Positions 1 to 64,000 of a DNA stretch of 64,000 bases are shown here, piece after piece. The stretch is from Lactiplantibacillus garii. GTDB taxonomy: Bacteria; Bacillota; Bacilli; Lactobacillales; Lactobacillaceae. The translations under genes were made by a program, and so were the position numbers. Each line of letters opens with the position of its first letter. Positions within the stretch are counted from its first letter, which is position 1. The notes beneath the pieces are model-generated. The model saw nothing but the letters and a program-made list of their open reading frames with translations, was not told where the DNA came from and did no database searches. Location of the stretch: the NCBI RefSeq assembly GCF_003885105.1, contig NZ_QWZQ01000005.1, positions 1 to 64,000 on the forward strand. The letters run 5' to 3'.

Positions 1-23
1 TTATTCGGATTTAACAGCCCAAA

Positions 24-66
24 AAGCAGGCTAGATTTTTTTACAAATCTAGCCTGCTTAATAAAA
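24..66 (-). terminator. Rho-independent terminator
   Basis: Two 15-nt arms at 24-38 and 45-59 are perfectly complementary around a 6-nt loop and are flanked by A/T runs, so the hairpin could work in both directions. It lies just downstream of the 49-aa minus-strand gene at 127-276 and probably ends its transcript. Confidence 0.75.
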
Positions 67-126
67 AAATGTTTTACTGATTATTATTAATGATTATAAC
101 CAGTTCTAACCCCAACGCTAATCAAA

Positions 127-276
127 CTAATTTTTCTTCGACTTTTCATGGATAATAATCGCCACGTAACCGCAAAACGTTAACACTAACACACCCCACA
201 ACGCGTACGCGGTAAAATCGACCATCCTCGGTCGTGCAAACCACGCCACAACTAACCCCATCTTGATTGGCAACAT
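127..276 (-). CDS. Small membrane protein, 49 aa, unknown function
   Basis: This short open frame starts at ATG 276 and ends in TAG. A purine-rich ribosome-binding region (GGAAAGTAGGGG) lies just upstream and a strong terminator follows the stop. The product has one hydrophobic segment, roughly residues 22-43, and a basic C-terminal tail (HEKSKKN). This suggests a single-pass membrane protein with the tail in the cytoplasm. I recognise no family. The gene stands alone: the next gene on the strand is at 1142, beyond two structured repeats. The signals around it support a real gene, but coding status is inferred. Confidence 0.55.
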   Translation of the reverse strand: MLPIKMGLVVAWFARPRMVDFTAYALWGVLVLTFCGYVAIIIHEKSKKN

Positions 277-300
277 GTTAACCCCTACTTTCCTGATGTA

Positions 301-408
301 ATGGCACCAGTCTACCCGTTTCGTGCCACCGTCAAAAGCGGTGTTTATTTAGAAAATTATGAAAGATTCTCATTAAGGGGCATCACTCGGAAGCAGCGAC
401 CACCCCAT
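301..408 (-). promoter_or_regulatory. Two possible leader hairpins
   Basis: Upstream of the 49-aa gene the minus strand can form a GGGG/CCCC-closed hairpin at 377-408, with an inner TCGCT/AGTGA pairing containing one G-U, and a TGGCAC/GTGCCA hairpin at 301-327. No terminator-type U run follows, so a regulatory role is only a guess. Confidence 0.25.
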
Positions 409-464
409 AAAGTTCAAAGCTTGCACTACCTTGTATTACGCAACTTTTACCTAAACTAATTACC

Positions 465-735
465 CTAGTTTGTTTCAAACTCAGCTTATCGATTCCAAGT
501 TAGTTCGCACTTTCCAGCCCCCCGGTCGGCGTGGACTGGGTCCTGAACTTTGGGCACAAGCTTGAGCCCAAAGTTCAGGTCTCAACCATTGGCCTTTTAC
601 TAGGCCGGGAAAAGACCCCGACCAAGTGAAATTTCACCGCTGGGACCATCCACGCGCTCCCTCCAAGCTTCAATTAGTCGTTGGCGAGCCGTAGCCACTA
701 ATTTGCTTAGTCTTGATAGCACGTTGTTTAAAATA
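465..735 (+). repeat. Dispersed structured repeat, family A, copy 1
   Basis: About 270 bp similar to copies at 4606, 24650 and 55141. Visible stems are GCGTGGA/TCCACGC closing the core, a 14-bp stem CCTGAACTTTGGGC/GCCCAAAGTTCAGG with a 10-nt loop, and TTTTACT/AGTGAAA containing a U-G pair. A U-G pair is stable only in RNA read from the plus strand. No coding content is credible. Confidence 0.75.
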
Positions 736-770
736 TAGAAATTTCAAAGTGGCTATAACGTTGCATAAAA

Positions 771-814
771 ATAGCCAGTAAATTGGAAAAGGTAACTCCC
801 AATTTACTGGCTAT
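771..814. terminator. Strong inverted repeat between repeats A1 and B1
   Basis: Sixteen-base arms (771-786 and 799-814) pair perfectly around a 12-nt loop. The matching hairpin between A2 and B2 (4979-5029) has a different sequence but the same position and shape. It may act as a two-way terminator; the flanking T run is weak here. Confidence 0.6.
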
Positions 815-894
815 GATAACTAAACAATCCCTCAAATTATTCGAGTTAGAACACCCAGCCTAACCCACTAAACTGCACGTTCAATTTAAATAAC

Positions 895-1116
895 GTTAGA
901 CCATTTAAGGGTCCGGAGCAGTTTTGGTATATCGCTGTGAGATTGTTGTTGGTCGCGGTCATTTCGCGATTGACAACCAGGCCAGCTTTTGAGATGATTC
1001 CGGGTTTGGAATTAGCTCAAAAGTGGGTCCACAGCTATCTATGCCAAGGTGCTGCGCCGGGCGCCGGGTCCTAACGCTACAACACGGATCAATATCTAAA
1101 TAACTGTTTAGATTAA
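895..1116 (+). repeat. Dispersed structured repeat, family B, copy 1
   Basis: About 220 bp similar to 5128-5363. It can fold as a three-way junction: an outer stem CCGGAGCAG/CTGCGCCGG extended by GCTGTG/CACAGC, an arm from TTGTTGTTGGTCGCG, and an arm from CTTTTGAGATGATTCC with GGAATTAGCTCAAAAG. G-U pairs favour RNA read from the plus strand. It sits directly downstream of the dehydrogenase gene on the other strand. Confidence 0.75.
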
Positions 1117-1141
1117 AAACGATAATCCGCCGATTTGCTTA

Positions 1142-2134
1142 TTAGAAAGCGTGGTCGGTTGATTTGCCGTTTAAAATGGCAAGCACGTCGTCAAGACTAA
1201 TATCAACCATGTTCTTGACCGCTAAGTTGGTGTAAAAACCCACGTGGGGCGTGATGATAACGTTAGGCATCTGCATTAGTTGGGCAACGTTGGTGTCTTG
1301 TAGCACTTCACCCTGGTGATTCTGGTTAAACAACGCCGCTTCACCTTCGACCGTATCAAGGGCGGCTCCGGCAATTTCACCAGCCTTTAAGGCGGCAACC
1401 AGGTCATCCGTCACGATAACGGGGCCCCGTGAGGCGTTGATGATGAACGCGTCGTTTTTCATGATTTTGAACGCGGCAGCGTCAATTAAGGATTTCGAAG
1501 TTTCGTTAAGGTCAACGTGTAAATCAACCACGTCGGCCCGTTTTAAAAGCTCTTCCTTGGTATCAACGTAAGTCAAAACGTCTTCTAATTCGGGATGACG
1601 GACCACGTCGTAGGCGATCACTTTAGCCCCTAAGCCGTGGAACAAGCGGGCCGCCGTACCACCAATCCGACCGGCACCAATGATTCCGACCGTTAGGGAA
1701 CGAATTTCACGGGCTTGCAATCCCGCCCACTGGAAGTTTTGCTGGCCCACCCGGCTGTCAAAGAGTTCCAGGTTGCGAATCAACCGCATCGTTTGTGCGA
1801 CCGACATTTCGGCAACCGAGTTGGGTGAGTAAGCTGGTACGTTGGTCACCGTTAAGCCGGCCTTCTTGGCAGCCGGAATATCAATGGTATCGACCCCGGC
1901 CGTCCGACTGGTTAACTGTTTGATTCCCATGTCCGCTAGTTTTTGGTAAACACTGGGATCGTCACCAATGGCACTCCGTTGTTGAATGACAACCCCGTCG
2001 TAACCCTTGACTAAATCCGCTGTCTCGGGGTGAAATTCTAAATCGTTGGTATCGACCTGTACGTTATTTTTCTGGGCCCATTCCTTAATGGCCGCCTCTT
2101 CATCGTCACGAACACTGTACATTAAAATTTTCAT
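1142..2134 (-). CDS. D-2-hydroxyacid dehydrogenase (D-lactate / D-hydroxyisocaproate type)
   Basis: The 330-aa product belongs to the NAD-dependent D-2-hydroxyacid dehydrogenases, which reduce 2-keto acids to D-hydroxy acids in the cytoplasm. Visible motifs are the Rossmann fingerprint GIIGAGRIGG near residue 150, NASRG with the substrate-binding Arg, DTVEGE with the catalytic Glu, and TPHVGFY with the catalytic His near 296. ATG is preceded by GGAGG inside the end of the upstream aminotransferase gene, with a 2-nt gap, so the two are co-transcribed. The pairing suggests reduction of the keto acid produced by transamination, for example phenylpyruvate to phenyllactate. The substrate is inferred. 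Confidence 0.85.
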   Translation of the reverse strand: MKILMYSVRDDEEAAIKEWAQKNNVQVDTNDLEFHPETADLVKGYDGVVIQQRSAIGDDPSVYQKLADMGIKQLTSRTAGVDTIDIPAAKKAGLTVTNVPAYSPNSVAEMSVAQTMRLIRNLELFDSRVGQQNFQWAGLQAREIRSLTVGIIGAGRIGGTAARLFHGLGAKVIAYDVVRHPELEDVLTYVDTKEELLKRADVVDLHVDLNETSKSLIDAAAFKIMKNDAFIINASRGPVIVTDDLVAALKAGEIAGAALDTVEGEAALFNQNHQGEVLQDTNVAQLMQMPNVIITPHVGFYTNLAVKNMVDISLDDVLAILNGKSTDHAF

Positions 2135-2136
2135 TT

Positions 2137-3330
2137 TTACTTTGCCTCCGCTGCTTTTTGTTCCACGTATTTACTAATGCGTTCAACCGCCGTCTTTAAA
2201 TTATCCATTGAAGCGGCGTAACTAATCCGAACGTAACCTTCACCACCGGGGCCAAACGAACTCCCCGGAATTAAAGCGACCCGCGCTTCGTGGGCTAATT
2301 CCCGGCAAAAGGCCATGCTGTCCTGGGGTAAGCCCGCGGGAATTTTACTGAACAGGTAAAAGGCCCCTTCCGGCTTGGCCGATTTGAACCCAATTTTATT
2401 TAGCGCTTCGTACAAGTAGTCACGCCGTTGCTGGTACTCCCGCTTCATGTCCTGACCATCATCCATGCCGTTGCTCAACGCTTCGGCAGCCGCGGCCTGC
2501 GCGTTAGTGGTCGTTGAGGTGACCGTAAACTGGTGAATCTTTCCTAATTGCGCCGTTACGGCCTTAGGTGCGCACATGATCCCGATTCTCCAGCCAGTCA
2601 TGGCGTGAGACTTCGACACCCCGTTAAGTAAAATGGTTTGTTCCGGTAAGTATTTGGCAATCGAAACGTGGGCTTCGCCGTAAGTTAACTCGCTGTAAAT
2701 CTCATCGGATAAAACGAAAATCGGTTTGTCGGCTAAGACCGCGGCTAAAGCTTTCAAATCGTCCTTGCGGTAAGTTACCCCGGTTGGGTTGGACGGGAAG
2801 TTTAGGACGACCGCCTTAGTTTTCGGGTGGGCCGCCAAGGTTTCCTTTAACATTTCCGGTGATAAGACAAAGCCGTTCTTAGACGTGTCCATAAAGACCG
2901 GCGTCGCGCCGTTTAACTTGGCAATCGCAATGTACAGTGGAAAGATGGGGGTTGGGATCAAGACTTCGTCACCGGGGTTCAAAATTGAACTCAAAGCGGT
3001 GTAAATCCCCCCGGTCGCACCGGCGGTAATGATCACTTCACTCGCCGGATCGTAGTGGACATCGTACTTCTTTGCCAAGAAGTTGGCCGCCGCCGTCCGT
3101 AACGCCATTGTCCCGTTTGACGGAGCGTAGTGACTTTCATTATTTTCGATACTTTGAATGGCGGCCTGCTTAACGTGTTCCGGCGTATTGAAATCCGGTT
3201 CACCAAGTGTTAAGCGCACGATTCCGGGAATGTTGGCAATTTCCGCGTTAAAAGCTAAAATATCGGACGGTTGGATCGCGGCAATCTCGTGATTCATATT
3301 TTGAACTAAAGTTTCTGGACTAATTGACAT
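2137..3330 (-). CDS. Class I PLP-dependent aminotransferase, probably aromatic/branched type
   Basis: The 397-aa fold-type I aminotransferase has the family signatures FPSNPTG (near 184), the PLP-lysine motif SKSHAMTGWRIG (near 240) and a conserved Arg region near the C terminus. It resembles AraT/PatA-type enzymes of lactobacilli, which move amino groups from aromatic or other hydrophobic amino acids to 2-oxoglutarate. The start is ATG 3330, seven bases after GGGAGGAA; an in-frame upstream TTG overlaps that site and is unlikely. It leads an operon with the D-hydroxyacid dehydrogenase. A 310-nt leader with an aromatic-rich peptide and attenuator-like hairpins precedes it and supports an aromatic substrate. 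Confidence 0.85.
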   Translation of the reverse strand: MSISPETLVQNMNHEIAAIQPSDILAFNAEIANIPGIVRLTLGEPDFNTPEHVKQAAIQSIENNESHYAPSNGTMALRTAAANFLAKKYDVHYDPASEVIITAGATGGIYTALSSILNPGDEVLIPTPIFPLYIAIAKLNGATPVFMDTSKNGFVLSPEMLKETLAAHPKTKAVVLNFPSNPTGVTYRKDDLKALAAVLADKPIFVLSDEIYSELTYGEAHVSIAKYLPEQTILLNGVSKSHAMTGWRIGIMCAPKAVTAQLGKIHQFTVTSTTTNAQAAAAEALSNGMDDGQDMKREYQQRRDYLYEALNKIGFKSAKPEGAFYLFSKIPAGLPQDSMAFCRELAHEARVALIPGSSFGPGGEGYVRISYAASMDNLKTAVERISKYVEQKAAEAK

Positions 3331-3383
3331 GTGGGTTCCTCCCAAATTTGATTAGTTGGTGCGAGCGTCACGTGGGTGGGGGC

Positions 3384-3462
3384 AAAAAAAGACGCACCCC
3401 TTGAAAATTCAAAGGGTGCGTCACTAAAAAACACTTTAATTAGCCACCCTTGGAATTTTCAA
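3384..3462 (-). terminator. Leader terminator with competing antiterminator
   Basis: On the minus strand a 13-bp hairpin (3391-3422, arms beginning GACGCACCC) is followed by seven U, a classic intrinsic terminator inside the aminotransferase leader. The preceding segment 3445-3462 is complementary, in two blocks of 7 and 10 bases, to the terminator's 5' arm and loop. The two structures therefore exclude each other, as in transcription attenuators. Confidence 0.8.
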
Positions 3463-3559
3463 ACATCCATGGGCGCCGTTCAATCACAAAAAGCTTTTGG
3501 CAACCGCATCGATGCAAACATCGAGTCCGTGTTTGCACCTGATACAGCCGGCACAAACA

Positions 3560-3622
3560 CTAGCGAAAATACCAAAAGTAAAAGCTAGTTGAAGTTTTTA
3601 TGTGATTTAACGGTAATGACAT
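3560..3622 (-). CDS. Leader peptide rich in aromatic residues, 20 aa
   Basis: A 21-codon frame starts at ATG 3622, eight bases after a perfect GAGGAG site, and ends TAG at 3560. The translation is MSLPLNHIKTSTSFYFWYFR: residues 14-19 are Phe-Tyr-Phe-Trp-Tyr-Phe, directly before the last codon. The stop codon overlaps the first of three complementary segments: 3550-3560 can pair with 3529-3539, which can instead pair with 3511-3522. The terminator/antiterminator follows. This is the layout of a ribosome-dependent attenuator for aromatic amino acids. The frame and pairings are seen; regulation is inferred. A T-box leader is the main alternative. Confidence 0.7.
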   Translation of the reverse strand: MSLPLNHIKTSTSFYFWYFR

Positions 3623-3652
3623 ATCATTAGCTCCTCATCAATTGTTAATCTA

Positions 3653-3681
3653 ACTATAACGATTCAAAGAATCACTGTCAA
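3653..3681 (-). promoter_or_regulatory. SigA-type promoter of the aminotransferase operon
   Basis: The minus strand carries TTGACA (3681-3676), a 17-base spacer and TATAGT (3658-3653). Transcription would begin near 3646, giving a leader of about 310 nt before the aminotransferase. Confidence 0.75.
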
Positions 3682-3731
3682 GGTCCAATTTGATATACTA
3701 GAGACAAACGACTTAGAAGGGATGATGCATT

Positions 3732-4361
3732 TTGACTTACCAAGCACTAATGTTTGATATTGACGGCACCTTGACCAACAGTCAGCCAGCGTACACACTC
3801 GTGATGCGCCAAGTTTTACAAGAATATGGTATCGGTTTCACCGCCGCTCAGGCCCAGAAAACTTTTCCGATGGCCGCGGAACAGGCCATGGCCGAACTCG
3901 GCATTCCCGCCGACCAGTTCGACCACTTTCAGGCCCGTTACGAAGCCGTTATGGCCGACCACTATGGCGACATTCAACTTTACCCGGGAATCGAAACGTT
4001 GTTTGCTAACTTGCCCCAAGAACTTAAACTAGGCATCGTTACCTCCCAACGACGTAACGAAATGGAAACTGGCATGCAGCCCCACGCGACCGTCATGTCC
4101 AAATTAGCCGTTGCCATCAGTGCGGATGACACGCCCAAACGCAAACCGGACCCGCTACCGCTACTGACCGCCCTGAAACGGGTCAACGTCGCTCCCGACA
4201 AAGCCCTCTTCATTGGTGACTCCCTCAGTGACGAACAAACCGCGGCGGCCGCGGGCGTTGACTTTGGCCTTGCCGTTTGGGGCATGGATCCTAACGCGGC
4301 TCACCAACGCGTGGCCCACCGACTCAACCACCCGGACGACGTCTTACAACTACTCAAATAA
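3732..4361 (+). CDS. HAD-family phosphatase, phosphoglycolate phosphatase-like
   Basis: The 209-aa cytoplasmic HAD hydrolase has all four motifs: I, FDIDGTLTNS near residue 8, with the nucleophile and acid Asp; II, VTSQ near 103; III, the Lys in KRKPDP near 138; IV, GDSLSDEQTAAAAG near 162. The helical cap between motifs I and II marks subclass I (PGP/beta-phosphoglucomutase group). Substrate is not predictable. The likely start is TTG 3732 after AGAAGGG; nearby ATG codons are out of frame. It diverges from the aminotransferase leader and shares its short promoter region, with a TATACT -10 near 3692. Confidence 0.8.
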   Translation: MTYQALMFDIDGTLTNSQPAYTLVMRQVLQEYGIGFTAAQAQKTFPMAAEQAMAELGIPADQFDHFQARYEAVMADHYGDIQLYPGIETLFANLPQELKLGIVTSQRRNEMETGMQPHATVMSKLAVAISADDTPKRKPDPLPLLTALKRVNVAPDKALFIGDSLSDEQTAAAAGVDFGLAVWGMDPNAAHQRVAHRLNHPDDVLQLLK

Positions 4362-4370
4362 TTAACTGCC

Positions 4371-4411
4371 CGGTGTTGCTGACCATTTTACGGTCAGCAA
4401 CACCGTTTTTT
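4371..4411 (+). terminator. Terminator of the HAD gene
   Basis: CGGTGTTGCTGACC pairs with GGTCAGCAACACCG around a 7-nt loop, followed by six T. Confidence 0.9.
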
Positions 4412-4605
4412 GGTTCCAGCTCTTTTACCAATCAAAATCTTAATTACTTTATTCAATTGCTTGTTTTACAATTCCAAACTAGTGCACACTATTAAATCCG
4501 CTATCAGGAACAATTGAGTTAGTTAACACACACTTCAGAAAATTTAAAAGGATTCGAAACCTTCGCTACCTAATTCCATTACCCGGCACCTGCTAACTCA
4601 GTTGA

Positions 4606-4880
4606 CCTAGCTTGTTTCAAATTCCGCCTATCAATTCCAAGTTAGTTCGCACTTTCCAGCCCTCCGGTCGGCGTGGACAGGCCCGGAACGCGGTGGGCAC
4701 AAGCCTGAGCCCATAACCCAGGTCTCAACCATTGGCCTTTCACTAGGCCGGGAAAATACCCCGACTAAGTGAAATTTCACCGCTGGGGCCATCCACGCTC
4801 TCCCTCCAGGCTTCAACTAGTCGTTGGCGGGCCGTAACTACTAATTTATTTAACCTCAATAGCACGTTGCTTGGAATACT
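4606..4880 (+). repeat. Dispersed structured repeat, family A, copy 2
   Basis: Closest relative of copy 1 and in the same A-hairpin-B order. The core closes with GCGTGGA/TCCACGC; an arm TTTCACT/AGTGAAA carries an inner CGGG/CCCG stem. The loop ACAAGCCTGA and the segment GGTCTCAACC are conserved among copies. An open frame on the reverse strand is an accident of the repeat. Confidence 0.75.
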
Positions 4881-4978
4881 TGGTTTTAAATGCCAACCGG
4901 ATTAGGTTTCGCTCACTAACAATAAATTATCTTTAATCTATTACGCCTAAAACTTTAAAAATTTTCATAGCGTTGCGT

Positions 4979-5029
4979 AAAAATCGTCAGTAAGTTGAGA
5001 ATTTCTTTCTCAACTTACTGACGATTTTT
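4979..5029. terminator. Perfect 23-bp inverted repeat, two-way terminator
   Basis: Arms 4979-5001 and 5007-5029 are perfectly complementary around a 5-nt loop, with five A before and five T after. It can terminate transcription from either side and separates repeats A2 and B2. Confidence 0.85.
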
Positions 5030-5127
5030 AATCCAGTGAAACTAAATTCTAGTTATCTTAGAAATAACAGGTAATTCCCAAAGTTATTCCAATTAGAATA
5101 TTAATCCTAACCGACTCAACTACTTGT

Positions 5128-5363
5128 CCAATCTAAATAATGAGATTCCATCTAGGCGCCCGGTGAAGTTTTGGCATATAGCTGTGAGATTGTTGTTGGT
5201 CGCGGTCTTTTTGCGATTAACAACAAGGCCAGCTTTTGAGATGATTCCGGGCTTTGGAATTAGCTCAAAAGTGGGCCCACAGCTAGTCATACCAAGGTAC
5301 TTCGCAGGGGGCCGGAGCCTAACGACAGCCACCGTGGGTCACTACTCAAATAATTGTTCAAAT
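5128..5363 (+). repeat. Dispersed structured repeat, family B, copy 2
   Basis: It has the same three-way-junction layout as copy 1: outer stem with GAAG/CTTC (GCAG/CTGC in copy 1), TAGCTGTG/CACAGCTA, a 14-bp arm from TTGTTGTTGGTCGC and GCGATTAACAACAA with two G-U pairs, and a 15-of-16 arm from CTTTTGAGATGATTCC. Pairing is kept although the sequence drifts. Confidence 0.75.
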
Positions 5364-5393
5364 CAAAAAAGAGCCGTAAAAACGACTCTTTGA
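5363..5393 (-). terminator. Terminator of the 5.4-6.7 kb operon
   Basis: AAGAGCCGT (5369-5377) pairs with ACGACTCTT (5382-5390). On the minus strand the stem is followed by a six-U run, just after the stop codon of the 272-aa gene. Confidence 0.8.
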
Positions 5394-5398
5394 TAAAA

Positions 5399-6217
5399 CT
5401 ATTCAGCGCGATCTTCGTAAGCAACCTGGGCGGTGACTTGGTAGTCCCCCGCCTGTTCGATGGTCGAAGTGCGGCCCGCAATTTTTTCCATCCCACCGGT
5501 GATAACCGTGGAAGCTAGGTATAACTTGTAATCTTCGTGAGCGTCGTGGACGTCGGTTAACCCCACTTTTTTAATGTGACCAACGGGACGTTGATCCATT
5601 TGGTTGATACCGGCGTAGATGACGAGCCGGTGGTTTTCAAGTTTCAATTGTGAAAACGGAATTTGAATGCCTTGGCCAATCGCGTAGACCGGTTCACCGG
5701 TCGCTTTAGCTTGGCGCATAATGGCACCGTCGCTTAGGCCACCGTAATCCAAACGAACGATGTTAGCCGCTTGGAGTTGGTCAACAATTTGGTGAACGTT
5801 ATCCTGCTCCGCGCGCGACGTTTTAACGGTGGCGGGTAACAATTCCTGACCATCGAAAATACCGTTAGCTGGAATGTACGGTTGTTGTTGATTCCGGTGA
5901 GCACCCTTTTCGGCTTCGAGGGCTTCCTTAGGCTTGCCACCCAATAACTTTTCAATTTTCGGAGATAAGTCGTACTTGGCCGTTTTGTTGGTAAAGTAGT
6001 AAATAAAGTTCAACGTGATGAAGTAAATCAAGGCTAAGAAAACTAGCAGGTATAAAATTCCCCGCAACCACGCTCCGTTTTGAATTAAGCGAATCGCGAC
6101 GTAACCTAAATAAAGGTTACCAGCAATCCCAATTCCAATGTAGATCTGGTTTTTGATCTTGACGTTCACGTTAACGTAACCGAGTGCGTGGTTGATCATA
6201 TCTAAAATACTAAACAT
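5399..6217 (-). CDS. Membrane protein of unknown function, DUF6681-like
   Basis: The 272-aa protein has two or three hydrophobic segments in its first 80 residues (about 22-44 and 50-74). A soluble cytoplasmic part of about 190 residues with no catalytic motif follows. It resembles a Lactobacillaceae-specific family that I recall as DUF6681; I am not certain of that number. It starts 3 nt after the stop of the Ser-rich surface protein gene, so the two form one operon. That pairing suggests an envelope role, but no function can be stated. Confidence 0.65.
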   Translation of the reverse strand: MFSILDMINHALGYVNVNVKIKNQIYIGIGIAGNLYLGYVAIRLIQNGAWLRGILYLLVFLALIYFITLNFIYYFTNKTAKYDLSPKIEKLLGGKPKEALEAEKGAHRNQQQPYIPANGIFDGQELLPATVKTSRAEQDNVHQIVDQLQAANIVRLDYGGLSDGAIMRQAKATGEPVYAIGQGIQIPFSQLKLENHRLVIYAGINQMDQRPVGHIKKVGLTDVHDAHEDYKLYLASTVITGGMEKIAGRTSTIEQAGDYQVTAQVAYEDRAE

Positions 6218-6220
6218 TCA

Positions 6221-6718
6221 CTATTCGCCCCCGTCACTAGAAGCCGTATCGTCCGCGGATTCCGTCGTCGTTGCGGCACTAGACTGTGTCGTGCTGGATG
6301 ACGCTGCCGATGAAGAGTCGTCGTCATCGTCCGTTGAACTAGCCGCCGAACTGCTGTGCGTGGTAGAACTACTGCTGGTTTTAGTCGCACTGGAACTAGC
6401 TGCCGAACTGCTGCTTTCATCGGTCGTTGAACTGCTATCCGTGCTTTGATCATCGCTGCTAGAAATTGAGCTCTGATCATCACTTGATGAATCGCTGCTC
6501 GATTTATCCGACGCTTTTTTATCACTGGAGCTATTATCTTCAGGTTTGTTTTTATCACTGCTACTTGATGACGATGTGACAACTCGACTAGTACTGCTAG
6601 CCGCCGCACCGTTCACCGTGTGGGTCGTTTTATTGACCACCACGTTCGTGGCACCAAGTGCTAACACGATCGATACAATTGCAAATGGTGAAATAAAGGG
6701 TGGTGTTCGATATGCCAT
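6221..6718 (-). CDS. Membrane-anchored Ser/Asp-rich low-complexity protein
   Basis: A 165-aa product begins MAYRTPPFISPF and has one hydrophobic segment (about 12-32). Roughly 130 residues of Ser-, Asp- and Thr-rich repeats follow (SSSSSD, SSDDQST). ATG 6718 is chosen because AAAGGA lies 9 bases upstream; the earlier in-frame Met sits against that site. The tail is probably outside the cell, where it could serve as a spacer or glycosylation stalk. There is no LPXTG motif and no lipobox Cys. It is followed at once by the DUF6681-like gene. Its length probably varies between strains through repeat slippage (inference). Confidence 0.6.
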   Translation of the reverse strand: MAYRTPPFISPFAIVSIVLALGATNVVVNKTTHTVNGAAASSTSRVVTSSSSSSDKNKPEDNSSSDKKASDKSSSDSSSDDQSSISSSDDQSTDSSSTTDESSSSAASSSATKTSSSSTTHSSSAASSTDDDDDSSSAASSSTTQSSAATTTESADDTASSDGGE

Positions 6719-6862
6719 CAGTGTCATTCCTTTCTCGTCATGCCGTTTGTTATCTCAAATAATAATTAAACCATGGACTGACTAAGAATGCATTAATTCT
6801 GCCACAAATTAATAAACTCTTTATGATGGCTAAAAACAATTCACCAATCAGCCCTAAAATAA

Positions 6863-6913
6863 TCAAAAAGAAGTGTGGCACCACCCACCCGCTTGGATCG
6901 GTAGTGCCACTTT
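6863..6913 (-). terminator. Terminator of the RpiR gene
   Basis: AAGTGTGGCACCACC and GGTAGTGCCACTT pair. On the minus strand the stem is followed by CTTTTTG, just past the rpiR-type stop codon. Confidence 0.75.
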
Positions 6914-6928
6914 CCATCAACCACCATG

Positions 6929-7714
6929 TTAGCGCATGTTCTCCTGCGTATCAATATTCGGGTCCGTCACGTGTAACAGGGACGAAACCCGCCGAATCAA
7001 TTTTTCAATCAAAAACAGGGCCGGGGTCTGAGTCGTAACGTTAGCTCCAGCAACGTTTTGGACCGTTGCAAAGTAGGTCAGGGTCAGTTGCGCCATTTTG
7101 GCAACCGTTGAATTAACGTTATTGGTGATCGCAATTACCGGAATATCGTGCTTCATAAATTCCGCCATGTACTGGATCACTAACCGGTTTTCTCCCGATA
7201 CCGAACAAACGACTAAACACATTTCCTTAGCTACGGCCGAATTCAAATTAACGACGGGACTATTTAGCGGATCGTTAATTGCTAACGACATGTTAACGAG
7301 CCCCGAATAGGTCAGGGCCCCAAACTCCGCCAAGATACGGGACGTCCCGCACCCGAACCAGAGCACCTGTTTGCGGTTAAATAAGAGTTCGGCGGCCTGG
7401 TCGATTTGTTGCTGGCTGCTAGCCGCGTCCGTTTCCATAATGGACCGCACGATTTCCCCACTGTCTAAATCGGTTGGGTAAGCGTGCCGAGCCGCCTGGT
7501 TATCGAGGTAGAGTCGGAGTCTGGTCTTGAATTCCGACCATCCCGAACAGTCAAACTTTTGGCAAAAGCGCTGAATGCTGGCCGTACTACAATAGGTAGT
7601 TGCGGCCAAATCCCGGATGCGCATGTAGATGACCGTATTCATATTTTGAACGATGGCCCGGTAGATAATCATATCCGTTTCGGTCAAGTCCGGTGTGTGG
7701 TCCAAAAATAACAT
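6929..7714 (-). CDS. RpiR/MurR-family phosphosugar-responsive regulator
   Basis: The 261-aa regulator has an N-terminal RpiR helix-turn-helix (about 1-77, including STASIQRFCQKFDCSGWSEF) and a C-terminal SIS domain (about 105-240) that normally binds a phosphorylated sugar. The SIS core is visible at LWFGCGTSRILAEFG and VVCSVSGENRLVI. ATG 7714 follows AGGAGGGG. It lies upstream of nothing on its strand but next to a PTS IIC gene on the same strand, so it probably senses a sugar phosphate from that transporter or an amino sugar. The long upstream gap holds a cre-like site at 8044. Confidence 0.85.
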   Translation of the reverse strand: MLFLDHTPDLTETDMIIYRAIVQNMNTVIYMRIRDLAATTYCSTASIQRFCQKFDCSGWSEFKTRLRLYLDNQAARHAYPTDLDSGEIVRSIMETDAASSQQQIDQAAELLFNRKQVLWFGCGTSRILAEFGALTYSGLVNMSLAINDPLNSPVVNLNSAVAKEMCLVVCSVSGENRLVIQYMAEFMKHDIPVIAITNNVNSTVAKMAQLTLTYFATVQNVAGANVTTQTPALFLIEKLIRRVSSLLHVTDPNIDTQENMR

Positions 7715-8043
7715 TGTCGTCCCCTCCTAACAATGGTGAGCCGTAATACCCGTTACGTCTATTTTAGCCGTTCACGTACCGGTGCCGCAAGCTTTAAATG
7801 GAACCGTTTACTAGTCCAGTCACGAATCAAGCGTGTTCACAATTAAGCGTGTCCTTAGTCCACCATTCAACGACTCACTAAAAATCAGCGCACCAGCGTC
7901 CAAGACGTTCGGCAAAGTTTGACCGTTACGCGGTGAAACAGTCGCAGCTAGGTTTAGCACCGTCCTGTTAACGTCAGTCCAATTCAAATGATCCGCTTAG
8001 TTTCGCGGATTATTCCGAACCAGGTCACTTTCATCCACGTTTT

Positions 8044-8057
8044 TGTAAGCGCTACCA
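8044..8057. promoter_or_regulatory. cre-like (CcpA) site in the 7715-8182 gap
   Basis: TGTAAGCGCTACCA matches the cre consensus TGWNANCGNTNWCA at all but one fixed position. It lies about 330 bp upstream of the RpiR gene. The rest of this gap (7715-8182) holds small hairpins such as ATCCGC/GCGGAT but no credible gene. Confidence 0.45.
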
Positions 8058-8182
8058 CAATTTACCTAATTGATAACAATAGTTGTCACAATTACGTCAA
8101 TATGAAACAAATATCTTTTATGATACAACGCGTAACAATCAGCCCGCTCACCCCACCGTTATTAAGCAAGGTGGGGCCCAAA

Positions 8183-8221
8183 AAACAAAAAGCATAAATG
8201 ACTCGGCTGAGTCATTTATGC
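8183..8221 (-). terminator. Terminator of the PTS IIC gene
   Basis: GCATAAATGACTC and GAGTCATTTATGC form a perfect 13-bp stem with a 4-nt loop. On the minus strand a T-rich run follows. Confidence 0.9.
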
Positions 8222-8255
8222 CCTTGGCTTTCGGTATTAACGTTTTAAAACGTGC

Positions 8256-9542
8256 TTACGCAGTTGCTTCTTTAGCAGCCTGTTTCTTGTCGCGCCGCGT
8301 TTCCATCGCGGTACTCATGTAAACGAACGGTGCGTAAATCACGGCGGAAACGACGATGTTGATGGCGGCAATCACGCCCCCCTGCCAACTAGCGGTCGCA
8401 ATTACGGCCCCAATAATTGGCGGTGTGACCCAAGGCGGCATGTTGGAGCACGCCGGCATGAAACCGGACACCGTTGCGAAGTACGCGATGCTGACACTGA
8501 TCATCGGTGCCAGGATGTACGGTACGAACAGAATTGGGTTCAACACGATCGGCAACCCGAACGCGAGGGGTTCGTTAATGTTAAAGATCCCCGGTGCAGC
8601 GGCAAGCGAAGCAACTGACATGTACGGTTTGTTGCGGCGACCAATGATAAAGATCGCAATGATCAACCCAATGGTAACCCCGGTCCCACCAAGGTTAACG
8701 AACGAATCCATAAACGGTTTGTTAACCACGTACGGAATTGGTTTGCCCGCTTTTAAGGCGGCCGCGTTAGCCTGGATAGCCGGTGCGTTAATGGTCTGCA
8801 TAAACGGTTCGATCATGTTGGCACCGTGGAGTCCGAAGAACCATAGGAACGGCGTAATAAAGGCAATCAGTAATGCGGTTGGGTAAGTGTTGGCCATCCC
8901 CATGAATGGTTGTTGAACAGCCTTGTAGAAGGCGGTCACCACGTTTTCAATGTGCATTGCGTTAAGTAACATTGTCACAAAGCCGAAAATTGTAATCGTA
9001 AAAATAGCTGGTAATAATGCGGCAAATGAACGCGCAACGGCTGGTGGCACCCCGTCCGGCATTTTGATCTCGAACTTATCAACGTTGGATAACCGCCGGA
9101 AGATTTCGGCTGAGAGCAACCCAACAATCAGGGCAACGAATAGCCCGGCTGAGTCCATCCCCTGCGCACCCCCGACAACGAAGAAGCTCCCTAAGGAAAT
9201 AATCCCGGCCGAAATACCGTCTACGTGGTAAGAAGTTGCCAGGTTGTAAGCAACTAAGAACGCGATAAACAGGGATAAAACAGCGAACGTCCCGTTCCAG
9301 ATGTTACCGCCAAGCAACGTCCAGACGTAGGACCCGCCGATTTTTTCGCTAAAGACCCCGTTCATGAAGTCTTGGAAGCCAGGTATCGGCAGATTATTGA
9401 TCAATACGGCAAAGGCACCCAGAATCATTAGCGGCATGGTGTACGCAAAGGCGTCCCGCACGGCAACTAAATGACGCTGGTTACCAATCTTACTTGCGAC
9501 TGGTAAGAAATACTTTTCCATAAAAGCAATAAAGTGTTTCAT
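8256..9542 (-). CDS. PTS sugar transporter IIC, lactose/cellobiose family
   Basis: The 428-aa integral membrane permease has about 8-10 hydrophobic segments and the family's WFFGLHGANM stretch near residue 255 and NINEPLAFGLP near 340. It moves a beta-glucoside or chitobiose-type sugar with coupled phosphorylation and needs separate IIA and IIB proteins, which are not in this window. ATG 9542 is chosen because GGAGG lies 10 bases upstream; the longer frame overlaps the promoter. A promoter with a perfect cre match between -35 and -10 indicates glucose repression through CcpA. The RpiR regulator downstream may also act on it. Confidence 0.88.
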   Translation of the reverse strand: MKHFIAFMEKYFLPVASKIGNQRHLVAVRDAFAYTMPLMILGAFAVLINNLPIPGFQDFMNGVFSEKIGGSYVWTLLGGNIWNGTFAVLSLFIAFLVAYNLATSYHVDGISAGIISLGSFFVVGGAQGMDSAGLFVALIVGLLSAEIFRRLSNVDKFEIKMPDGVPPAVARSFAALLPAIFTITIFGFVTMLLNAMHIENVVTAFYKAVQQPFMGMANTYPTALLIAFITPFLWFFGLHGANMIEPFMQTINAPAIQANAAALKAGKPIPYVVNKPFMDSFVNLGGTGVTIGLIIAIFIIGRRNKPYMSVASLAAAPGIFNINEPLAFGLPIVLNPILFVPYILAPMISVSIAYFATVSGFMPACSNMPPWVTPPIIGAVIATASWQGGVIAAINIVVSAVIYAPFVYMSTAMETRRDKKQAAKEATA

Positions 9543-9582
9543 TTTTTCGAACCTCCTTTTCTTATATCTCGCTTGCACATTA

Positions 9583-9612
9583 TTTATACCATGATAGCGG
9601 TTTCATTCTCAA
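9583..9612 (-). promoter_or_regulatory. Promoter with embedded cre site for PTS IIC
   Basis: On the minus strand TTGAGA (9612-9607) and TATAAA (9588-9583) are 18 bases apart. TGAAACCGCTATCA (9605-9592) between them matches the cre consensus at every fixed position, so CcpA binding should block this promoter. Confidence 0.75.
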
Positions 9613-9795
9613 CGATACTTGTGACACTTTCCCGTATCAGTCTAGTAAAACCCGGATAAAATCAAAAAGAACTATCCAATTACGGTTAATTACCGTCATT
9701 AACCCGAACTAATTTGAAAAAAATGTTTAAAATAATAGATAAATACTGTTTTGTAGGTACTTCTTAGTATCTCCACTGACCAGACCATTTAGCCA

Positions 9796-9838
9796 AACAA
9801 AAACGGCCCCCGTGCACGCGCTGCACAGCGGTCGTTTG
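9796..9838 (-). terminator. Terminator of the Fur-family gene
   Basis: AACGGCC pairs with GGTCGTT around an inner GTGCA/TGCAC hairpin; on the minus strand CCGTTTTTG follows. The remaining 9613-9795 holds nothing recognisable. Confidence 0.7.
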
Positions 9839-9876
9839 ACGTTAGGATGCCGTTTTAAATCCTTCTATATTAATTG

Positions 9877-10332
9877 TTATTTGCTGAGTGACTTGGACGC
9901 TCCCAGCTTGGCCGTACAGTCGGCACACAACCCGTAAAACTCGATCCGGTGACCAGTGATCGTACAGCCCGGTAACTGGGCCTCAAACGCGTCTAACGGA
10001 CACGCATCCAACTCCTGCACCTTGCCACAGTTGGAACAAATAAAGTGGTGGTGGTGCTGGTGTTTGAAATCGCACTGGTACTTGACCAGCGTTTGATTGG
10101 CCTGCGCTTTTAATTCTAATAGCCCCAGCGTCTCAAATTCCTTAACGTTACGGTAGATCGTGTTATGGCTCATTCCCGGAAACAGGGTCCGCATATGCTC
10201 GTCAACTTCAGAAATCGCAACGTAGTGGTCTTTATAAGTCACTAAATAATCAATCAGTGCTTGCCGCTGTTTGGTGATCTTCAGCTGATTACGGCGTAGG
10301 ATCCCGACGGCCTGTTCAATTGTTGTGTCCAT
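9877..10332 (-). CDS. Fur-family metal- or peroxide-responsive regulator
   Basis: The 151-aa product has the Fur winged helix (about 1-85, with MSHNTIYRNVKEFETLGLL) and a C-terminal metal-binding half with HQHHHHF, CSNC and CADC. The two CxxC pairs form the structural zinc site; the His cluster is the sensing site. Fur, Zur and PerR members cannot be separated from this alone. ATG 10332 is chosen by GGGAGG spacing; the longer frame starts inside that site. A 25-bp palindrome 40 bp upstream resembles a Fur/PerR box, suggesting autoregulation. Confidence 0.85.
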   Translation of the reverse strand: MDTTIEQAVGILRRNQLKITKQRQALIDYLVTYKDHYVAISEVDEHMRTLFPGMSHNTIYRNVKEFETLGLLELKAQANQTLVKYQCDFKHQHHHHFICSNCGKVQELDACPLDAFEAQLPGCTITGHRIEFYGLCADCTAKLGASKSLSK

Positions 10333-10370
10333 GCGGCGCAACACCTCCCGTTAGCCGGTTAACTTACCAG

Positions 10371-10395
10371 CTAAATCATAATCATTACTATTTAG
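10371..10395. promoter_or_regulatory. Fur/PerR/Zur-like operator
   Basis: The 25-bp sequence has outer arms CTAAAT/ATTTAG and a core close to the 7-1-7 box TTATAATNATTATAA (12 of 14 positions). It lies just upstream of the Fur-family gene, so autoregulation is likely. Confidence 0.6.
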
Positions 10396-10422
10396 TTTAG
10401 CATAGCAACCGCGGAAAAGAAA

Positions 10423-11001
10423 TTAATTTGCCGGCCCGTTCACCGACTGGTACTGCTTAATTAGGGCGTCCAGCTTTTGACGGGTGACTTGCCAATCATC
10501 GTTCACTAACGGCGTGGCGTGCCCGACTAAACCGGCGGGTAACTCCTGATCACGCTGGTACTCCTGACTTGCGACCCGTTTTTTGATTCGGGCCGGGTGG
10601 TCGCCGCGCTTCGTTAACCGTTCGACTAAGGCCCCTTGATTCGGAACTTCTAAGTAAACGACTACGGCTTGTTCCCCGAGCTCGCGGGCGTAAGTAATTG
10701 CCCCGGCCGTGTCTAAAACGATACTGATCAACGGGGATTTTTCCCACGCCGCCGCCAAGCCTTCCCGTGAAGAGCCGTACTGGTTACCACTGTACGTCAC
10801 GTGTTCTAGGTAGTGCTTAGTTGCAAAGCTGGCCGGGGTCTCAAAGTAGTAATCCTGGCCGTCGACCTCCCCATCGCGCGGGGCGCGGGTCGTGTGCGTG
10901 ATGACTTGTGGAATTTGGTAGTGGTCCTTTAAATAGTGGCTGACCGTAGTCTTACCGCTCCCCGTGGGACCAGTAATTACAAAAACACGTTTGGTCGTCA
11001 T
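10423..11001 (-). CDS. Guanylate kinase-like P-loop protein
   Basis: The 192-aa soluble protein begins with a Walker A loop (GPTGSGKT, residues 11-18) and has the guanylate-kinase features HTTRAPRDGEVDGQDYYF and SGNQYG, which bind GMP. Members phosphorylate GMP to GDP with ATP. It diverges from housekeeping Gmk in the lid and C-terminal region, and lactobacilli usually carry a separate gmk near rpoZ, so this is probably a paralog with an uncertain substrate. ATG 11001 follows GGAG at a slightly long spacing of 12. It is transcribed towards the Fur gene and separated from it by that gene's operator. Confidence 0.75.
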   Translation of the reverse strand: MTTKRVFVITGPTGSGKTTVSHYLKDHYQIPQVITHTTRAPRDGEVDGQDYYFETPASFATKHYLEHVTYSGNQYGSSREGLAAAWEKSPLISIVLDTAGAITYARELGEQAVVVYLEVPNQGALVERLTKRGDHPARIKKRVASQEYQRDQELPAGLVGHATPLVNDDWQVTRQKLDALIKQYQSVNGPAN

Positions 11002-11048
11002 TGGTTAATTAATCTCCTTATAAATACGTTAAGTGTAAAGCTTTTCAT

Positions 11049-11077
11049 TTGCGTTAAACCGGGAATGCTAGTATGAT
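11049..11077 (+). promoter_or_regulatory. Promoter of the 49-aa gene
   Basis: TTGCGT, a 17-base spacer and TATGAT lie 80 bp upstream of the small gene, leaving a leader of about 70 nt with a GATGAAAGCATC hairpin. Confidence 0.6.
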
Positions 11078-11156
11078 ATAAAAATTGTAAGGTTCACAGA
11101 TGATGAAAGCATCTCGTAGCACAACCCAACAATTTTCATGAAGGGAGTTTTGTCAA

Positions 11157-11306
11157 ATGAAATTTCAAACAACGAACAGCTGGTTCAGCATTGTGTTAGA
11201 TACACAACGCCAATTATTTGTTGCAACTGACAAACTTCATCCAGAATTGTCCGCTGAAGGCGTAACAATCGAAGATGCAGTTGCAAACTTAAAAACTCAA
11301 GCTTAA
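11157..11306 (+). CDS. Conserved-looking small protein, 49 aa, unknown function
   Basis: The frame starts at ATG 11157, nine bases after GAAGGGAG, and ends TAA. A promoter with near-consensus boxes lies upstream and a strong terminator 45 bp downstream, so this is a complete monocistronic unit. The product (beginning MKFQTTNSWFSIVLD, ending LKTQA) is soluble, with no membrane segment, metal motif or DNA-binding motif. It may be a short alpha/beta domain. AT-rich codon choice with many CAA and ACA codons differs from the GC-rich neighbours and is typical of a highly expressed gene. I recognise no family. Confidence 0.75.
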   Translation: MKFQTTNSWFSIVLDTQRQLFVATDKLHPELSAEGVTIEDAVANLKTQA

Positions 11307-11350
11307 TGTTAATCACAACTTTAAAATTATTTTTTAAAAGTTTAGTTTAA

Positions 11351-11395
11351 AAATTACTGGTCACCGCTTATGCGACGGTACCAGTAATTTTTTTT
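11351..11395. terminator. Two-way terminator
   Basis: AAATTACTGG and CCAGTAATTT form a 10-bp stem followed by a T run; upstream A residues allow use from the Nudix gene on the other strand. Confidence 0.85.
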
Positions 11396-11406
11396 GCTTT
11401 TTTCGG

Positions 11407-11826
11407 TTAATGCGCTTTGGACTCGATGTAATCGTTGGCCTGATCCAACATTTTTTTCAGATTATCGTAGGTCAACCGTTTGCGGGCGGTCGCGTAATCA
11501 AACCAGCCAATCGCACTGATTTCTTCCTTTTGACGGGTCACTACCACGCCGGTTGGAACTTTGCTGACGAATAACGTCACCTGCTTTAAATTTCCGTTGG
11601 GTAAGTCGTATTCGGTGTACGCCTTAAAATTGGTATCCAGCTGCACGTCCAGCTGAGTCTCTTCGCGAATCTCGCGTTTAGCCGTCTCCGCCAAGGTTTC
11701 CGTTCCTTCCAAGTGGCCCTTAGGGAAGCCCCAAAAATCACTGGTGGCACTTTGTAATAATAAATAAGCGGGGTGACCGTCTTTTTGCTGGTAAACCACG
11801 GCCCCACTAGCTACTTCTGTACTCAT
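11407..11826 (-). CDS. Nudix hydrolase, Ap4A pyrophosphatase-like
   Basis: The 139-aa protein carries a full Nudix box (GHLEGTETLAETAKREIREE, residues 37-56, matching Gx5Ex7REUxEE), which binds Mg and cleaves nucleoside diphosphate-linked substrates. The FWGFPKGHLE context is that of bis(5'-nucleosyl)-tetraphosphatases, which remove the stress dinucleotide Ap4A. Substrate is inferred. ATG 11826 follows AGGAGG. It lies downstream of the pyridoxal kinase gene on the same strand with a 52-nt gap and may be co-transcribed. Confidence 0.85.
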   Translation of the reverse strand: MSTEVASGAVVYQQKDGHPAYLLLQSATSDFWGFPKGHLEGTETLAETAKREIREETQLDVQLDTNFKAYTEYDLPNGNLKQVTLFVSKVPTGVVVTRQKEEISAIGWFDYATARKRLTYDNLKKMLDQANDYIESKAH

Positions 11827-11878
11827 GAAAGGTTCCTCCTAGGTTTTTAACTACCGTTTAGTATAACATTTTTCAACC

Positions 11879-12697
11879 TTAATTTAAGGAGAGAATCGCC
11901 CGCAACATCCGTCCTAAGGCCACTCCCTGTCGCGGATCGGTTCGGCGCTGATCCAGCGTTTCACCGACCGCCACGTTCAACCACTGGTTAGCGAGCTCCA
12001 GACTGCGGGTCAGCGAGAATCCCCGCCCCATTAACCCGGCGATGGCGGCGGCGAGGGTGTCCCCCGTCCCGTTATAGTGCCCTGGCAGGCGGGGCTGCCC
12101 TACAAACTGAACGTCGCCAAACTCGTCTAGCCAGGCGCAGCCAATGTGATCGTCACGCTCCACGTCGGTAATCACGGCGTGGGCCCCCGGCTTTAATAAC
12201 GCCTGTAACGCGCTTAGCGTTGGCTTTAAATCCGGGTGGCGCTGGTACGGCAAGTCGGTCAATAAGCTGGCTTCGGTCACGTTGGGTAAAATGACGTCTG
12301 CCGTTTTAATGAGTTCACGCATCGCGCCCACGTAAGCCAAATCAAAACCACTGTATAATTTCCCCAAATCCCCCAAGACCGGGTCGACGACGAGTAGCGC
12401 CAACCGTTGCTCTTCCAAATAATCCTTTAATAATCGGCACAGTGCCACCGACCCCACGTAACCGATCAGGGCCGAATCAAAGTGCAGCTGAGCGTCCATC
12501 CAATGTTTAAACACGGCGGGTAACCAATCCGATAAGTCAACGACTGCTGGCCGGCCGTAACCACTCGTATGGGTGGACAGTAGGCTGGTTGGTAAGGCCG
12601 CGACGTCGTACTGCATGGCGGTTAAGACGGGTAACGCGGCGCTCAGGGAGATCCCCCCGACCGCGGATAAGTCCTCCGCCACTAAAATTGCTGACAA
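11879..12697 (-). CDS. pdxK: Pyridoxal/pyridoxamine kinase, PfkB-like ribokinase fold
   Basis: The 272-aa product belongs to the ThiD/PdxK/PdxY branch of the ribokinase superfamily, which phosphorylates B6 vitamers to salvage PLP. Features are the N-terminal EDLSAVGGISLSAALPVL, the VVDPVLGD segment near 120, ILPNVTEASLLTD near 150, and the anionic-hole motif NGTGDT near 222 with the catalytic Asp. Start is TTG 12697, supported by GGGAGGAA at correct spacing; no better in-frame ATG is seen. It diverges from the APC permease gene across a 270-bp gap. Confidence 0.8.
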   Translation of the reverse strand: MSAILVAEDLSAVGGISLSAALPVLTAMQYDVAALPTSLLSTHTSGYGRPAVVDLSDWLPAVFKHWMDAQLHFDSALIGYVGSVALCRLLKDYLEEQRLALLVVDPVLGDLGKLYSGFDLAYVGAMRELIKTADVILPNVTEASLLTDLPYQRHPDLKPTLSALQALLKPGAHAVITDVERDDHIGCAWLDEFGDVQFVGQPRLPGHYNGTGDTLAAAIAGLMGRGFSLTRSLELANQWLNVAVGETLDQRRTDPRQGVALGRMLRAILSLN

Positions 12698-12911
12698 AAC
12701 GATTCCTCCCTTACAAGTGCTTACTAAAACTAAGAATATGTATGTTAAACCATTTTAGCTATCATTCTAGCAGAATCCCTTGAAACTGTAACCTGCTGGC
12801 AATTAATTGTTTTAAAAAACTGGCGGTTAAAAAGGTCGAGTTCTTAACAATTAAAAGCCAATTCTAATTGACTTTTAATAATTGTTCAAGGTATCATATT
12901 AGCATAGTAAA

Positions 12912-12928
12912 TTGTCAATTGTTGACAA
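12912..12928. promoter_or_regulatory. 17-bp perfect palindrome upstream of the permease gene
   Basis: TTGTCAA-TTG-TTGACAA is palindromic and sits 38 bp upstream of the permease start, near a possible promoter (TTGTTC, 17 bases, TAGTAA). It is a candidate operator for an unidentified regulator. A separate TTAAAAG/CTTTTAA hairpin lies near 12850-12880. Confidence 0.5.
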
Positions 12929-12966
12929 AGCACTGTTAATAATAACCAAAAAAGGTGGTTCATTCT

Positions 12967-14367
12967 ATGGGGATTCGTCAGCGCATCTTCCAAAAGGAAA
13001 ACTTGGAGCGCTATTTACAAAAAGATAGTCAATTTGAACGAACCCTAAGCGCGGTCGACCTGATTGCACTCGGGATTGGCGCCGTTATCGGGACCGGGAT
13101 CTTTATTCTCCCCGGCACGGTCGCCGCAACGAAGGCCGGTCCGGGGATCATCCTCTCCTTCGTAATTGCCGCCATCGTCTGTGCGGTCGCCGCGATGTGT
13201 TACGCCGAATTTGCTTCGGTCTTGCCGGTTGCTGGTTCCGCGTACTCGTATGGTAACATCGTTTACGGTGAAATGGTTGGTTGGATCATTGGTTGGGCGC
13301 TCGTTTTGGAATACGTCCTGGCCGTGGCCGCGGTGGCGGTCGGTTGGGCCGCCTACTTTAATTCGTTCATCGCCGGCTTCGGACTGAAGCTTCCCAAGGC
13401 CATTACCGGCTCGTTTGACCCGGCCCACGGAACCTACGTGAACCTGGTCGCCATTTTAATTGTTTGTTTAATTGCTTGGATCATTGACGAAGGGCTGAAA
13501 ACTTCGGTCCGTTTAAATAACATCATCGTCGCCGTCAAATTAGCCATTATTGTCATCTTTTTACTGGTCGGTGCCTTCTACGTCAAGCCGAGTAACTGGA
13601 GCCCGTTCGCGCCGTTCGGGGTCAGCGGGATCTTCAAGGGGGCCGCGGTCGTGTTCTTCGCCTACCTCGGCTTTGACGCCGTCTCGTCGTCGGCCGCCGA
13701 AGTTAAGAACGCCAAACGCAACATGCCGATTGGGATCATTGGGACCCTCGTCATCTGTACCATTTTCTACATTTTAGTCTCAGTCGTCTTGACCGGGATG
13801 GTTTCTTATAAATTGTTGAACGTGGATGACGCGGTCACCTTCGCCCTTCAACTCGTTCACCAAAACTTCGTTGCCGGAATCGTGTCCCTCGGCGCCCTCG
13901 CCGGGATGTTTACCATGATGGTTACCACGATCTACAGTAGCTCCCGCCTCCTTTACTCGATTGGACGGGACGGTCTGTTACCAAGCTTTTTAGGCCAAAT
14001 CAACAAACACCACGCCCCCAAACACGCCATGATTACCGTGACAATTGTGATTTCAATTCTCGGTGGTCTGGTTCCGTTGGGGCAGCTGACCAACTTAGTT
14101 AACATCGGGACCTTAATTGCCTTTACCTTCGTTTCGTTTGGGATCGTGCTCTTACGCCGGAACCCCAAGCTCAACCAGATCAAGGGCTTCCGGGTACCTT
14201 TTTATCCCGTTTTACCGGTTGTTTCCGGCCTGCTGTGCCTCTTTATGATGACCCAGTTATCCATGGAAACCTGGTTGGCCTCGTTAGTTTGGTTCGTTCT
14301 CGGCCTAATCATCTACTTCAGCTACGGCGTCCATCACAGCAAGATGAATCAGGATATCACCAAATAG
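12967..14367 (+). CDS. APC-superfamily amino acid permease
   Basis: The 466-aa integral membrane protein has about 12 hydrophobic segments. Its TM1 signature ALGIGAVIGTGIFILPG (residues 27-43) is typical of the APC superfamily, and its layout matches YfnA/cationic or branched amino acid permeases. It imports an amino acid by proton symport or exchange; substrate unknown. ATG 12967 is preferred because AAAGGTGG lies 8 bases upstream; the GTG 12 nt earlier lies within that site. A palindrome at 12912 may be its operator. Confidence 0.85.
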   Translation: MGIRQRIFQKENLERYLQKDSQFERTLSAVDLIALGIGAVIGTGIFILPGTVAATKAGPGIILSFVIAAIVCAVAAMCYAEFASVLPVAGSAYSYGNIVYGEMVGWIIGWALVLEYVLAVAAVAVGWAAYFNSFIAGFGLKLPKAITGSFDPAHGTYVNLVAILIVCLIAWIIDEGLKTSVRLNNIIVAVKLAIIVIFLLVGAFYVKPSNWSPFAPFGVSGIFKGAAVVFFAYLGFDAVSSSAAEVKNAKRNMPIGIIGTLVICTIFYILVSVVLTGMVSYKLLNVDDAVTFALQLVHQNFVAGIVSLGALAGMFTMMVTTIYSSSRLLYSIGRDGLLPSFLGQINKHHAPKHAMITVTIVISILGGLVPLGQLTNLVNIGTLIAFTFVSFGIVLLRRNPKLNQIKGFRVPFYPVLPVVSGLLCLFMMTQLSMETWLASLVWFVLGLIIYFSYGVHHSKMNQDITK

Positions 14368-14469
14368 TGCGGTTTATTAATTGCATTTCGACCGCCTTGG
14401 TTCTAAGCTAAACTTGTCGCGGTGGGCGGTATTCACCCGCCGCGGGCCATACTAATACAATCAACGCAC

Positions 14470-14505
14470 CGTCCGGTTGCTCATTACGAGTGACCGGGCG
14501 TTTTT
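14470..14505 (+). terminator. Terminator downstream of the permease
   Basis: A 13-bp stem with three G-U pairs (CGTCCGGTTGCTC with GAGTGACCGGGCG) is followed by five T. A GGCGG-rich palindrome near 14425-14450 precedes it. Confidence 0.8.
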
Positions 14506-14522
14506 GATTACCGCCACAAGCG

Positions 14523-14551
14523 ATGACAGCGGTTCCACTTTAGGGTATGAT
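14523..14551 (+). promoter_or_regulatory. Promoter of the 100-aa gene
   Basis: ATGACA, a 17-base spacer and TATGAT lie 30 bp upstream of the start codon. Confidence 0.6.
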
Positions 14552-14582
14552 TAGGGCAAATAACTAAAGGAGCGTGATTTAG

Positions 14583-14885
14583 ATGCTGACCCCCAAAATG
14601 ATTCACGACGATATCAGTACGCACCACGAACAATTTTTAACCATTTTAGAAAGGAACCCGTGGTTGATTCCGACGCTAACGACCCTCCACGTTATTCCGG
14701 TCGCCATCGCGGTCCACGGTTTATGCAAAAACCGGGCCCTGAGTAAACAGCTCAAGATCGAACGTGAAAAAACTAAACAATTAGCGCTGCAACAAGTGGA
14801 TAAAGTCGCCACCGTTGCTGAAAAGCACCAGTGTCACTTACCCTTACCGGCAAAGTTAAAGGCCCATTTACATCCCAACGATTAA
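14583..14885 (+). CDS. Single-pass membrane protein, 100 aa, unknown
   Basis: The product has one hydrophobic segment (about 27-47, WLIPTLTTLHVIPVAIAVHG) followed by a basic helix rich in Lys, Glu and Gln that may form a short coiled coil. ATG 14583 follows AAAGGAG. Its own promoter and terminator make it a monocistronic unit. No family is recognised; the low-complexity tail resembles small envelope-associated helical proteins, but no function can be inferred. Confidence 0.6.
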   Translation: MLTPKMIHDDISTHHEQFLTILERNPWLIPTLTTLHVIPVAIAVHGLCKNRALSKQLKIEREKTKQLALQQVDKVATVAEKHQCHLPLPAKLKAHLHPND

Positions 14886-14917
14886 GTCTTGCATTAACAA
14901 TCAAAACAAAATAAAAC

Positions 14918-14967
14918 AAGTTCAGCGTTGCGCACCCACCGTCCGAAGCGCTGAACTTATTTTTTTA
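14918..14967. terminator. Terminator, probably two-way
   Basis: AAGTTCAGCG pairs with CGCTGAACTT, followed by seven T on the plus strand; the convergent OsmC gene ends 15 bp away. Confidence 0.8.
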
Positions 14968-14981
14968 CGCTATTCAGCTAG

Positions 14982-15383
14982 TTACAGGTGAATTTTAACG
15001 TTGACTGACGCTCCCAGTAACTTTGCGACCGGACAGCGTTGTTCCGCCAGGGCTAACCAGGCACTCGCCGTGGACTGATCCGCTTCGGGAATGGTCACCT
15101 GCGCGTCCAAAAAGAACTGGTAGCCAAACCGGTCGCGGGACATTTGGACGGTCGTCACGACCGTACTTTGGTGGGGCTGGTCATGCTCCCGTTCAATCGC
15201 TTCGAGCGTTGCGTTTAAACAGGTACTCAAAGCCAAACCTAAAAGCTGTTCCGGATTAGTCCCCGCCGCCGAACTTAACGGACTGGAGACGGCCACGCTC
15301 AAACCGTCGGGAACGTACGCCCGGCCCCGTAATCCATCCGCATTGATTGCCTTAGTCGTGTATAAAACTGGAAATTTTGCCAT
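14982..15383 (-). CDS. OsmC/Ohr-family peroxiredoxin
   Basis: The 133-aa protein has the OsmC fold. The two active-site cysteines are Cys in LALSTCLNATLEAIERE (near 57) and in LAEQRCPVAKLLG (near 118), spaced as in Ohr/OsmC enzymes that reduce organic hydroperoxides. They are cytoplasmic and usually dimeric. ATG 15383 is chosen because GGGGG lies 8 bases upstream; the longer frame begins within that site. It diverges from pepX. Confidence 0.85.
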   Translation of the reverse strand: MAKFPVLYTTKAINADGLRGRAYVPDGLSVAVSSPLSSAAGTNPEQLLGLALSTCLNATLEAIEREHDQPHQSTVVTTVQMSRDRFGYQFFLDAQVTIPEADQSTASAWLALAEQRCPVAKLLGASVNVKIHL

Positions 15384-15462
15384 CCGATTTACCCCCAACG
15401 TTAAGTTAATTATCTTTAGTTATCAAAGTAGCACAAACTTCACCAACTGTCCGCTAGAAACA

Positions 15463-15490
15463 TTGGCAGACTTGTAAATAGCGGTATAAT
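15463..15490 (+). promoter_or_regulatory. pepX promoter
   Basis: TTGGCA, a 16-base spacer and TATAAT, 35 bp upstream of the pepX start. Confidence 0.65.
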
Positions 15491-15524
15491 GTTAGGTAAA
15501 TTAAACTTTTAGAGGACGTTTGCC

Positions 15525-17966
15525 ATGATAAATAATCAATTTGCGATCGTACCGACCGATTCGGAAGCGGCTATCGCAGAACTCACTAAGATTCACTTCA
15601 TTACACCAAAAATGGAGGCACTGACGACGGTTCCCGCCGTTTACCGGGCCTTACTTGAAAAGAGCTTTCCAGAAGTTAAAACGGCCAGTGGTTTAAAACA
15701 TAAGTTTGCGAACTTAATGGCGACCAGCCAGCACGATTTAAACGAGTGGCTAACTAACGCCACCGTTGTTAACAACCAGGTCTTTTATAACGTGGGACTA
15801 CAATTACTCGGCTTCCTACCCGGCCAGGACTTTGACTTAGCCGACCCGCTGCTCGCGATGCGCGACATCCACCTGCCGATGGTTGGTGATAGCGCCTTTG
15901 ACCGCGAGGCACTCTACTACGCGTGGTACTTACTACTTAACACCCGCGGTAATAACGGCCAAACGTTAATTGAAGCCCTGACCGCCCGCGGCTTTTTCGT
16001 ACCGTTCTACCAACTGCCCAACGCCCAAAAACCGCTGTTTTTTAACGGTAAAGCCCAAGCGGTGTTCAATACGAACGATTTGATTCGCGACGTGGTGTAC
16101 GTGGAAGCCCCGCTGGACACTGACCATAACGGCCAGCGCGACCTGTTGAAGCTCGAAATTTTGCGCCCCGCCGAAACCGCCACCGGGCTCAAAGTACCGG
16201 TTCTGTACACCGCTAGCCCGTACAATCAGGGGATTAACGATCACGCCGGCGACGCCCAAATGCACAACGTTGACGTCCCGTTAACCGCCAAGGAACCGGA
16301 TCATAACACTTACGCCGACGTGGCCTACCACCCCCAACCGGCTGACCTGCCCGCGGCTCGGCCAGTCAAAGAAGTTAGCGCCGATGCCGAAGAAACCTTT
16401 GGCCGCGAAAAGTCTTACACCTTAAACGACTATTTCTTAGCCCGCGGGTTTGCCGTGGTTTACGCGGCTGGAATCGGTTCCGTCGACTCCGACGGGTTGG
16501 CGCCCACCGGCGACGTTGATGAGACAACGGCCACGGTCGCCATTATCGAGTGGCTGACCGGTAAACGCAACGCCTTTACCAACCGGGATGGCGACGTGGC
16601 CATCAAGGCTTGGTGGACTAACGGCGCGGTCGCCATGACCGGGCGCTCATACTTAGGGACCCTCGCCACCGCGGCCGCTACGACCGGAGTCGCCGGCTTA
16701 AAGACCATTATTTCCGAAGCCGCCATTTCAAGCTGGTACGACTACTACCGGGATAACGGCCTCGTCGTTGCACCGGACACTTTCCAGGGCGAAGACACCG
16801 ACGTATTAGCGGCCGAAGTCTTTTCACGCAGTCTCAAAGCCGGCGACGCCCACCGCATCCAGGCCCGCTTTGACGAAAAGCTGGCCGAGCTGACTAAGGA
16901 CCAGGACCGGACTACCGGGAGTTACAACCAATTCTGGGACGAACGGAACTACCTTAAAAACGTTGACAAGATCAAAGCCGACATCGTGATGGTCCACGGA
17001 CTAAACGACTGGAACGTCAAACCGCGCAACGTGGCCAACCTGTGGGATAAATTGCAGGACGTACCGGTCACTAAAAAGCTGATCCTGCACCAGGGACAAC
17101 ACATTTACATCAATAACTTGCAGTCCCTCGACTTTACCGACATGATGAACCTCTGGCTCAGTCACGAGCTTTACGACTTGGATAACCACGCCGACGCCCT
17201 GCTACCGAACGTCTTAGTTCAGGACAACACCGCCGCCGAAACGTGGCACGGTTATGATAATTGGTGGCAAGACACTGACCAGTCCCTCGACTTTAAGGTT
17301 CAATACAAGGAACTGGTTCCTGCCGACCACCAAGTTGACCAGCGGGCGGCCCACTTTACCGATAAGTTGCCGGATAAGCTGTTCGAGCACTACAAACAGG
17401 ACTTGAATGCCTGGCAGACCGACTTGTTGAGCGAATCCAAGACCAACCCGTTATACGACCACCGCTTACTCTTTAAGTCGTGGCAAGCGCCTAGCGACCA
17501 ATTACTAGTTGGCCGGCCGCACGTCCAGGGTTCGGTCGCCGTTAACAAGGACTTTGGAATGTTAAGCTTCATGCTGATCGACTTCGGCCAAGCTAAACGC
17601 CTGACCGTCAGTCCCCAAATGATCGCGGCTAAGGCCCTCGACCTTGGTTTCCACTGGCGCGAAGACGACTTAAAGGACTTCAAGCTAGCCCCAGCAACAC
17701 CGTTTAAGATGATCACGAAGGGCCACTTGAACTTACAAAACCGCCACCACCCGTGGCACGCAGAAGCCATCCAACCAAACGAGTTCTACAACTTTGAACT
17801 GGACCTGCAGCCCATTTTCCACCACCTCTTAAAAGGGCACCAAGTTGGACTGGTCATCTACGCGACCGACATGAAGATGACCGTCCGGGGAAATCAGGAC
17901 TTGCAGTACTCGTTGAACCTTAACGACATTCAACTGCACGTACCAGTTAAACCCATCAATAACTAA
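15525..17966 (+). CDS. pepX: Xaa-Pro dipeptidyl-peptidase PepX
   Basis: The 813-aa cytoplasmic serine peptidase (family S15) releases Xaa-Pro dipeptides from peptide N termini, a key step in using proline-rich milk or plant peptides. Visible are the N-terminal PepX helical domain, the alpha/beta-hydrolase core with nucleophile motif GRSYLGT (near 375), the Asp region HGLNDWNVKP (near 492), the His in HQGQHIY (near 525), and the C-terminal beta-sandwich. Length is normal for lactobacilli. ATG 15525 follows AGAGGA. It is monocistronic, with its own promoter and terminator. Confidence 0.95.
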   Translation: MINNQFAIVPTDSEAAIAELTKIHFITPKMEALTTVPAVYRALLEKSFPEVKTASGLKHKFANLMATSQHDLNEWLTNATVVNNQVFYNVGLQLLGFLPGQDFDLADPLLAMRDIHLPMVGDSAFDREALYYAWYLLLNTRGNNGQTLIEALTARGFFVPFYQLPNAQKPLFFNGKAQAVFNTNDLIRDVVYVEAPLDTDHNGQRDLLKLEILRPAETATGLKVPVLYTASPYNQGINDHAGDAQMHNVDVPLTAKEPDHNTYADVAYHPQPADLPAARPVKEVSADAEETFGREKSYTLNDYFLARGFAVVYAAGIGSVDSDGLAPTGDVDETTATVAIIEWLTGKRNAFTNRDGDVAIKAWWTNGAVAMTGRSYLGTLATAAATTGVAGLKTIISEAAISSWYDYYRDNGLVVAPDTFQGEDTDVLAAEVFSRSLKAGDAHRIQARFDEKLAELTKDQDRTTGSYNQFWDERNYLKNVDKIKADIVMVHGLNDWNVKPRNVANLWDKLQDVPVTKKLILHQGQHIYINNLQSLDFTDMMNLWLSHELYDLDNHADALLPNVLVQDNTAAETWHGYDNWWQDTDQSLDFKVQYKELVPADHQVDQRAAHFTDKLPDKLFEHYKQDLNAWQTDLLSESKTNPLYDHRLLFKSWQAPSDQLLVGRPHVQGSVAVNKDFGMLSFMLIDFGQAKRLTVSPQMIAAKALDLGFHWREDDLKDFKLAPATPFKMITKGHLNLQNRHHPWHAEAIQPNEFYNFELDLQPIFHHLLKGHQVGLVIYATDMKMTVRGNQDLQYSLNLNDIQLHVPVKPINN

Positions 17967-17977
17967 AATTGACCAAC

Positions 17978-18015
17978 AAAAAATGGTTGAGGAAAACTTC
18001 CTCAACCATTTTTTT
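17978..18015. terminator. Two-way terminator between pepX and the acyltransferase gene
   Basis: AATGGTTGAGG pairs with CCTCAACCATT, flanked by A and T runs; it touches the stop codon of the convergent gene. Confidence 0.9.
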
Positions 18016-19993
18016 AATTATTAACTTTAGCGATCTGCTTAGCAATTAAACTAGTCAGGTGCCGGTTTCCAGTGGGGTTCGGGTGCACGTTATCCGCCGC
18101 AAACCAACTGGATTGGTTCAACGACGCCTTGTGCCAGTCGACCACGTGAACGTTACTGTGCTTGGCCGCCGTCTTTTTGATCTGGGCGTTGACCTGGTTT
18201 TGCCAGCTTTGAGTTGGCACGTGGGCCGTGACCCAGAAAATCTGATGGTCCTTGCCAATCAAACTAACCAGTTGTTCCGCCTGCGCATTCGTAAACGCGC
18301 CGTTCGTCCCGATGTTCAACAAGACGTTGTGGGCTAACTGTCCCTGTTGCTTCAACGAGCTAATGATTCCGGGGACGTCGGACACTTGTCGACCAACTTT
18401 TCCTTGGACAACGGTTCCCGGAATAACTTGTTGTAAGTCGGACGAAACGTCCAGCAACACGGAATCGCCAACCGCCGTTAAACTGGTCGTTCCCATCGCT
18501 AACACGACTTGGGGCTTTAAGTTGTAGTCCTTAACGACCTGTTTTTGCTTGGGTGACAACTTCGCCATGGCCGCCTTAGTCTTCAACTGCTCAGTCTTGA
18601 CCTTTTCCGAAGCCGCGCTGGCCTTAGCAGCGGCCTTTTGACGTTTCAGGGCCGCCGCGTTCTTCTTGCTGGCGTTCTTCGAATTTTTATCAATGGTCTT
18701 TTGTAAATCGGTCTTCTGCGTTGCCGCGGCCTTGCTAGGCTGTTGAACAAACCCGACCGCCGTGATGACAAACAAGATAACCGTTAAACCGGTAATCGTC
18801 CCGGTCACCCGGTTAAACTTCGGCTGCCGCATAAATTCCCGTAAATCGACCAATAACCGACTGTAGTCGTAGTGGCGCATTGGGTTTTCGATGAACCGGT
18901 AACTTAACTCGGTAACTAGTAAGATCAGCGCAACTTCGATAAAACTGTTAATTAACGGGTGGTCCCCGATGTTTTGAACCTTCGTTTCGTAAAAGATCAT
19001 GACGGGGAACTGGTACAAGTAGATCCCGTAACTTCGCTGACCAATGTACGTAAACACGGGATTCGTCAACAAGCGGTTCATGTTACTTCCCGGGTGCGCA
19101 ACGGTCGCCACGAGAACGGCCGACAAGATCGTAAAGAGCAACATGCCGCCCCGGTACGTAAAGTCCGCGGTCCCGGCCATCTGAAAGAACATCCAGATGA
19201 GTGCAATCAGTGAAGCGCCGCCTAAAACGTCCAGTGTGATTCGATTACTACCGGCGATGTCCGGCGATAATTCGCGTGACGGCCAGATGAAAGCCAATCC
19301 AGAACCAATCAGGATGGCAAACATCCGGGTATCGGTCCCGTAATAAACCCGGTTAGTGTTGGCCGGATCGTACAATAACGCCATGGCTAACGCGGAAATC
19401 CCGGCCATGATCATCATGAACCAAAAAATTCGTGAACGTTTTTTAAAAACAATCATCAACAACCCAATAATTAGTGGCCAGAACAAGTAGTACTGTGCCT
19501 CAATCGACAGTGACCACAGGTGGGTAAAGGGGGATTCCCCGTTAAACCGGTCAAAATAACTTTGCCCGTGACCAATTTCAAACCAATTATAAACGTACAG
19601 TAGGTTGGTCACCACGGTCGCCCGAATGTTCGTTAGTAACGTCCGTTGAAATAGCGTGATGTACGCCGTCGTTGCTAGCAGCATTGTGACCAGTGCTGGG
19701 TAAAGCCGCCGCATTCGGTGTCCCAAAAATCGCCAAATACGCACGTGACCATACGTTAACCAGTCTTGTAATAAAATATCCGTAATTAAATATCCAGAAA
19801 CCACGAAGAAGATTGGTACCCCTAAGTAGCCTCCTTGCAACGACGCCGGCATTAAGTGATAGATGATGACACCGAGGACCGCCAACGTCCGAATGCCATC
19901 AAAGCCGGTAATGTAACGGCGGGGACGCATCCGGTGCCGATTCATCCTCGTCATCGTCCGGCTCATGTTAACTCTCCGCAAATTTTCACTCAT
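18014..19993 (-). CDS. Acyltransferase-3/SGNH O-acetyltransferase, OatA-like
   Basis: The 659-aa protein has an N-terminal acyltransferase-3 domain (about 25-385, 10 or more membrane segments, with ITGFDGIRTLAVLGVIIYH and the FVVSGYL segment). A Lys/Ala-rich linker (about 425-490) leads to an extracellular SGNH esterase-type domain with GDSVLLD (Ser), NIGTNG (Asn) and DNVHPN (Asp, His). This is the layout of OatA, which O-acetylates peptidoglycan sugars and gives lysozyme resistance. Other wall polymers are possible acceptors. ATG 19993 follows AAGGGG. Monocistronic. Confidence 0.88.
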   Translation of the reverse strand: MSENLRRVNMSRTMTRMNRHRMRPRRYITGFDGIRTLAVLGVIIYHLMPASLQGGYLGVPIFFVVSGYLITDILLQDWLTYGHVRIWRFLGHRMRRLYPALVTMLLATTAYITLFQRTLLTNIRATVVTNLLYVYNWFEIGHGQSYFDRFNGESPFTHLWSLSIEAQYYLFWPLIIGLLMIVFKKRSRIFWFMMIMAGISALAMALLYDPANTNRVYYGTDTRMFAILIGSGLAFIWPSRELSPDIAGSNRITLDVLGGASLIALIWMFFQMAGTADFTYRGGMLLFTILSAVLVATVAHPGSNMNRLLTNPVFTYIGQRSYGIYLYQFPVMIFYETKVQNIGDHPLINSFIEVALILLVTELSYRFIENPMRHYDYSRLLVDLREFMRQPKFNRVTGTITGLTVILFVITAVGFVQQPSKAAATQKTDLQKTIDKNSKNASKKNAAALKRQKAAAKASAASEKVKTEQLKTKAAMAKLSPKQKQVVKDYNLKPQVVLAMGTTSLTAVGDSVLLDVSSDLQQVIPGTVVQGKVGRQVSDVPGIISSLKQQGQLAHNVLLNIGTNGAFTNAQAEQLVSLIGKDHQIFWVTAHVPTQSWQNQVNAQIKKTAAKHSNVHVVDWHKASLNQSSWFAADNVHPNPTGNRHLTSLIAKQIAKVNN

Positions 19994-20172
19994 TTTATAA
20001 TTACCCCTTGAATTGTTTCTTTTGTATCTACCAAACCCGCTAGTATCCCAATACTTCTACTATAGTCTGTAAACGACCGTATTGACCAGCATAATTAAAA
20101 CTTCTTTAATTATTTTTATTAACCGCTTTATTTATTAGGCTATTTAAGTATCTACCTAACGAGACATTGTCG

Positions 20173-20190
20173 GGGCGCTACGTAGCGCCC
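20173..20190. promoter_or_regulatory. 18-bp perfect palindrome in the oatA-birA gap
   Basis: GGGCGCTACGTAGCGCCC stands out in AT-rich surroundings. It is not followed by a T run on either strand, so its role is unknown. The rest of 19994-20326 shows nothing else. Confidence 0.35.
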
Positions 20191-20326
20191 ACTAAAATCT
20201 CCCGTTTTTCAGTACAAACCGGTAAACGATTGAACCAGTTGGTGTTCACTTTAAATTCAAGGGTTAGTTGCCTCAATTTACAAGCCCCACGGTACTAAAT
20301 CACCTAGTCATTAAACCTTTAACTCG

Positions 20327-21316
20327 TTAGCCATGGTATTGGCCGGTCAATAAATTGACCTTCGTGATCTCACCACTGCTAAATTCTTGGACCCGGCCAT
20401 CCGTTAGTTGTACGACCAGCGCGCCCGTTTGAGCAATGTCTAACACGACCCCGTCGTAGGTCCGCGCCCCGCTCTTCAAGGATACCCGCTGATTAATGAC
20501 CATTGATAATTGCCGGTAAAGGGGCATAAAATCCCCACTCCGATAACTCGGATAACGCTCAAAAAAGGTCCGCAATAATTGCCGGATGACCTGATTACGG
20601 GTCACCTTCGTTGGATGAGCCAACACGGCACCGGCTTTCGACTGAAGCGGTGACGGAAAGGCCGCGGTGGTCAGGTTGATCCCAATCCCGACGACCACCG
20701 TTGAAATTTGCCCCGTTTCCAAGTTTGTGATGCCTTCCGACATAATACCCACCACTTTATGGTGGTTCACTAAGACGTCGTTGACCCACTTTAGTTCTAC
20801 GGGTACATCGAATAATTGCCGGAGCGTTTGAGCAACAACCACCGCGGTACTGGTCGTTAACAACCCCGCATCCAACGGCTGGTCAGTGGTGACCGGTAGT
20901 CCGATGCTTAAATAGATTCCCGTTTCTCCGGGTGAATAAAACGTTCGTCCCGAGCGTCCGTACCCCGCCGTTTGGGAGTCCGCCACCACGACGACCGGTT
21001 CCGTTAACGGGGTCCGCGTCGCCATTCGCTTTAAATAAGCGTTGGTAGAGTCAACGGACGGGAGCACGATTAGCTGCACGGCTGGCGTGATATCCAGCCC
21101 ATTTTGAATGCCAGCGACGCTGAGTTGATTGTTCTCCACGTAGCGGTAACCGCGTCCGTGGCGACTTTCAATCGAGTACCCCGCCGTTTGTAGCCCCTGG
21201 ACCATTTTCCAAATCGCCGTGCGACTAATATTGAGTTCGTCAGCCAACCGGTCCCCGGAACAGTATTCCGGAGCGTTAGCCATTAATAACCGTAGCACTT
21301 CGGTCTGGTTAGCCAT
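20327..21316 (-). CDS. birA: Biotin-protein ligase / biotin repressor BirA
   Basis: The 329-aa bifunctional protein has an N-terminal winged helix (about 1-62), a central ligase domain with the biotinyl-AMP loop region GYGRSGRTFYSPGETGIYLS (residues 126-145) and KWVNDVLVNHHKVVGI, and a C-terminal SH3-like domain. It attaches biotin to carboxylase carriers and, with the HTH present, represses biotin genes. A 10+14+10 palindrome just upstream matches the BirA operator layout, implying autoregulation. ATG 21316 follows AAGGTGA. Confidence 0.92.
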   Translation of the reverse strand: MANQTEVLRLLMANAPEYCSGDRLADELNISRTAIWKMVQGLQTAGYSIESRHGRGYRYVENNQLSVAGIQNGLDITPAVQLIVLPSVDSTNAYLKRMATRTPLTEPVVVVADSQTAGYGRSGRTFYSPGETGIYLSIGLPVTTDQPLDAGLLTTSTAVVVAQTLRQLFDVPVELKWVNDVLVNHHKVVGIMSEGITNLETGQISTVVVGIGINLTTAAFPSPLQSKAGAVLAHPTKVTRNQVIRQLLRTFFERYPSYRSGDFMPLYRQLSMVINQRVSLKSGARTYDGVVLDIAQTGALVVQLTDGRVQEFSSGEITKVNLLTGQYHG

Positions 21317-21337
21317 GCAAATCTCACCTTTTCCTCA

Positions 21338-21371
21338 TTAGTTAACCCATTATTTCATATTGGTTAACTAA
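21338..21371. promoter_or_regulatory. Probable BirA operator
   Basis: Perfect 10-bp arms TTAGTTAACC and GGTTAACTAA are separated by 14 bp and lie 22 bp upstream of birA. The arm sequence and spacing agree with Firmicute BirA boxes. Confidence 0.8.
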
Positions 21372-21621
21372 CCGCAATTGAATAGAAAAAATGTAATATT
21401 ACAATTTACTGCGGGTGTCAGTTTAGTCATTTTTCCAGAAATGAAAGCGTTTGTCAAGCCACAATTAAACGGTGGGCAGTGCCCTACCCCGTTCGTTTAA
21501 TCGCTCTAACGCTTGAATGAGCTAATTGGTCTGGTTTGTGTCCCGTCTTAAAATCAATTCGTTAATACCTTGAATCCTAGTTATCTATTATCCCGCAGAT
21601 TTAGCCGTGATGCTAGGGGCT

Positions 21622-21651
21622 TTGACCGTTGCGCGCTAACAGTGGTAAGAT
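21622..21651 (+). promoter_or_regulatory. pepI promoter
   Basis: TTGACC, an 18-base spacer and TAAGAT, about 34 bp upstream of the start codon. The remaining 21372-21621 has no gene; a half-conserved cre-like motif lies near 21442. Confidence 0.55.
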
Positions 21652-21684
21652 AATGGTTAAAATCTTTAGAAATAAGGTGATCAT

Positions 21685-22590
21685 TTGAAACAGGGAACGA
21701 CGATCATCACGCTGGATAACGGCTACCATTTATGGACCAATACCCAGGGTGAAGGTGACATCCAATTGCTTTGCTTACACGGTGGTCCCGGTGGTAATCA
21801 CGAGTACTGGGAAAACTTTGGTGCCGAATTAGCCGACCTCGGCGTTCAGGTATCCATGTATGATCAATTAGGATCGTGGTATTCCGACCAACCCGACTAT
21901 TCTGATCCCGAAATTGCTAAAAAGTACTTGACCTACGACTACTTCCTCGATGAAGTTGAAGAAGTTCGTCAAAAGTTAGGCCTCGACAATTTCTACTTGA
22001 TCGGTCAGTCATGGGGCGGTGCTTTGACCATGATGTACGCCTTAAAGTACGGTCAACACCTCAAGGGTGCCATCATTTCCAGCATGGTTGACAATATTGA
22101 CGAATACGTGACCCACGTCAACAAGGTTCGTGAAGACGCCCTGCCCGCCGACGCCGTTGCTTACATGAAGCAAAAGGAAGCGGAAGGCAACTGGGACGAC
22201 CCGCAGTACCAGAAGTACGTTGACGTCTTAAACGCCGGCTACGTGGATCGTAAACAACCAACGGCGATCCGTCACCTCATTGATACGACCGCTAAGCCCG
22301 TTTACAACGCCTTTCAAGGTGATAACGAATTCGTGATCACCGGTAAATTGAAAGACTGGGACGTACGTGACCAGATCCACAACATCAAAGTGCCCACGTT
22401 ATTGACCTTTGGTGAGCACGAAACGATGCCGCTGGACTCCGCTCGGCGGATGGCCCGCGACATTCCTAATTCCCGCTTAGTGACCACGCCAAACGGTGGC
22501 CACCACCACATGATTGACAACGCACCGGTTTACTTCGACCACCTGAAACAATTCATCAAGGACGTCGAAGACGGGAGCTTTAACAAATAA
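21685..22590 (+). CDS. pepI: Proline iminopeptidase
   Basis: The 301-aa alpha/beta-hydrolase (family S33) removes N-terminal proline from short peptides. Motifs are the oxyanion stretch HGGPGGNHEYW (near 30), nucleophile elbow GQSWGG (near 107), the acidic residue region FGEHETMPLD, and the catalytic His in GGHHHMID (near 276). Start is TTG 21685 after AAGGTGA. With pepX 4 kb away it fits proline-peptide use. It has its own promoter and terminator. Confidence 0.92.
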   Translation: MKQGTTIITLDNGYHLWTNTQGEGDIQLLCLHGGPGGNHEYWENFGAELADLGVQVSMYDQLGSWYSDQPDYSDPEIAKKYLTYDYFLDEVEEVRQKLGLDNFYLIGQSWGGALTMMYALKYGQHLKGAIISSMVDNIDEYVTHVNKVREDALPADAVAYMKQKEAEGNWDDPQYQKYVDVLNAGYVDRKQPTAIRHLIDTTAKPVYNAFQGDNEFVITGKLKDWDVRDQIHNIKVPTLLTFGEHETMPLDSARRMARDIPNSRLVTTPNGGHHHMIDNAPVYFDHLKQFIKDVEDGSFNK

Positions 22591-22603
22591 CCAATCACAA
22601 TAC

Positions 22604-22636
22604 AAACGGTGTTTTCTTCGGAAAGCACCGTTTTTT
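22604..22636 (+). terminator. pepI terminator
   Basis: ACGGTG and CACCGT form the stem, followed by six T. Confidence 0.75.
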
Positions 22637-22712
22637 GGTACAAAAAATGGCCACCAACGCGCCTTGGTTCGTCGGTGACCGTTTTGTTTAAATTTTACTT
22701 GTTTCCATATAA

Positions 22713-24473
22713 TTAAAGGTTATCGCCGGTCGCCCGTAAAAGTTCACCCAGGGACGGCTGCTGTTGAACGTCAATGTGGTTGGCCTGCGCGTACTCGTCA
22801 ACCGTTACTTGCCCGTATAACTGTGGATCAAGCGGCATGAAGGCCGTCCCAATCGGATCGTCCTGCTTAATAACGGCGTTTACGACGATCGGCCGTTTAT
22901 TTCCACCGGCCTGTAATTGTTTGATCTGGTCAAACACGTCTTCCACGTCCTGATTGTTCTTGACGGTAAACCCAATACCACCTAACCCTTCGGCAACTTT
23001 AGCCCAGTCAGCATCGGTCAAATCAACCCCGTAGAGGTGCTGCTTGGTATCAACCTGTTCACGGTAAATGAACCCGAATCGCCGGTTGCTAAAGACCACG
23101 TTGATCACGGGTAACTCGTAGCGCGCTTCCGTAATGAGGTCCGGCGCAACCATCGCAAAGCCCCCGTCACCCGAAAACGACCAGGCCTGCGCGTCGGGAA
23201 CACTCAACGCCCCTGCTAAACCGGCTGGCAAGCCAAAACCCATCGTGGCAAACAAACCCGACAGTGCAAACTTTTGTTGGCGATCCATTGGTAACCCCCG
23301 CACGGCCCATTCCGAAACGTTCCCGGTATCGACCCCGTAAGTATCCTTCGGACCAACCATGCTGGCGACCTTGGCCATAACGGCTTCGGGCGCCAACCCG
23401 TCACCATCGTCTTCGGCCCGGGTCTTTAACCAGGCATCCCAGTTCTGCTTGTTTGTCCGGTTAGCCTTAAGCCAGGCGGTTTCCGGCAAACTTTCACCGG
23501 TCGCAACCATGTCCGTTAAGTACGACTTAGCGTCACTAATAACGGCGTAGTCGATTGGAACCATCTTACCAATATCGTACGGGCGATCATTGACCTGCAC
23601 AATTTTAACGTTTTTCGGCCAAAAACCGGCAAACGGAAATTCGGAACCTAAAAAGAAAATCAAGTCTGCGTGTTGTAGGGCTTCAAACCCCGACTTGGTT
23701 CCTAACCGACCGAACGTCCCAATGGCGTTAGGATGGTTGGTTGGCATGACACCGGTCGCGGGTACGGTGTTCATGACCGGCACGTTGAAAGTTTCACTGA
23801 ACTTAACTAGTTCGTCCCGGGCACCCAGTAATCCCCGCCCCGCGTATACTAACGGGTGTTTCGCTGCTTTGAGCAACTTCAAGGTTGCGGTAATGGCTTG
23901 CGGATCAATCGTTTGCTTAAAAGTATTCGCAACGGTGTTCGGTGTTTTGACCGGTTCGTAATCAATTTCTTTAGCGGATAAATCTTCCGGAATAATAACA
24001 ACGGCCGGCCCCTTCTTTTCATACGCCTCACGAATCGCCTGATTAACCACGTATGGTAACTGTTCCGCGGTTGTCGCGGTACGGTTATACACCGCCACGT
24101 CGGCAAACATCGGCGTTTCGTCCATTTCTTGAAAATAGTTCGTATTCATGGTTGGCTGGGGAACCTGACCAACTAACGCCAGAACCGGCACGTGATCCAT
24201 CTTGGCATCGTACAGACCGTTGAACAAGTGGGTCGCGCCGGGACCGGCCGAACCAAATGAGACCCCGATCGTGCCATTGAACTTCGCGTCGGCCGCCGCG
24301 GCTAACGCGCCGACTTCTTCGTGACGAACCTGAATATATTTCATCCGGTCCTTTTCCAGGTACAGTCCTTCCACGGTATGGTTGATCGACCCACCCGGAA
24401 TGCCGTAGAGGTGGTCAACACCCCACGCTTCCAACACCTTTACCAGCGCTTGTCCTGCTATCATCTTCGTCAT
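22713..24473 (-). CDS. pox: Pyruvate oxidase (ThDP/FAD)
   Basis: The 586-aa enzyme converts pyruvate, phosphate and O2 to acetyl phosphate, CO2 and H2O2. It has the three-domain layout: Pyr domain with the catalytic Glu in RHEEVGALAAAADAKF (near 50), central FAD domain, and PP domain with the ThDP motif beginning GDGGFAMVAPDLITEA (near 425). Acetolactate synthase is less likely given GQVPQPTMNTNYFQEMDE and the length. ATG 24473 follows GGAAGG. A cre-like sequence overlaps the -10 box, consistent with the known repression of pox genes by glucose. Confidence 0.93.
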   Translation of the reverse strand: MTKMIAGQALVKVLEAWGVDHLYGIPGGSINHTVEGLYLEKDRMKYIQVRHEEVGALAAAADAKFNGTIGVSFGSAGPGATHLFNGLYDAKMDHVPVLALVGQVPQPTMNTNYFQEMDETPMFADVAVYNRTATTAEQLPYVVNQAIREAYEKKGPAVVIIPEDLSAKEIDYEPVKTPNTVANTFKQTIDPQAITATLKLLKAAKHPLVYAGRGLLGARDELVKFSETFNVPVMNTVPATGVMPTNHPNAIGTFGRLGTKSGFEALQHADLIFFLGSEFPFAGFWPKNVKIVQVNDRPYDIGKMVPIDYAVISDAKSYLTDMVATGESLPETAWLKANRTNKQNWDAWLKTRAEDDGDGLAPEAVMAKVASMVGPKDTYGVDTGNVSEWAVRGLPMDRQQKFALSGLFATMGFGLPAGLAGALSVPDAQAWSFSGDGGFAMVAPDLITEARYELPVINVVFSNRRFGFIYREQVDTKQHLYGVDLTDADWAKVAEGLGGIGFTVKNNQDVEDVFDQIKQLQAGGNKRPIVVNAVIKQDDPIGTAFMPLDPQLYGQVTVDEYAQANHIDVQQQPSLGELLRATGDNL

Positions 24474-24535
24474 ATCACTCGCGTCCTTCCGTTACCAGGT
24501 AGTTGATTAGCTATCCGAATTAATTTAACAAGGGC

Positions 24536-24565
24536 ATTATAAACCGCTTTCAAGAGTAAACTCAA
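24536..24565 (-). promoter_or_regulatory. pox promoter with imperfect cre
   Basis: On the minus strand TTGAGT (24565-24560) and TATAAT (24541-24536) are 18 bases apart. TGAAAGCGGTTTAT between them has the strong left half and centre of a cre, but mismatches the last two fixed positions. Confidence 0.55.
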
Positions 24566-24649
24566 GCAATAAGACTTACTTTTTGTAAGTGGATTTTGAA
24601 ATTACTTATGATGACCATTTGTAGGTATCGGATTGCGCAGATGGTCTTT

Positions 24650-24845
24650 AAGCTAGTGTGAGTACCCGCCTTCCGCTCGGCGCTGACTGAGCTGGAGCGT
24701 GGTGGGCACGAGTTGAAGCCCGCGCCGGTCTCCAACCTCGGCCTTTGACATAACGGTCGAAAAAACCGACCGTAAGTCAAATTTCACCACTGAGCCCATC
24801 AGCGCGGTCGCTCCCGGCTTAAACTGGTCGTTGGCGCCACGACGG
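24650..24845 (+). repeat. Dispersed structured repeat, family A, copy 3
   Basis: A more divergent copy. Its core closes with GCGCTGA/TCAGCGC, where copies 1-2 have GCGTGGA/TCCACGC. The inner arm is TTTGAC/GTCAAA with ACGGTCG/CGACCGT, where copy 2 has TTTCAC/GTGAAA and CGGG/CCCG. These are paired substitutions that keep the stems. No family B copy accompanies it; 24846-25151 shows nothing else. Confidence 0.75.
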
Positions 24846-25151
24846 ATAAAACATTTTGAGATTTAATAACTGGTCATTTCAAGCTTTAAGTACTAACCGG
24901 TAGCAAAGATTCAACTGAGTCACAGCCTTTCAATAAAGTCTTTTACGTTCATCATAATTACTACTCGCCCTACATTATAGGCAAACGGACCAATACATAA
25001 TCAAAGGGTATTAATCTGTCATTCAGTTTAAAATAAGTCTTTTTCTTATTAAGGTAATAACCTTGATGTTAGCCTTAGCGTGTTATCCACCCGGAAGGCG
25101 GCGTAATATCGATCGTTAAGCGACCAATAACGTCATCCCATAATAAAAAAT

Positions 25152-25336
25152 GACAGAGTGTGCCAAAAGTCGGTTAGCGGGTGAGCATTAACGGCGTATG
25201 TCAAATAATCCTGGGCTTGGATTGTTTGACATACGTGGTTAAGCGGAGCCCGCTGACTTTTGAAACCCGTTTCGACAATAATTGTTCGGGGATAAAAGAG
25301 AGGCTGTGACTTTTGTCACAGCCTCTCTTTTATGGC
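25152..25336. repeat. Terminator-linked palindromic repeat, family C, copy 1 (long form)
   Basis: It contains a 19-bp perfect hairpin (25292-25310 with 25315-25333, core GAGGCTGTGAC/GTCACAGCCTC) that ends the NCS2 permease transcript. A large imperfect palindrome follows: ends GTGTGCCAAAAGTC and GACTTTTG, middle GCGGG/CCCGC and CGTATGTCAAA/TTTGACATACG. Related copies are at 33397, 37701 and 45724. Confidence 0.8.
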
Positions 25337-25337
25337 T

Positions 25338-26645
25338 TTAAACGTTTAATATCCAGAGATAAATAATAAAGATGAAGAAGAGCACGTACATTAACGGGTG
25401 GACTTCTTTAGCGTGCTTAGTGGCAACCATGGTGATGACGTAGGTGATGAAACCTAACGCGATCCCGTCGGAGATACTGTAAGTCAACGGCATTCCAATA
25501 ACGGTCAGGAAGGCGGGCACGGCAATTTCAAAGCGTTCCCAGTTAATTTGTTTCAAGGATTCGGCCATTAAGACCCCGACAATAATTAGTGCCGGTGCGG
25601 TCACTTGGCTAGTAACCACGTTTAACAGTGGTGAGAAGAATAACCCGAAGAGGAACAGAATCCCGGTAACCACGGCACTCATCCCGGAACGACCACCAAC
25701 GGCGATCCCAGCGGACGATTCAACGTAGGCGGAAGTTGGCGACGTCCCTAAAACGGAACCAACTAACATGGAAGTTGAATCAGCCATCAGGGCTTTCCCA
25801 ACCCGAGGCATCTTGTTATTTTTCATAAAACCGGCTTGTTCGGCCAAACCCACTAAGGTACCGGCCGTATCAAAGAACGTCACCAGTAAGAAAGTCAAAA
25901 CAACGATGATCAGTTGTAACGAATTAATGTCCCCAATGTGACCTAGCGCGACCCCAAAGGTTGGCTTGAGTGATGGCGCAGCAGAAACAATGGTTGACGG
26001 CATTTTAATGAGCCCAGTAACTAACCCAAGAATGGACGTTAAGACCATCCCGATAAAGATCCCACCCGGAACCTTCCGACTCATTAAGATCAACGTGACG
26101 ATCAAACCGAAAATGGTTAACCAAGTCGTCCCCACGGTTAAGGAACCTAACCCAACTACCGTAGACTTGTTGGCAACGATCAGGCCCCCACCGTGTAGCC
26201 CGATAAAGGCAATGAAGAACCCGATCCCGGCGGAAATTGCTAACTTCATATCCCGGGGGATGGCGTCAATGATCATTTCCCGTAACTTAAAGATGGTGAT
26301 CAACATAAAGATGACGGCGGCAACGAACACGCCGGCTAAAGCGGTCTGCCACTTAACGCCCATCCCAATAACGACGGAATAAGTAAAGAAGGCGTTGACC
26401 CCTAACCCGGGTGCAATGGCAATTGGATACTTCGCTAACAGACCCATTAATAAACAACCCAACGCGGACGCTAACGCGGTGGCGGTGAAAACCGCCCCCT
26501 TATCCATTCCGGAAGCCCCTAAGACGCTGGGGTTAACGAACAGGATGTAAGCCATGGAAACGAAAGTCGTTAGTCCTGCCAACATTTCCGTTCGCATGGA
26601 CGTTTTCAATTCTGAGAAATTAAAATATGCCGCTATTTTATTCAT
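25338..26645 (-). CDS. NCS2 (AzgA/PbuG-type) purine permease
   Basis: The 435-aa membrane protein has about 12-14 hydrophobic segments and the AzgA-branch motifs MAYILFVNPSVLG (near 38), APGLGVNAFFTY (near 82) and GTSPTSAYVESSAGI (near 305). Members take up adenine, guanine or hypoxanthine with protons. ATG 26645 is chosen because GGAGGGAATC precedes it at proper spacing; the longer frame overlaps that site. A PurBox-like sequence lies 107 bp upstream, so PurR-type control is likely. A family C repeat provides its terminator. Confidence 0.88.
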   Translation of the reverse strand: MNKIAAYFNFSELKTSMRTEMLAGLTTFVSMAYILFVNPSVLGASGMDKGAVFTATALASALGCLLMGLLAKYPIAIAPGLGVNAFFTYSVVIGMGVKWQTALAGVFVAAVIFMLITIFKLREMIIDAIPRDMKLAISAGIGFFIAFIGLHGGGLIVANKSTVVGLGSLTVGTTWLTIFGLIVTLILMSRKVPGGIFIGMVLTSILGLVTGLIKMPSTIVSAAPSLKPTFGVALGHIGDINSLQLIIVVLTFLLVTFFDTAGTLVGLAEQAGFMKNNKMPRVGKALMADSTSMLVGSVLGTSPTSAYVESSAGIAVGGRSGMSAVVTGILFLFGLFFSPLLNVVTSQVTAPALIIVGVLMAESLKQINWERFEIAVPAFLTVIGMPLTYSISDGIALGFITYVITMVATKHAKEVHPLMYVLFFIFIIYLWILNV

Positions 26646-26751
26646 GATTCCCTCCAAATATTAAAAATAATAGAAATAGCACAATTGTAAACGTTCGTGT
26701 TTTCGTTCCTTATCACAAAATTAATCCTAACATTGTTCTTAGTTAAAAGCA

Positions 26752-26764
26752 ATATCCGAACACT
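26752..26764 (+). promoter_or_regulatory. PurBox-like site
   Basis: ATATCCGAACACT matches the PurR box AWWWCCGAACWWT with one mismatch, upstream of the purine permease. A second, weaker ACGAAC motif lies near 26690. Confidence 0.5.
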
Positions 26765-26873
26765 AAATAATTTACCAGAACTTTTTTTCAATTTTTAAAT
26801 CAAAAGGCGCTGCGTTAAAATGGAATTGTTATAAGGAGTGTTTTATAAAAATCGTTTGGGGAGTGTGATTGAT

Positions 26874-27035
26874 TTGGCTAATTCCAAGGTTAGTGCCATC
26901 TTTTTTCTAATCTTATACGCCGTCTTACTCTACTTCGTTTTTACCATGAATAACATGATAGCGATGTACATTATGGCCATCGGCATGTTTTTAGAAGCCT
27001 GCGAAGGCGTATATTGCAACTTCTTTAAACACTAA
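26874..27035 (+). CDS. Small two-helix membrane protein, 53 aa
   Basis: The product consists of two hydrophobic segments (SAIFFLILYAVLLYFVF and NMIAMYIMAIGMFLEA) with a short tail ending CNFFKH. TTG 26874 is preferred because GGGGAG lies 9 bases upstream; a longer GTG frame at 26838 would give 65 aa. A perfect terminator overlaps the stop. No family is recognised. It diverges from the purine permease. Confidence 0.6.
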   Translation: MANSKVSAIFFLILYAVLLYFVFTMNNMIAMYIMAIGMFLEACEGVYCNFFKH

Positions 27036-27066
27036 AAAAATCCGGGAATATTCCCGGATTTTTTTA
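27034..27066. terminator. Two-way terminator
   Basis: ATCCGGGAAT and ATTCCCGGAT form a perfect stem between A and T runs; it serves both convergent genes and overlaps their stop codons. Confidence 0.92.
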
Positions 27067-27543
27067 GTGCGCAACTGGCCGTGGGTGGTCTTGACCTTGC
27101 CCAAGCTGCGTCACCTGTTCGCAAAAGCCCGCCATCATCTGTAAAACCTGTTCAATTTGGTCGGCCCCTAGTTGGTGGACCCACGTATCAAAGTGTTTGC
27201 TGATCGCCTGGTTGACTAAAACCTCAACTTGCTGACCACGTTCGGTCAGGTGCAAGTATAACCGGCGCCGATCTTGTGGATCCGGCACCTGGAAAACGTA
27301 GTGCTGTGTTAATAACGCTTTGACCTGGCGCGAAATGGCACTACGCGTCACCTGCCGTTGCACGGCGATATCGTTTAACGTCACCTGATCAGTGGTTGCG
27401 ATCCGCCGCATGATCAAAAATTGTTCAAATGAAAGTTTATTTTGACTTAACGGCCAGGCGACCAAGTCCATCATGGTCTTAGTAGTATCCTGATACGCGT
27501 CAAAATACTTATTTAAAAGTTGCCCTAATTCAATATTTTTCAT
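27064..27543 (-). CDS. MarR-family transcriptional regulator
   Basis: The 159-aa winged-helix regulator has the recognition-helix stretch TRSAISRQVKALLTQHYV (near 65) and the wing DPQDRRRLYLHLTERG. Members bind palindromes as dimers and respond to small ligands. ATG 27543 is used; an upstream GTG in frame has no RBS. It diverges from licD, which it may control. The target is not evident. Confidence 0.85.
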   Translation of the reverse strand: MKNIELGQLLNKYFDAYQDTTKTMMDLVAWPLSQNKLSFEQFLIMRRIATTDQVTLNDIAVQRQVTRSAISRQVKALLTQHYVFQVPDPQDRRRLYLHLTERGQQVEVLVNQAISKHFDTWVHQLGADQIEQVLQMMAGFCEQVTQLGQGQDHPRPVAH

Positions 27544-27722
27544 GATTATTACCGTCACCCCATTGACTTTGAATTAAATATAACACGCCTTTAACTAATT
27601 TACAGTGATTGACCCGGCATTGACCGCTTTTTACGCACGTAAGGCATCCTGCCTAACATTTTACGGGACTAAAGGAGTATGATAATAGGTAGTGAAACGC
27701 TTACGAGAAGGAGATGATCCAG

Positions 27723-28532
27723 ATGGCCCTCACACCCTTGCACCGGGTCGAATTACGCCTGATGCAAACCGTTATTCAGATTTGTGACGCCGAAAACATC
27801 GACTACTTTTTAATTGGTGGCTCGTTACTGGGAGCCGTCCGTCATCAGGGTTTCATCCCCTGGGACGACGACATCGACATCGGTATGCGCCGCAGCGAAT
27901 ACCAACGGTTTATCGCGGTCGCAAACCAGCACCTTGATCCGGACCAATTTTTCTTACAAACCGGTGCCAGTGATCCCGACTACGCACTGAGCTATATGAA
28001 ACTGCTGGACGTCAATACGTACATTGAAGAAAAAAACAACGTTAACAACGCCTTCAAGGGTGTCTTTGTTGATATTTTTCCGTTTGATAAGATTCCGGAC
28101 GACGAGGCCCTCCGGCGGTCGCAAATGATGCACTTCCGCCTTGAAGACGCCGCCATCCTACTTAAACTCAACTACAACTTCGTTAAAACCCCGTTGCGGA
28201 ACCGTCTAACCAAGCACACTCCCCAACAGTTGGCCGAAGTGAACGGACATAAGCAGGACCGGGAAGGCTACATGCGCCTCTACGAACAATCCGATTCACG
28301 CACCTATAAAAACTTAGCCTCGCAGTATGACTACGACAAGGAGATTATGTCGTATCAGGAATTAACGACGTTGCGAGTCGTTCCCTTTGAGACCCTGCAA
28401 GTTAAAATTCCCCGGGCCTATGATCAAATTTTGACCCGGATGTACGGTGACTATCACCAGTTGCCACCGGTTGACCAGCGGGTTGAAAAACATCTGAACA
28501 AACTAATTATTAACAATCACGAAATCTTATAG
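27723..28532 (+). CDS. LicD-family phosphotransferase
   Basis: The 269-aa protein has the LicD nucleotidyltransferase-fold signature GGSLLGAVRHQGFIPWDDDI (residues 34-53) with the metal-binding Asp residues. LicD proteins transfer phosphocholine or other phospho-groups onto teichoic acid or wall glycans at the membrane surface; here the donor is unknown. ATG 27723 is chosen because AGGAG lies 9 bases upstream; the longer frame starts inside that site. It stands alone between a MarR gene and the polyphosphate operon. Confidence 0.85.
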   Translation: MALTPLHRVELRLMQTVIQICDAENIDYFLIGGSLLGAVRHQGFIPWDDDIDIGMRRSEYQRFIAVANQHLDPDQFFLQTGASDPDYALSYMKLLDVNTYIEEKNNVNNAFKGVFVDIFPFDKIPDDEALRRSQMMHFRLEDAAILLKLNYNFVKTPLRNRLTKHTPQQLAEVNGHKQDREGYMRLYEQSDSRTYKNLASQYDYDKEIMSYQELTTLRVVPFETLQVKIPRAYDQILTRMYGDYHQLPPVDQRVEKHLNKLIINNHEIL

Positions 28533-28540
28533 TCATAACT

Positions 28541-28583
28541 AGCGTGGTTCGGACGTTCTCGCAACCGCCGAACTGCGCTTTTT
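28541..28583 (+). terminator. licD terminator
   Basis: AGCGTGGTTCGG pairs imperfectly with CCGCCGAACTGCGCT, followed by a T run. Confidence 0.6.
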
Positions 28584-28736
28584 GCGTATTGCGGGCATTT
28601 AGCGCTTGCAAATTTAAATTACAATCACGTCACTATTCATTTCACCCACCGTAAACGTGTGTTAAAATTAAAAGAATTATCTAACCTAAACGTTACGTTT
28701 ACCAGGGGGGTAAAAACATTTAAATGGGGGATCTAA

Positions 28737-30266
28737 ATGGCAGCAAAATTATTTGGTATTATGATGATCAACGTTCAAAGTATTGAGCTATCCATCGTTA
28801 ACTTGCGGACCTTGAAGCAAGTCGAACGCGTGCGTTCCGACGTTGCGCTTGGCGAAGATATTTACGATCAACACACGATCGATTACGATTCGGTCGAACA
28901 GGCGGCGTCCGCGTTGACCGGCTTTGTTCAAATTATGAACGACTACGGGGTTGAGGATTACCGCTTATGGGGATCGTGGTCCTTATCCACCGCAAACAAC
29001 GCCGATTACGTCCAAGACCAGTTACTGGTACGAACCGGTTTAAAAATCGACTGGTTATCCAGTAGTCAGGAAACTTACTTACGCTCGGCCGCCGTTGCGG
29101 TCCATTTTCCACGTTTTAAACAAATGATCACGGAACCGACCTACTTACTCGGAATCAATTCCGGCAGCGTCGGTATTTCCCACTATGATCAGGGGAACTT
29201 CGTCTTTTCACGAAGTTTGCGGCTCGGGCCGGTACGGATCGCCGAAGTCTTGGAAGACTTACAGTCCAGCGTACCGAACTACGTTGAAGTCCTTGACGAC
29301 TATATTTCCAGCCAAATTGCCGACTTCGGTCGTTTTCTACCCGGTCGACGGGAAGAACCAAGCAACGTCGTCATGTTGGGCGTCGCACCGTTTTCCAACT
29401 TGTTCCGGCAGCAACAATCCAAGGCCGGGGTCGAAGAACTGAGCAAGTGCGACTTTCAGGCCCTGTATGACGACGTGATCGACGCGTCCGACCAGTATTT
29501 AATGGATAAATACGAGGTTGACGAAGAGGACGTCCGGTTAATCGTGCCCGAAATGTTACTGATTAACGAGTTACTTCAACTGACTAACGCGCAAAAAATC
29601 TGGCTTGGCAACGTTACCGTGCTCGACGGACTGATTATTCAGGAAGCCGTTAAGCTTGGTTATAAGAAGTACAACTTTAACGACCAGATCGTGACCGCCG
29701 CAAAAAACATCGCCGACCGTTACAACGTCGAACCTAAACACCGCGACTTAGTAACTAAGTTCGCGCTGCACCTCTTTGACCAGTTAAAACCGTTGCACCA
29801 CCTGGGTAAACGCGACCGGTTACTCTTACAAGTTGCGTCGATCGTACACGACGTTGGGAGTTACATCGATCCGCACCAGCATTACATGCACTCGGATTAT
29901 ATTTTACAAGCAACCGAATTAACCGGTCTAACCGATGATGAGAAAAAAACGATTGCGATGATCTCGCGCTACCACAGCGCGCAAACACCGTCAAAGGACC
30001 TCAAACACTTTGAGCACATGCAACTCGAACAGCGGGTCCTAGTTTCCAAGCTTTCCGCGATCTTACGAATTGCGGACGCCTTGGACGATGGTCGCAAACA
30101 AAAAATTGATAAGATCTCGGTGTCGATTAAGAACCCGCGGGTCATTATCACCTGTTTTTCCCACGACGACCTGTTTTTAGAAAACTGGGTCTTCGCGCAA
30201 AAGGCCGAGTTCTTTAAAGAAGTCTTCGGTCTAACGCCAGTAATTAAATTACGGGGGGTACGTTAA
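28737..30266 (+). CDS. Ppx/GppA-like protein with HD domain and altered active site
   Basis: The 509-aa protein has an N-terminal Ppx/GppA-like ASKHA fold (about 1-300) and a C-terminal HD domain (about 325-490) with SIVHDVGSYID (near 373). In active exopolyphosphatases the first loop reads roughly IDxGSNSxR and the second DxGGGS. Here they read GIMMINVQSIELSI and GINSGSVGI, so key phosphate-binding residues are missing. The first half may be regulatory, with the HD half keeping metal-binding His-Asp. It is the first gene of a three-gene operon: 1 nt before ppk, then a canonical ppx. Confidence 0.8.
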   Translation: MAAKLFGIMMINVQSIELSIVNLRTLKQVERVRSDVALGEDIYDQHTIDYDSVEQAASALTGFVQIMNDYGVEDYRLWGSWSLSTANNADYVQDQLLVRTGLKIDWLSSSQETYLRSAAVAVHFPRFKQMITEPTYLLGINSGSVGISHYDQGNFVFSRSLRLGPVRIAEVLEDLQSSVPNYVEVLDDYISSQIADFGRFLPGRREEPSNVVMLGVAPFSNLFRQQQSKAGVEELSKCDFQALYDDVIDASDQYLMDKYEVDEEDVRLIVPEMLLINELLQLTNAQKIWLGNVTVLDGLIIQEAVKLGYKKYNFNDQIVTAAKNIADRYNVEPKHRDLVTKFALHLFDQLKPLHHLGKRDRLLLQVASIVHDVGSYIDPHQHYMHSDYILQATELTGLTDDEKKTIAMISRYHSAQTPSKDLKHFEHMQLEQRVLVSKLSAILRIADALDDGRKQKIDKISVSIKNPRVIITCFSHDDLFLENWVFAQKAEFFKEVFGLTPVIKLRGVR

Positions 30267-30267
30267 A

Positions 30268-32424
30268 ATGAATTACCACAAAGAAAGCTACTACACCAAC
30301 CGTGAACTAAGTTGGATGGATTTTAACTACCGGGTATTGGACGAGGCCCGCGACAAGGACAACCCGCTCCTGGAACGCGTCCGTTTTCTGGGCATCACCC
30401 AGAGTAACCTCGACGAATTTTTCACCGTACGAGTGGCCTCGCTGCGTAAACTAATGTCCGTTAACTATAAAAAGCCCGATCCGGCCGGCTTAACACCGGA
30501 AATGCAAGTCCAGGCCATTAGTGCTAAGGCCCACGAAATGGTCAAGCGGCAGTATAACACGCTCAACCGTTCGCTATTACCGCTCCTAGAACAACACGAC
30601 ATCCACCTCTTACACATGGCGGACTTGACCGAAGAACAGCACACCTTCGTCAAAAATTATTTTGACGACGAACTGTACCCGGCCTTAACACCGATGGCCG
30701 ACGATTCATCGCGACCGTTCCCGTTCATTGGTAATAACACGTTAAACATCGCGTTACGAATCTATAAAAACGGGGATAAAAAGGACCGTAAGTTTGCGAC
30801 CGTCCAAGTTCCCGACGTGTTCCCACGGGTCGTGACCTTACCCGGCAAGCCGAACCAATTTATTTTAATTGAAGACATCATCAAGGCCTTCGTCGGTTCG
30901 CTGTTCATTAACTACACCGTTAAAGAAACTAGCGCCTACCGGGTCATGCGCGACCTCGACCTTGACGTTGCCGAAGAGGATACTTCCGACCTATTAAAGG
31001 AAGTTCAAAAACAATTAAAGATGCGTGAACGCGGGAAAGTCATGCGCTTAGAAGTTGAAAAGAGCATGAGTAAACACCAGCGGGCCCGTTTGTCCAAGGC
31101 CCTCGGAATTGACGAAAGTGCCCTGTACGTTATCAACGGACCGTTAAACTTAACCTTCCTGTCCAAGCTGGTGAAGGCGGTCAGTGGTCATGACGACCTT
31201 AATTACCCGAAGTACAAGGCAAACTACCCGGCCGTTTACCGGGAACGCTCGATTTTTGATTTGATCAAGGCCCACGATATTTTGATGCAGTACCCGTACG
31301 ACGACTTTAAACCGGTGGTGGACTTCATCCACGAAGCGGCCGAGGACCAAGACGTCTTAGCCATTAAAATGACGCTGTACCGGGTCTCCGCGGATTCACC
31401 AATCATTAAATACCTCGGGCAAGCCGCCCAAAACGGTAAACAGGTCACCGTTTTAGTCGAAGTTAAGGCCCGCTTTGATGAGGAAAATAACGTCCACTGG
31501 GCAAAGAAGCTGGAAGAAATGGGTTGCCACGTGATTTACGGTTTGATTGGTCTAAAGACCCACTGTAAGCTCGCGCTGGTTGTTCGCCGGGAAAACGAAG
31601 GCATCAAGCGTTACATGCACATGGGGACTGGAAACTATAACGACGTGACCGCCCACTTCTATACTGACATGGGACTGTTTACGGCCGATACCGACATGGG
31701 CATTGACGCCTCCAACATTTTCAACATGCTTTCGGGCTACTCGGAACCACCGTACTTCCATAAATTGCACATTTCACCGGACGGGATCCGCGACTTTATC
31801 AACGAAAAATTAGACGATGAGATTGCGATTGCCAAGGCCGGCAAGCCGTCCCTCGTGCGGATGAAGATGAACTCGTTATCCGACCCGCAAATCATCAGTA
31901 AACTTTACGAAGCCTCCCACGCCGGGGTCAAAGTTCAACTGATTATTCGGGGCATCTGTTGCTTAAAGACCGGGATCAAGGGAATTTCCGACAACATCGA
32001 AGTCCACTCAATCATCGGCCGCTTGCTCGAGCACAGTCGAATCTACTACTTTAGTAACGACGGCGAACCCCAGATCTACCTGTCCAGTGCCGACATGATG
32101 ACCCGTAACCTGAACCGGCGGGTGGAATTGCTGTTCCCACTCCTCCAACCAGACATTAGTCAACGGGCGATGGCTATTTTTGAAACGATGTGGCAGGATA
32201 ACGTCAAGACCCGGATCCTTCAAGCCGACGACACCTACACTAAGGTTGATGGGCGGGGTCTCGAAATGCTAGACTCGCAAGCCTACTTCATTCACGAAGC
32301 CGAACAGGAAGTCCAAGCCGACCACGGTGAACCGCAACCGACTAGCAATAGTCACCAGTTTATTCCGATGATGAGCCCTAAAAACGAGCCCAATCCTTTA
32401 GAAAGTAACGGAAAGGAAGACTAG
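30268..32424 (+). CDS. ppk: Polyphosphate kinase 1
   Basis: The 718-aa enzyme reversibly makes long-chain polyphosphate from ATP. The N domain starts ELSWMDFNYRVLDEA; the middle domain and two phospholipase-D-like halves follow. They hold KARFDEENNVHWAKKLE, GLKTHCKLALVVRRE and HMGTGNYND (near 451), the region with the phosphorylated and catalytic His residues. Length is typical. It starts 1 nt after the Ppx/GppA-HD gene and ends 1 nt before ppx, so the three are translated from one message. Confidence 0.95.
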   Translation: MNYHKESYYTNRELSWMDFNYRVLDEARDKDNPLLERVRFLGITQSNLDEFFTVRVASLRKLMSVNYKKPDPAGLTPEMQVQAISAKAHEMVKRQYNTLNRSLLPLLEQHDIHLLHMADLTEEQHTFVKNYFDDELYPALTPMADDSSRPFPFIGNNTLNIALRIYKNGDKKDRKFATVQVPDVFPRVVTLPGKPNQFILIEDIIKAFVGSLFINYTVKETSAYRVMRDLDLDVAEEDTSDLLKEVQKQLKMRERGKVMRLEVEKSMSKHQRARLSKALGIDESALYVINGPLNLTFLSKLVKAVSGHDDLNYPKYKANYPAVYRERSIFDLIKAHDILMQYPYDDFKPVVDFIHEAAEDQDVLAIKMTLYRVSADSPIIKYLGQAAQNGKQVTVLVEVKARFDEENNVHWAKKLEEMGCHVIYGLIGLKTHCKLALVVRRENEGIKRYMHMGTGNYNDVTAHFYTDMGLFTADTDMGIDASNIFNMLSGYSEPPYFHKLHISPDGIRDFINEKLDDEIAIAKAGKPSLVRMKMNSLSDPQIISKLYEASHAGVKVQLIIRGICCLKTGIKGISDNIEVHSIIGRLLEHSRIYYFSNDGEPQIYLSSADMMTRNLNRRVELLFPLLQPDISQRAMAIFETMWQDNVKTRILQADDTYTKVDGRGLEMLDSQAYFIHEAEQEVQADHGEPQPTSNSHQFIPMMSPKNEPNPLESNGKED

Positions 32425-32425
32425 T

Positions 32426-33379
32426 ATGGAAAACTTTGCCGTCATTGACCTCGGTTCCAACTCGTGCCGGATGACGATCACCCAGATCCAACCAGATGGG
32501 AGTTACGCGGTCACCCACCGGCTAAAGGAAATGGTCCGTTTATCCGAAAACGAAAACAGTGGTGCCACCCCAACGTTACAGCCGGCCGCCATCGAGCGGA
32601 CGATGACCGCACTGGCCTCGTTTAAAGCCATCTATGACCAGTTGCCAAACTTAACGTTAACGGCGGTGGCCACCGCGGCGACCCGTAAGGCCAGTAACCA
32701 GAAAAAGTTTTTAAAACGGGTCAAAAGCGAACTTGATTTAGACCTTGAAGTCATTCCGGGAACCACCGAAGCTTATTACGACTACCTTGGGGTAATCAAC
32801 ACCCTGCCGACCACGAACTGCGTCATGGTCGACACCGGGGGTGGTAGCTGCGAACTGGTTTTGATCGTCAACGGTCAGGCCAAGGAACTGATCAGTTTAC
32901 CGATTGGCGCCGTCAGTTTATCGGAAAAATTTGACCTGAGCGATAAAATTGCGGCGAACGAACTGTTTAAAACCATGACGTTTGTGGATAAACTGTTCAA
33001 CAGTGTCTGGTGGTTACGTAACGGACTTAACTTACCGTTAGTTTGTCTTGGTGGCAGTAACCGGACGCTCGCCAAGATCAACCGCCGCAAGAGTGACTTC
33101 TTGAACTTTGAAGATATTCACGGCTACCGGCTTCGCGACACCGCCATTTACGAAACTTTTGATGACGTGATCGCCAAAAGCGCCGCCGAGCGGGCCGAAA
33201 TTCCGGGGCTGGCAAAGGACCGGGCCGACATCATCGTGGGTGGTCTGATTCCGGCCATTACGCTGATGCGCTTCCTTGATTCCGACCGGATGATTTTCTC
33301 ACAAAACGGGCTACGGGAAGGTATTTTGTTCGAACACCTGACCCGCCTTGCCGCCCAAAATAAAAAAATTCGGCAATAA
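32426..33379 (+). CDS. ppx: Exopolyphosphatase
   Basis: The 317-aa Ppx/GppA phosphatase has intact motifs: VIDLGSNSCRMTI (residues 5-17) and VDTGGGSCELVL (near 134) for phosphate binding, with the catalytic Glu in the EVIPGTTEAYYDYLG region (near 115). It cleaves terminal phosphate from polyphosphate; a pppGpp role is possible. It follows ppk directly, with GAAAGGAAG as RBS. The operon thus holds the synthase, one competent hydrolase and one altered homolog. Confidence 0.9.
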   Translation: MENFAVIDLGSNSCRMTITQIQPDGSYAVTHRLKEMVRLSENENSGATPTLQPAAIERTMTALASFKAIYDQLPNLTLTAVATAATRKASNQKKFLKRVKSELDLDLEVIPGTTEAYYDYLGVINTLPTTNCVMVDTGGGSCELVLIVNGQAKELISLPIGAVSLSEKFDLSDKIAANELFKTMTFVDKLFNSVWWLRNGLNLPLVCLGGSNRTLAKINRRKSDFLNFEDIHGYRLRDTAIYETFDDVIAKSAAERAEIPGLAKDRADIIVGGLIPAITLMRFLDSDRMIFSQNGLREGILFEHLTRLAAQNKKIRQ

Positions 33380-33396
33380 TTGCCGGTCTGAACGTT

Positions 33397-33510
33397 AAAA
33401 TAGAGGCTGTGACTTTTGTCACAGCCTCTATTTTATCTCCGAACAACTATTGTCGAAACGTGCGCCAAAAGTCAGCGGGCTCCGCTTAACCGATTTTTGG
33501 CACACTCTGT
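33397..33510. repeat. Family C repeat, copy 2 (short form), with ppx terminator
   Basis: A 17-bp perfect hairpin (33397-33413 with 33418-33434) ends the polyphosphate operon. It continues into the conserved TCGAAACGTGCGCCAAAAGTC ... GGCACACTCT palindrome, without the middle section present in copies 1 and 3. A CGGCAATAATTGCCG hairpin precedes it at 33371. Confidence 0.8.
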
Positions 33511-33551
33511 ATTTTGCTGCGTTCATGATTTAATTTAATGTCAAACTCCGG

Positions 33552-33761
33552 CTACGACTTAGTTTGTTGTTGTGCCTGCTGGTCTTGATGCCAGCTGGTG
33601 GGACTCCACAACTGGCCTTCCATTGATCCCCGCAAGCTTTCAATCTCAGCTTGCTGATCATCGATCACTTTAATGATGCCATCAATGGTAAAGTGGTTCC
33701 CGTCGGTTTGCAAGTCCTTCAATGCTTGGATGGCCCAAGCCGCCTGATCACGTTCACTCAT
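33552..33761 (-). CDS. Small soluble protein, 69 aa, unknown
   Basis: The product is hydrophilic and probably helical (ERDQAAWAIQALKDL, then VIDDQQAEIESLRGSM) with a Gln-rich tail (QDQQAQQQTKS). ATG 33761 follows GGAGG at 8 bases. It may form a short coiled coil. No family is recognised and the gene is isolated between repeats C2 and D1. The good RBS and amphipathic pattern support a real gene. Confidence 0.6.
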   Translation of the reverse strand: MSERDQAAWAIQALKDLQTDGNHFTIDGIIKVIDDQQAEIESLRGSMEGQLWSPTSWHQDQQAQQQTKS

Positions 33762-33844
33762 CGTCAAATCCTCCTCAATTCATAGTTTCCTATTACATTG
33801 TACGCAAGCTTTACAATTTAACCAAGGATTTTGTTTAATGCGGT

Positions 33845-34146
33845 TCGTGGTTAGCTACGTCACCAGTATTATGTCAAAACTGCACGCCTTACCTTGATTG
33901 CTAAAACGTGTTCAAGTTCGACTGGAGCTTCCGGTTAGCTACGTAGCCAGAATTATGCCAAAACCGCATAACACTGCCTACTAGGCTAATCCTCATCTCC
34001 AACCCGTCGAAACCTCACACTCTATCGAAACGTGCTCGGGTCAAGCTGGGGCTGTGGTTAGCTACGTTACCAGCATTATGCCCAAACCGCATAATACTGA
34101 TAACTAGGCTAATCCTCGCCCCACCCGCTTGAACCTCACACTCTAT
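33845..34146. repeat. Tandem structured repeat array, family D, locus 1
   Basis: Two full units of about 125 bp and one degenerate unit stand in tandem. Each unit begins with AACGTG and ends CACACTCTAT. It folds into a long hairpin from GGTTAGCTACGTAGCCAG and its near complement CTGCCTACTAGGCTAATCC, with a GCATTATG/GCATAAT tip. Terminal stems differ but pair: TTCGAC/GTCGAA in one unit, TCAAGC/GCTTGA in the next. The array abuts the terminator of the Spx-like gene. Confidence 0.8.
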
Positions 34147-34184
34147 ACAAAAAAAGGTCCCCTGCCTCTCAGCAGCGGGACCTT
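34147..34184 (-). terminator. Terminator of the Spx-like gene
   Basis: AAGGTCCC and GGGACCTT form the stem; on the minus strand a seven-U run follows, directly against repeat array D1. Confidence 0.85.
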
Positions 34185-34191
34185 GCGATGA

Positions 34192-34614
34192 TTAACCGAC
34201 CGCTTGCTGGTCGTCATCGTATAATTTTTGTTGAATTTCACGTAGTTCAGACTTACGCACTGAACGTGGCAAGAATGCCCGAATATCTTCTTCGTTGTAG
34301 CCAATCTGTAGCCGGCGCCCATCATAAATGATCGGCCGCTTTAACAGCTGGGGCTTTTCTACTAATAAATCTAACAGTTGGTTAAAACCAAGGTCAGACA
34401 AGTCGATGTGCAATGCTTTGAAAGCCTTAGAACGCGTTGAAACGATGTCCTCGAAGCCGTTTTCAGTGAGCCGGAGGATTTGTTTCAATTCATCGCGATC
34501 CAGAGGGTTAGCAATAATGTCGCGTTCATTGAAAGGAATGTTGTTAGCAACCAACCATGCCCGCGCACTACGGCTTGACTTGCTAGATGTTGAATAATAT
34601 AAGTTTACTGTCAC
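34192..34614 (-). CDS. Spx/ArsC-family regulator lacking the CxxC redox switch
   Basis: The 140-aa product aligns along its length with Spx, which binds the RNA polymerase alpha C-terminal domain to redirect transcription under thiol stress. Conserved parts include ARAWL, STRSKAFKAL, RPIIYDGRRLQIGYNEEDIR and FLPR. Canonical Spx begins SPSCTSC; here the same region is STSSKSS, so both switch cysteines are serine. A disulfide switch is impossible; the protein would be constitutive, controlled by abundance, or antagonistic. Start is GTG 34614 after GGAGGAA. Its paralog status is inferred. Confidence 0.85.
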   Translation of the reverse strand: MTVNLYYSTSSKSSRSARAWLVANNIPFNERDIIANPLDRDELKQILRLTENGFEDIVSTRSKAFKALHIDLSDLGFNQLLDLLVEKPQLLKRPIIYDGRRLQIGYNEEDIRAFLPRSVRKSELREIQQKLYDDDQQAVG

Positions 34615-34804
34615 GATGAATTCCTCCTAAGTTTACAGTAAATGAATCTAACACTTACTTTTATATAGTAAGTATACGAGATTAGTCAAGAATAGTCAAG
34701 GTTTGTCAGAATATTTTTCTTGATTTATTTGTGACGATTATTTGACCATTTTGCTCACCCTTATCCGAATTAGACTAGCATCTTCGACCAAATTGGTGAC
34801 GTAT

Positions 34805-34833
34805 AAAAACGGTACCTCCCTAGAGATACCGTT
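34805..34833 (-). terminator. Terminator downstream of tRNA-Asn
   Basis: AACGGTA and TACCGTT form the stem; on the minus strand five U follow. Confidence 0.8.
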
Positions 34834-34854
34834 CAAAGTACTATACGACACTAA

Positions 34855-34926
34855 CTGCCCGGGCTGGGATCGAACCAGCGACCTCTTGATTAACAGTCAA
34901 TTATTCTACCGCTGAACTACCGGGCA
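34855..34926 (-). tRNA. tRNA-Asn (GTT anticodon)
   Basis: The 72-nt minus-strand gene folds as a cloverleaf: acceptor TGCCCGG/CCGGGCA, D arm with AGCGGTA, anticodon loop CTGTTAA giving GTT, and the T loop GGTTCGATCC, with G as discriminator. No CCA is encoded. Confidence 0.95.
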
Positions 34927-35024
34927 ATGACTATGTCTGTATTTATACACGCTTTTTAATTAAATTACAACCTTTTATCAAACATTTTCAAATTATTTTC
35001 ACATAATTAATAATCTAGCAATCC

Positions 35025-35810
35025 TCATAGTGGGTATAGGCCTAACCACGATAGCACATCAAAATCTTTTGGTTTTATCATTTTCAAAAGTGTATTTCTA
35101 ATTTCACGTTCGCTTAAATTGGTTTCCAAATTAAAGTAATAGTCCCCCTGCTGATTTTGCATTGCTAACCGCCAATTACCCAGTTCCGCCCAGGCCTCGG
35201 TATCGGGAACTTGCTGTTGGTGGCGGAAGACCACGTGAAAAGTCGGTTTCCACGTTCCCTTATCCTCACCAGTGATCCGAATCAGACGGCAAACCTGCCC
35301 GTGAAATCGGCCGGCAGCGGTACCACAAATTACGATGGCCGCAACGATCATCCCGGCCCCTACGCCAAACGATCCCAGTAACAGGCTGGTCAGTAACGGC
35401 GTCGCGGTTAGCTTGGTACTGATCATCACTTCCACGCACATCAGTAACCAGATGCCCACGACCCAGCCGTTCATCCAGTTTAAGGCCACTTCGCGCGCCC
35501 GCCGGTAAACGGCCAAGCGGTAATGGTTGTCATCACTTACCACCCGTTGCGCCGTTTGGACTGAGGAATAGGCCACCGCCATTTTACCGTTGTTAAACGT
35601 GAAGGTCGTCAACGGGTGAAAAACGTCCGCCATGGCCGTCAGCGTCGCCGGTCGCAAATATTCAGCGACTACGGGCCGGGCGTCGGGAACGGCCTTAAAT
35701 TGGTACGTCATCCCCTTGATACCCGTCAGTTGGTAACCACGCTGGGCCTGCCGATTCAACCACGCCGTTTCCGCGGCGGAACCCTTTAAAAAGAACCGTA
35801 TTTTTTGCAT
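35025..35810 (-). CDS. DUF2812 membrane protein
   Basis: The 261-aa protein starts with the DUF2812 domain (FFLKGSAAETAWLNRQAQRGYQLTGI, residues 6-31, is typical: the W-L-N/E-MA-x-x-G-Y/W-x-L pattern). It then has two membrane segments (about 117-140 and 147-172) and a cytoplasmic tail. In Firmicutes such proteins are often paired with PadR regulators, but none is adjacent here. Function unknown. ATG 35810 follows GGAGG. There is no terminator-like hairpin after its stop. Confidence 0.75.
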   Translation of the reverse strand: MQKIRFFLKGSAAETAWLNRQAQRGYQLTGIKGMTYQFKAVPDARPVVAEYLRPATLTAMADVFHPLTTFTFNNGKMAVAYSSVQTAQRVVSDDNHYRLAVYRRAREVALNWMNGWVVGIWLLMCVEVMISTKLTATPLLTSLLLGSFGVGAGMIVAAIVICGTAAGRFHGQVCRLIRITGEDKGTWKPTFHVVFRHQQQVPDTEAWAELGNWRLAMQNQQGDYYFNLETNLSEREIRNTLLKMIKPKDFDVLSWLGLYPL

Positions 35811-36128
35811 GTCGGGACCTCCTGCTAATTAGAATTAATTAATTGAATCCTAATTATATGCCGATTGGTCTATTTTACAAATATAACCACACCATCGTTC
35901 GACCGGGTTACAAACTGGCTAATTATGACTGTTATTAACCCAATAAGAATGTAACCCTTTTCTATATTTCTCAATTGGTATAGTTCAATTTCATCAAAAA
36001 TCCCGGTTTGACAAGGCTGGGCCCCTGTTTATTAAGTTTCTTATATTTATTCACAAATCCCGGTAAGCGTGCTAGTATCAATTCATAATACTTTCGTATA
36101 TAAATATTACTTTTTGGAGGAATTGAAT

Positions 36129-37640
36129 ATGCCTGCCGAATACATCATGGCCATTGATGAAGGCACCACGAGTACCCGGGCCATCATCTTTAACCACGCG
36201 GGCCAAAAACTCGCCGACGCTCAACGCGAGTTTCCCCAATATTTTCCCCAGCCCGGCTGGGTCGAACACAACGCCAACGAAATTTGGAACGCGGTTTCTA
36301 GTACAATTGCCGACGTGCTAATTGAATCCGGAATCTTACCGAACCAAATTAAAGCGATTGGAATTACTAACCAGCGTGAAACAACGGTCGTTTGGGATAA
36401 AAAAACGGGGCAACCCATTTACAACGCAATCGTTTGGCAGTCTCGCCAGACCGCGCCACTTGCCGACCAGTTAGTTGAAAACGGTGCCGGTGAAATGATC
36501 CACCAGCGAACCGGTTTAGTCACCGACGCCTACTTCTCCGCAACTAAAATTCGGTGGATCTTAGACCACGTCAATGGCGCTCAGGAGCGGGCCGAGCGGG
36601 GCGAACTGCTCTTTGGGACGATTGATACCTGGTTAGTTTGGAAATTGACCGGTGGCGTCACCCACGTCACCGACTACACCAACGCGAGCCGCACGATGCT
36701 CTTCAACATTCACGATTTACAGTGGGACCAAACCATTTTAGACCTACTCAACATTCCGAAGGCCATGTTGCCAACGGTGCGTTCGAACTCTGAAATTTAC
36801 GGAACAACTCAGGATTATTTATTTTATAATTGCAAAGTTCCCATCAGTGGCATGGCCGGTGATCAGCAGGCCGCTCTGTTCGGCCAAATGGCGTTTGAAC
36901 CCGGTATGGTCAAAAACACGTACGGGACCGGAGCCTTTACCGTGATGAACCTCGGTGAACAACCGCAACTCTCCGACCATAATCTGTTGACCACGATTGC
37001 GTACGGTATCGACGGTCACGTCAGCTACGCGCTGGAGGGGTCGATCTTCGTTGCCGGCTCCGCTATCCAATGGTTGCGTGACGGCATGCAGTTAGTTCAG
37101 TCCGCGCCGGAGTCGGAAGCGCTCGCTAAACAGTCACATAATCACAACGAAGTTTACGTCGTTCCCGCTTTCACCGGCCTCGGTGCCCCTTATTGGGATT
37201 CTGATGCCCGTGGTGCCGTTTTTGGGCTTACCCGCGGTTCCACTAAGGCCGACTTCGTTAAGGCCACCCTGCAGTCGCTAGCTTACCAATCCCGTGACGT
37301 CATCGACACGATGAAGCAGGACGCGCACATTGCGATGCCCATTCTGATGGTTGACGGCGGGGCGGCCCGTAACGACTGGTTAATGCAGTTTCAAGCCGAC
37401 ATTTCCAACGTCCAGATCAACCGTGCCGCGGACCTAGAAACGACCGCGCTCGGAGCCGCATTCCTCGCGGGGCTGGCCGTCGGTTATTGGCAGGACCTTG
37501 ACGAAATTAAATCAATTCACCAATCCGGGGACGTTTTTAAACCCCAGATGTGCGCCGCGGAACGCGACAACCTCTACACGGGTTGGCAAACTGCCGTCAA
37601 AGCCGCGCAGCTCTTTAAACACGACCCTTATCAGGGCTAG
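36129..37640 (+). CDS. glpK: Glycerol kinase
   Basis: The 503-aa FGGY-family kinase phosphorylates glycerol to glycerol 3-phosphate. Motifs are [15 protein letters not shown] (phosphate 1), [32 protein letters not shown] and the second FGGY signature region [19 protein letters not shown] (near 425), with [16 protein letters not shown] 36129 follows GGAGGAATT; the in-frame extension upstream is not coding. No glpF or glpD follows. The product feeds phospholipid and, with tagD nearby, CDP-glycerol supply. Confidence 0.95.
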
Positions 37641-37700
37641 GAAACCGAAAGTTACTTGGTTTGTGTGAACTGACTTTTCAGCACCATTACTACGAAAAAT

Positions 37701-37876
37701 AAAGGAGGCTGTGACAAAAGTCACAGCCTCTGTTTTATCTCCGAACAATTATTGTCGAAACGGGTTTCAAAAGTCAGCGGGCTCCGCTTAACCACGTATG
37801 TCAAACAATCCAAACCCAGGATTATTCTCCATACGCCGTTAATGCTCACCCGCTAACCGACTTTTGGCACACTCTG
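37701..37876. repeat. Family C repeat, copy 3 (long form), with glpK terminator
   Basis: The GAGGCTGTGAC/GTCACAGCCTC hairpin (loop AAAA, T-rich 3' flank) ends glpK. The long palindrome contains CGTATG/CATACG and AATCC/GGATT middle stems as in copy 1, and ends GACTTTTGGCACACTCTG. Confidence 0.8.
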
Positions 37877-37907
37877 CTTTTATCACGCACTTTTTTGCTA
37901 TTGCGCT

Positions 37908-38660
37908 TTAATTTTTTAGTTCTGGCAAAAAGCCCTGACGCCGAACAACCTTCAAGAAATCCCGCCGCTTAGCCGCTGAGTGTAACGCTTCAGCGGTCAT
38001 GTGGTCCAAGTGTTCATCACGGGCGTGACTGCTGCGTCCCTGGTAGTACGCGTGAAGCTGTTCATCAAACTGTCGTAAAGTTGCTTGGTAAGTCGCCGGT
38101 TCCTGATAATGATCCTTAAATAGGATTGCTGACAACGGTAAGCGGGGCTTTTTTTCCGGCCGTTCCGTTGGGTATCCGAGTTGTAACCCAAATACCGGCA
38201 ACGTTAACGCCGGCAAGTGTAATAGATCAATCACGGCCTGCGTGTCATTATTAATGGACCCTAAAACGACGCTGCCCAGTCCCAAACTTTCCGCTACCAT
38301 GACCATGGCAGCCGTCATTAACGTGGCGTCCTCGATGCTCCCGGCAAAACGGTCAAATTCGGTCAATGCGCGCTTAGTCGCCGCTCCGGGAACCAGACCG
38401 GCATTGCGGTGCTGATCCGCCAGAACAACTAGTAACCGCCCGTTTTCACCAACCGTCGGCATCGTGGTAATCTTGGCCAACGCCGCCCGTGCCGCCGGGT
38501 CCGTCACTTCAACTAAGCTGTACGCTTGTAAGTATTGGCTAGTTGGCATCTGCTGGGCCGCCGTAATAATCCGTTCAAAAGTTTCATCCGTCACCGGCTG
38601 CGTGGTAAACGCCCGCTGGGTCCGATGAGCAGCTAAGGTCTCAATAACGCTTAAACTCAT
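37908..38660 (-). CDS. Nitroreductase-family flavin oxidoreductase, NfsA/NfrA-like
   Basis: The 250-aa FMN enzyme has the nitroreductase fold: N-terminal HRTQRAF (FMN-binding Arg), QMPTSQYLQAYSLVEV (near 40), SLGLGSVVLGSINND (near 135) and a basic PTERPEKKPRLP segment as in NADPH-dependent NfsA/NfrA. It reduces nitro or quinone compounds or FMN with NAD(P)H. ATG 38660 follows AGGAGG within the 3' end of the upstream 147-aa gene, which overlaps it by 20 bp, so the two are translationally linked. Confidence 0.85.
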   Translation of the reverse strand: MSLSVIETLAAHRTQRAFTTQPVTDETFERIITAAQQMPTSQYLQAYSLVEVTDPAARAALAKITTMPTVGENGRLLVVLADQHRNAGLVPGAATKRALTEFDRFAGSIEDATLMTAAMVMVAESLGLGSVVLGSINNDTQAVIDLLHLPALTLPVFGLQLGYPTERPEKKPRLPLSAILFKDHYQEPATYQATLRQFDEQLHAYYQGRSSHARDEHLDHMTAEALHSAAKRRDFLKVVRRQGFLPELKN

Positions 38661-39084
38661 TTATAAATTCCTCCTGTTTGTGGCGTAGCTCCTTTGACCA
38701 GTCCGTTAATTGGGGTAACACGTCTAAATTTAAGTTAAAGACGATGCGCTCACAAACTTGGTCGATCTGAATGCTGCGAAATAGTGGGTACTGGATGCGC
38801 CCTTCGGCGGGGGTTACCACTAAACTAAGGTTAGTTAATTCGTCTAGTGCCGTTTCCAACAGCGTAATTGTGCGCTGGGGAAAATACTCCCGTTGGAGCA
38901 CCGGATCGTCCAGTGAACACCCGGTCAGCGTTTCAATTTCCCGCCGGGTCAAAAGCAAACTTTCCGAATGTTCCAAAATCAAGCGGGTCAAAATACCGAC
39001 GGTCAAACGCGATTCAAAGGCATTTCGAAAACGAAAGCGAGTCTGAAAGCGTTTTTGGATAAATTGTAATAACTGGTTGTTCAA
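38641..39084 (-). CDS. Uncharacterised 147-aa soluble protein
   Basis: The protein is helical and charged, with RFRFRNAFESRLTVGI at the start and several Leu-rich helices; no membrane segment or known motif is visible. The mid-part LTRREIETLTGCSLDDPVLQ could be a helix-turn-helix-like or winged domain, but this is uncertain. Start is TTG 39084 after GAAGGGAA. It overlaps the nitroreductase gene and may regulate or partner that enzyme (inference from coupling only). Confidence 0.6.
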   Translation of the reverse strand: MNNQLLQFIQKRFQTRFRFRNAFESRLTVGILTRLILEHSESLLLTRREIETLTGCSLDDPVLQREYFPQRTITLLETALDELTNLSLVVTPAEGRIQYPLFRSIQIDQVCERIVFNLNLDVLPQLTDWSKELRHKQEEFINEFKRY

Positions 39085-39127
39085 TTACAGGTTCCCTTCT
39101 TAGTCTGCCCGGTTCACGAATCAAATT

Positions 39128-39170
39128 AAAAAACACCAGCGACAACTGATGCTTAACAAGCCCGTGCTGG
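39128..39170 (-). terminator. Possible terminator of the 102-aa gene
   Basis: CCAGC and GCTGG close a 25-nt partly paired loop; on the minus strand TGTTTTTT follows. The stem begins right at the stop codon. Confidence 0.55.
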
Positions 39171-39171
39171 A

Positions 39172-39480
39172 TTACCCAACGTGGTTTTCCTTCAAAATTA
39201 AGTTAACTTCTTCCTGCATTTCGGGAGTTTTAGTCCACTCTTCCCAGTGGTCCATCGATTCATCGGGAATCTCAAACGTCTCGTTAACGTACGCCTCGTA
39301 CTTGGCAACGTGGGTCGAATGGGGAATGTTCAACTGTAAGATCCGTACTTCTTTAATAAAACCGCGTTCAGCGGCCAGTTCAGCCCGCCCGTTCATCAGC
39401 ATGTTGCCGATTTCCATGTAAGCCGTCCCGTCGTTACGGGTAATTTCCTGAATTAAATCCAAAACTTCATGATTTTTCAA
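39172..39480 (-). CDS. Acidic 102-aa protein, unknown
   Basis: The product is acidic and soluble, with aromatic-acidic stretch MDHWEEWTKTPEMQEEVNL near the C terminus. No catalytic or metal motif is visible. Start is TTG 39480, seven bases after GAGGG. It precedes the 147-aa/nitroreductase pair on the same strand with an 87-bp gap holding a weak terminator. Array D2 lies upstream of it. I recognise no family. Confidence 0.6.
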   Translation of the reverse strand: MKNHEVLDLIQEITRNDGTAYMEIGNMLMNGRAELAAERGFIKEVRILQLNIPHSTHVAKYEAYVNETFEIPDESMDHWEEWTKTPEMQEEVNLILKENHVG

Positions 39481-39671
39481 CTTGATCCCTCACTTCAGAT
39501 TTTAGTATACCGACGCACGGAAAGCGTGTCAAAAAGTAGCCCCACCAACCCATGCGTTACCACTCACGATTTCCCGTACCCACGTGAAAAAGTCCCGCTT
39601 ACCATGCAACTGGGATCTTCTTATCACGGCAAGCGGGTTGTTAATTTCTGAAAACTGGGTAAGTTGGGACT

Positions 39672-39971
39672 TGGTTCGGGACGGCAACAGCATGATGCCC
39701 TAACCGCTCAACTTACCTTAATTGCCGAAACGTGTTCCGGTTCGACTGGCGATTCCGGTTAGCTACGTAGCCAGCATTATGCCCAAACCGCATAATACTG
39801 CCTACTAGGCTAATCCTCGTCTCCAACCCGTCGAAAACTTCACACTCTATCGAAACGTGCTCAGGTCAAGCTGGGGTTGTGGTTAGCTACGTCACCAGCA
39901 TTATGCCCAAACCGCATAATACTGATGACTAGGCTAATCCTCGCCCCAACCCGCTTGAACTTCACACTCTA
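39672..39971. repeat. Tandem structured repeat array, family D, locus 2
   Basis: Two full units plus a degenerate one are in the same order as locus 1. The first full unit matches the GTTCGACTGG type and the second the GTCAAGCTGGGG type, so the pair was copied as a block. The array ends CACACTCTAC against the terminator of the putative small RNA. A CCCGCTT/AAGCGGG hairpin lies at 39593-39637. Confidence 0.8.
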
Positions 39972-40048
39972 CAAAAAACCACTATCCAAAGATAGTGGTC
40001 GGCATAAGAGAGAAAGAGAATTGATTAGAAGGTAACTAAATACCTTAC
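39972..40048 (-). ncRNA. Putative catabolite-controlled small RNA, about 77 nt
   Basis: A promoter with a cre match (40055-40083) is followed after about 77 nt by an intrinsic terminator (CCACTATC/GATAGTGG, loop CAAA, six U), with no open frame between them beyond 7 codons without an RBS. The predicted RNA has a 5' hairpin AAGGTA/TACCTT, then an unpaired C/U-rich stretch (TTCTCTTTCTCTCTT) that could pair with GA-rich ribosome-binding sites, then the terminator. This is the layout of trans-acting small RNAs. Promoter and terminator are seen; transcription and targets are inferred. Confidence 0.65.
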
Positions 40049-40054
40049 AAACTA

Positions 40055-40083
40055 AGGATAAGCGAAATTGTAAGCGTTGTCAA
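40055..40083 (-). promoter_or_regulatory. Promoter with perfect cre for the small RNA
   Basis: On the minus strand consensus TTGACA (40083-40078), a 17-base spacer and TATCCT (40060-40055). On the plus strand TGTAAGCGTTGTCA (40069-40082) matches the cre consensus at every fixed position and covers the -35 and spacer, so CcpA should repress it. Confidence 0.75.
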
Positions 40084-40263
40084 CAGTAAGTCAAAATAAA
40101 TGGATAAATTATTTAAATTTAATTTTGTTTATCATTCACAAATTTATAAAACCCGTTTTCCACGTTTCAATACCGACCTGACGCTATTTAAGCGGCCTAT
40201 TCGCCCTTTGCAGTTTTGTAAGTTCACCTTATTATTTACTATTTAACGCAAATCGCGTGCACC

Positions 40264-40301
40264 AAAAAACGTAACCACCGAATCAAGTGATTACGTTTTT
40301 T
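40264..40301. terminator. Terminator downstream of the 674-aa transferase
   Basis: AAACGTAACCAC and GTGATTACGTTT pair with one mismatch between A and T runs; probably two-way. The gap 40084-40263 is otherwise AT-rich with no gene. Confidence 0.8.
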
Positions 40302-40326
40302 TATGATGATTATTTCGTGAAATTTA

Positions 40327-42351
40327 TTAGTGCTGGGTTTCAATCTGGTGCACCACGTAGTTGACAACTTTTAGGGAGGCCAATCCGTCATTAATGGCAC
40401 AGAAGCGTTCGTAAAATTTCTGGAACTTCGGGTCGTTACTCATATCCGGTTGCTGTAAGTACTCCGCCACCCCGTTTAATAGGTCCGGCTCGTTCTGGGC
40501 AATTTTACCCGGCAGGTCTTTCTCATAATCGAGATAGAAGCCCCGTAACTCGTCCTTATACAGGTGATAATCGTACGGATAAAAGAGAATGGGCCGCTGC
40601 AAATAGGCGTAGTCGAAGAACACACTCGAATAGTCGGTGATCAACAGGTCCGACACTAGGTACAATTCCGAAATGTTCGGGTAACTCGAAAGGTCGTACA
40701 CAAAGTCACCGTACGCCGAAACGTCTAGCGCGTTAGAAATGAGGTAGTGCATCCGTAAAATTAAAACGGTGTCTTCCCCGAAACGTTGTTGGAAATCATC
40801 CAAGCTGAACGGTAATTCAAAGGTGTACTTTCCCTTCTCCGCAAACTGGTTATCCCGGTAAGTAGGCGCGTACATGACGACCTTTTTATCTAAGGGAATG
40901 TTTAACTTCTGCTTGATTGCCGTAATGTCGTCCGCCGTTGAATTGATCAACTCGTCGTTACGCGGATAACCAACTTTTAAGATCTGGTTTTTAAACCCAA
41001 ACGCCGAACGGAAAATTTGGGTCGAATAGTCGTTAGGACTGATCAACGCGTCCCAACGATTGGCTTCCTGCACAAAGTTACGGTGGTACGCCGCCGTATT
41101 CGTCCCCGGCATCGTGACGTTTTCAATGTCTAAGCCCAGTTTTTTCAACGGGGTCCCGTGCCACGTTTGGACGTAAGTTAAGTACTTGGGTTTCTTGACC
41201 CAGGCCGGAAAACGGGCGTTACTGATCCAGTACTGGGCCTTTTCCATCGTCCGAACCCACATGGTCGTGCGCCGCACAATGTACGGGATGTCGTTAGCTT
41301 TACAATACGGAACTGTCTCCCGTTCGACCGACCAGATGAAACGGAAACCGGGGTACAACTTCTTAAACATCTGATAAATGGCTAACGGACTGTCACTGAC
41401 CTGCCGACCGCCAAAGCTTTCAAAAATGATGGTTGTCGCGTCAAACGGCCGGTGCCCCTTTTTAAACAACCATTTCATGTAGCGGGTGTTGACCTTTTGG
41501 TTTAACCGGTGCACCACGTTTTTAACCCGACCAGCTTTACGCCCAACTGCGGCCACCTTGGCACTCAGCGGGACGGGCGGGACCGTCTCAACGGCAATGC
41601 CGTTATTAAACGTTTTGCTGATTCGAACGACTTGCCCCCCACTTTGAACCTGGGACACACGCTGACCAGCCAGTGGTCGGGCCAAAATGACCCGTTGGCG
41701 CACGTGTTGCTGGCCAAAGTCGTACTCAATGTAGACGTTAAAGGGCCCGTTTTCCGTTAAATTATCTACCGGTACCGTAATTGAGAAAATGCCCCGCAAC
41801 AAGTCGGTCGTATCACTATATTGATAAACCGTCTGCGTAGCGTGATTTTCCAAGAACAACGTCTGGTTGACCAGTGGTTCGCCGTTGATGGAGCTGTACC
41901 CGGTCACCGTTAACCCGTCCTGCGTTAAGTTAATACTATTAATTGCGAAGTCCGTACGCGTCTGCTGGGTATGAATATCAAACAGCGCGTGGTCCTGCGC
42001 GTCGGAGTTAAACTGAAAATAACTGTCTAACGTTAACTGGTGCCGGTCAGAAACGTACTCACTTTCAACTTGTAACAGGTAGTGCTGGTCTTCAACGTTA
42101 AACGTAAAGTACATTTCCCACGAAAATTCACTCTGACCCGGTTGTTCAAAGGTGAATTTTTGTGCGTCAATCGTAAGTCTAACCATGTTATTGCGGACTC
42201 GCCGGTGAATGGGAATACACAACGAGGTCAACGCGTTTTTTTCCATAAAAATCATTGCGAGGTTTTCAACCGCGAAGGGGACGTCAATTAATTCGAGTTC
42301 TAACGACTGCTTGCCCTTTTTGGGATGAACGCCTGATAAAATTGCACGCAT
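40327..42351 (-). CDS. CDP-glycerol glycerophosphotransferase, TagF/TagB-like, with N-terminal extension
   Basis: The 674-aa protein has an N-terminal region (about 1-260) of beta-rich character without catalytic motifs. The C-terminal glyphos_transf domain (about 290-670) holds QTWHGTPLKKLGLDIENV, ISPNDYSTQIFRSAF, GYPRNDEL, YAPTYRDNQ and LLITDYSSVFFDYAYLQRPI. Such membrane-associated enzymes add glycerol phosphate from CDP-glycerol to the teichoic acid chain. The extension may bind membrane or substrate. It is third in a minus-strand run tagD, 286-aa protein, this gene. ATG 42351 follows GGGGC. Confidence 0.85.
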   Translation of the reverse strand: MRAILSGVHPKKGKQSLELELIDVPFAVENLAMIFMEKNALTSLCIPIHRRVRNNMVRLTIDAQKFTFEQPGQSEFSWEMYFTFNVEDQHYLLQVESEYVSDRHQLTLDSYFQFNSDAQDHALFDIHTQQTRTDFAINSINLTQDGLTVTGYSSINGEPLVNQTLFLENHATQTVYQYSDTTDLLRGIFSITVPVDNLTENGPFNVYIEYDFGQQHVRQRVILARPLAGQRVSQVQSGGQVVRISKTFNNGIAVETVPPVPLSAKVAAVGRKAGRVKNVVHRLNQKVNTRYMKWLFKKGHRPFDATTIIFESFGGRQVSDSPLAIYQMFKKLYPGFRFIWSVERETVPYCKANDIPYIVRRTTMWVRTMEKAQYWISNARFPAWVKKPKYLTYVQTWHGTPLKKLGLDIENVTMPGTNTAAYHRNFVQEANRWDALISPNDYSTQIFRSAFGFKNQILKVGYPRNDELINSTADDITAIKQKLNIPLDKKVVMYAPTYRDNQFAEKGKYTFELPFSLDDFQQRFGEDTVLILRMHYLISNALDVSAYGDFVYDLSSYPNISELYLVSDLLITDYSSVFFDYAYLQRPILFYPYDYHLYKDELRGFYLDYEKDLPGKIAQNEPDLLNGVAEYLQQPDMSNDPKFQKFYERFCAINDGLASLKVVNYVVHQIETQH

Positions 42352-42366
42352 TAAAAACGCCCCTTT

Positions 42367-43227
42367 CTAATAATTAAAAATCAACTGGTTCGGTAACGCC
42401 GTCGATAACGCAACGTTGTGTTCAACGTTGATGTACAACCGCTGATGACGATAATCCAGTCGCTGCAACGCGTAACGGTAAAAATCGTAGATACCGTCAA
42501 AGTGCCCCGCGTGGACGTAATCCATCACGTCAAAACTGAGCTCGGGAGCGTTGCCCACCGTTAACGTGTTGCGTTTTTCCGCCCGGGCCCGCTTACTACG
42601 GGGCGGTTGGGGCTGGGCCGCTTCAAGGCTCGTCAATTGTAAATTCGACGTGTTGTCCATGTTAAACAACCGTTGAACGGGCCGTTCGGTTTGGAGGAAC
42701 CGGTATAACAGGGCCCCGTCAGCATTTAACAACAGGGTCTCTTTTAACGCACCCGCCTGAAAATTACTGATTGTTTCGGGCCGTGCTTGGCGACCATAGT
42801 AGACCGCTTGAACGAGCTGGTTATCCGTATAAAAATTTTGGTAAAACAGGTGGCCGTCTGCGGAATAGTGACTCTCCTCTAGCAGTTGATCATTTTGCAA
42901 ATAACGGACGTAGTAGCGACCATCCTGGTGCGTATGCCGTTGCGTCGCCAACCCGGCGTGGGCTACCCGTGTTAGGGCCGTTGCCCCCAACGGAACGCCG
43001 TCATCGTGGCAAAAAATATCGTATAAGCTTGCGACCGAAACTGATTGCTCGTGGCCAACGATTAAGGTGGCTAACAGTTGGTCAAAATTAACCCGTTCCA
43101 CAAAGTTGAGGTTTGCAAAGATGATCCGCACGGGGATAGCTTGATCAAGCAATTCGTGCAGTTTTGTTCCGAAGCTATCCTTTTTTACGTCGGCTAACGC
43201 CGTAACTAAAAAAACGGCTGGTTCCAT
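42367..43227 (-). CDS. Teichoic acid cluster protein of unknown function, 286 aa
   Basis: The protein begins MEPAVFLVTALADVKKDSFG. In its middle it has aromatic-rich lines of the type YYVRYLQNDQLLEESHYSAD and LFYQNFYTDNQLVQAVYYG, which recall the beta-repeat region at the start of TagE/GtfA-type teichoic acid glucosyltransferases. No donor-binding domain or E-x7-E motif follows, so it may be a truncated or non-catalytic accessory homolog. ATG 43227 follows GGAGG. It sits 15 bp before the 674-aa transferase and is co-transcribed with it. Confidence 0.55.
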   Translation of the reverse strand: MEPAVFLVTALADVKKDSFGTKLHELLDQAIPVRIIFANLNFVERVNFDQLLATLIVGHEQSVSVASLYDIFCHDDGVPLGATALTRVAHAGLATQRHTHQDGRYYVRYLQNDQLLEESHYSADGHLFYQNFYTDNQLVQAVYYGRQARPETISNFQAGALKETLLLNADGALLYRFLQTERPVQRLFNMDNTSNLQLTSLEAAQPQPPRSKRARAEKRNTLTVGNAPELSFDVMDYVHAGHFDGIYDFYRYALQRLDYRHQRLYINVEHNVALSTALPNQLIFNY

Positions 43228-43273
43228 AGTGGTGCCTCCATCAAACTGATTTCTCATTTTTTATGATGCCAAA

Positions 43274-43317
43274 TTAAAACGCCAATAACGGGAAAGCCCT
43301 CCCCCGTCAGTGGCGTA
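43274..43317 (-). terminator. Hairpin between tagD and the 286-aa gene
   Basis: ACGCCA/TGGCGT with an inner CGGG/CCCG stem, followed on the minus strand by TTTTAATTT. A second AACGG/CCGTT hairpin lies near 43335-43360. It may attenuate read-through from tagD. Confidence 0.55.
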
Positions 43318-43366
43318 GTACGTCAACGGGCCCAAACGTGGGCTTCCGTTGCCAATTATACCAAAT

Positions 43367-43768
43367 TTAGTCAGCGTCGACTTGCATACCCAAGTCGTGC
43401 TTGATTTTTGTCGTTGAAATGCCTTCGGTCCGTGGTAAATAAATGACTTCACAGTAATCCTTCAAGAAGTCAAACTTACCCTTCCAGTCGTCACCCATTA
43501 CAAAAATGTCGATGTTGTTATCTACGACATCGCTGATTTTTTGATCCCAGTCCTTTTCAGGAATCACTTCATCAACGTAGCGGATGGCTTCTAAAATGTA
43601 CTTACGATCTTCAAACGAAGTGTAGGCTTTTTTACCCTTGATCGCATTAAATTCATCCGTAGAAACACAAACCGTTAAGTGGTCACCAAGTGCCTTTGCC
43701 CGCTTTAATAAACGGATGTGACCCTTGTGTAATAAATCAAACGTTCCGTAAGTAATTACTTTTTTCAT
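43367..43768 (-). CDS. tagD: Glycerol-3-phosphate cytidylyltransferase (copy 1)
   Basis: The 133-aa enzyme makes CDP-glycerol from CTP and glycerol 3-phosphate. It has TYGTFDLLHKGHIRLLKRAK (residues 6-25, with the HxGH site) and the RTEGISTTKIK motif near the C terminus. Length is typical. ATG 43768 follows AGGAG. A second tagD lies divergently 290 bp away; both look intact. Confidence 0.92.
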   Translation of the reverse strand: MKKVITYGTFDLLHKGHIRLLKRAKALGDHLTVCVSTDEFNAIKGKKAYTSFEDRKYILEAIRYVDEVIPEKDWDQKISDVVDNNIDIFVMGDDWKGKFDFLKDYCEVIYLPRTEGISTTKIKHDLGMQVDAD

Positions 43769-43988
43769 AATATCTCCTAGATATATCTATCATTAATTCA
43801 ATACCATTCATAGTACCATATTTCCGGCCTACGTCAATTAGGATTTTAATTTTTTACATTTTCATAAAAACATACCCGCACACGAAAATAATCGTTACTC
43901 TGGATTAAATTACTCATGTTCCCAACCAAAACGGTTCCGCCAGTCTCCCAAATCATTATATAATGGTCATGGACGGTTCACTTTTCAT

Positions 43989-43996
43989 GCTATAAT
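43989..43996 (+). promoter_or_regulatory. Extended -10 promoter for tagD copy 2
   Basis: TGCTATAAT fits an extended -10 box; the -35 region is weak. It lies about 62 bp upstream of the second tagD in the 286-bp divergent gap. Confidence 0.6.
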
Positions 43997-44057
43997 AGCC
44001 GTGATTCCGTTAACAATCATTAACTTTGATTATCTAGTAGAGTAGGAGGAATTTTTG

Positions 44058-44462
44058 ATGAAACGTGTCATTACGTACGGTACCTTTGATTTGTTGCATT
44101 ACGGGCACATTGAACTGTTAAAGCGGGCCAAGGCCCTCGGCGATTACCTAATCGTGGCCCTGTCGACCGACGAATTCAACTGGGAAAGTAAACATAAAAA
44201 GGCCTACTTCTCGTATGAAAAACGCAAGGCTTTATTGGAAGCCATTCGTTACGTTGACCTGGTGATTCCTGAGAATTCTTGGGATCAAAAAGTTAACGAC
44301 GTTAAATTTTACCAAATTGATAAGTTTGTGATGGGTGATGACTGGAAAGGCCAATTCGACTTCGTGGGTGAACAGACTAACGCCGAAGTGATCTACCTCC
44401 CACGGACGCCTGAAATCTCCACCACGAAGATTAAACACGATTTAAACTTCGGCAATAAATAG
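44058..44462 (+). CDS. tagD: Glycerol-3-phosphate cytidylyltransferase (copy 2)
   Basis: The 134-aa paralog of the divergent gene keeps TYGTFDLLHYGHIELLKRAK and RTPEISTTKIK, so it should be active. It differs by a 1-2 residue insertion (ESKHKKAY) and a FVGEQTNAEVIYL segment. ATG 44058 follows AGGAGG. It is followed after 23 bp by a second TagB/TagF-type transferase gene, giving a tagD-transferase pair facing the other way. Confidence 0.92.
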   Translation: MKRVITYGTFDLLHYGHIELLKRAKALGDYLIVALSTDEFNWESKHKKAYFSYEKRKALLEAIRYVDLVIPENSWDQKVNDVKFYQIDKFVMGDDWKGQFDFVGEQTNAEVIYLPRTPEISTTKIKHDLNFGNK

Positions 44463-44485
44463 GATGGTTGTGAGGATTTAATTCA

Positions 44486-45682
44486 ATGTCTCTTAAGGAA
44501 ATTATTAGCCATATTTACCGCCGGGCCTTCAATTTAATTGCTAGTGTTTGCCCGGTAAAAAAACACCTGGTACTATTCGAAACGTTTAACGGTAAGTTGC
44601 CCACGGACAACCCGTTGTACATTTACCAAGCTTTACAAAAAGCCCACCCCGATTGGCACCTCGTGTGGGGTGTTAAGCACCGCTTTTTCAAGCAGGCTCA
44701 GCGTGACTACCCCGAACTCGACTTCGTTGTCCGCTTCTCCGCGAAGTGGCTGACGGTTGCACCGGTTGCCAACTTCTGGGTTTTTAACGCCCGGATGCCC
44801 TACTGGCTCAAGAAAAACCGCAACACCATTTATATTCAAACTTGGCACGGGACCCCGCTTAAACGGCTGGGAATCGACATTCCCAACGTGTCCATGCCGG
44901 GCACCGACACCGACAAGTACCGCCGCAACTTCTCCACTGAAAGTAGTCGCTGGGACTATTTAATCAGCCCCAACCAATTTTCACAGGACGTGTTTAAACG
45001 GGCTTTTGATTTTGATAACCAATTTTTAGATTACGGTTATCCCCGTAACGACCGCCTCGTTCGTCAGCAACACGATGGCGCTGCCATTCAGGCCATCAAG
45101 CAACGGATCGTAGGGCACCAAGCCGGCCGGGTCATCCTTTACGCCCCCACTTGGCGGGACGATTTTTATATCCGTAAGGGCATGTATAAAATGGACTTGC
45201 CGTTTAGTTTGAAAAGCCTGACGAAGCTGTTAAATAAGGACGACGTTTTGATTATTCGGCCCCACTACCTGGTGGCCGAATCAATCAACATCGCCGGGTT
45301 TGAGGACCAGGTTCGGCTGTGCGTGGACGAGGACATAAACGACCTGTACTTGATCAGCGACCTGCTGATCACCGACTACTCATCGGTCATGTTTGACTTC
45401 GCCATTTTAGACCGGCCAATGCTGTTCTACCCTTACGACCTGGACCACTATCAGGACGACATTCGTGGTTTCTACTTTGACTACCACGACGTTCCCGGCC
45501 CAATCGTCACGACCGAGCCCGCCTTTTTGACCGCCATTCAACAGTTTTTAACTACCGGTCACTATCCGGACTACGCGGCTAAAATGCGGGCCTTCAAAAC
45601 GAAGTTTACGGCGTGGGAACGAGGTACCGCGAGCGAGCGGGTCGTGCAACTCATGGACGGCACCGCTGACCATTCCCGTTAA
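44486..45682 (+). CDS. CDP-glycerol glycerophosphotransferase, TagB/TagF-like, short form
   Basis: The 398-aa protein is essentially the catalytic domain alone: QTWHGTPLKRLGIDIPNVSM, ISPNQFSQDVFKRAF, GYPRND, YAPTWRDDF and LLITDYSSVMFDFAILDRPM. Short members include TagB primases, which add the first glycerol phosphate, while long ones polymerise. Which applies here is not decidable by eye. Start ATG 44486. It forms a pair with tagD copy 2 and ends at a family C repeat. Confidence 0.85.
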   Translation: MSLKEIISHIYRRAFNLIASVCPVKKHLVLFETFNGKLPTDNPLYIYQALQKAHPDWHLVWGVKHRFFKQAQRDYPELDFVVRFSAKWLTVAPVANFWVFNARMPYWLKKNRNTIYIQTWHGTPLKRLGIDIPNVSMPGTDTDKYRRNFSTESSRWDYLISPNQFSQDVFKRAFDFDNQFLDYGYPRNDRLVRQQHDGAAIQAIKQRIVGHQAGRVILYAPTWRDDFYIRKGMYKMDLPFSLKSLTKLLNKDDVLIIRPHYLVAESINIAGFEDQVRLCVDEDINDLYLISDLLITDYSSVMFDFAILDRPMLFYPYDLDHYQDDIRGFYFDYHDVPGPIVTTEPAFLTAIQQFLTTGHYPDYAAKMRAFKTKFTAWERGTASERVVQLMDGTADHSR

Positions 45683-45723
45683 CTACCTTTAGCGCGCGTT
45701 TCAATTCCATGACCACGAAAAAC

Positions 45724-45849
45724 AAAACGAGGCTGTGACAAAAGTCACAGCCTCGTTTGTATCTCCGAACAATTATTGTTGAAACGTGCGCCAAAAGTCA
45801 GCTTGCTCCGCTTAATGCTCACTAGCTAACCGCCTTTTGGCACACTCTG
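45724..45849. repeat. Family C repeat, copy 4 (short form), with terminator
   Basis: The hairpin AACGAGGCTGTGAC/GTCACAGCCTCGTT ends the tagD-transferase pair; TCTCCGAACAATTATTG and the GTGCGCCAAAAGTC/CTTTTGGCACAC ends follow. Its far end touches the convergent tagH gene. Confidence 0.8.
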
Positions 45850-45861
45850 TTTTTATTAAAT

Positions 45862-46947
45862 CTATTTAGTTGATTTAGTCACACCCGGCCCCTTTAAGGT
45901 CGTCGTTGGGTGTAGCACTTGCGACGGGTGCTGCACCACGCTAGTTAGCGAGTGGCCCGAAACGTTGACTAACATCAACAAAACCACCACAACGCCCACG
46001 ACAGTCGTGAGAATTCGGTTCCCCCACGACATCGTTTCAGAAATCACCCCACCGTAAAAGTCCTTGTGAACTTCCTTAGCGACGTGCGGATTCTGCGGGT
46101 CGGCCTGCTGACGTTCAGCCGTGACCTGCTGTTCGTATTCGTCAATCTTAAACGCCTTTTGTTTCTTCTTAGCGTCAGTTTGATACTTCTTTTTGTCTTT
46201 CTTAGAAAGTGCCTTGAACCACTTAATAAATTTCCGGTACTCGGCAACGACTTCCTTAGTTGGACCAATCTGCTTTAAGTCACCGTATTGAATCCAGGCC
46301 ACCCGGTCACACATGATCTCGATTTGCTTTAAGGAGTGGCTGACGAAGATAATCGTTTTACCTTCCTTTTTAAACTGTTGGATTTTCTCCACACACTTTT
46401 GGTAAAACGTGTCGTCACCAACCGACAATGCTTCGTCAATAATTAAAATATCCGGATTAATGTGTACGGCGATTGCAAACCCAAGCCGCGACTTCATCCC
46501 GGAAGAATAACTTTTGACCGGTTGATAAACAAAATCACCAATGTCGGCAAAGGCGATGATGTCATCCAACATGGCGTCAATTTCTTTATTCGTCAGTCCC
46601 ATCATCAGGGCCTTTAACCGGATGTTTTCCATCCCGGTCAATTGTCCCCGCAAACCGGAGTTGATGGCAACGATCGAGGTATCCCCCCGGACGTCTACCA
46701 CCCCGGTCGTTTGCGGAATCACGCCGGAAATAATGTTTGACAGCGTTGATTTACCGGAACCATTGACCCCGATCAGTCCAAGCGTTTCACCGGGCGCAAC
46801 TTCTAACGAAATTCCCTTTAACGCCCAAAATTCTGGGATGGGCTGATTAGAGATCGAGAAGAACGCCTTCAATTGATCAGAACGGGTTTTGAAGAGATCA
46901 AATTCCTTGGTCACATTTTGAACCTTAATTTTATAATCAGTTGTCAT
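45862..46947 (-). CDS. tagH: Teichoic acid ABC exporter, ATP-binding subunit
   Basis: The 361-aa protein has an ABC ATPase domain (about 1-235) with Walker [10 protein letters not shown] (near 61), signature [11 protein letters not shown] (near 147), Walker B ILIIDEAL and H-loop. A charged Lys-rich helix follows, then one membrane segment (about 313-333) and an outside tail. This C-terminal extension is typical of TagH. With TagG it exports wall teichoic acid to the outer face. No tagG lies next to it in this window, which is unusual. ATG 46947. Confidence 0.88.
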
Positions 46948-47217
46948 TTTAATACTTCCTATATATTTTACGATTTATATCATAATTACCAAGCATAACT
47001 AACTGCTATATGGTACTAGAGAAGTTCACGAGCGTCAAGCACGACCACGGGAGCTTAATTTAAAATTAAGGCGTCCAGATGCAACTTGTGATATTTAGCG
47101 CAAACTTTTCCATTTAATTAGTTCGGCCACCGGGCAATCGTTCGCATTATCCCCAATAATGAAATATACTTAACTTAACAGGTTAATTGTCAGGCAGACA
47201 TTGGAGTGGATGAGATC

Positions 47218-48237
47218 ATGAAAATAATTGAGCACCAGGCAAACGGAATAAATTATTATACATTAGTGAACAATCATCACATGAGCGTCACCGTGATGGA
47301 CTGGGGAGCGACGGTCACCGCCATTAAAACTCACGACAAGGACGGCAAATTTGCCAACGTCGTTTTAGGGTTTGACGAGGGCGAGGACTACATCACTTAC
47401 CAGTCGTTTTTCGGTGCCACGATTGCCCGGGTCGCGGGTGTGATCAAAAAAGCTAAGTGGCGGAATTACGAGCTGACCCAAAACGCCGGGGAAAACCATT
47501 TAAACGGTGGTAACATGCCCCAAATTGCCTTTGAGCCTTGGTTCCTGGAACGCAAGCTGCAGACCAGTGAACAGGTCGGCTTAGTCATGCAATACATTAC
47601 CTTGGACGGGGAAAACGGGTATCCCGGCACCATGACGATCACCGCCGATTTTATTCTGGACAACAACGGTAAATTCACGATTAGTTATACTGGCAAAAGC
47701 GATAAGACCACCCTCTTTAACCCGACAAACCATACCTACTTCAACTTAAGCGGTAACGCCGAAAGTCTGATTAACCACGACATTTTAAAAATTAACGCCG
47801 ACGAATACGCCGCCCTCAACAAACACAACCTGCCGACGGGTAAACTGCCCTGGGTCACGGATAGTCCGTTCGATTTCCGCGACCCCCGCGAAGTCGGTCC
47901 CCAAATTGCTAAAATCAAGGGCGGATTGCGGCACGGGTTCGTTTTAAATAAAACCCCCTACCCGCAAGTCGAATTGTTCGACCGGGTCAGCGGGCGGAAA
48001 GTGACCCTGCGGACTAACGCGCCAGCCCTAGTCGTGTCCAGTGCCACTAACTACCGTGACGACCGCTACCGGTTAAACGGCGGCAAACCGATGCGTTCCC
48101 AGTTGGGACTGGCCTTAATGCCGCAAGTTCTTCCCGACGCCATCCACCACCGGGAATTTGGCAGCATTATCATCGAACCGAACGTGCCGGTGACCTACCA
48201 AACCGCCTATCAATTCTCGAACATTTACGACGTTTAG
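47218..48237 (+). CDS. galM: Aldose 1-epimerase (mutarotase)
   Basis: The 339-aa GalM-fold enzyme interconverts alpha and beta hexose anomers. Visible are GATVARVAG-like FGATIARVAGVI (with Arg), GGNMPQIAFEPW, the catalytic His in FNPTNHTYFNLSG (near 175) and the C-terminal Glu region GSIIIEPNVPVTYQ (near 320). ATG 47218 is preferred over an upstream GTG that overlaps the GGAG site. Other gal genes are absent. It diverges from tagH. The 46948-47205 gap shows nothing beyond AT-rich promoter-like sequence. Confidence 0.88.
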   Translation: MKIIEHQANGINYYTLVNNHHMSVTVMDWGATVTAIKTHDKDGKFANVVLGFDEGEDYITYQSFFGATIARVAGVIKKAKWRNYELTQNAGENHLNGGNMPQIAFEPWFLERKLQTSEQVGLVMQYITLDGENGYPGTMTITADFILDNNGKFTISYTGKSDKTTLFNPTNHTYFNLSGNAESLINHDILKINADEYAALNKHNLPTGKLPWVTDSPFDFRDPREVGPQIAKIKGGLRHGFVLNKTPYPQVELFDRVSGRKVTLRTNAPALVVSSATNYRDDRYRLNGGKPMRSQLGLALMPQVLPDAIHHREFGSIIIEPNVPVTYQTAYQFSNIYDV

Positions 48238-48251
48238 AACGTCTTATCAAA

Positions 48252-48304
48252 AAACACCCAGTAACTCCGTGAAAATGGCACTCACGAAGTTACTGGGTAT
48301 TTTT
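48252..48304. terminator. Two-way terminator
   Basis: ACCCAGTAACT pairs with AGTTACTGGGT, with an inner CGTGA/TCACG stem, between A and T runs; it serves galM and the convergent YhgE gene. Confidence 0.9.
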
Positions 48305-48315
48305 AAACTGATTGA

Positions 48316-51114
48316 CTACTCGTCATCATCGGTCGCCGCTGATGACGGTTCCGCTGGTGTTGACGGCGCTCCATCCGCCGTGGCGGGAGTCGGTGCGGCA
48401 AAATCAATCCGCCGTAACCGCCCGCGCCGCCGAGCAAAGAATAAAATACTCAGGGCGGAAAAACCTAACGCAATTAGGAAAAGAAGCCCCATTTCGGATA
48501 ACGCCGTATTCCCAATCATCAACGTTTCCCGTAAGCCGTTTACCGCGTAAGTCATCGGCAACCACGGGTGAATGGCCTGGAAGAAACCGTTGGAAAGTTC
48601 AATCGGGTACGTTCCGCCCGAACCGCCTAACTGCAACACTAGCAGGATCATACTAAAGAAGGATCCCACCTTACCCAGAACCAGGTTCAACCAGTACACG
48701 ATGCTCATAAAAGCGAGGGCGATACACAGGACCATCCCGAAAGTTGCCCAAACGTGGACCGGAGCCAAACCATCGATCAGCATCAAGAACGTGACAATCA
48801 AAATACTTTCAAACAGGGCGAAACCGTCCAGGACGGAAGCCTTGCTTAGCCACCAACCAATTCCCGTCCGCGGATACTTACGGGGGGTATAGGTATCAAA
48901 CATCATGTTAAACGCTAGGGCCCCCACGAATAGGGAAACCGACATCATGTACGGTGCCATCCCGGTCCCGTTATTTTTGGCCCGGTCCCGTTCGGTATGG
49001 CTAGTCGTTGCCGGCTTAGCAACCTGCGCGTAGGTCAGCTTGGTTGGGTCAACCTTTGCTTTGGTACCGGCTTGTGTCAATTTAGTGCCTAACGTTTGGT
49101 TACCCGCTTGAACTTTTTCCAGCCCCGTTCCTAACTGCTGGGAACCGTTTGCTAATTGTTGGCTGCCCGCATTTAATTGGGTTGCGCCACTCGCAAGTTG
49201 GCCGGCACCACTAGTCAGTTGCGTCCCCTTACTGCCGAGGGTCTGTAATCCACTGGTGACCTGTTTAGAACCATCGGCTAACTGGCCTACGCCCGCCATC
49301 AAACTCGGAACCTGGCCGTTTAACGTACTAAGGCCCGAATTTAAACTAGCCGCACCGCGGTTTAACTGGTTCCCAGAGCTAGCTAAACTTTGGGTGCCCG
49401 CGGCTAACTGCTGGCCCTTAGACGTTAACGCGGCCGTCCCGCTGGCTAAACTAGTCGCACCGTCACTTAACTGGGCTACCCCGGCCGTTAACGCTGGCGT
49501 CGATTGTTGTAAGGTTGCCAGGCCTTGGTTAAGGGTGTTCATTCCACCAGCCGCCTGCTGAAGCTTAGCCGTTAACGTTGCCGCACCGCCGGCTAAACCA
49601 GTCAGGCCACTTTGCAGACTTTGCTGGCCGGCCGCAACCGTCGTTAAGGTCTGCTTGAGCGCCGCTAACTGCTGGGTTGCCGCGGTCGTATTAACGTTAC
49701 TTTGACCAACGTTACTCAACGCGGTGTTGAGTTGAGCTGCCGCAGTCTTGACCGCATCAGTCGCCGGACTACTTCCACCACTGACCGCCGCAACCATCGC
49801 GGCTTTCTGTTCCGCCGTTAGCTTTTGGGCATCGGCCGCCGCGGCGACCTTCGCTTGTAAAGTGGCCTGCTGTTTTTCCTGGTCAGCTTGCAGACTTGCC
49901 AGAGCCGTCTGCAACTGATTACTGGCCGCTTTAACTCCCGTTAACTGCCCCGTATCACTACCGGCCCTGCTTAAAGTTGCGGCCAATTGTTCCAACTGAG
50001 TGGTCAACGTTGATTGCTGGTTGCTTGTAGCGGCTACGCCCCGTTGCATGGCTGCCAGATTCGTGGCCAACTCCCCGCTGCTACTGCTTAACGCCTGTAA
50101 GCCGGTCGTCAAGTCCGCGCTGGCCGTCGTTAACCGTTGCGTCCCGCTCTGGATCGTACTCGTCTTTTGATTTAGCGTGGCTAAACCGGCCTGAATCCCC
50201 TGCGCACCCTGGTTAGCACTGGCCACCCCGTTGACGTACTGTTGGGTACTACTATTCAACGTTTGCGCCCCGGCAGTGTAATTTTGAACCCCACTGCTAA
50301 GTTGCTGACTACCGTTTCTAAGCGTGCGGACCCCGCTGGCAAGTTGCTGACTATTACTTAACAGGCTGTCTAATCCGGTCGTCACTTGCTGACTACCGCT
50401 ACTAACTTGGTCAATCCCGTTAATGTACTGATTTAGGCCCTGGTTAAGACTTTTAGCCCCGTTAGCTAGTGTTAACGTACTTTTAGCTAACGTGTTTAAG
50501 CCGGTCGTGATTTTCTGATTAGCCTGCTCTGCTTGACGACTGCCCTTAGCCAACTTCTGGTTATTTTTGCCGGCAGTCGCCATCCCAGTTCCTAGCTGTT
50601 TCAGACTACCGAACAGGGTCTTAGCGTACGTTTTAGTGATTTGTTCCGAAACGCTAGCGGCCGCGCTGTCAGCCGCCGACGCCGTCATTTTAGAAGCCGT
50701 AAAGTTATGGCCGGCGCTGGTTTCATAGTGCAGCACCATTTTCTGGGGCTTTTTTTGCATCAGCGTCGTTGCGTTGTGGGAAAAACTTTTAGGAATCGTT
50801 ACGACCATGTAATAGTCCCCACGCTTTAACCCGTTTTTAGCCGCCGTTTCCGAGGAAACTAATTTAAAATCCATCCCGTTGGAACGTTTTAAATTGGTGG
50901 CGAGCTGGTGACCCACGTCAAGGTGCTGCCCCTGATACGTTACCGCCTGATCCTGATTGACCACCGCAACCGGTAAGTCTTGTAACTTTCCGTACGGGTC
51001 CCACATGGACTTTAAAAACGTAACCGCGTAGATTGACGGGATAAAACCAATGACGATGATCACAATCAACATCAACTTGTGCTTAAACAAATACTCCCAC
51101 TCCGCCTTAAACAT
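48316..51114 (-). CDS. YhgE/Pip-family membrane protein
   Basis: The 932-aa protein has one N-terminal membrane segment (about 13-33) and a very long extracellular part (about 40-690). This part consists of heptad-like repeats such as QLASGVRTLRNGSQQLSSGV and TSGAGQLASGATQLNAGSQQ. A C-terminal ABC-2-type membrane domain with five or six segments (about 725-905) follows. This is the YhgE/Pip layout: phage receptors in lactococci, ESX/T7SS-like or export-related in others. ATG 51114 follows GGGGG. A divergent TetR gene with an operator next to it is the likely regulator. Confidence 0.9.
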   Translation of the reverse strand: MFKAEWEYLFKHKLMLIVIIVIGFIPSIYAVTFLKSMWDPYGKLQDLPVAVVNQDQAVTYQGQHLDVGHQLATNLKRSNGMDFKLVSSETAAKNGLKRGDYYMVVTIPKSFSHNATTLMQKKPQKMVLHYETSAGHNFTASKMTASAADSAAASVSEQITKTYAKTLFGSLKQLGTGMATAGKNNQKLAKGSRQAEQANQKITTGLNTLAKSTLTLANGAKSLNQGLNQYINGIDQVSSGSQQVTTGLDSLLSNSQQLASGVRTLRNGSQQLSSGVQNYTAGAQTLNSSTQQYVNGVASANQGAQGIQAGLATLNQKTSTIQSGTQRLTTASADLTTGLQALSSSSGELATNLAAMQRGVAATSNQQSTLTTQLEQLAATLSRAGSDTGQLTGVKAASNQLQTALASLQADQEKQQATLQAKVAAAADAQKLTAEQKAAMVAAVSGGSSPATDAVKTAAAQLNTALSNVGQSNVNTTAATQQLAALKQTLTTVAAGQQSLQSGLTGLAGGAATLTAKLQQAAGGMNTLNQGLATLQQSTPALTAGVAQLSDGATSLASGTAALTSKGQQLAAGTQSLASSGNQLNRGAASLNSGLSTLNGQVPSLMAGVGQLADGSKQVTSGLQTLGSKGTQLTSGAGQLASGATQLNAGSQQLANGSQQLGTGLEKVQAGNQTLGTKLTQAGTKAKVDPTKLTYAQVAKPATTSHTERDRAKNNGTGMAPYMMSVSLFVGALAFNMMFDTYTPRKYPRTGIGWWLSKASVLDGFALFESILIVTFLMLIDGLAPVHVWATFGMVLCIALAFMSIVYWLNLVLGKVGSFFSMILLVLQLGGSGGTYPIELSNGFFQAIHPWLPMTYAVNGLRETLMIGNTALSEMGLLFLIALGFSALSILFFARRRGRLRRIDFAAPTPATADGAPSTPAEPSSAATDDDE

Positions 51115-51246
51115 GTTCGTTAACCCCCATCAATTCAAATTATGTTATGCTATCGTTGAAATAATCCTCACGTGTGGTTTACATCATAGCGACAAATAAA
51201 ACGAAATACCACCACACCATTAACTATTTTGGGGAATAAGCCCCAT

Positions 51247-51268
51247 TTAGACCACAAGTGGGGTCTAA
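51247..51268. promoter_or_regulatory. Candidate TetR operator
   Basis: TTAGACC and GGTCTAA form a palindrome with an 8-bp spacer in the gap between the YhgE and TetR genes, 20 bp before the TetR start; an overlapping CCCCA/TGGGG repeat extends it. Confidence 0.6.
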
Positions 51269-51287
51269 CATTCTAGGAGGAACTTAC

Positions 51288-51872
51288 ATGGTAAAAACAG
51301 ATTTACGGGTCCAACGTACCCGTTCCGCGTTGCGCGCAGCCTTTCGCGAGTTAGCACTTAAATATCCCCACTACCGTGACATCACCGTTAAGGAACTGAC
51401 CGCGACCGCTAACGTTAACCGTAAAACGTTCTACTTACACTTTGATTCAATTGATGACCTGGCCGAGACCTTTACCCAGGACAGCGCGGAAAAGCTTTTA
51501 GCGATTATCAACCCGAAGGACTTTAAAGCCAACATTGCCCAACCCGGGTTAATTTTTGACATGTTGATGAACTTTTACCACCAGTCGATGGACTTTCACC
51601 GGGTCATCCTACTCAACGACGACTACAGTTTTCTCGCTCGTAAAGTCCAAAGCATCGTTGCGGACGGGTTAACTACGACCATCCAAGCGAACTACCCGCT
51701 ATCAAAAGACGACGCCAAGGTCTGTGCCACCTTTTTAATTCATAACAACCTGACTTTCTTTCGACTATACTTCACCCATCAATTAAATTTAACCACGGAT
51801 CAGTTAAAACAGCGGCTAGTGTCACTCAACTCCTTCGGGATTCACCAGTTTTTTTACCCCAATGAAAAGTAA
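51288..51872 (+). CDS. TetR-family regulator
   Basis: The 194-aa protein has the TetR helix-turn-helix near the N terminus (DITVKELTATANVNRKTFYL, residues 30-49) and a C-terminal TetR_C-like ligand domain of the group often beside YhgE genes. ATG 51288 follows AGGAGG; the longer frame has no RBS. It probably represses the divergent YhgE gene and itself through the palindrome at 51247. Confidence 0.85.
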   Translation: MVKTDLRVQRTRSALRAAFRELALKYPHYRDITVKELTATANVNRKTFYLHFDSIDDLAETFTQDSAEKLLAIINPKDFKANIAQPGLIFDMLMNFYHQSMDFHRVILLNDDYSFLARKVQSIVADGLTTTIQANYPLSKDDAKVCATFLIHNNLTFFRLYFTHQLNLTTDQLKQRLVSLNSFGIHQFFYPNEK

Positions 51873-51879
51873 TTGATTA

Positions 51880-51937
51880 AAAAAATGGTTCTAGTTGACG
51901 AACGTTATTCCGTTCATTCACTAGAACCATACTTTTT
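51880..51937. terminator. Two-way terminator
   Basis: ATGGTTCTAGT and ACTAGAACCAT pair, with a partly paired GAACG/CGTTC tip, between A and T runs. Confidence 0.85.
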
Positions 51938-52748
51938 AGGTTAATAAAATGTGTTCAATTGTTGCCAAGACCCCGTCGTGTTCGTTATCCAACGTCGTCA
52001 CGTGGCGGGCCGCGGCCTGGACCGCAGTGGGGGCGTTAACCATCGCATAACTATGCGTGGCGTACCGCAGTAACGGGACATCGTTAGCCCCGTCACCAAA
52101 AGCCATCACTTCATCGGCGGTTAGTCCCCGCTGGGCCGCTAATAATTGGACCGCTGGTAATTTGCCCACGTGCTGGTCCACAATGTCCACCACTCCGTAG
52201 CCGCTGTCGTGCGCCCGGAGTTTACCCGCAAAATAAGCGTTGATTTGATCAACTAAGGCAGCCGCATCGCCCGGTTGAGTTGAAACGCTGATCTTTTTAA
52301 TTGAATCCTTGACCGCCGCCAAGTCGTCAACCAGTTGTAAGTTATCGTAAAACTTGCGGGCCATCGCCACCAACTGTTCCGGAGCACCCGCTTCAGTGTA
52401 CGACCCGTGACTGCCCACCAAAATCAGGTACGCGTGCTTAAACATCTCCTGAAAACGGTCAACGGTCACAAAGTGGTGGTGCTGCTCGGCACTCAAACTA
52501 CCGTCAAACACCTGTCGACCACGGGCGTAGATCGACGCCCCGTTTTCCGCCACCATCACCAGGTTATCGGCTAGGACGTCGGCAAACAGCTGCTTTAAAT
52601 GAGCGTACTGGTTGCCCGAGGATAGTACTAGCGGAATGTTTAACTGGTTTAATCCGGTCAAGACCCGTTTAAACCGGGCGTGGTCAAAACTCTGATCCGC
52701 GCGCAGCAACGTTCCGTTCAGGTCGGTCGCAATTAATTTTATGGACAC
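51936..52748 (-). CDS. Cof-type HAD phosphatase
   Basis: The 270-aa HAD-IIB protein has motif I IATDLNGTLL (residues 5-14), motif II VLSSGNQY (near 40), the Lys region KKISVST and motif IV GDGANDVPLLRYA (near 218). Motif I has Asn where the family usually has Asp (DxNGTL instead of DxDGTL). This form is seen in a branch of Cof proteins, so activity is not excluded. They dephosphorylate sugar phosphates or FMN/PLP. Start is GTG 52748 after GGAGGAA. Confidence 0.85.
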   Translation of the reverse strand: MSIKLIATDLNGTLLRADQSFDHARFKRVLTGLNQLNIPLVLSSGNQYAHLKQLFADVLADNLVMVAENGASIYARGRQVFDGSLSAEQHHHFVTVDRFQEMFKHAYLILVGSHGSYTEAGAPEQLVAMARKFYDNLQLVDDLAAVKDSIKKISVSTQPGDAAALVDQINAYFAGKLRAHDSGYGVVDIVDQHVGKLPAVQLLAAQRGLTADEVMAFGDGANDVPLLRYATHSYAMVNAPTAVQAAARHVTTLDNEHDGVLATIEHILLT

Positions 52749-52824
52749 AAAAGTTCCTCCTCAACATTGGTTTTACGTTTCATTATACTCGTTTTACGTT
52801 GTCGTCGGAAAACATTCACCATTA

Positions 52825-52858
52825 TAAAAAGGAACGTTTCGCTCACGCGCAACGTTCC
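52825..52858 (-). terminator. glmS terminator
   Basis: GGAACGTT and AACGTTCC form the stem; on the minus strand five U follow. Confidence 0.8.
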
Positions 52859-52901
52859 CACCCACACCTAAGCAAGCTGCTTAGCCGTTAATCATTAGTC
52901 T

Positions 52902-54719
52902 TTATTCAACCGTGACACTCTTAGCAAGGTTCCGGGGTTTATCCACGTCTAAGCCCTTGTTAAGACTCGTGTAGTAGGCGAGTAACTGACCAGGCACAAC
53001 GCTAAGTAGTGCGGTCAAGCGTTCGTCTACGGCTGGTAACACGATGGTGTCACCGTCTTTAGCCAAATTATCGGTAACGATGGTGATCGTCTTGGCACCC
53101 CGAGCGGCAACTTCTTGCAGATTAGAACGGGTCAAGCCCGCGGTCTTTTCCTGCGTGATAATCCCGATGACCGGCGTATCCTTTTCAATCAACGCAATCG
53201 TCCCGTGCTTCAATTCACCGGAGGCAAAACCTTCCGCCTGAACGTATGAAATTTCCTTGAGCTTCAGTGCCGTTTCCAACGAAACCGCGTAGTCTAAGCC
53301 CCGCCCAATGTAGAACGCGTTGGGCGTGTGTAACAGGTCGGCCTTAGCAATGGCTTCAAAGGTCTTCTTTTCATCAACTAAGCCCTGCATCCCATTCGCA
53401 ACTAGGGCCAACTGCTTTTTGACGTCGAAGTCCTTAGCAGCTGACTGGTTATCCGCAACACCTAACGCTTTGGCTAAAATGGCTTCCAGAGCAATTTGGG
53501 CCGTGTACGCCTTGGTTGAAGCTACCGCGATTTCAGGACCCGCGTGCAGCAACAACGTGTAAGTGGCTTCCCGGGATAACGTCGAGTTAGGAACGTTGGT
53601 GATCGTTAAACTTGGGAATTTCTGTTCGTTGACGTTCAGTAAGACTTCCCGACTGTCGGCCGTTTCACCGGACTGGGTCAAGAAGATGAAGAACGGGTGG
53701 TCCGACAACAGTGGTTGGTTGTAAGCAAATTCAGACGAAACGTGGACTTCGGTTGGCACGTTAGCGAGCGATTCAAACAACTTCGCCCCAACTAAACCAG
53801 CGTGATAACTCGTCCCCGCCGCCACGATGTAGAGCCGGTCAGCTTGCTTGATGGCGTCCAAGAGGTCTTGGTTAATGACCGGTTGACCATCATCATTCAA
53901 GTAAACTTGGGACAATTTCCGCATGACGTTCGGTTGTTCATCAATTTCCTTCAACATGTAGAATGGGTAAGTCCCCTTATCCGCAGAAGCGGGGTCAATG
54001 TCAACGTGGAACGTCTTGCGTTCAACGGCTTGACCCTGTTGGTCGGTAATTTTGATCGCGTTTGGTTTAACGACCACAATTTCACCATCGTGGAGTTCCA
54101 AGAAATCCTTCGTTTGGTCAAGCATGGCCAAACTATCGGAACAAACCACGTTAAAGCCCTTACCTACCCCAATCAGTAACGGACTCTTGTTTTTAGCCAC
54201 GTAGAGCGTATCGGGATCTTCCTTATCCATTAACAGGAAACCGTAAGAAGAATGGCCTAGTAAGCTCAAAGTCTTCCGGAAGGCATCTAGCGTGGAGAGA
54301 TTTTCTTTGGTTACAAAGCGGTCAACGAGTTGCACGATCACTTCGGTATCCGTTTGTGATGTGAAGGTCACGTCGCTTAAGTACTGACTCTTCAAATCTT
54401 GGAAGTTTTCGATCACACCGTTATGAACCAAGTAGAAACGGCCATCCGCCGAAACTTGGGGATGCGCGTTTGCAACGCTTGGTGCACCGTGGGTTGCCCA
54501 CCGGGTGTGGCCGATACCGGTTGAACCGTGTACGTTCGAACCGACTTCTTTACGTAAGTCGTCGATACGGCCCTTTTCTTTAACTAAATAATCGTGTCCG
54601 TCCTGGTCATTAACGTAAATACCAGCTGAATCGTAACCACGATATTCTAGCTTTTCCAAACCATTTAACAAAATTGATACTGCGCTGTCTTTACCGGTAA
54701 CTCCAACAATTCCACACAT
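52902..54719 (-). CDS. glmS: Glucosamine-6-phosphate synthase
   Basis: The 605-aa enzyme makes GlcN6P from fructose 6-phosphate and glutamine, the entry to peptidoglycan and teichoic acid sugars. It begins with the processed catalytic Cys (MCGIVGVTG) of the glutamine amidotransferase domain (about 1-215). Two SIS domains (about 285-425 and 455-595) follow, with SQSGETADSREVLL and the C-terminal KPRNLAKSVTVE. The leader holds a glmS ribozyme and half-sites of a GntR-type regulator. glmM lies just upstream on the same strand. Confidence 0.97.
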   Translation of the reverse strand: MCGIVGVTGKDSAVSILLNGLEKLEYRGYDSAGIYVNDQDGHDYLVKEKGRIDDLRKEVGSNVHGSTGIGHTRWATHGAPSVANAHPQVSADGRFYLVHNGVIENFQDLKSQYLSDVTFTSQTDTEVIVQLVDRFVTKENLSTLDAFRKTLSLLGHSSYGFLLMDKEDPDTLYVAKNKSPLLIGVGKGFNVVCSDSLAMLDQTKDFLELHDGEIVVVKPNAIKITDQQGQAVERKTFHVDIDPASADKGTYPFYMLKEIDEQPNVMRKLSQVYLNDDGQPVINQDLLDAIKQADRLYIVAAGTSYHAGLVGAKLFESLANVPTEVHVSSEFAYNQPLLSDHPFFIFLTQSGETADSREVLLNVNEQKFPSLTITNVPNSTLSREATYTLLLHAGPEIAVASTKAYTAQIALEAILAKALGVADNQSAAKDFDVKKQLALVANGMQGLVDEKKTFEAIAKADLLHTPNAFYIGRGLDYAVSLETALKLKEISYVQAEGFASGELKHGTIALIEKDTPVIGIITQEKTAGLTRSNLQEVAARGAKTITIVTDNLAKDGDTIVLPAVDERLTALLSVVPGQLLAYYTSLNKGLDVDKPRNLAKSVTVE

Positions 54720-54744
54720 AAGATAATCTTCCTTTACTGTTTTG

Positions 54745-54893
54745 AATTGTTTCTAGCTGCTTGGTCAAAATGTCTGTCACCAGTCTCACAACTGGTTTTT
54801 GTAATTGCCCTGTAGAGTGCAGTCCCTGACGTCACCCGTCGATTGTCGATAAACGTCATCCTCGTCAACTTTAAAACTTAAAGTCCTGGCGCT
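54745..54893 (-). ncRNA. glmS ribozyme
   Basis: The minus-strand leader contains the self-cleaving glmS RNA, activated by GlcN6P. Conserved parts are AGCGCC at the cleavage site (A at 54893, cleavage before G 54892), a P2 stem from GACTTTAA, TTGACGAGG, GTTTATCGA and CGACGGGTGACGTCA in the core, and the P3-P4 region further on. It ends about 25 nt before the glmS start. Cleavage lowers glmS mRNA when GlcN6P is plentiful. Confidence 0.93.
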
Positions 54894-54915
54894 ATTCCGA
54901 TTTAACCAATTAAAA

Positions 54916-55037
54916 ATTGGTCTAGTCTATCCTCCTATTGGTATATTTTCTAGAAACAAGTTAACTTTAACTTTACAGCGGTAAAATGTCAACAATCATT
55001 CGCATTGGTATACCCGTTAGTTCGAACGTATACCAAT
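54916..55037. promoter_or_regulatory. Cluster of ATTGGTATA-type half-sites around the glmS promoter
   Basis: ATTGGTCTAG (54916-54925), ATTGGTATA (54937-54945), ATTGGTATAC (55004-55013) and its exact inverse GTATACCAAT (55028-55037) surround the promoter. The half-sites resemble GntR-family NagR boxes (TGGTCTAGACCA and TGGTATAGACCA types), suggesting amino-sugar control at transcription. Confidence 0.5.
54964..54992 (-). promoter_or_regulatory. glmS promoter
   Basis: Consensus TTGACA (54992-54987), 17-base spacer and TAAAGT (54969-54964); the transcript would start about 64 nt before the ribozyme cleavage site. Confidence 0.7.
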
Positions 55038-55140
55038 CAAATTACTTATATTTCGCGGATGAAAGCTAGTTGTGCTTTTTTGATGAAATTTTCATTCTTT
55101 CCTGGATTACCGTCATCATTACGGCGCTGATATTCTTTAA

Positions 55141-55266
55141 GCCAGCTGACACTTTCCGCCGTCCAGTCGGCCGCGATTGGGCCGGAACGCGGTGGACACA
55201 GCTTGAAGCCAAGCACACCCCGCTTGTCTCCAACCTCAGTCAGCGTCGAGCGGAAGGCGGAAAGCT
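55141..55266. repeat. Dispersed structured repeat, family A, copy 4 (reduced)
   Basis: A shortened copy closes with CTTTCCGCC/GGCGGAAAG. It keeps the GGAACGCGGTGG and TCTCCAACCTCAGTCAGCG segments and an ACAGCTTGAA loop, but lacks the inner TTTCAC-type arm. It lies between glmM and the glmS regulatory region. Confidence 0.65.
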
Positions 55267-55313
55267 AACCCCAACTATGAGAACATCTGTACACTTTGGT
55301 TAAGTCACCACTG

Positions 55314-55351
55314 CAAAAAAAGCCCGCCGGTGATTAACACCTTGCGGACTT
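55314..55351 (-). terminator. Terminator of the cdaA-cdaR-glmM operon
   Basis: AGCCCGCCGGTG pairs with CACCTTGCGGACT with small bulges; on the minus strand seven U follow. Confidence 0.85.
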
Positions 55352-55373
55352 GTAATAAAGTACGGACGACTAG

Positions 55374-56729
55374 TTAGTCGACACCGACTTCGGATTTAAC
55401 AACGTCAACGATGCGGTCAACGTAGGCCCCGACGAGTTCGTCGGTTTTAGCTTCTGCCATGACCCGGAGTAGGTCCTGGGTCCCGGAAGGCCGAACTAAG
55501 ACGCGGCCTTCCCCGGCCATTTCGGTTTCAACTTCTTTGATAACGGCTTGGATCTTGGCGTTATTCAAAGCAGCTTTTTTATCTTGAACCTTCACGTTAA
55601 CTAATTTTTGTGGGTAAGTCGTTACTTCAGCGGCTAATTCGGATAACTTCTTACCCGTTTCTTTCATGACGTGTAGCAGTTGAATCCCAGTCAACATCCC
55701 GTCACCAGTGGTGTTAAAGTCTAAGAACACCACGTGACCAGACTGTTCGCCACCGAGGTTAAAGCCGTCTTTCAACATTTCTTCAACTACGTAGCGGTCC
55801 CCAACCTGGGTTTGTTCACTGTGTAAGCCGGCTGCTTCTAAGGCCTTGTATAGGCCGAGGTTACTCATCACGGTCGTGACCACGGTGTCCTTCTTTAACT
55901 TGCCGCGTTCACTTAAGAACTTACCGCAAATGTACATAATCTTATCACCGTCAATGATGTTCCCTAATTCATCAACCGCGATACACCGGTCCCCATCACC
56001 GTCAAAGGCCAGCCCAACTTGCGCACCCTTTTCAACGACAAACTTAGACAAGGCTTCGGGGTGGGTTGAACCCACGCCCTTGTTAATGTTCAAGCCGTCG
56101 GGTGAAGTCGCCATCGTTTCAAAGTCTACGTTCAGATCAGCAAAGATCCGTGAAACTAAGTTACTGGTTGAACCGTTGGCACCGTCCACGGCCAAATGAA
56201 TCCCACTTAAGTCGTCGGGAATGGTTTGTTCCAAGAATTGGGAATACTTTAAGTTACCTTCTGGGAAGTCGGCTACCGTTCCAAGGCCTTCAGCAGCTGG
56301 CCGTGGTAAATCGTCGGTTTCCTTTTCAAGTAAGGCTTCAATTTCTTCTTCCTTAGCATCGGACAGTTTAAAACCGTCGCCACCAAAGAACTTGATGCCG
56401 TTATCTTCAACCGGGTTGTGGGAAGCGGAGATCATGACCCCGGCGTCAGCGTCTTGGATCCGAACTAAGTAGGCAACACCGGGCGTGGTGATTACCCCTA
56501 AACGTAAGACTTCGATCCCAGCCGATAATAACCCGGCAACTAAGGCTTCTTCCAACATTTGACCAGAAATCCGGGTGTCACGGGCAACTAAGACCCGGGG
56601 TTGACTATCCTTATCCTCGGCGTGTTCGGTTAAGACATAACCACCGGCACGGCCTAAACGAAAAGCTAATTCGGGTGTTAACCCTGAGTTTGCGATACCG
56701 CGAACCCCATCAGTACCAAAATATTTCAT
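55374..56729 (-). CDS. glmM: Phosphoglucosamine mutase
   Basis: The 451-aa enzyme converts GlcN6P to GlcN1P. Motifs are [13 protein letters not shown] at the start, the phosphoserine loop [18 protein letters not shown] (near 97), the metal loop [14 protein letters not shown] (near 240), the sugar loop GGEQSGH and the phosphate site [12 protein letters not shown] (near 415). It closes the cdaA-cdaR-glmM operon. In related bacteria GlmM binds CdaA and lowers its activity, linking wall precursor supply to c-di-AMP. Confidence 0.96.
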
Positions 56730-56755
56730 TATTAATTTACCTCGTTTCAGATTAA

Positions 56756-57733
56756 TCAGTTACTTTTAACTGTAATTTTTACCTTAATTGACGTTGGACT
56801 GACCGATGAAATCCCATCTTCATCGCTCGTTGAAATTTTAACCGTCTTCGTCGTGGTTGACGTGACGTTTGACACGTCAACGTCCACCGGCAACGACGAT
56901 AATTTGGATAAGGCCGCCTTAGTCCCAGTGACCGTTACCGACTTCGTATCGGTCGAGAACGAATAACTCGTATCGGCCGACGTTTTACCACTGGCCTTTA
57001 AATCCACCGACACGTCCTTAGTGGTGGACGCCTGGGTAACTGGAATGTACACCGACGTGGTCGACGGCGTTAGGACCGCGTTTAGCGTCTGACCGTTAGC
57101 ATCCAGGGCTTCAATCATCGCCTGCTGGTTAACGGATTTTTGTAAGTTCTTCGTGGTGTTGACGACCGCCACAACCTTGGCGACCTTGCTGACCTCGCTG
57201 ACCGCGCCCGTAACCTTGACCGACGACGTTCCTAACCGGGGCGTCCCCGCTTCGTAGCCCGATGCCAAATTATCCTTATTAAAATCAGCGTGGACTTTAT
57301 AAGTAGCCGTGCGACGCGGCTGAATGTTGATGTGAATGTACTTTTGGTTTAAAGCGTAGCTGAGTTCCTTATTTAGCCCGTCGACCTGCACCTTAACACT
57401 GTGGCGCCCAACCGATAGATCGGATAAGTTCGCGTACACCTTAAAGTTTTGCGTGTTAGCGGTGGTGGTCACTAACGCCGCCGGTCCTTCAATCGTAACC
57501 TTAATATTTTCCGGGTAGCCGGTCACAAAATACTTCGTACTATTGACGTTGAGTTCCAGTGGAGCGCTGATCGTCACTTTACGGTTCGACGTCAGCGTCG
57601 TTTTTGAAGAACTGTTCGTTAAAATACTAGCATTGTGTGACGACTTGAGCGAGTTAACGTAGGCAAACAGGACTAACGCGCAAACTAACGCTAACAGGCG
57701 CATAGCCCAGGCACTATCCATAAATTTTTTCAT
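56756..57733 (-). CDS. cdaR: CdaR (YbbR-domain regulator of CdaA)
   Basis: The 325-aa protein has one N-terminal membrane segment (about 10-25) and three or four extracellular YbbR beta domains of about 80 residues, with the recurrent VTIEGP and [13 protein letters not shown] patterns. It is the membrane partner of CdaA. It overlaps cdaA by 4 bp and precedes glmM by 26 bp, the conserved Firmicute order. Confidence 0.92.
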
Positions 57734-58572
57734 TTACGAGGACCCCCTCCAAAAATGCGGGCAAACCAACTTTGAACCGCATTTTGACGAGTTTGATCTT
57801 CCGGTGTCAGCAGCACTTGACGGAAGTAGCGTAAATAATTTTCGCGCGTCATTCCCCGCATTAATTCGTTATCCTTCGTAATTGAAACTTCACCAGTTTC
57901 TTCGGAGATAACGATCGTCAGGGCGTCCGTCACTTCACTGATCCCCACGGCGGCCCGGTGCCGGGTCCCCAGTTCTTTAGGAATCAGGTTACTTTCCGAC
58001 AACGGCAAGTAGGCCGCGGCCACCTTAATTTGATTATCTTGAATAATGACCGCCCCGTCGTGCAACGGTGTGTTGGGAATAAAAATATTAATTAATAATT
58101 CTCCCGTAATGTCGGCGTCTAAGGCAATCCCGGTTTCAATGTAATCTTCCAAACCAGTATCCATCTTGATCGACATCAACGCACCGATTCGCCGTTTGGC
58201 CATGTATTGAATAGCCTTATCCAGCTCGGCAATCATCCGTTCCTCATCTTCATTTTGACGTTTGCCGCGCGTAAAAATCGAACCGCGTCCTAAATGTTCC
58301 AAGCCCCGCCGAATTTCGGGTTGGAAGATGATGACCATTGCAATCACGGCCCAATTAATGATTTGATCCATGATCCACGAAACCGTATCAAGTCCAATCA
58401 AAACACTGACGAACTTAATGATTGCAATTACCACGATTCCACGGAAAAGTTGAACGGCCTTGGTTCCCCGCAACAGCACGATCAACTCGTAAATGACAAA
58501 CCAAACCGCAAGAATGTCTAGGAGCCGGACAAAGTTTTGCACTGTCAATAAAGCGCTCCAGTTGAAGTTCAT
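57730..58572 (-). CDS. cdaA: Diadenylate cyclase CdaA
   Basis: The 280-aa enzyme makes c-di-AMP from two ATP. It has three N-terminal membrane segments (about 12-90) and a DAC domain with the two hallmark motifs PLHDGAVII (near 171) and GTRHRAAVGISE (near 203). c-di-AMP controls potassium uptake, osmotic balance and wall integrity. ATG 58572 follows GGAGGAGG. It leads the operon. Confidence 0.96.
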   Translation of the reverse strand: MNFNWSALLTVQNFVRLLDILAVWFVIYELIVLLRGTKAVQLFRGIVVIAIIKFVSVLIGLDTVSWIMDQIINWAVIAMVIIFQPEIRRGLEHLGRGSIFTRGKRQNEDEERMIAELDKAIQYMAKRRIGALMSIKMDTGLEDYIETGIALDADITGELLINIFIPNTPLHDGAVIIQDNQIKVAAAYLPLSESNLIPKELGTRHRAAVGISEVTDALTIVISEETGEVSITKDNELMRGMTRENYLRYFRQVLLTPEDQTRQNAVQSWFARIFGGGPRK

Positions 58573-58755
58573 GATCCTCCTCCTTATGAAAATTATTTAC
58601 TTTCACATTATAGCACGGCGCACCGCCTCACGTTGACTGATTTCAAACAAGACCGGCAATTAGGATAGATTTTGAATTAATATTAAACTTGTGTTTATTT
58701 AATATAGCTTATTTAATATTTCTGTTAAAATTGACAGTGAAAGCGTGGTGATCAA

Positions 58756-59406
58756 ATGACAAAAACACAGCGCTGGCTCATTCGGCTCGTCTACTGGGCC
58801 TTCATTGGTTTTGCAGCGCTTGAATTGCACGGTTCATTTCGATTCTTACTTTTAAACACCGTTTTGGCGTACGTTCCGGTTGAACTTAGTTTTTGGCTGA
58901 CCCAGCGGCGGTCAAACTGGACGTTTTGGGCGTTAGCGGTCATTTGGTTGCTCTTTTATCCCAACGCGCCCTACCTAATGACCGACCTGTTTCACCTTAG
59001 TCTGCTCAATCCATACGGGTTAAACGGGATGTTACGGTTCAACCTCGAAATGTGGCGGGAATTTGCCTACCTGATTGGACCCATGATGGTCTCAACCTTA
59101 GTTGGAACTTGGGGCGTTGACCAAGTTGCCCAAGAAAGCGTGCGGCGCTTGCACTTAACCCGCTTACCCCTGGGTCGCGAGTTGATCAGCGGTGCCCTGT
59201 TCTTATTTGCGGGGATTGGCGTTTACGTTGGCCGTTTCTTACGCTTACATTCGATTTATCTTCTAATAACCCCGCAGTACATCGTCGACCAGTTGCTGGG
59301 CATGTGGTCCGCAAAGATGCTGGCATTCGTCGTGATTATGTGGTGTCTACAATTACTTATCTACGCTGCTTGGCGCTTTACGAGTACGCCGAACAATCAA
59401 AAATAG
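58756..59406 (+). CDS. DUF1361 membrane protein
   Basis: The 216-aa protein has six hydrophobic segments and the DUF1361 hallmarks LFYPNAPYLMTDLFHL (near 75) and YVGRFLRLHSI (near 157). Function is unknown across the family. ATG 58756 has only a weak RBS (GGTGAT). It diverges from cdaA and ends at a terminator shared with the MarR gene. Confidence 0.85.
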   Translation: MTKTQRWLIRLVYWAFIGFAALELHGSFRFLLLNTVLAYVPVELSFWLTQRRSNWTFWALAVIWLLFYPNAPYLMTDLFHLSLLNPYGLNGMLRFNLEMWREFAYLIGPMMVSTLVGTWGVDQVAQESVRRLHLTRLPLGRELISGALFLFAGIGVYVGRFLRLHSIYLLITPQYIVDQLLGMWSAKMLAFVVIMWCLQLLIYAAWRFTSTPNNQK

Positions 59407-59443
59407 CAAGCTCACGGCCATGATGACCGGAGCTTGCTATTTT
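59401..59443. terminator. Two-way terminator
   Basis: AAATAGCAAGCT and AGCTTGCTATTT form a perfect 12-bp stem with an inner CGG/CCG. Confidence 0.88.
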
Positions 59444-59445
59444 GA

Positions 59446-59958
59446 TTAATTCTTAACTTTGGGATCACTATATTCAGCGTGACGACCACGCTTATCGTGT
59501 AAACCGCTAAAGCCGCTAAAGCCAAGCTTAGTGGCCTTCTTTTCGGCGTCGTTAATGTAGCGCAACGTGTCCCCCGCGCGCTTCTCACCGTAAACTTGCA
59601 TCCACTGGTGGAAACGTTCGTCGGACGCGGTCGTAATCGCCTGCTCAACCTTAGCACCGGACGGCGTCAATGATAAGTACTTAATGCGTCGGTCGTGTGC
59701 GTTCGTTGTCTGATCGATATACTTCAAATCCAATAAAACGTTGATTTGACGGGCAATCGCGCTCCGTGACACCCGTTGTTCATTAGCAATTTTAACCAGC
59801 GTCAGCGGTTCTTCACTGGTAGCAATCATTCGCATCACAGTGTAAGCTTCAAACGTAATCTTGTACGGCCGCGTTGGTACCGATACAAAGTCCCCAATGT
59901 ATTTTAAAATGTGCATGTAAGTCTCCACAAACTGTTCGTGGATCTCTGATTCACTCAT
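59446..59958 (-). CDS. MarR-family transcriptional regulator
   Basis: The 170-aa winged-helix protein has SRSAIARQINVLLDLKYIDQ (near 72) as recognition helix and the wing AHDRRIKYLSLTPSGAK, plus a C-terminal extension ending KVKN. It shows the same general architecture as the MarR at 27064 and could be a paralog. ATG 59958 follows GGGGGG. It is downstream of and parallel to the antiporter gene, a possible target. Confidence 0.85.
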   Translation of the reverse strand: MSESEIHEQFVETYMHILKYIGDFVSVPTRPYKITFEAYTVMRMIATSEEPLTLVKIANEQRVSRSAIARQINVLLDLKYIDQTTNAHDRRIKYLSLTPSGAKVEQAITTASDERFHQWMQVYGEKRAGDTLRYINDAEKKATKLGFSGFSGLHDKRGRHAEYSDPKVKN

Positions 59959-60100
59959 GTTACGTCCCCCCGCAAATTCTTTCCCGAATGTAAATGGTTC
60001 TTTAAAGCCCGTAACTAATTGGTAGAGCTAACCATTCACTATCAATACTACTCTACATCATTATAACCTAGAACTACTTCTTTACAACATTTAAATATAA

Positions 60101-62236
60101 TTAATCATCATCGGCTTCGACGTCGTTGAGCATTAATAGGTTTTCGGAATAGTTGATGAATTGACGTAGCTTAGCCGCCGTGCGTAAACTGATCTGTCCG
60201 CTTTCCAACAAATGTTGGACCCCCGCGCGTTCAGCGCCTAAACTTTTAATTCGCAGCGTGTGAATCTGCCGTTCATAATCGGCCCGTGACAGGCTATGAT
60301 TGGTTTTAGCATTTTCGATTCGGTTCCGATAGTGCACAATCAGGTGGTACAACGCCTGCCGGTCAAATTGTTGTTCGTCAACGTTGGCCCGTTTTAAGTA
60401 CTGTGACAAAGCTTTAATGGCCGCCTTGGACGCGACTCGTTGAATTTCAAGCTGCTCTGCCCGTAATTTGTCACTATCGGCCGGGGCGAGCCATAACCGG
60501 AGACCCTGCATCCCCCGACTGATCAAGATTCGGAGTGAGCGTAACGTCGGTAAGCCCGGTTTATGCGTGGCTTGGGCTAACCGTTGCTCCCGGTGGTCCA
60601 CCCGCCGTAAGTAGGCCTGAGCCGCCAATTTCGACGTTTCTTTATTCGCCACCATTTCCTTAACGGCCTGGCGTTCACCCGCTAACGCGACCAACCGCAA
60701 CTGCGCTTCATCGGTCAGCATTGGTGCCAATTCGTCCGCGGTCTGGGAAGCAACTTCTAGCCGGCGGATCTGAAACTGTTGATCCAAAATCAGATCGTAA
60801 GCCGCCCGTTGGTTTTCTGGACGCCGGTGTTCTTCAATGTTGCGTACGGCGAGTTGTAAAACGTAAATCCGGGCCTGCTTGTAAGTAATTTGTTCCGGTT
60901 GATCCCCATCCTCCTCGTCTTCGGGTAAATCAGGGCCGGCAGCCATTACCGCGTCGTCATCATCCAAGCTGGAACCCCGGGTCATGAACGGTAGTGACTT
61001 GGCAGCCATCAACGGTAAGATCCCCGCCGCGGCCACTAAACTAACGATAATCACGCCCGCCGCAATGAATAGGACCAGGGCGCGTTCGGGAAAGGCGTCC
61101 CCGTTAGCAATCACGGTTGGGATCGTAAAGACCCCCGCCATGGTAATCGCGCCCCGGACCCCAGATAAGCCGGAGAGGGTTGCAATCCGTAAACTAGGTT
61201 TGGACTTATCGTGATTCCGTAACCAGTTAAACAGCATGTACACGTAGGTCCACGCGACCCGGATCAGTAGGAGGATTCCCCACACGATCAATACGTCAAA
61301 GATAGCGTGAAAGGTATTGGTGTGTGAGCCCTGAATGGTAGCCTGCGTAGCGACCGGCAACTCAATACCTAGAATCAGGAACACGATTCCGTTTAACAAG
61401 TAAACGATAACGTTCCATACTTTTTCGGTCACTAGGCGCAATTCCGGCGCGTCTTCGGCTTCGTGGGAATTCTGCACGTGGGCTAACACGCCCGCGGCGA
61501 CAACGGCAACCACACCGGAAGCGTGGAACCATTCTTCAGCGATGAAGTAAATCGCAAACGGCGTCATAATTTGTAACACCACGTTAAAGACGGTGTCGTT
61601 GATCCCTTCTCGGCGCAAAATGTCCCGGATCAGCTGAATCACCGTAATCAGGGCTAAGCCGACTGCTAAGCCGACTAAACTGATGTAAAAGAAATCACCG
61701 ACCGCTTTACCAAGTACGAAACTCCCGGTCACGGCCGCGGCCAGGGCGTACTTAAACCCAATCAGTCCGCTGGCATCGTTGATCAAACTTTCCCCACTCA
61801 CTAGGTGCAGGATTTCTTTCGGTAACTTGACCCCTTCCGAAATCGACTGCACCGCCACCGGATCGGTCGGTGACAAAATGGCGGCCAGCGCGATGCTGAC
61901 GGCTAGTGGAATGGACGGAATTAAAATGTGTACTAGGAAGCCACCCAAAATGGTGGTAATAAAAACGAGGACAATTGCATTGGCAAAAATTGCCCCGCGT
62001 AGCTCCCATAATTCTTGTTTTGGAAATTGGCGGCCATCGTTATACAGCATCGGTGCAATGAAAACCAGCATAAACCAGTCCGTTTGCAGCTTAACCTGTA
62101 CGTTTAACAATAAAGCCACTCCTAGACCCAGCCCGACTTGAATTAAACTGACCGGGATTGCGACTAGATAGTGGCTCAATACGTTCGACAGCAGCACTAA
62201 ACATGCCAATAAAATCACTAATTCTATAATCGGCAC
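60101..62236 (-). CDS. CPA1-family Na+(K+)/H+ antiporter, NhaP-type
   Basis: The 711-aa protein has 12 or so membrane segments in its first 410 residues, with the CPA1 ion-site motifs AAILSPTDPVAVQSI (near 113) and HLVSGESLINDASGL (near 140). A cytoplasmic tail of about 290 residues, helical and charged, follows. It exchanges monovalent cations for protons for pH and salt balance. Start is GTG 62236, six bases after GGGGG; the longer TTG frame overlaps that site. Confidence 0.88.
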   Translation of the reverse strand: MPIIELVILLACLVLLSNVLSHYLVAIPVSLIQVGLGLGVALLLNVQVKLQTDWFMLVFIAPMLYNDGRQFPKQELWELRGAIFANAIVLVFITTILGGFLVHILIPSIPLAVSIALAAILSPTDPVAVQSISEGVKLPKEILHLVSGESLINDASGLIGFKYALAAAVTGSFVLGKAVGDFFYISLVGLAVGLALITVIQLIRDILRREGINDTVFNVVLQIMTPFAIYFIAEEWFHASGVVAVVAAGVLAHVQNSHEAEDAPELRLVTEKVWNVIVYLLNGIVFLILGIELPVATQATIQGSHTNTFHAIFDVLIVWGILLLIRVAWTYVYMLFNWLRNHDKSKPSLRIATLSGLSGVRGAITMAGVFTIPTVIANGDAFPERALVLFIAAGVIIVSLVAAAGILPLMAAKSLPFMTRGSSLDDDDAVMAAGPDLPEDEEDGDQPEQITYKQARIYVLQLAVRNIEEHRRPENQRAAYDLILDQQFQIRRLEVASQTADELAPMLTDEAQLRLVALAGERQAVKEMVANKETSKLAAQAYLRRVDHREQRLAQATHKPGLPTLRSLRILISRGMQGLRLWLAPADSDKLRAEQLEIQRVASKAAIKALSQYLKRANVDEQQFDRQALYHLIVHYRNRIENAKTNHSLSRADYERQIHTLRIKSLGAERAGVQHLLESGQISLRTAAKLRQFINYSENLLMLNDVEADDD

Positions 62237-62268
62237 GTGGTTGCCCCCTTTGTTCAATTGACAAAAAC

Positions 62269-63174
62269 TTACTTCGTGACGTCTTCTCCGATGATCCGGA
62301 CTTCAGTTTGTAAATGCACCCCAAACTTCTCAAAGACCACTTTTTGGACGTAGTGGATCATATCCATGTAATCCGTGGCGGTCGCGTGATCAACGTTAAT
62401 AATAAAGCCGGCGTGCTTCTTCGATACTTCCGCCCCGCCAATGCGGTGGCCCTGTAACCCGGCATCGTGAATCAATTTACCCGTGAAGTAACCGGTCGGG
62501 CGTTTGAAAACACTCCCACAAGACGGCCATTCCAACGGTTGCTTAGCTGCCCGGAGGGTGTTTAGTTCGTCCATGCGGGCCTGAATTTTGGTTTGGTCAC
62601 CGGGTTTGAGTGCAAAAGTGGCCGTGACCACCGTATCGTCGTAATCCTGAACGGTACTGTGCCGGTAACCGAAATCCAAATCCGCGTTCGACAGGGTCTT
62701 CAACTGACCTTCACGGGTCAAAACGGTGACTTCTTCAACAACTTCGCTGATTTCACCACCGTAGGCCCCGGCGTTCATGAAGACGGCCCCGCCAACGCTC
62801 CCGGGAATTCCGGCTGCAAATTCTAAACCGGTCAAGCTAGCCCGGCACGCGACCTTGGTCGTTGCAATCAACGCAGCCCCGGCTTCGGCGACCACGTGAT
62901 TTTCGCTGGCGTGAATCTGGTTCATTTTAGTGAGAATCATTGTTAAACCACGAATCCCACCGTCCTTTACGATCAGGTTGCTGGCATTACCGATGACGGT
63001 TAACGGCACCTGTTCGCGATTGGCGTATTCGATTAGGGCCTTGGCCTCACTAATTGACTTCGGAAACGCAACGAAGTCAGCGGGGCCCCCGGTTTTAGTA
63101 TTGGTATAGTGACTAAGCGATTCATCTTTTTTTATTTCAATGGCTGGAAAAGTGGCCAAGACATCTTGAGTCAT
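62269..63174 (-). CDS. murB: UDP-N-acetylenolpyruvoylglucosamine reductase
   Basis: The 301-aa FAD enzyme makes UDP-MurNAc with NADPH. Visible are [14 protein letters not shown] (residues 25-38), the FAD loop [15 protein letters not shown] (near 61), [20 protein letters not shown] (residues 124-143) and the catalytic Ser in CGSVFKRP (near 222), then the C-terminal Glu region. It is a type II (short) MurB. ATG 63174 follows AAAGGAA. The adjacent gap 63175-63294 holds no gene. Confidence 0.95.
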
Positions 63175-63294
63175 GGTGGAAGTTCCTTTCGTGTTTCGTT
63201 TAATAATTGAACAGTTAAGTTATTATTTGACCCCAAAGACGGCCCGCACCGGGTCATCCAAGGTCGCTAGTCTATCAATTAAGTTTATCACTTT

Positions 63295-63999
63295 TTAACG
63301 GCTTAATAAATGACGGCACACCGCGTGACTGGTAATTGCGGACGTTGGGTCGACCGGGTTCGTTCCGTGGGTTGCCACCGCCGTCAGAAATGCTCGAATC
63401 AACGGGGCAAAACCGCGTTTTTCCAAAGTGGGTTCCCAATCCGGAAAACTCGTGGTCGTCGTTTGGGCCGTTTGGTAATTGGTCAACATGCTGAGGTCCT
63501 TCACAACGGCACGGCCGTGAGTGGTTTGAACGGTCGTTTGTTCTAAGTTGACCCCGCCGTACATGTTCGTCACGACTTGCAACTGTTCGTGGGCGGTCTC
63601 AGCCGTTAAGTAACCCTGTCCCAGCGCACCGGCTTCGGTCGTTAAAACGCGGCCACATGTCGTTTCTAGCGGTTCATCTAACAAGAACAGGCCGGTATCG
63701 ACCGAGTGGATCATGAGATCAAATACCGCCGTTTCCGGGTCCTGACCTCCAGTTTCACGGACCTTTTCCGCTACGACCATGCGCTTATTTGGTAACGCCT
63801 TTAATTGTTGGTTTAACGGGTCAAAACGACGGTTAAACCCGCAGGTCAACATTAAATGGCGACTCGCCGCCAAATCGTACAACGCCTGAACTGCCTGAAG
63901 GTCCGTGGCTACCGGCTTATCAACGTACACGTTAATGTCGTTTTCTAATAATTGGCGGATAATGCGGGCGTGCGTTGAGGTCGGCGTGTGAACAAACAC
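63295..63999 (-). CDS. Gfo/Idh/MocA-family oxidoreductase, 5' end cut by window
   Basis: At least 234 residues are visible. They start after the Rossmann beta-strand (FVHTPTSTHARIIRQLL), with the cofactor/catalytic motif VYVDKPVATD (the family's EKP as DKP) and CGFNRRFDP, then the beta-sheet substrate domain. The N terminus with the NAD(P) fingerprint lies beyond the window edge. Members oxidise sugars, inositol or related compounds; substrate unknown. Confidence 0.85.
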   Translation of the reverse strand: MFVHTPTSTHARIIRQLLENDINVYVDKPVATDLQAVQALYDLAASRHLMLTCGFNRRFDPLNQQLKALPNKRMVVAEKVRETGGQDPETAVFDLMIHSVDTGLFLLDEPLETTCGRVLTTEAGALGQGYLTAETAHEQLQVVTNMYGGVNLEQTTVQTTHGRAVVKDLSMLTNYQTAQTTTTSFPDWEPTLEKRGFAPLIRAFLTAVATHGTNPVDPTSAITSHAVCRHLLSR

Positions 64000-64000
64000 G

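Follow-up and report, generated by a model that had tools for sequence, protein, structure and literature searches.

The window, by which we mean the whole 64-kb stretch of Lactiplantibacillus garii DNA analysed, carries on its minus strand a promoter, a short leader frame, a set of complementary segments, an intrinsic terminator and two closely spaced genes. In the order of transcription, and with peptides here and below written up to the stop codon, these are:

3681-3653, minus: sigma-70-type promoter, TTGACA-17-TATAGT, matching 11/12 positions in a consensus scan
3622-3560, minus: leader peptide MSLPLNHIKTSTSFYFWYFR, 20 codons, ending F-Y-F-W-Y-F-R-stop (translation)
3578-3572, minus: segment A, CTTTTGG, within the codon run and complementary to E (pairing in the alignment)
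3560-3550, minus: segment B, GTGTTTGTGCC, its first base being the last base of the stop codon; partner C
3539-3529, minus: segment C, GGTGCAAACAC; partners B or D (alignment pairing and swap test)
3520-3507, minus: segment D, TGTTTGCATCGATG; partners C or F (alignment pairing)
3500-3494, minus: segment E, CCAAAAG, complementary to the codon run at A (alignment pairing and swap test)
3475-3464, minus: segment F, CGCCCATGGATG; partners D or G (alignment pairing and swap test)
3460-3445, minus: segment G, GAAAATTCCAAGGGTG; partner F (as anti-antiterminator) or T1 (as antiterminator)
3422-3391, minus: intrinsic terminator of 14 pairs followed by T7, with T1 at 3422-3409 and T2 at 3404-3391
2137-3330, minus: gene 1, PLP-dependent aminotransferase, PRK07309-like (NCBIfam, 572.9 bits, cutoff 576)
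1142-2134, minus: gene 2, D-2-hydroxyacid (D-lactate-type) dehydrogenase, 2 nt past gene 1 (NCBIfam)

The promoter, the 20-codon frame and the terminator that a sequence-only reading of the window had described are all present; the frame is preceded by a GAGGAG Shine-Dalgarno sequence and has six aromatic codons directly 5' of its last codon. The segments which that reading had set at 3550-3560, 3529-3539 and 3511-3522 were placed correctly, and its antiterminator arm exists too, with an extent of 3460-3445 in place of the 3445-3462 it gave. Segment E, which pairs with the codon run, and segment F, which links D to G, go beyond it, as do the relatives in other genomes. The leader folds with -98.1 kcal/mol, against -63.2 +/- 4.3 kcal/mol for its shuffles (z = -8.2), and shuffles of the region hold 0.5 terminators on average.

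Sequence relatives in the PDB include 4my5 and 1dju for the aminotransferase, and 4xkj, 1j49 and 1dxy for the dehydrogenase. Homologues of the dehydrogenase gene stand directly behind the same kind of leader at two further loci, L127 (58% identical) and L252 (38%). On the other side of the leader, a divergent HAD-family phosphatase-like gene (3732-4361, plus) has the intergenic region in common with the leader promoter. Two copies of a dispersed repeat of ~600 nt, 80-87% identical to each other, lie on either side of the locus (451-1076 and 4593-5324); the repeat has 30 matches in the same genome, itself included, many of them full or partial copies. Elsewhere in the window there are a glmS ribozyme/riboswitch (54753-54904, minus) and a tRNA gene (34855-34926, minus). 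The Rfam model BTnc201 matched over the hairpins from F to the terminator with 35.6 bits, under its gathering score of 105, and was set aside.

By plain DNA similarity, the window leader matches 33 of the 397 genomes of the family, including genera whose aminotransferase is only ~62% identical and one genus (g34) in which a transketolase is the following gene. We built a covariance model, R1, from 22 of these DNA-similarity relatives. At E <= 0.01, R1 matched 128/397 genomes and 21/40 genera in the family, and in the order Lactobacillales 215 of the 395 sampled genomes (54%) and 56 of 80 genera, counts that are inflated by relatedness. In the class, 33/398 genomes from 10/146 genera were matched, four of these 33 lying outside the order, in two genera. 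Those of the outside leaders that were read carry the run; the gene behind it is an aminotransferase at L256 and a DAHP synthase at L274, and L277 and L279, likewise outside the order, precede the same DAHP synthase gene as L274. The element is not a local one: the RNA is found through much of the order.

As R1 includes the codon run, its matches favour aromatic runs, and a second model, R2, was made against this circularity from 28 sequences of other families, leaving out the family of the window. Its only match at E <= 1 in the window is 3586-3438 on the minus strand, that is, the leader itself (53.8 bits, E = 1e-9). Starting instead from the aminotransferase, the R1 element lies just upstream of the gene in 19 of 80 relatives (E <= 0.008), among them members of Lactiplantibacillus, Liquorilactobacillus, Weissella, Sporolactobacillus, Bombilactobacillus, Agrilactobacillus, Lentilactobacillus, Pediococcus, Secundilactobacillus and Loigolactobacillus, and 61 are without it at that level. 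When 20 aminotransferase loci without the element were scanned for other known leaders, nothing reached gathering level apart from RNase P and tRNAs. A search of the 397 genomes for the aromatic-codon-run pattern matched 258 of them, but the reversed control was by eye about as frequent and the search was discarded as useless.

The genome of the window holds three copies with an aromatic run. Besides the window leader, one stands before a TrpX-like gene with a peptide ending QFAFSFFFR, and a weak one (L369, E = 0.13) before an MFS gene with a peptide ending AYYFGLVYFR. A fourth member, L368 (G000:C103:55262-55394, minus; E = 0.0065), has the peptide MTKFVLNLNSSWQSRPFRL, which ends SSWQSRPFRL and has no aromatic run; downstream lie a second ABC binding protein, 37% identical to the first, and a permease-like gene. 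The sequence-only reading had named two findings that would speak against it, a significant T-box match with an aromatic specifier and orthologues that keep the stems and lose the peptide frame. Neither occurs among the leaders examined; the weak L368 does keep the RNA without an aromatic run. In genus g12 (L121, L123, L125, L126), a second attenuator copy follows the TrpX-like gene, with peptide ends such as AYYYGYFG and AGFFFG, and these loci are apparently tandem transporter units with one leader each.

We assembled 205 loci among the matches listed, 190 of them non-redundant and 202 with a downstream gene; they were drawn from 100 regions of the family scan and 40 of the order scan, each supplemented by automatically collected loci. 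These 202 genes fall into 15 clusters, each named from one member (NCBIfam, Pfam): aminotransferase (73), TrpX-like ABC binding protein (68), aroE (19), amino-acid permease (7), transketolase (7), MFS (6), DAHP synthase (4), D-hydroxyacid dehydrogenase (3), ilvA (3), ilvE (3), PTS_EIIC_2 (2), aroC (2), ilvB (2), LivJ-like (2) and serC-like (1), where LivJ is our reading of a Peripla_BP_6 match and serC of an Aminotran_5 match. The permease cluster comes closest in NCBIfam to the branched-chain transporter BcaP, at 595.6 bits for a cutoff of 690, and the one TrpX-like protein that was scanned scored 313 against the TrpX cutoff of 390. One of the MFS transporters (L097, 481-1962), encoded behind an aromatic attenuator, has a fused C-terminal chorismate mutase type II domain (Pfam), and the L369 transporter from the genome of the window, also behind an attenuator, is 72% identical to it over the full length. 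The locus before the serC-like gene (L171, 251-381) matched R1 with E = 0.0047, has no aromatic run and reached only 16.6 bits with R2 (E = 0.3); we regard it as a probable false positive and left it out of the class counts. Its peptide, MKKITINIYTLSSKSTYYTCRLIS, has several Ser codons, and a Ser-coded relative is a possible, if less probable, reading of it.

Leader ORFs were picked by the strength of their Shine-Dalgarno sequence, not by composition. An ORF with such a ribosome-binding site was found at sequence level in 189/190 non-redundant leaders, and the Shine-Dalgarno sequence spans at least 4 nt in 184/186, a frequency inflated by this way of picking. The remaining leader, L153, whose flank is cut by a contig end, ends YYYYWFR before a DAHP synthase-like gene. 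We defined as our own 'aromatic' class the 176 leaders other than those before ilvA/B/E, LivJ-like and serC-like genes; it includes the permease, MFS, PTS_EIIC_2 and dehydrogenase clusters (17/176). Over the last eight codons of this class, Phe, Tyr and Trp account for 885 of 1408 codons in frame; the two remaining frames give 241 and 233. Before the clear aromatic genes (aminotransferase, TrpX-like, aroE, aroC, aroF and transketolase), F/Y/W codons outnumber I/L/V codons in 158 of 159 leaders.

The ten leaders before ilvA/B/E or LivJ-like genes, all from five genera of one family, have a different content: F/Y/W exceeds I/L/V in 0/10, and their last eight codons comprise 49/80 Ile, Leu or Val and 0/80 Phe, Tyr or Trp, the frame control for I/L/V being one that does not discriminate here (49/80 in frame against 43/80 in the next frame). 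These branched-chain leaders are true members of the RNA family: R2, a model made from sequences that do not include them, gives them 67-83 bits. One genome, G623, holds three copies, with SFYFSFFR before a TrpX-like gene, LLLISVIR before ilvB and PLIISIIR before ilvA. The codon run thus fits the operon, with the six leaders before BcaP-like permeases (L132-L135, L187, L188) as a possible exception: they carry Phe codons (for example YAFAFSLFG), so that either the permease name is wrong or gene and codons do not match. A Trp codon occurs among the last eight in 0/61 TrpX-like leaders, compared with 50/70 aminotransferase leaders. Since these leaders are free of Trp codons there and the protein scores under the TrpX cutoff, the TrpX-like protein is likely to be a Phe/Tyr transporter.

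For the pairing between segments, 105 R1 matches were aligned and pairs were counted per helix. The model used for the alignment contains A:E, B:C and F:G; C:D and D:F are absent from it and are thus not favoured. B:C is 94.9% paired and A:E 97.4%, with changes on both sides in all 11 and all 7 of their pairs, respectively, and pairing reaches 91.5% for C:D, 87.3% for D:F and 88-99% for F:G. In B:C and D:F together, 18 of 19 pairs have changed on both sides, with a covariation of 0.342 compared with 0.201 when shuffled (reached by 0/500 shuffles) and at most 0.112 when slid. A:E, C:D and F:G together have 24 of 26 pairs changed on both sides and a covariation of 0.498 against 0.205 when shuffled (0/500). 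An alignment with related leaders had been proposed in the sequence-only reading as a check, and it came out in its favour, as the relatives keep the frame and the aromatic run and their stems show changes on both sides.

Coevolution of the links was also apparent in a swap test, in which the pairing of a member's own segments is compared with the mean of swaps across genera (94/103 members usable). Own segments paired better than swapped ones for A:E in 91, B:C in 84, C:D in 89, D:F in 86, F:G in 90 and G:T1 in 90 of the 94 members, and the non-links E:G, B:D, D:G and F:T1 stayed at chance (42-53/94). The value for T1:T2, 94/94, holds by construction, the terminator having been picked by folding. 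A terminator under -8 kcal/mol is present in 100/103 aligned members, so that covariation, swap test and terminator scan all support a set of exclusive helices that includes an intrinsic terminator. The stop-codon region additionally pairs with D in 83/96 members, in agreement with the structure line of the Rfam family RF02863. The D:F helix of the window has a G-G mismatch, and a mismatch in this helix is common to the Lactiplantibacillus leaders.

Seventeen leaders, from Agrilactobacillus, Lentilactobacillus, Pediococcus, Secundilactobacillus and Loigolactobacillus, have a short form without B and C, in which D is found at the stop codon instead. Their D:F pairing is equalled by 0-7 of 100 shuffles per leader, the shuffles having been scanned at half the positions, which slightly favours the real sequence. 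Since two links are lost together, the short form keeps the on/off logic, and we see in it the strongest argument for a relay beyond covariation.

Taken together, these results make it very probable that the window leader controls transcription by ribosome-mediated attenuation, sensing charged aromatic tRNAs through a seven-segment relay, and belongs to one re-addressed RNA family. Sequence, homology, reading frame, the agreement of codons with gene class, and the covariation and coevolution of the links are observed; from them we infer the ribosome positions, the timing of folding and the physiological direction. Attenuation by a leader peptide with aromatic codons, as the sequence-only reading had it, is strongly supported by the lack of a T-box, the conserved frame and run, and the covarying stems. 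The link between ribosome and terminator, which it had left unresolved, is here proposed to run via D:F and F:G.

In the proposed relay of B, C, D, F, G, T1 and T2, each segment would pair with the preceding or the following one, giving the mutually exclusive helices B:C, C:D, D:F, F:G, G:T1 and T1:T2. A shortage of Phe-, Tyr- or Trp-tRNA would stall the ribosome in the codon run, where it would cover A and leave B free; B:C, D:F and G:T1 could then form, making T1 unavailable for the terminator and allowing read-through into the operon. With plentiful charged tRNA, the ribosome would reach the stop codon, which adjoins B, and cover B, so that C:D, F:G and the terminator T1:T2 would form and transcription would end. 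Without a ribosome, A:E could close, which would disfavour D:F and again lead to termination. The same homologous RNA, mainly of Lactobacillales, would be re-addressed by a change of codons, aromatic or Ile/Leu/Val, matching the downstream genes.

Folding energies agree with parts of this scheme. Without a ribosome, the mean equilibrium probability over 98 members is 0.60-0.69 for A:E and 0.02-0.08 for D:F. For the window, the helix sums are -29.2 kcal/mol for the ON state, -24.8 kcal/mol for OFF and -13.6 kcal/mol for ON with B masked. After removal of isolated pairs, helix energies were obtained for 96/103 members (7 dropped). With the helices enforced, moving the ribosome from the run to the stop codon shifts the balance towards OFF in 92/96; ON is favoured by a stalled ribosome in 55/96, and both states come out right in 35/96, the window not being among these, and in 49/96 when plain helix sums are used. 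The enforced ON-OFF difference for the window is +5.6 kcal/mol with the ribosome stalled and +9.1 kcal/mol with it at the stop, a shift in the right direction with no change of sign. In equilibrium folding the window RNA did not flip, C:D remaining at a probability of ~1 and A:E at 0 whether the ribosome was placed in the run, placed at the stop or left out. Since real attenuation is kinetic, we do not consider this failure fatal to the switching step that we infer.

A simpler switch, in which G pairs with either F or T1, C:D is purely structural and there is no seven-segment relay, would account for the C:D helix that equilibrium folding of the window keeps at all ribosome positions, and for the D:F mismatch of the Lactiplantibacillus leaders. 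However, D:F covaries over the 105 sequences even though it is absent from the alignment model and passes the swap test in 86/94 members, and the short form retains D:F directly at the stop codon without B and C; we therefore regard this simpler design as unlikely. Arrest by the nascent peptide, with the ribosome stalled by a free aromatic amino acid or a drug and not by a lack of charged tRNA, has a precedent in TnaC, a peptide which together with a free aromatic amino acid stalls its ribosome. In its favour, Arg directly precedes the stop in 96/176 aromatic-class and 10/10 branched-chain leaders, and an ending -S-x-x-R-stop recurs. Yet the peptide changes freely and in step with the gene, F, Y and W replacing one another and I/L/V versions occurring on the same RNA, and the recurring codons for Ser and Arg are part of RNA segments with E and D as pairing partners, which can account for them without a peptide motif; we give arrest a low probability.

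The two remaining explanations concern known RNA classes. RF02863 (Enterococcus sRNA_2410), presumably named after the E. faecium study of that RNA, reaches its gathering score, with the match at the same place, in 14 of 37 related loci (L128 and 13/20 in another set) and stays under it in 23/37. The window leader scores 24.5 bits for a gathering score of 61 and so falls outside the family as defined. Since R1 and R2 match both, RF02863 is nevertheless, by this homology, the same element as the window RNA. The E. faecium RNA was described from RNA-seq, Northern blots and qPCR as a discrete 195-nt species with two transcripts, and no role is given for it in the accessible text (PMC5593968). It could be a trans-acting small RNA whose position upstream of an operon is fortuitous, as the label 'Enterococcus sRNA 2410' implies, and RF02863 does start within the leader ORF (52 nt inside that of L225, at 261 for an ORF start at 209) and not at a promoter, suggesting that the RNA is processed or has a separate start. 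Against this, the RNA ends in a terminator followed by aromatic genes in the same direction in several families, and the codon run is matched to the gene. As mapped, sRNA_2410 is not simply the whole terminated leader, but a terminated and perhaps trimmed leader would also yield such a short RNA; we consider a purely trans-acting RNA very improbable, a second role in trans being possible. Least credible of all is a T-box riboswitch with uncharged aromatic tRNA as its direct ligand and the short ORF incidental. In the G arm there is a stretch, AGGGTGG, that resembles the beginning of the T-box motif AGGGUGGNACCGCG. T-boxes are also frequent at amino-acid genes of Firmicutes, as the accessible text of PMC2965389 indicates. 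But the T-box check that the sequence-only reading had called for gave no RF00230 match on the window leader at E <= 5, which places it outside that family, and AGGGTGG is by eye not kept beyond close relatives, whereas codon run, frame and Shine-Dalgarno sequence are. None of the 37 related loci has a T-box at gathering level except L127, where the attenuator stands before the D-hydroxyacid dehydrogenase gene and a T-box (1577-1815, 123 bits) follows ~1.2 kb further on.

With a charged-tRNA-sensing attenuator as the preferred reading, the operon behind it can be viewed anew. Its enzymes, an aminotransferase and a D-2-hydroxyacid dehydrogenase, are both reversible. The predicted induction by starvation, together with relatives of the leader before aroE, aroC, aroF, transketolase and transporters, suggests that aromatic amino acids are what the operon provides, with keto or D-hydroxy acids as the starting material. 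The production of aromatic 2-hydroxy acids such as phenyllactate, which the sequence-only reading had assigned to the operon, becomes doubtful for the same reasons, and the aromatic 2-hydroxy-acid metabolism of food lactobacilli becomes testable as a starvation response.

More broadly, one homologous, re-addressable attenuator RNA, a seven-segment relay, probably forms a main aromatic-supply regulon in much of Lactobacillales, with its codons setting the input and its segments lost or gained in pairs. The genes it reaches serve aromatic transport, the shikimate pathway, transketolase, transamination and even branched-chain metabolism, and its input codons are aromatic or branched-chain, perhaps others too. 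In the usual account, the amino-acid genes of Firmicutes are mostly under T-boxes and proteins, with few leader-peptide attenuators; an attenuator family with matches in 54% of the genomes sampled from the order would change this T-box-centred picture. If our reading is true, the sRNA family of RF02863 would be explained and gain a function, and the substrates of transporters could be predicted from leader codons. Some TrpX- or BcaP-like transporters would then serve Phe/Tyr, as the leaders of the former have no Trp codon among their last eight and those of the latter have Phe codons. The long, short and re-coded forms offer a natural series for testing how RNA relays pass the position of a ribosome on to RNA polymerase.

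Among known systems, the enteric trp, his, phe and ilv operons are controlled by ribosome-mediated attenuation. Like the window RNA, these attenuators combine end-product codons in a leader ORF, exclusive helices, an intrinsic terminator and a signal given by ribosome position. The family described here differs from them in sequence and architecture and in its occurrence in Lactobacillales: it has the additional links D:F and F:G, its codon run pairs with a distal segment, its stop codon adjoins a switch segment, and one homologous RNA is re-used with different codons. We found no description of this relay RNA family in the open-licence literature among the matches listed, and the matched text of PMC7724050, PMC3166299 and PMC9426450 makes no mention of the element.

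Leader-peptide attenuation in a Firmicute has been reported for ilv of S. aureus, with a leucine-rich attenuator peptide; judged by its description in the accessible text, that system resembles ours in kind and differs in responding to branched-chain amino acids (PMC5794164). Naville and Gautheret (2010) predicted His leader-peptide attenuators before hisS and hisZ in bacilli; these are likewise predicted Firmicutes attenuators, with histidine in place of an aromatic run, and the word 'aromatic' is absent from the main text as far as accessible (PMC2965389). Also on an aromatic pathway, uORFC-13-1 before aroF of Acholeplasma is a predicted uORF attenuator with a Phe-coding U run, known, by the description in the accessible text, from 24 sequences of Acholeplasma and environmental origin only (PMC8632094). 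The closest counterpart, RF02863, is filed as an sRNA gene, with a start inside the leader ORF and a definition that does not reach the window. The relay family, in our reading, works like the classical attenuators and not like a T-box, and is the same RNA as that Rfam family.
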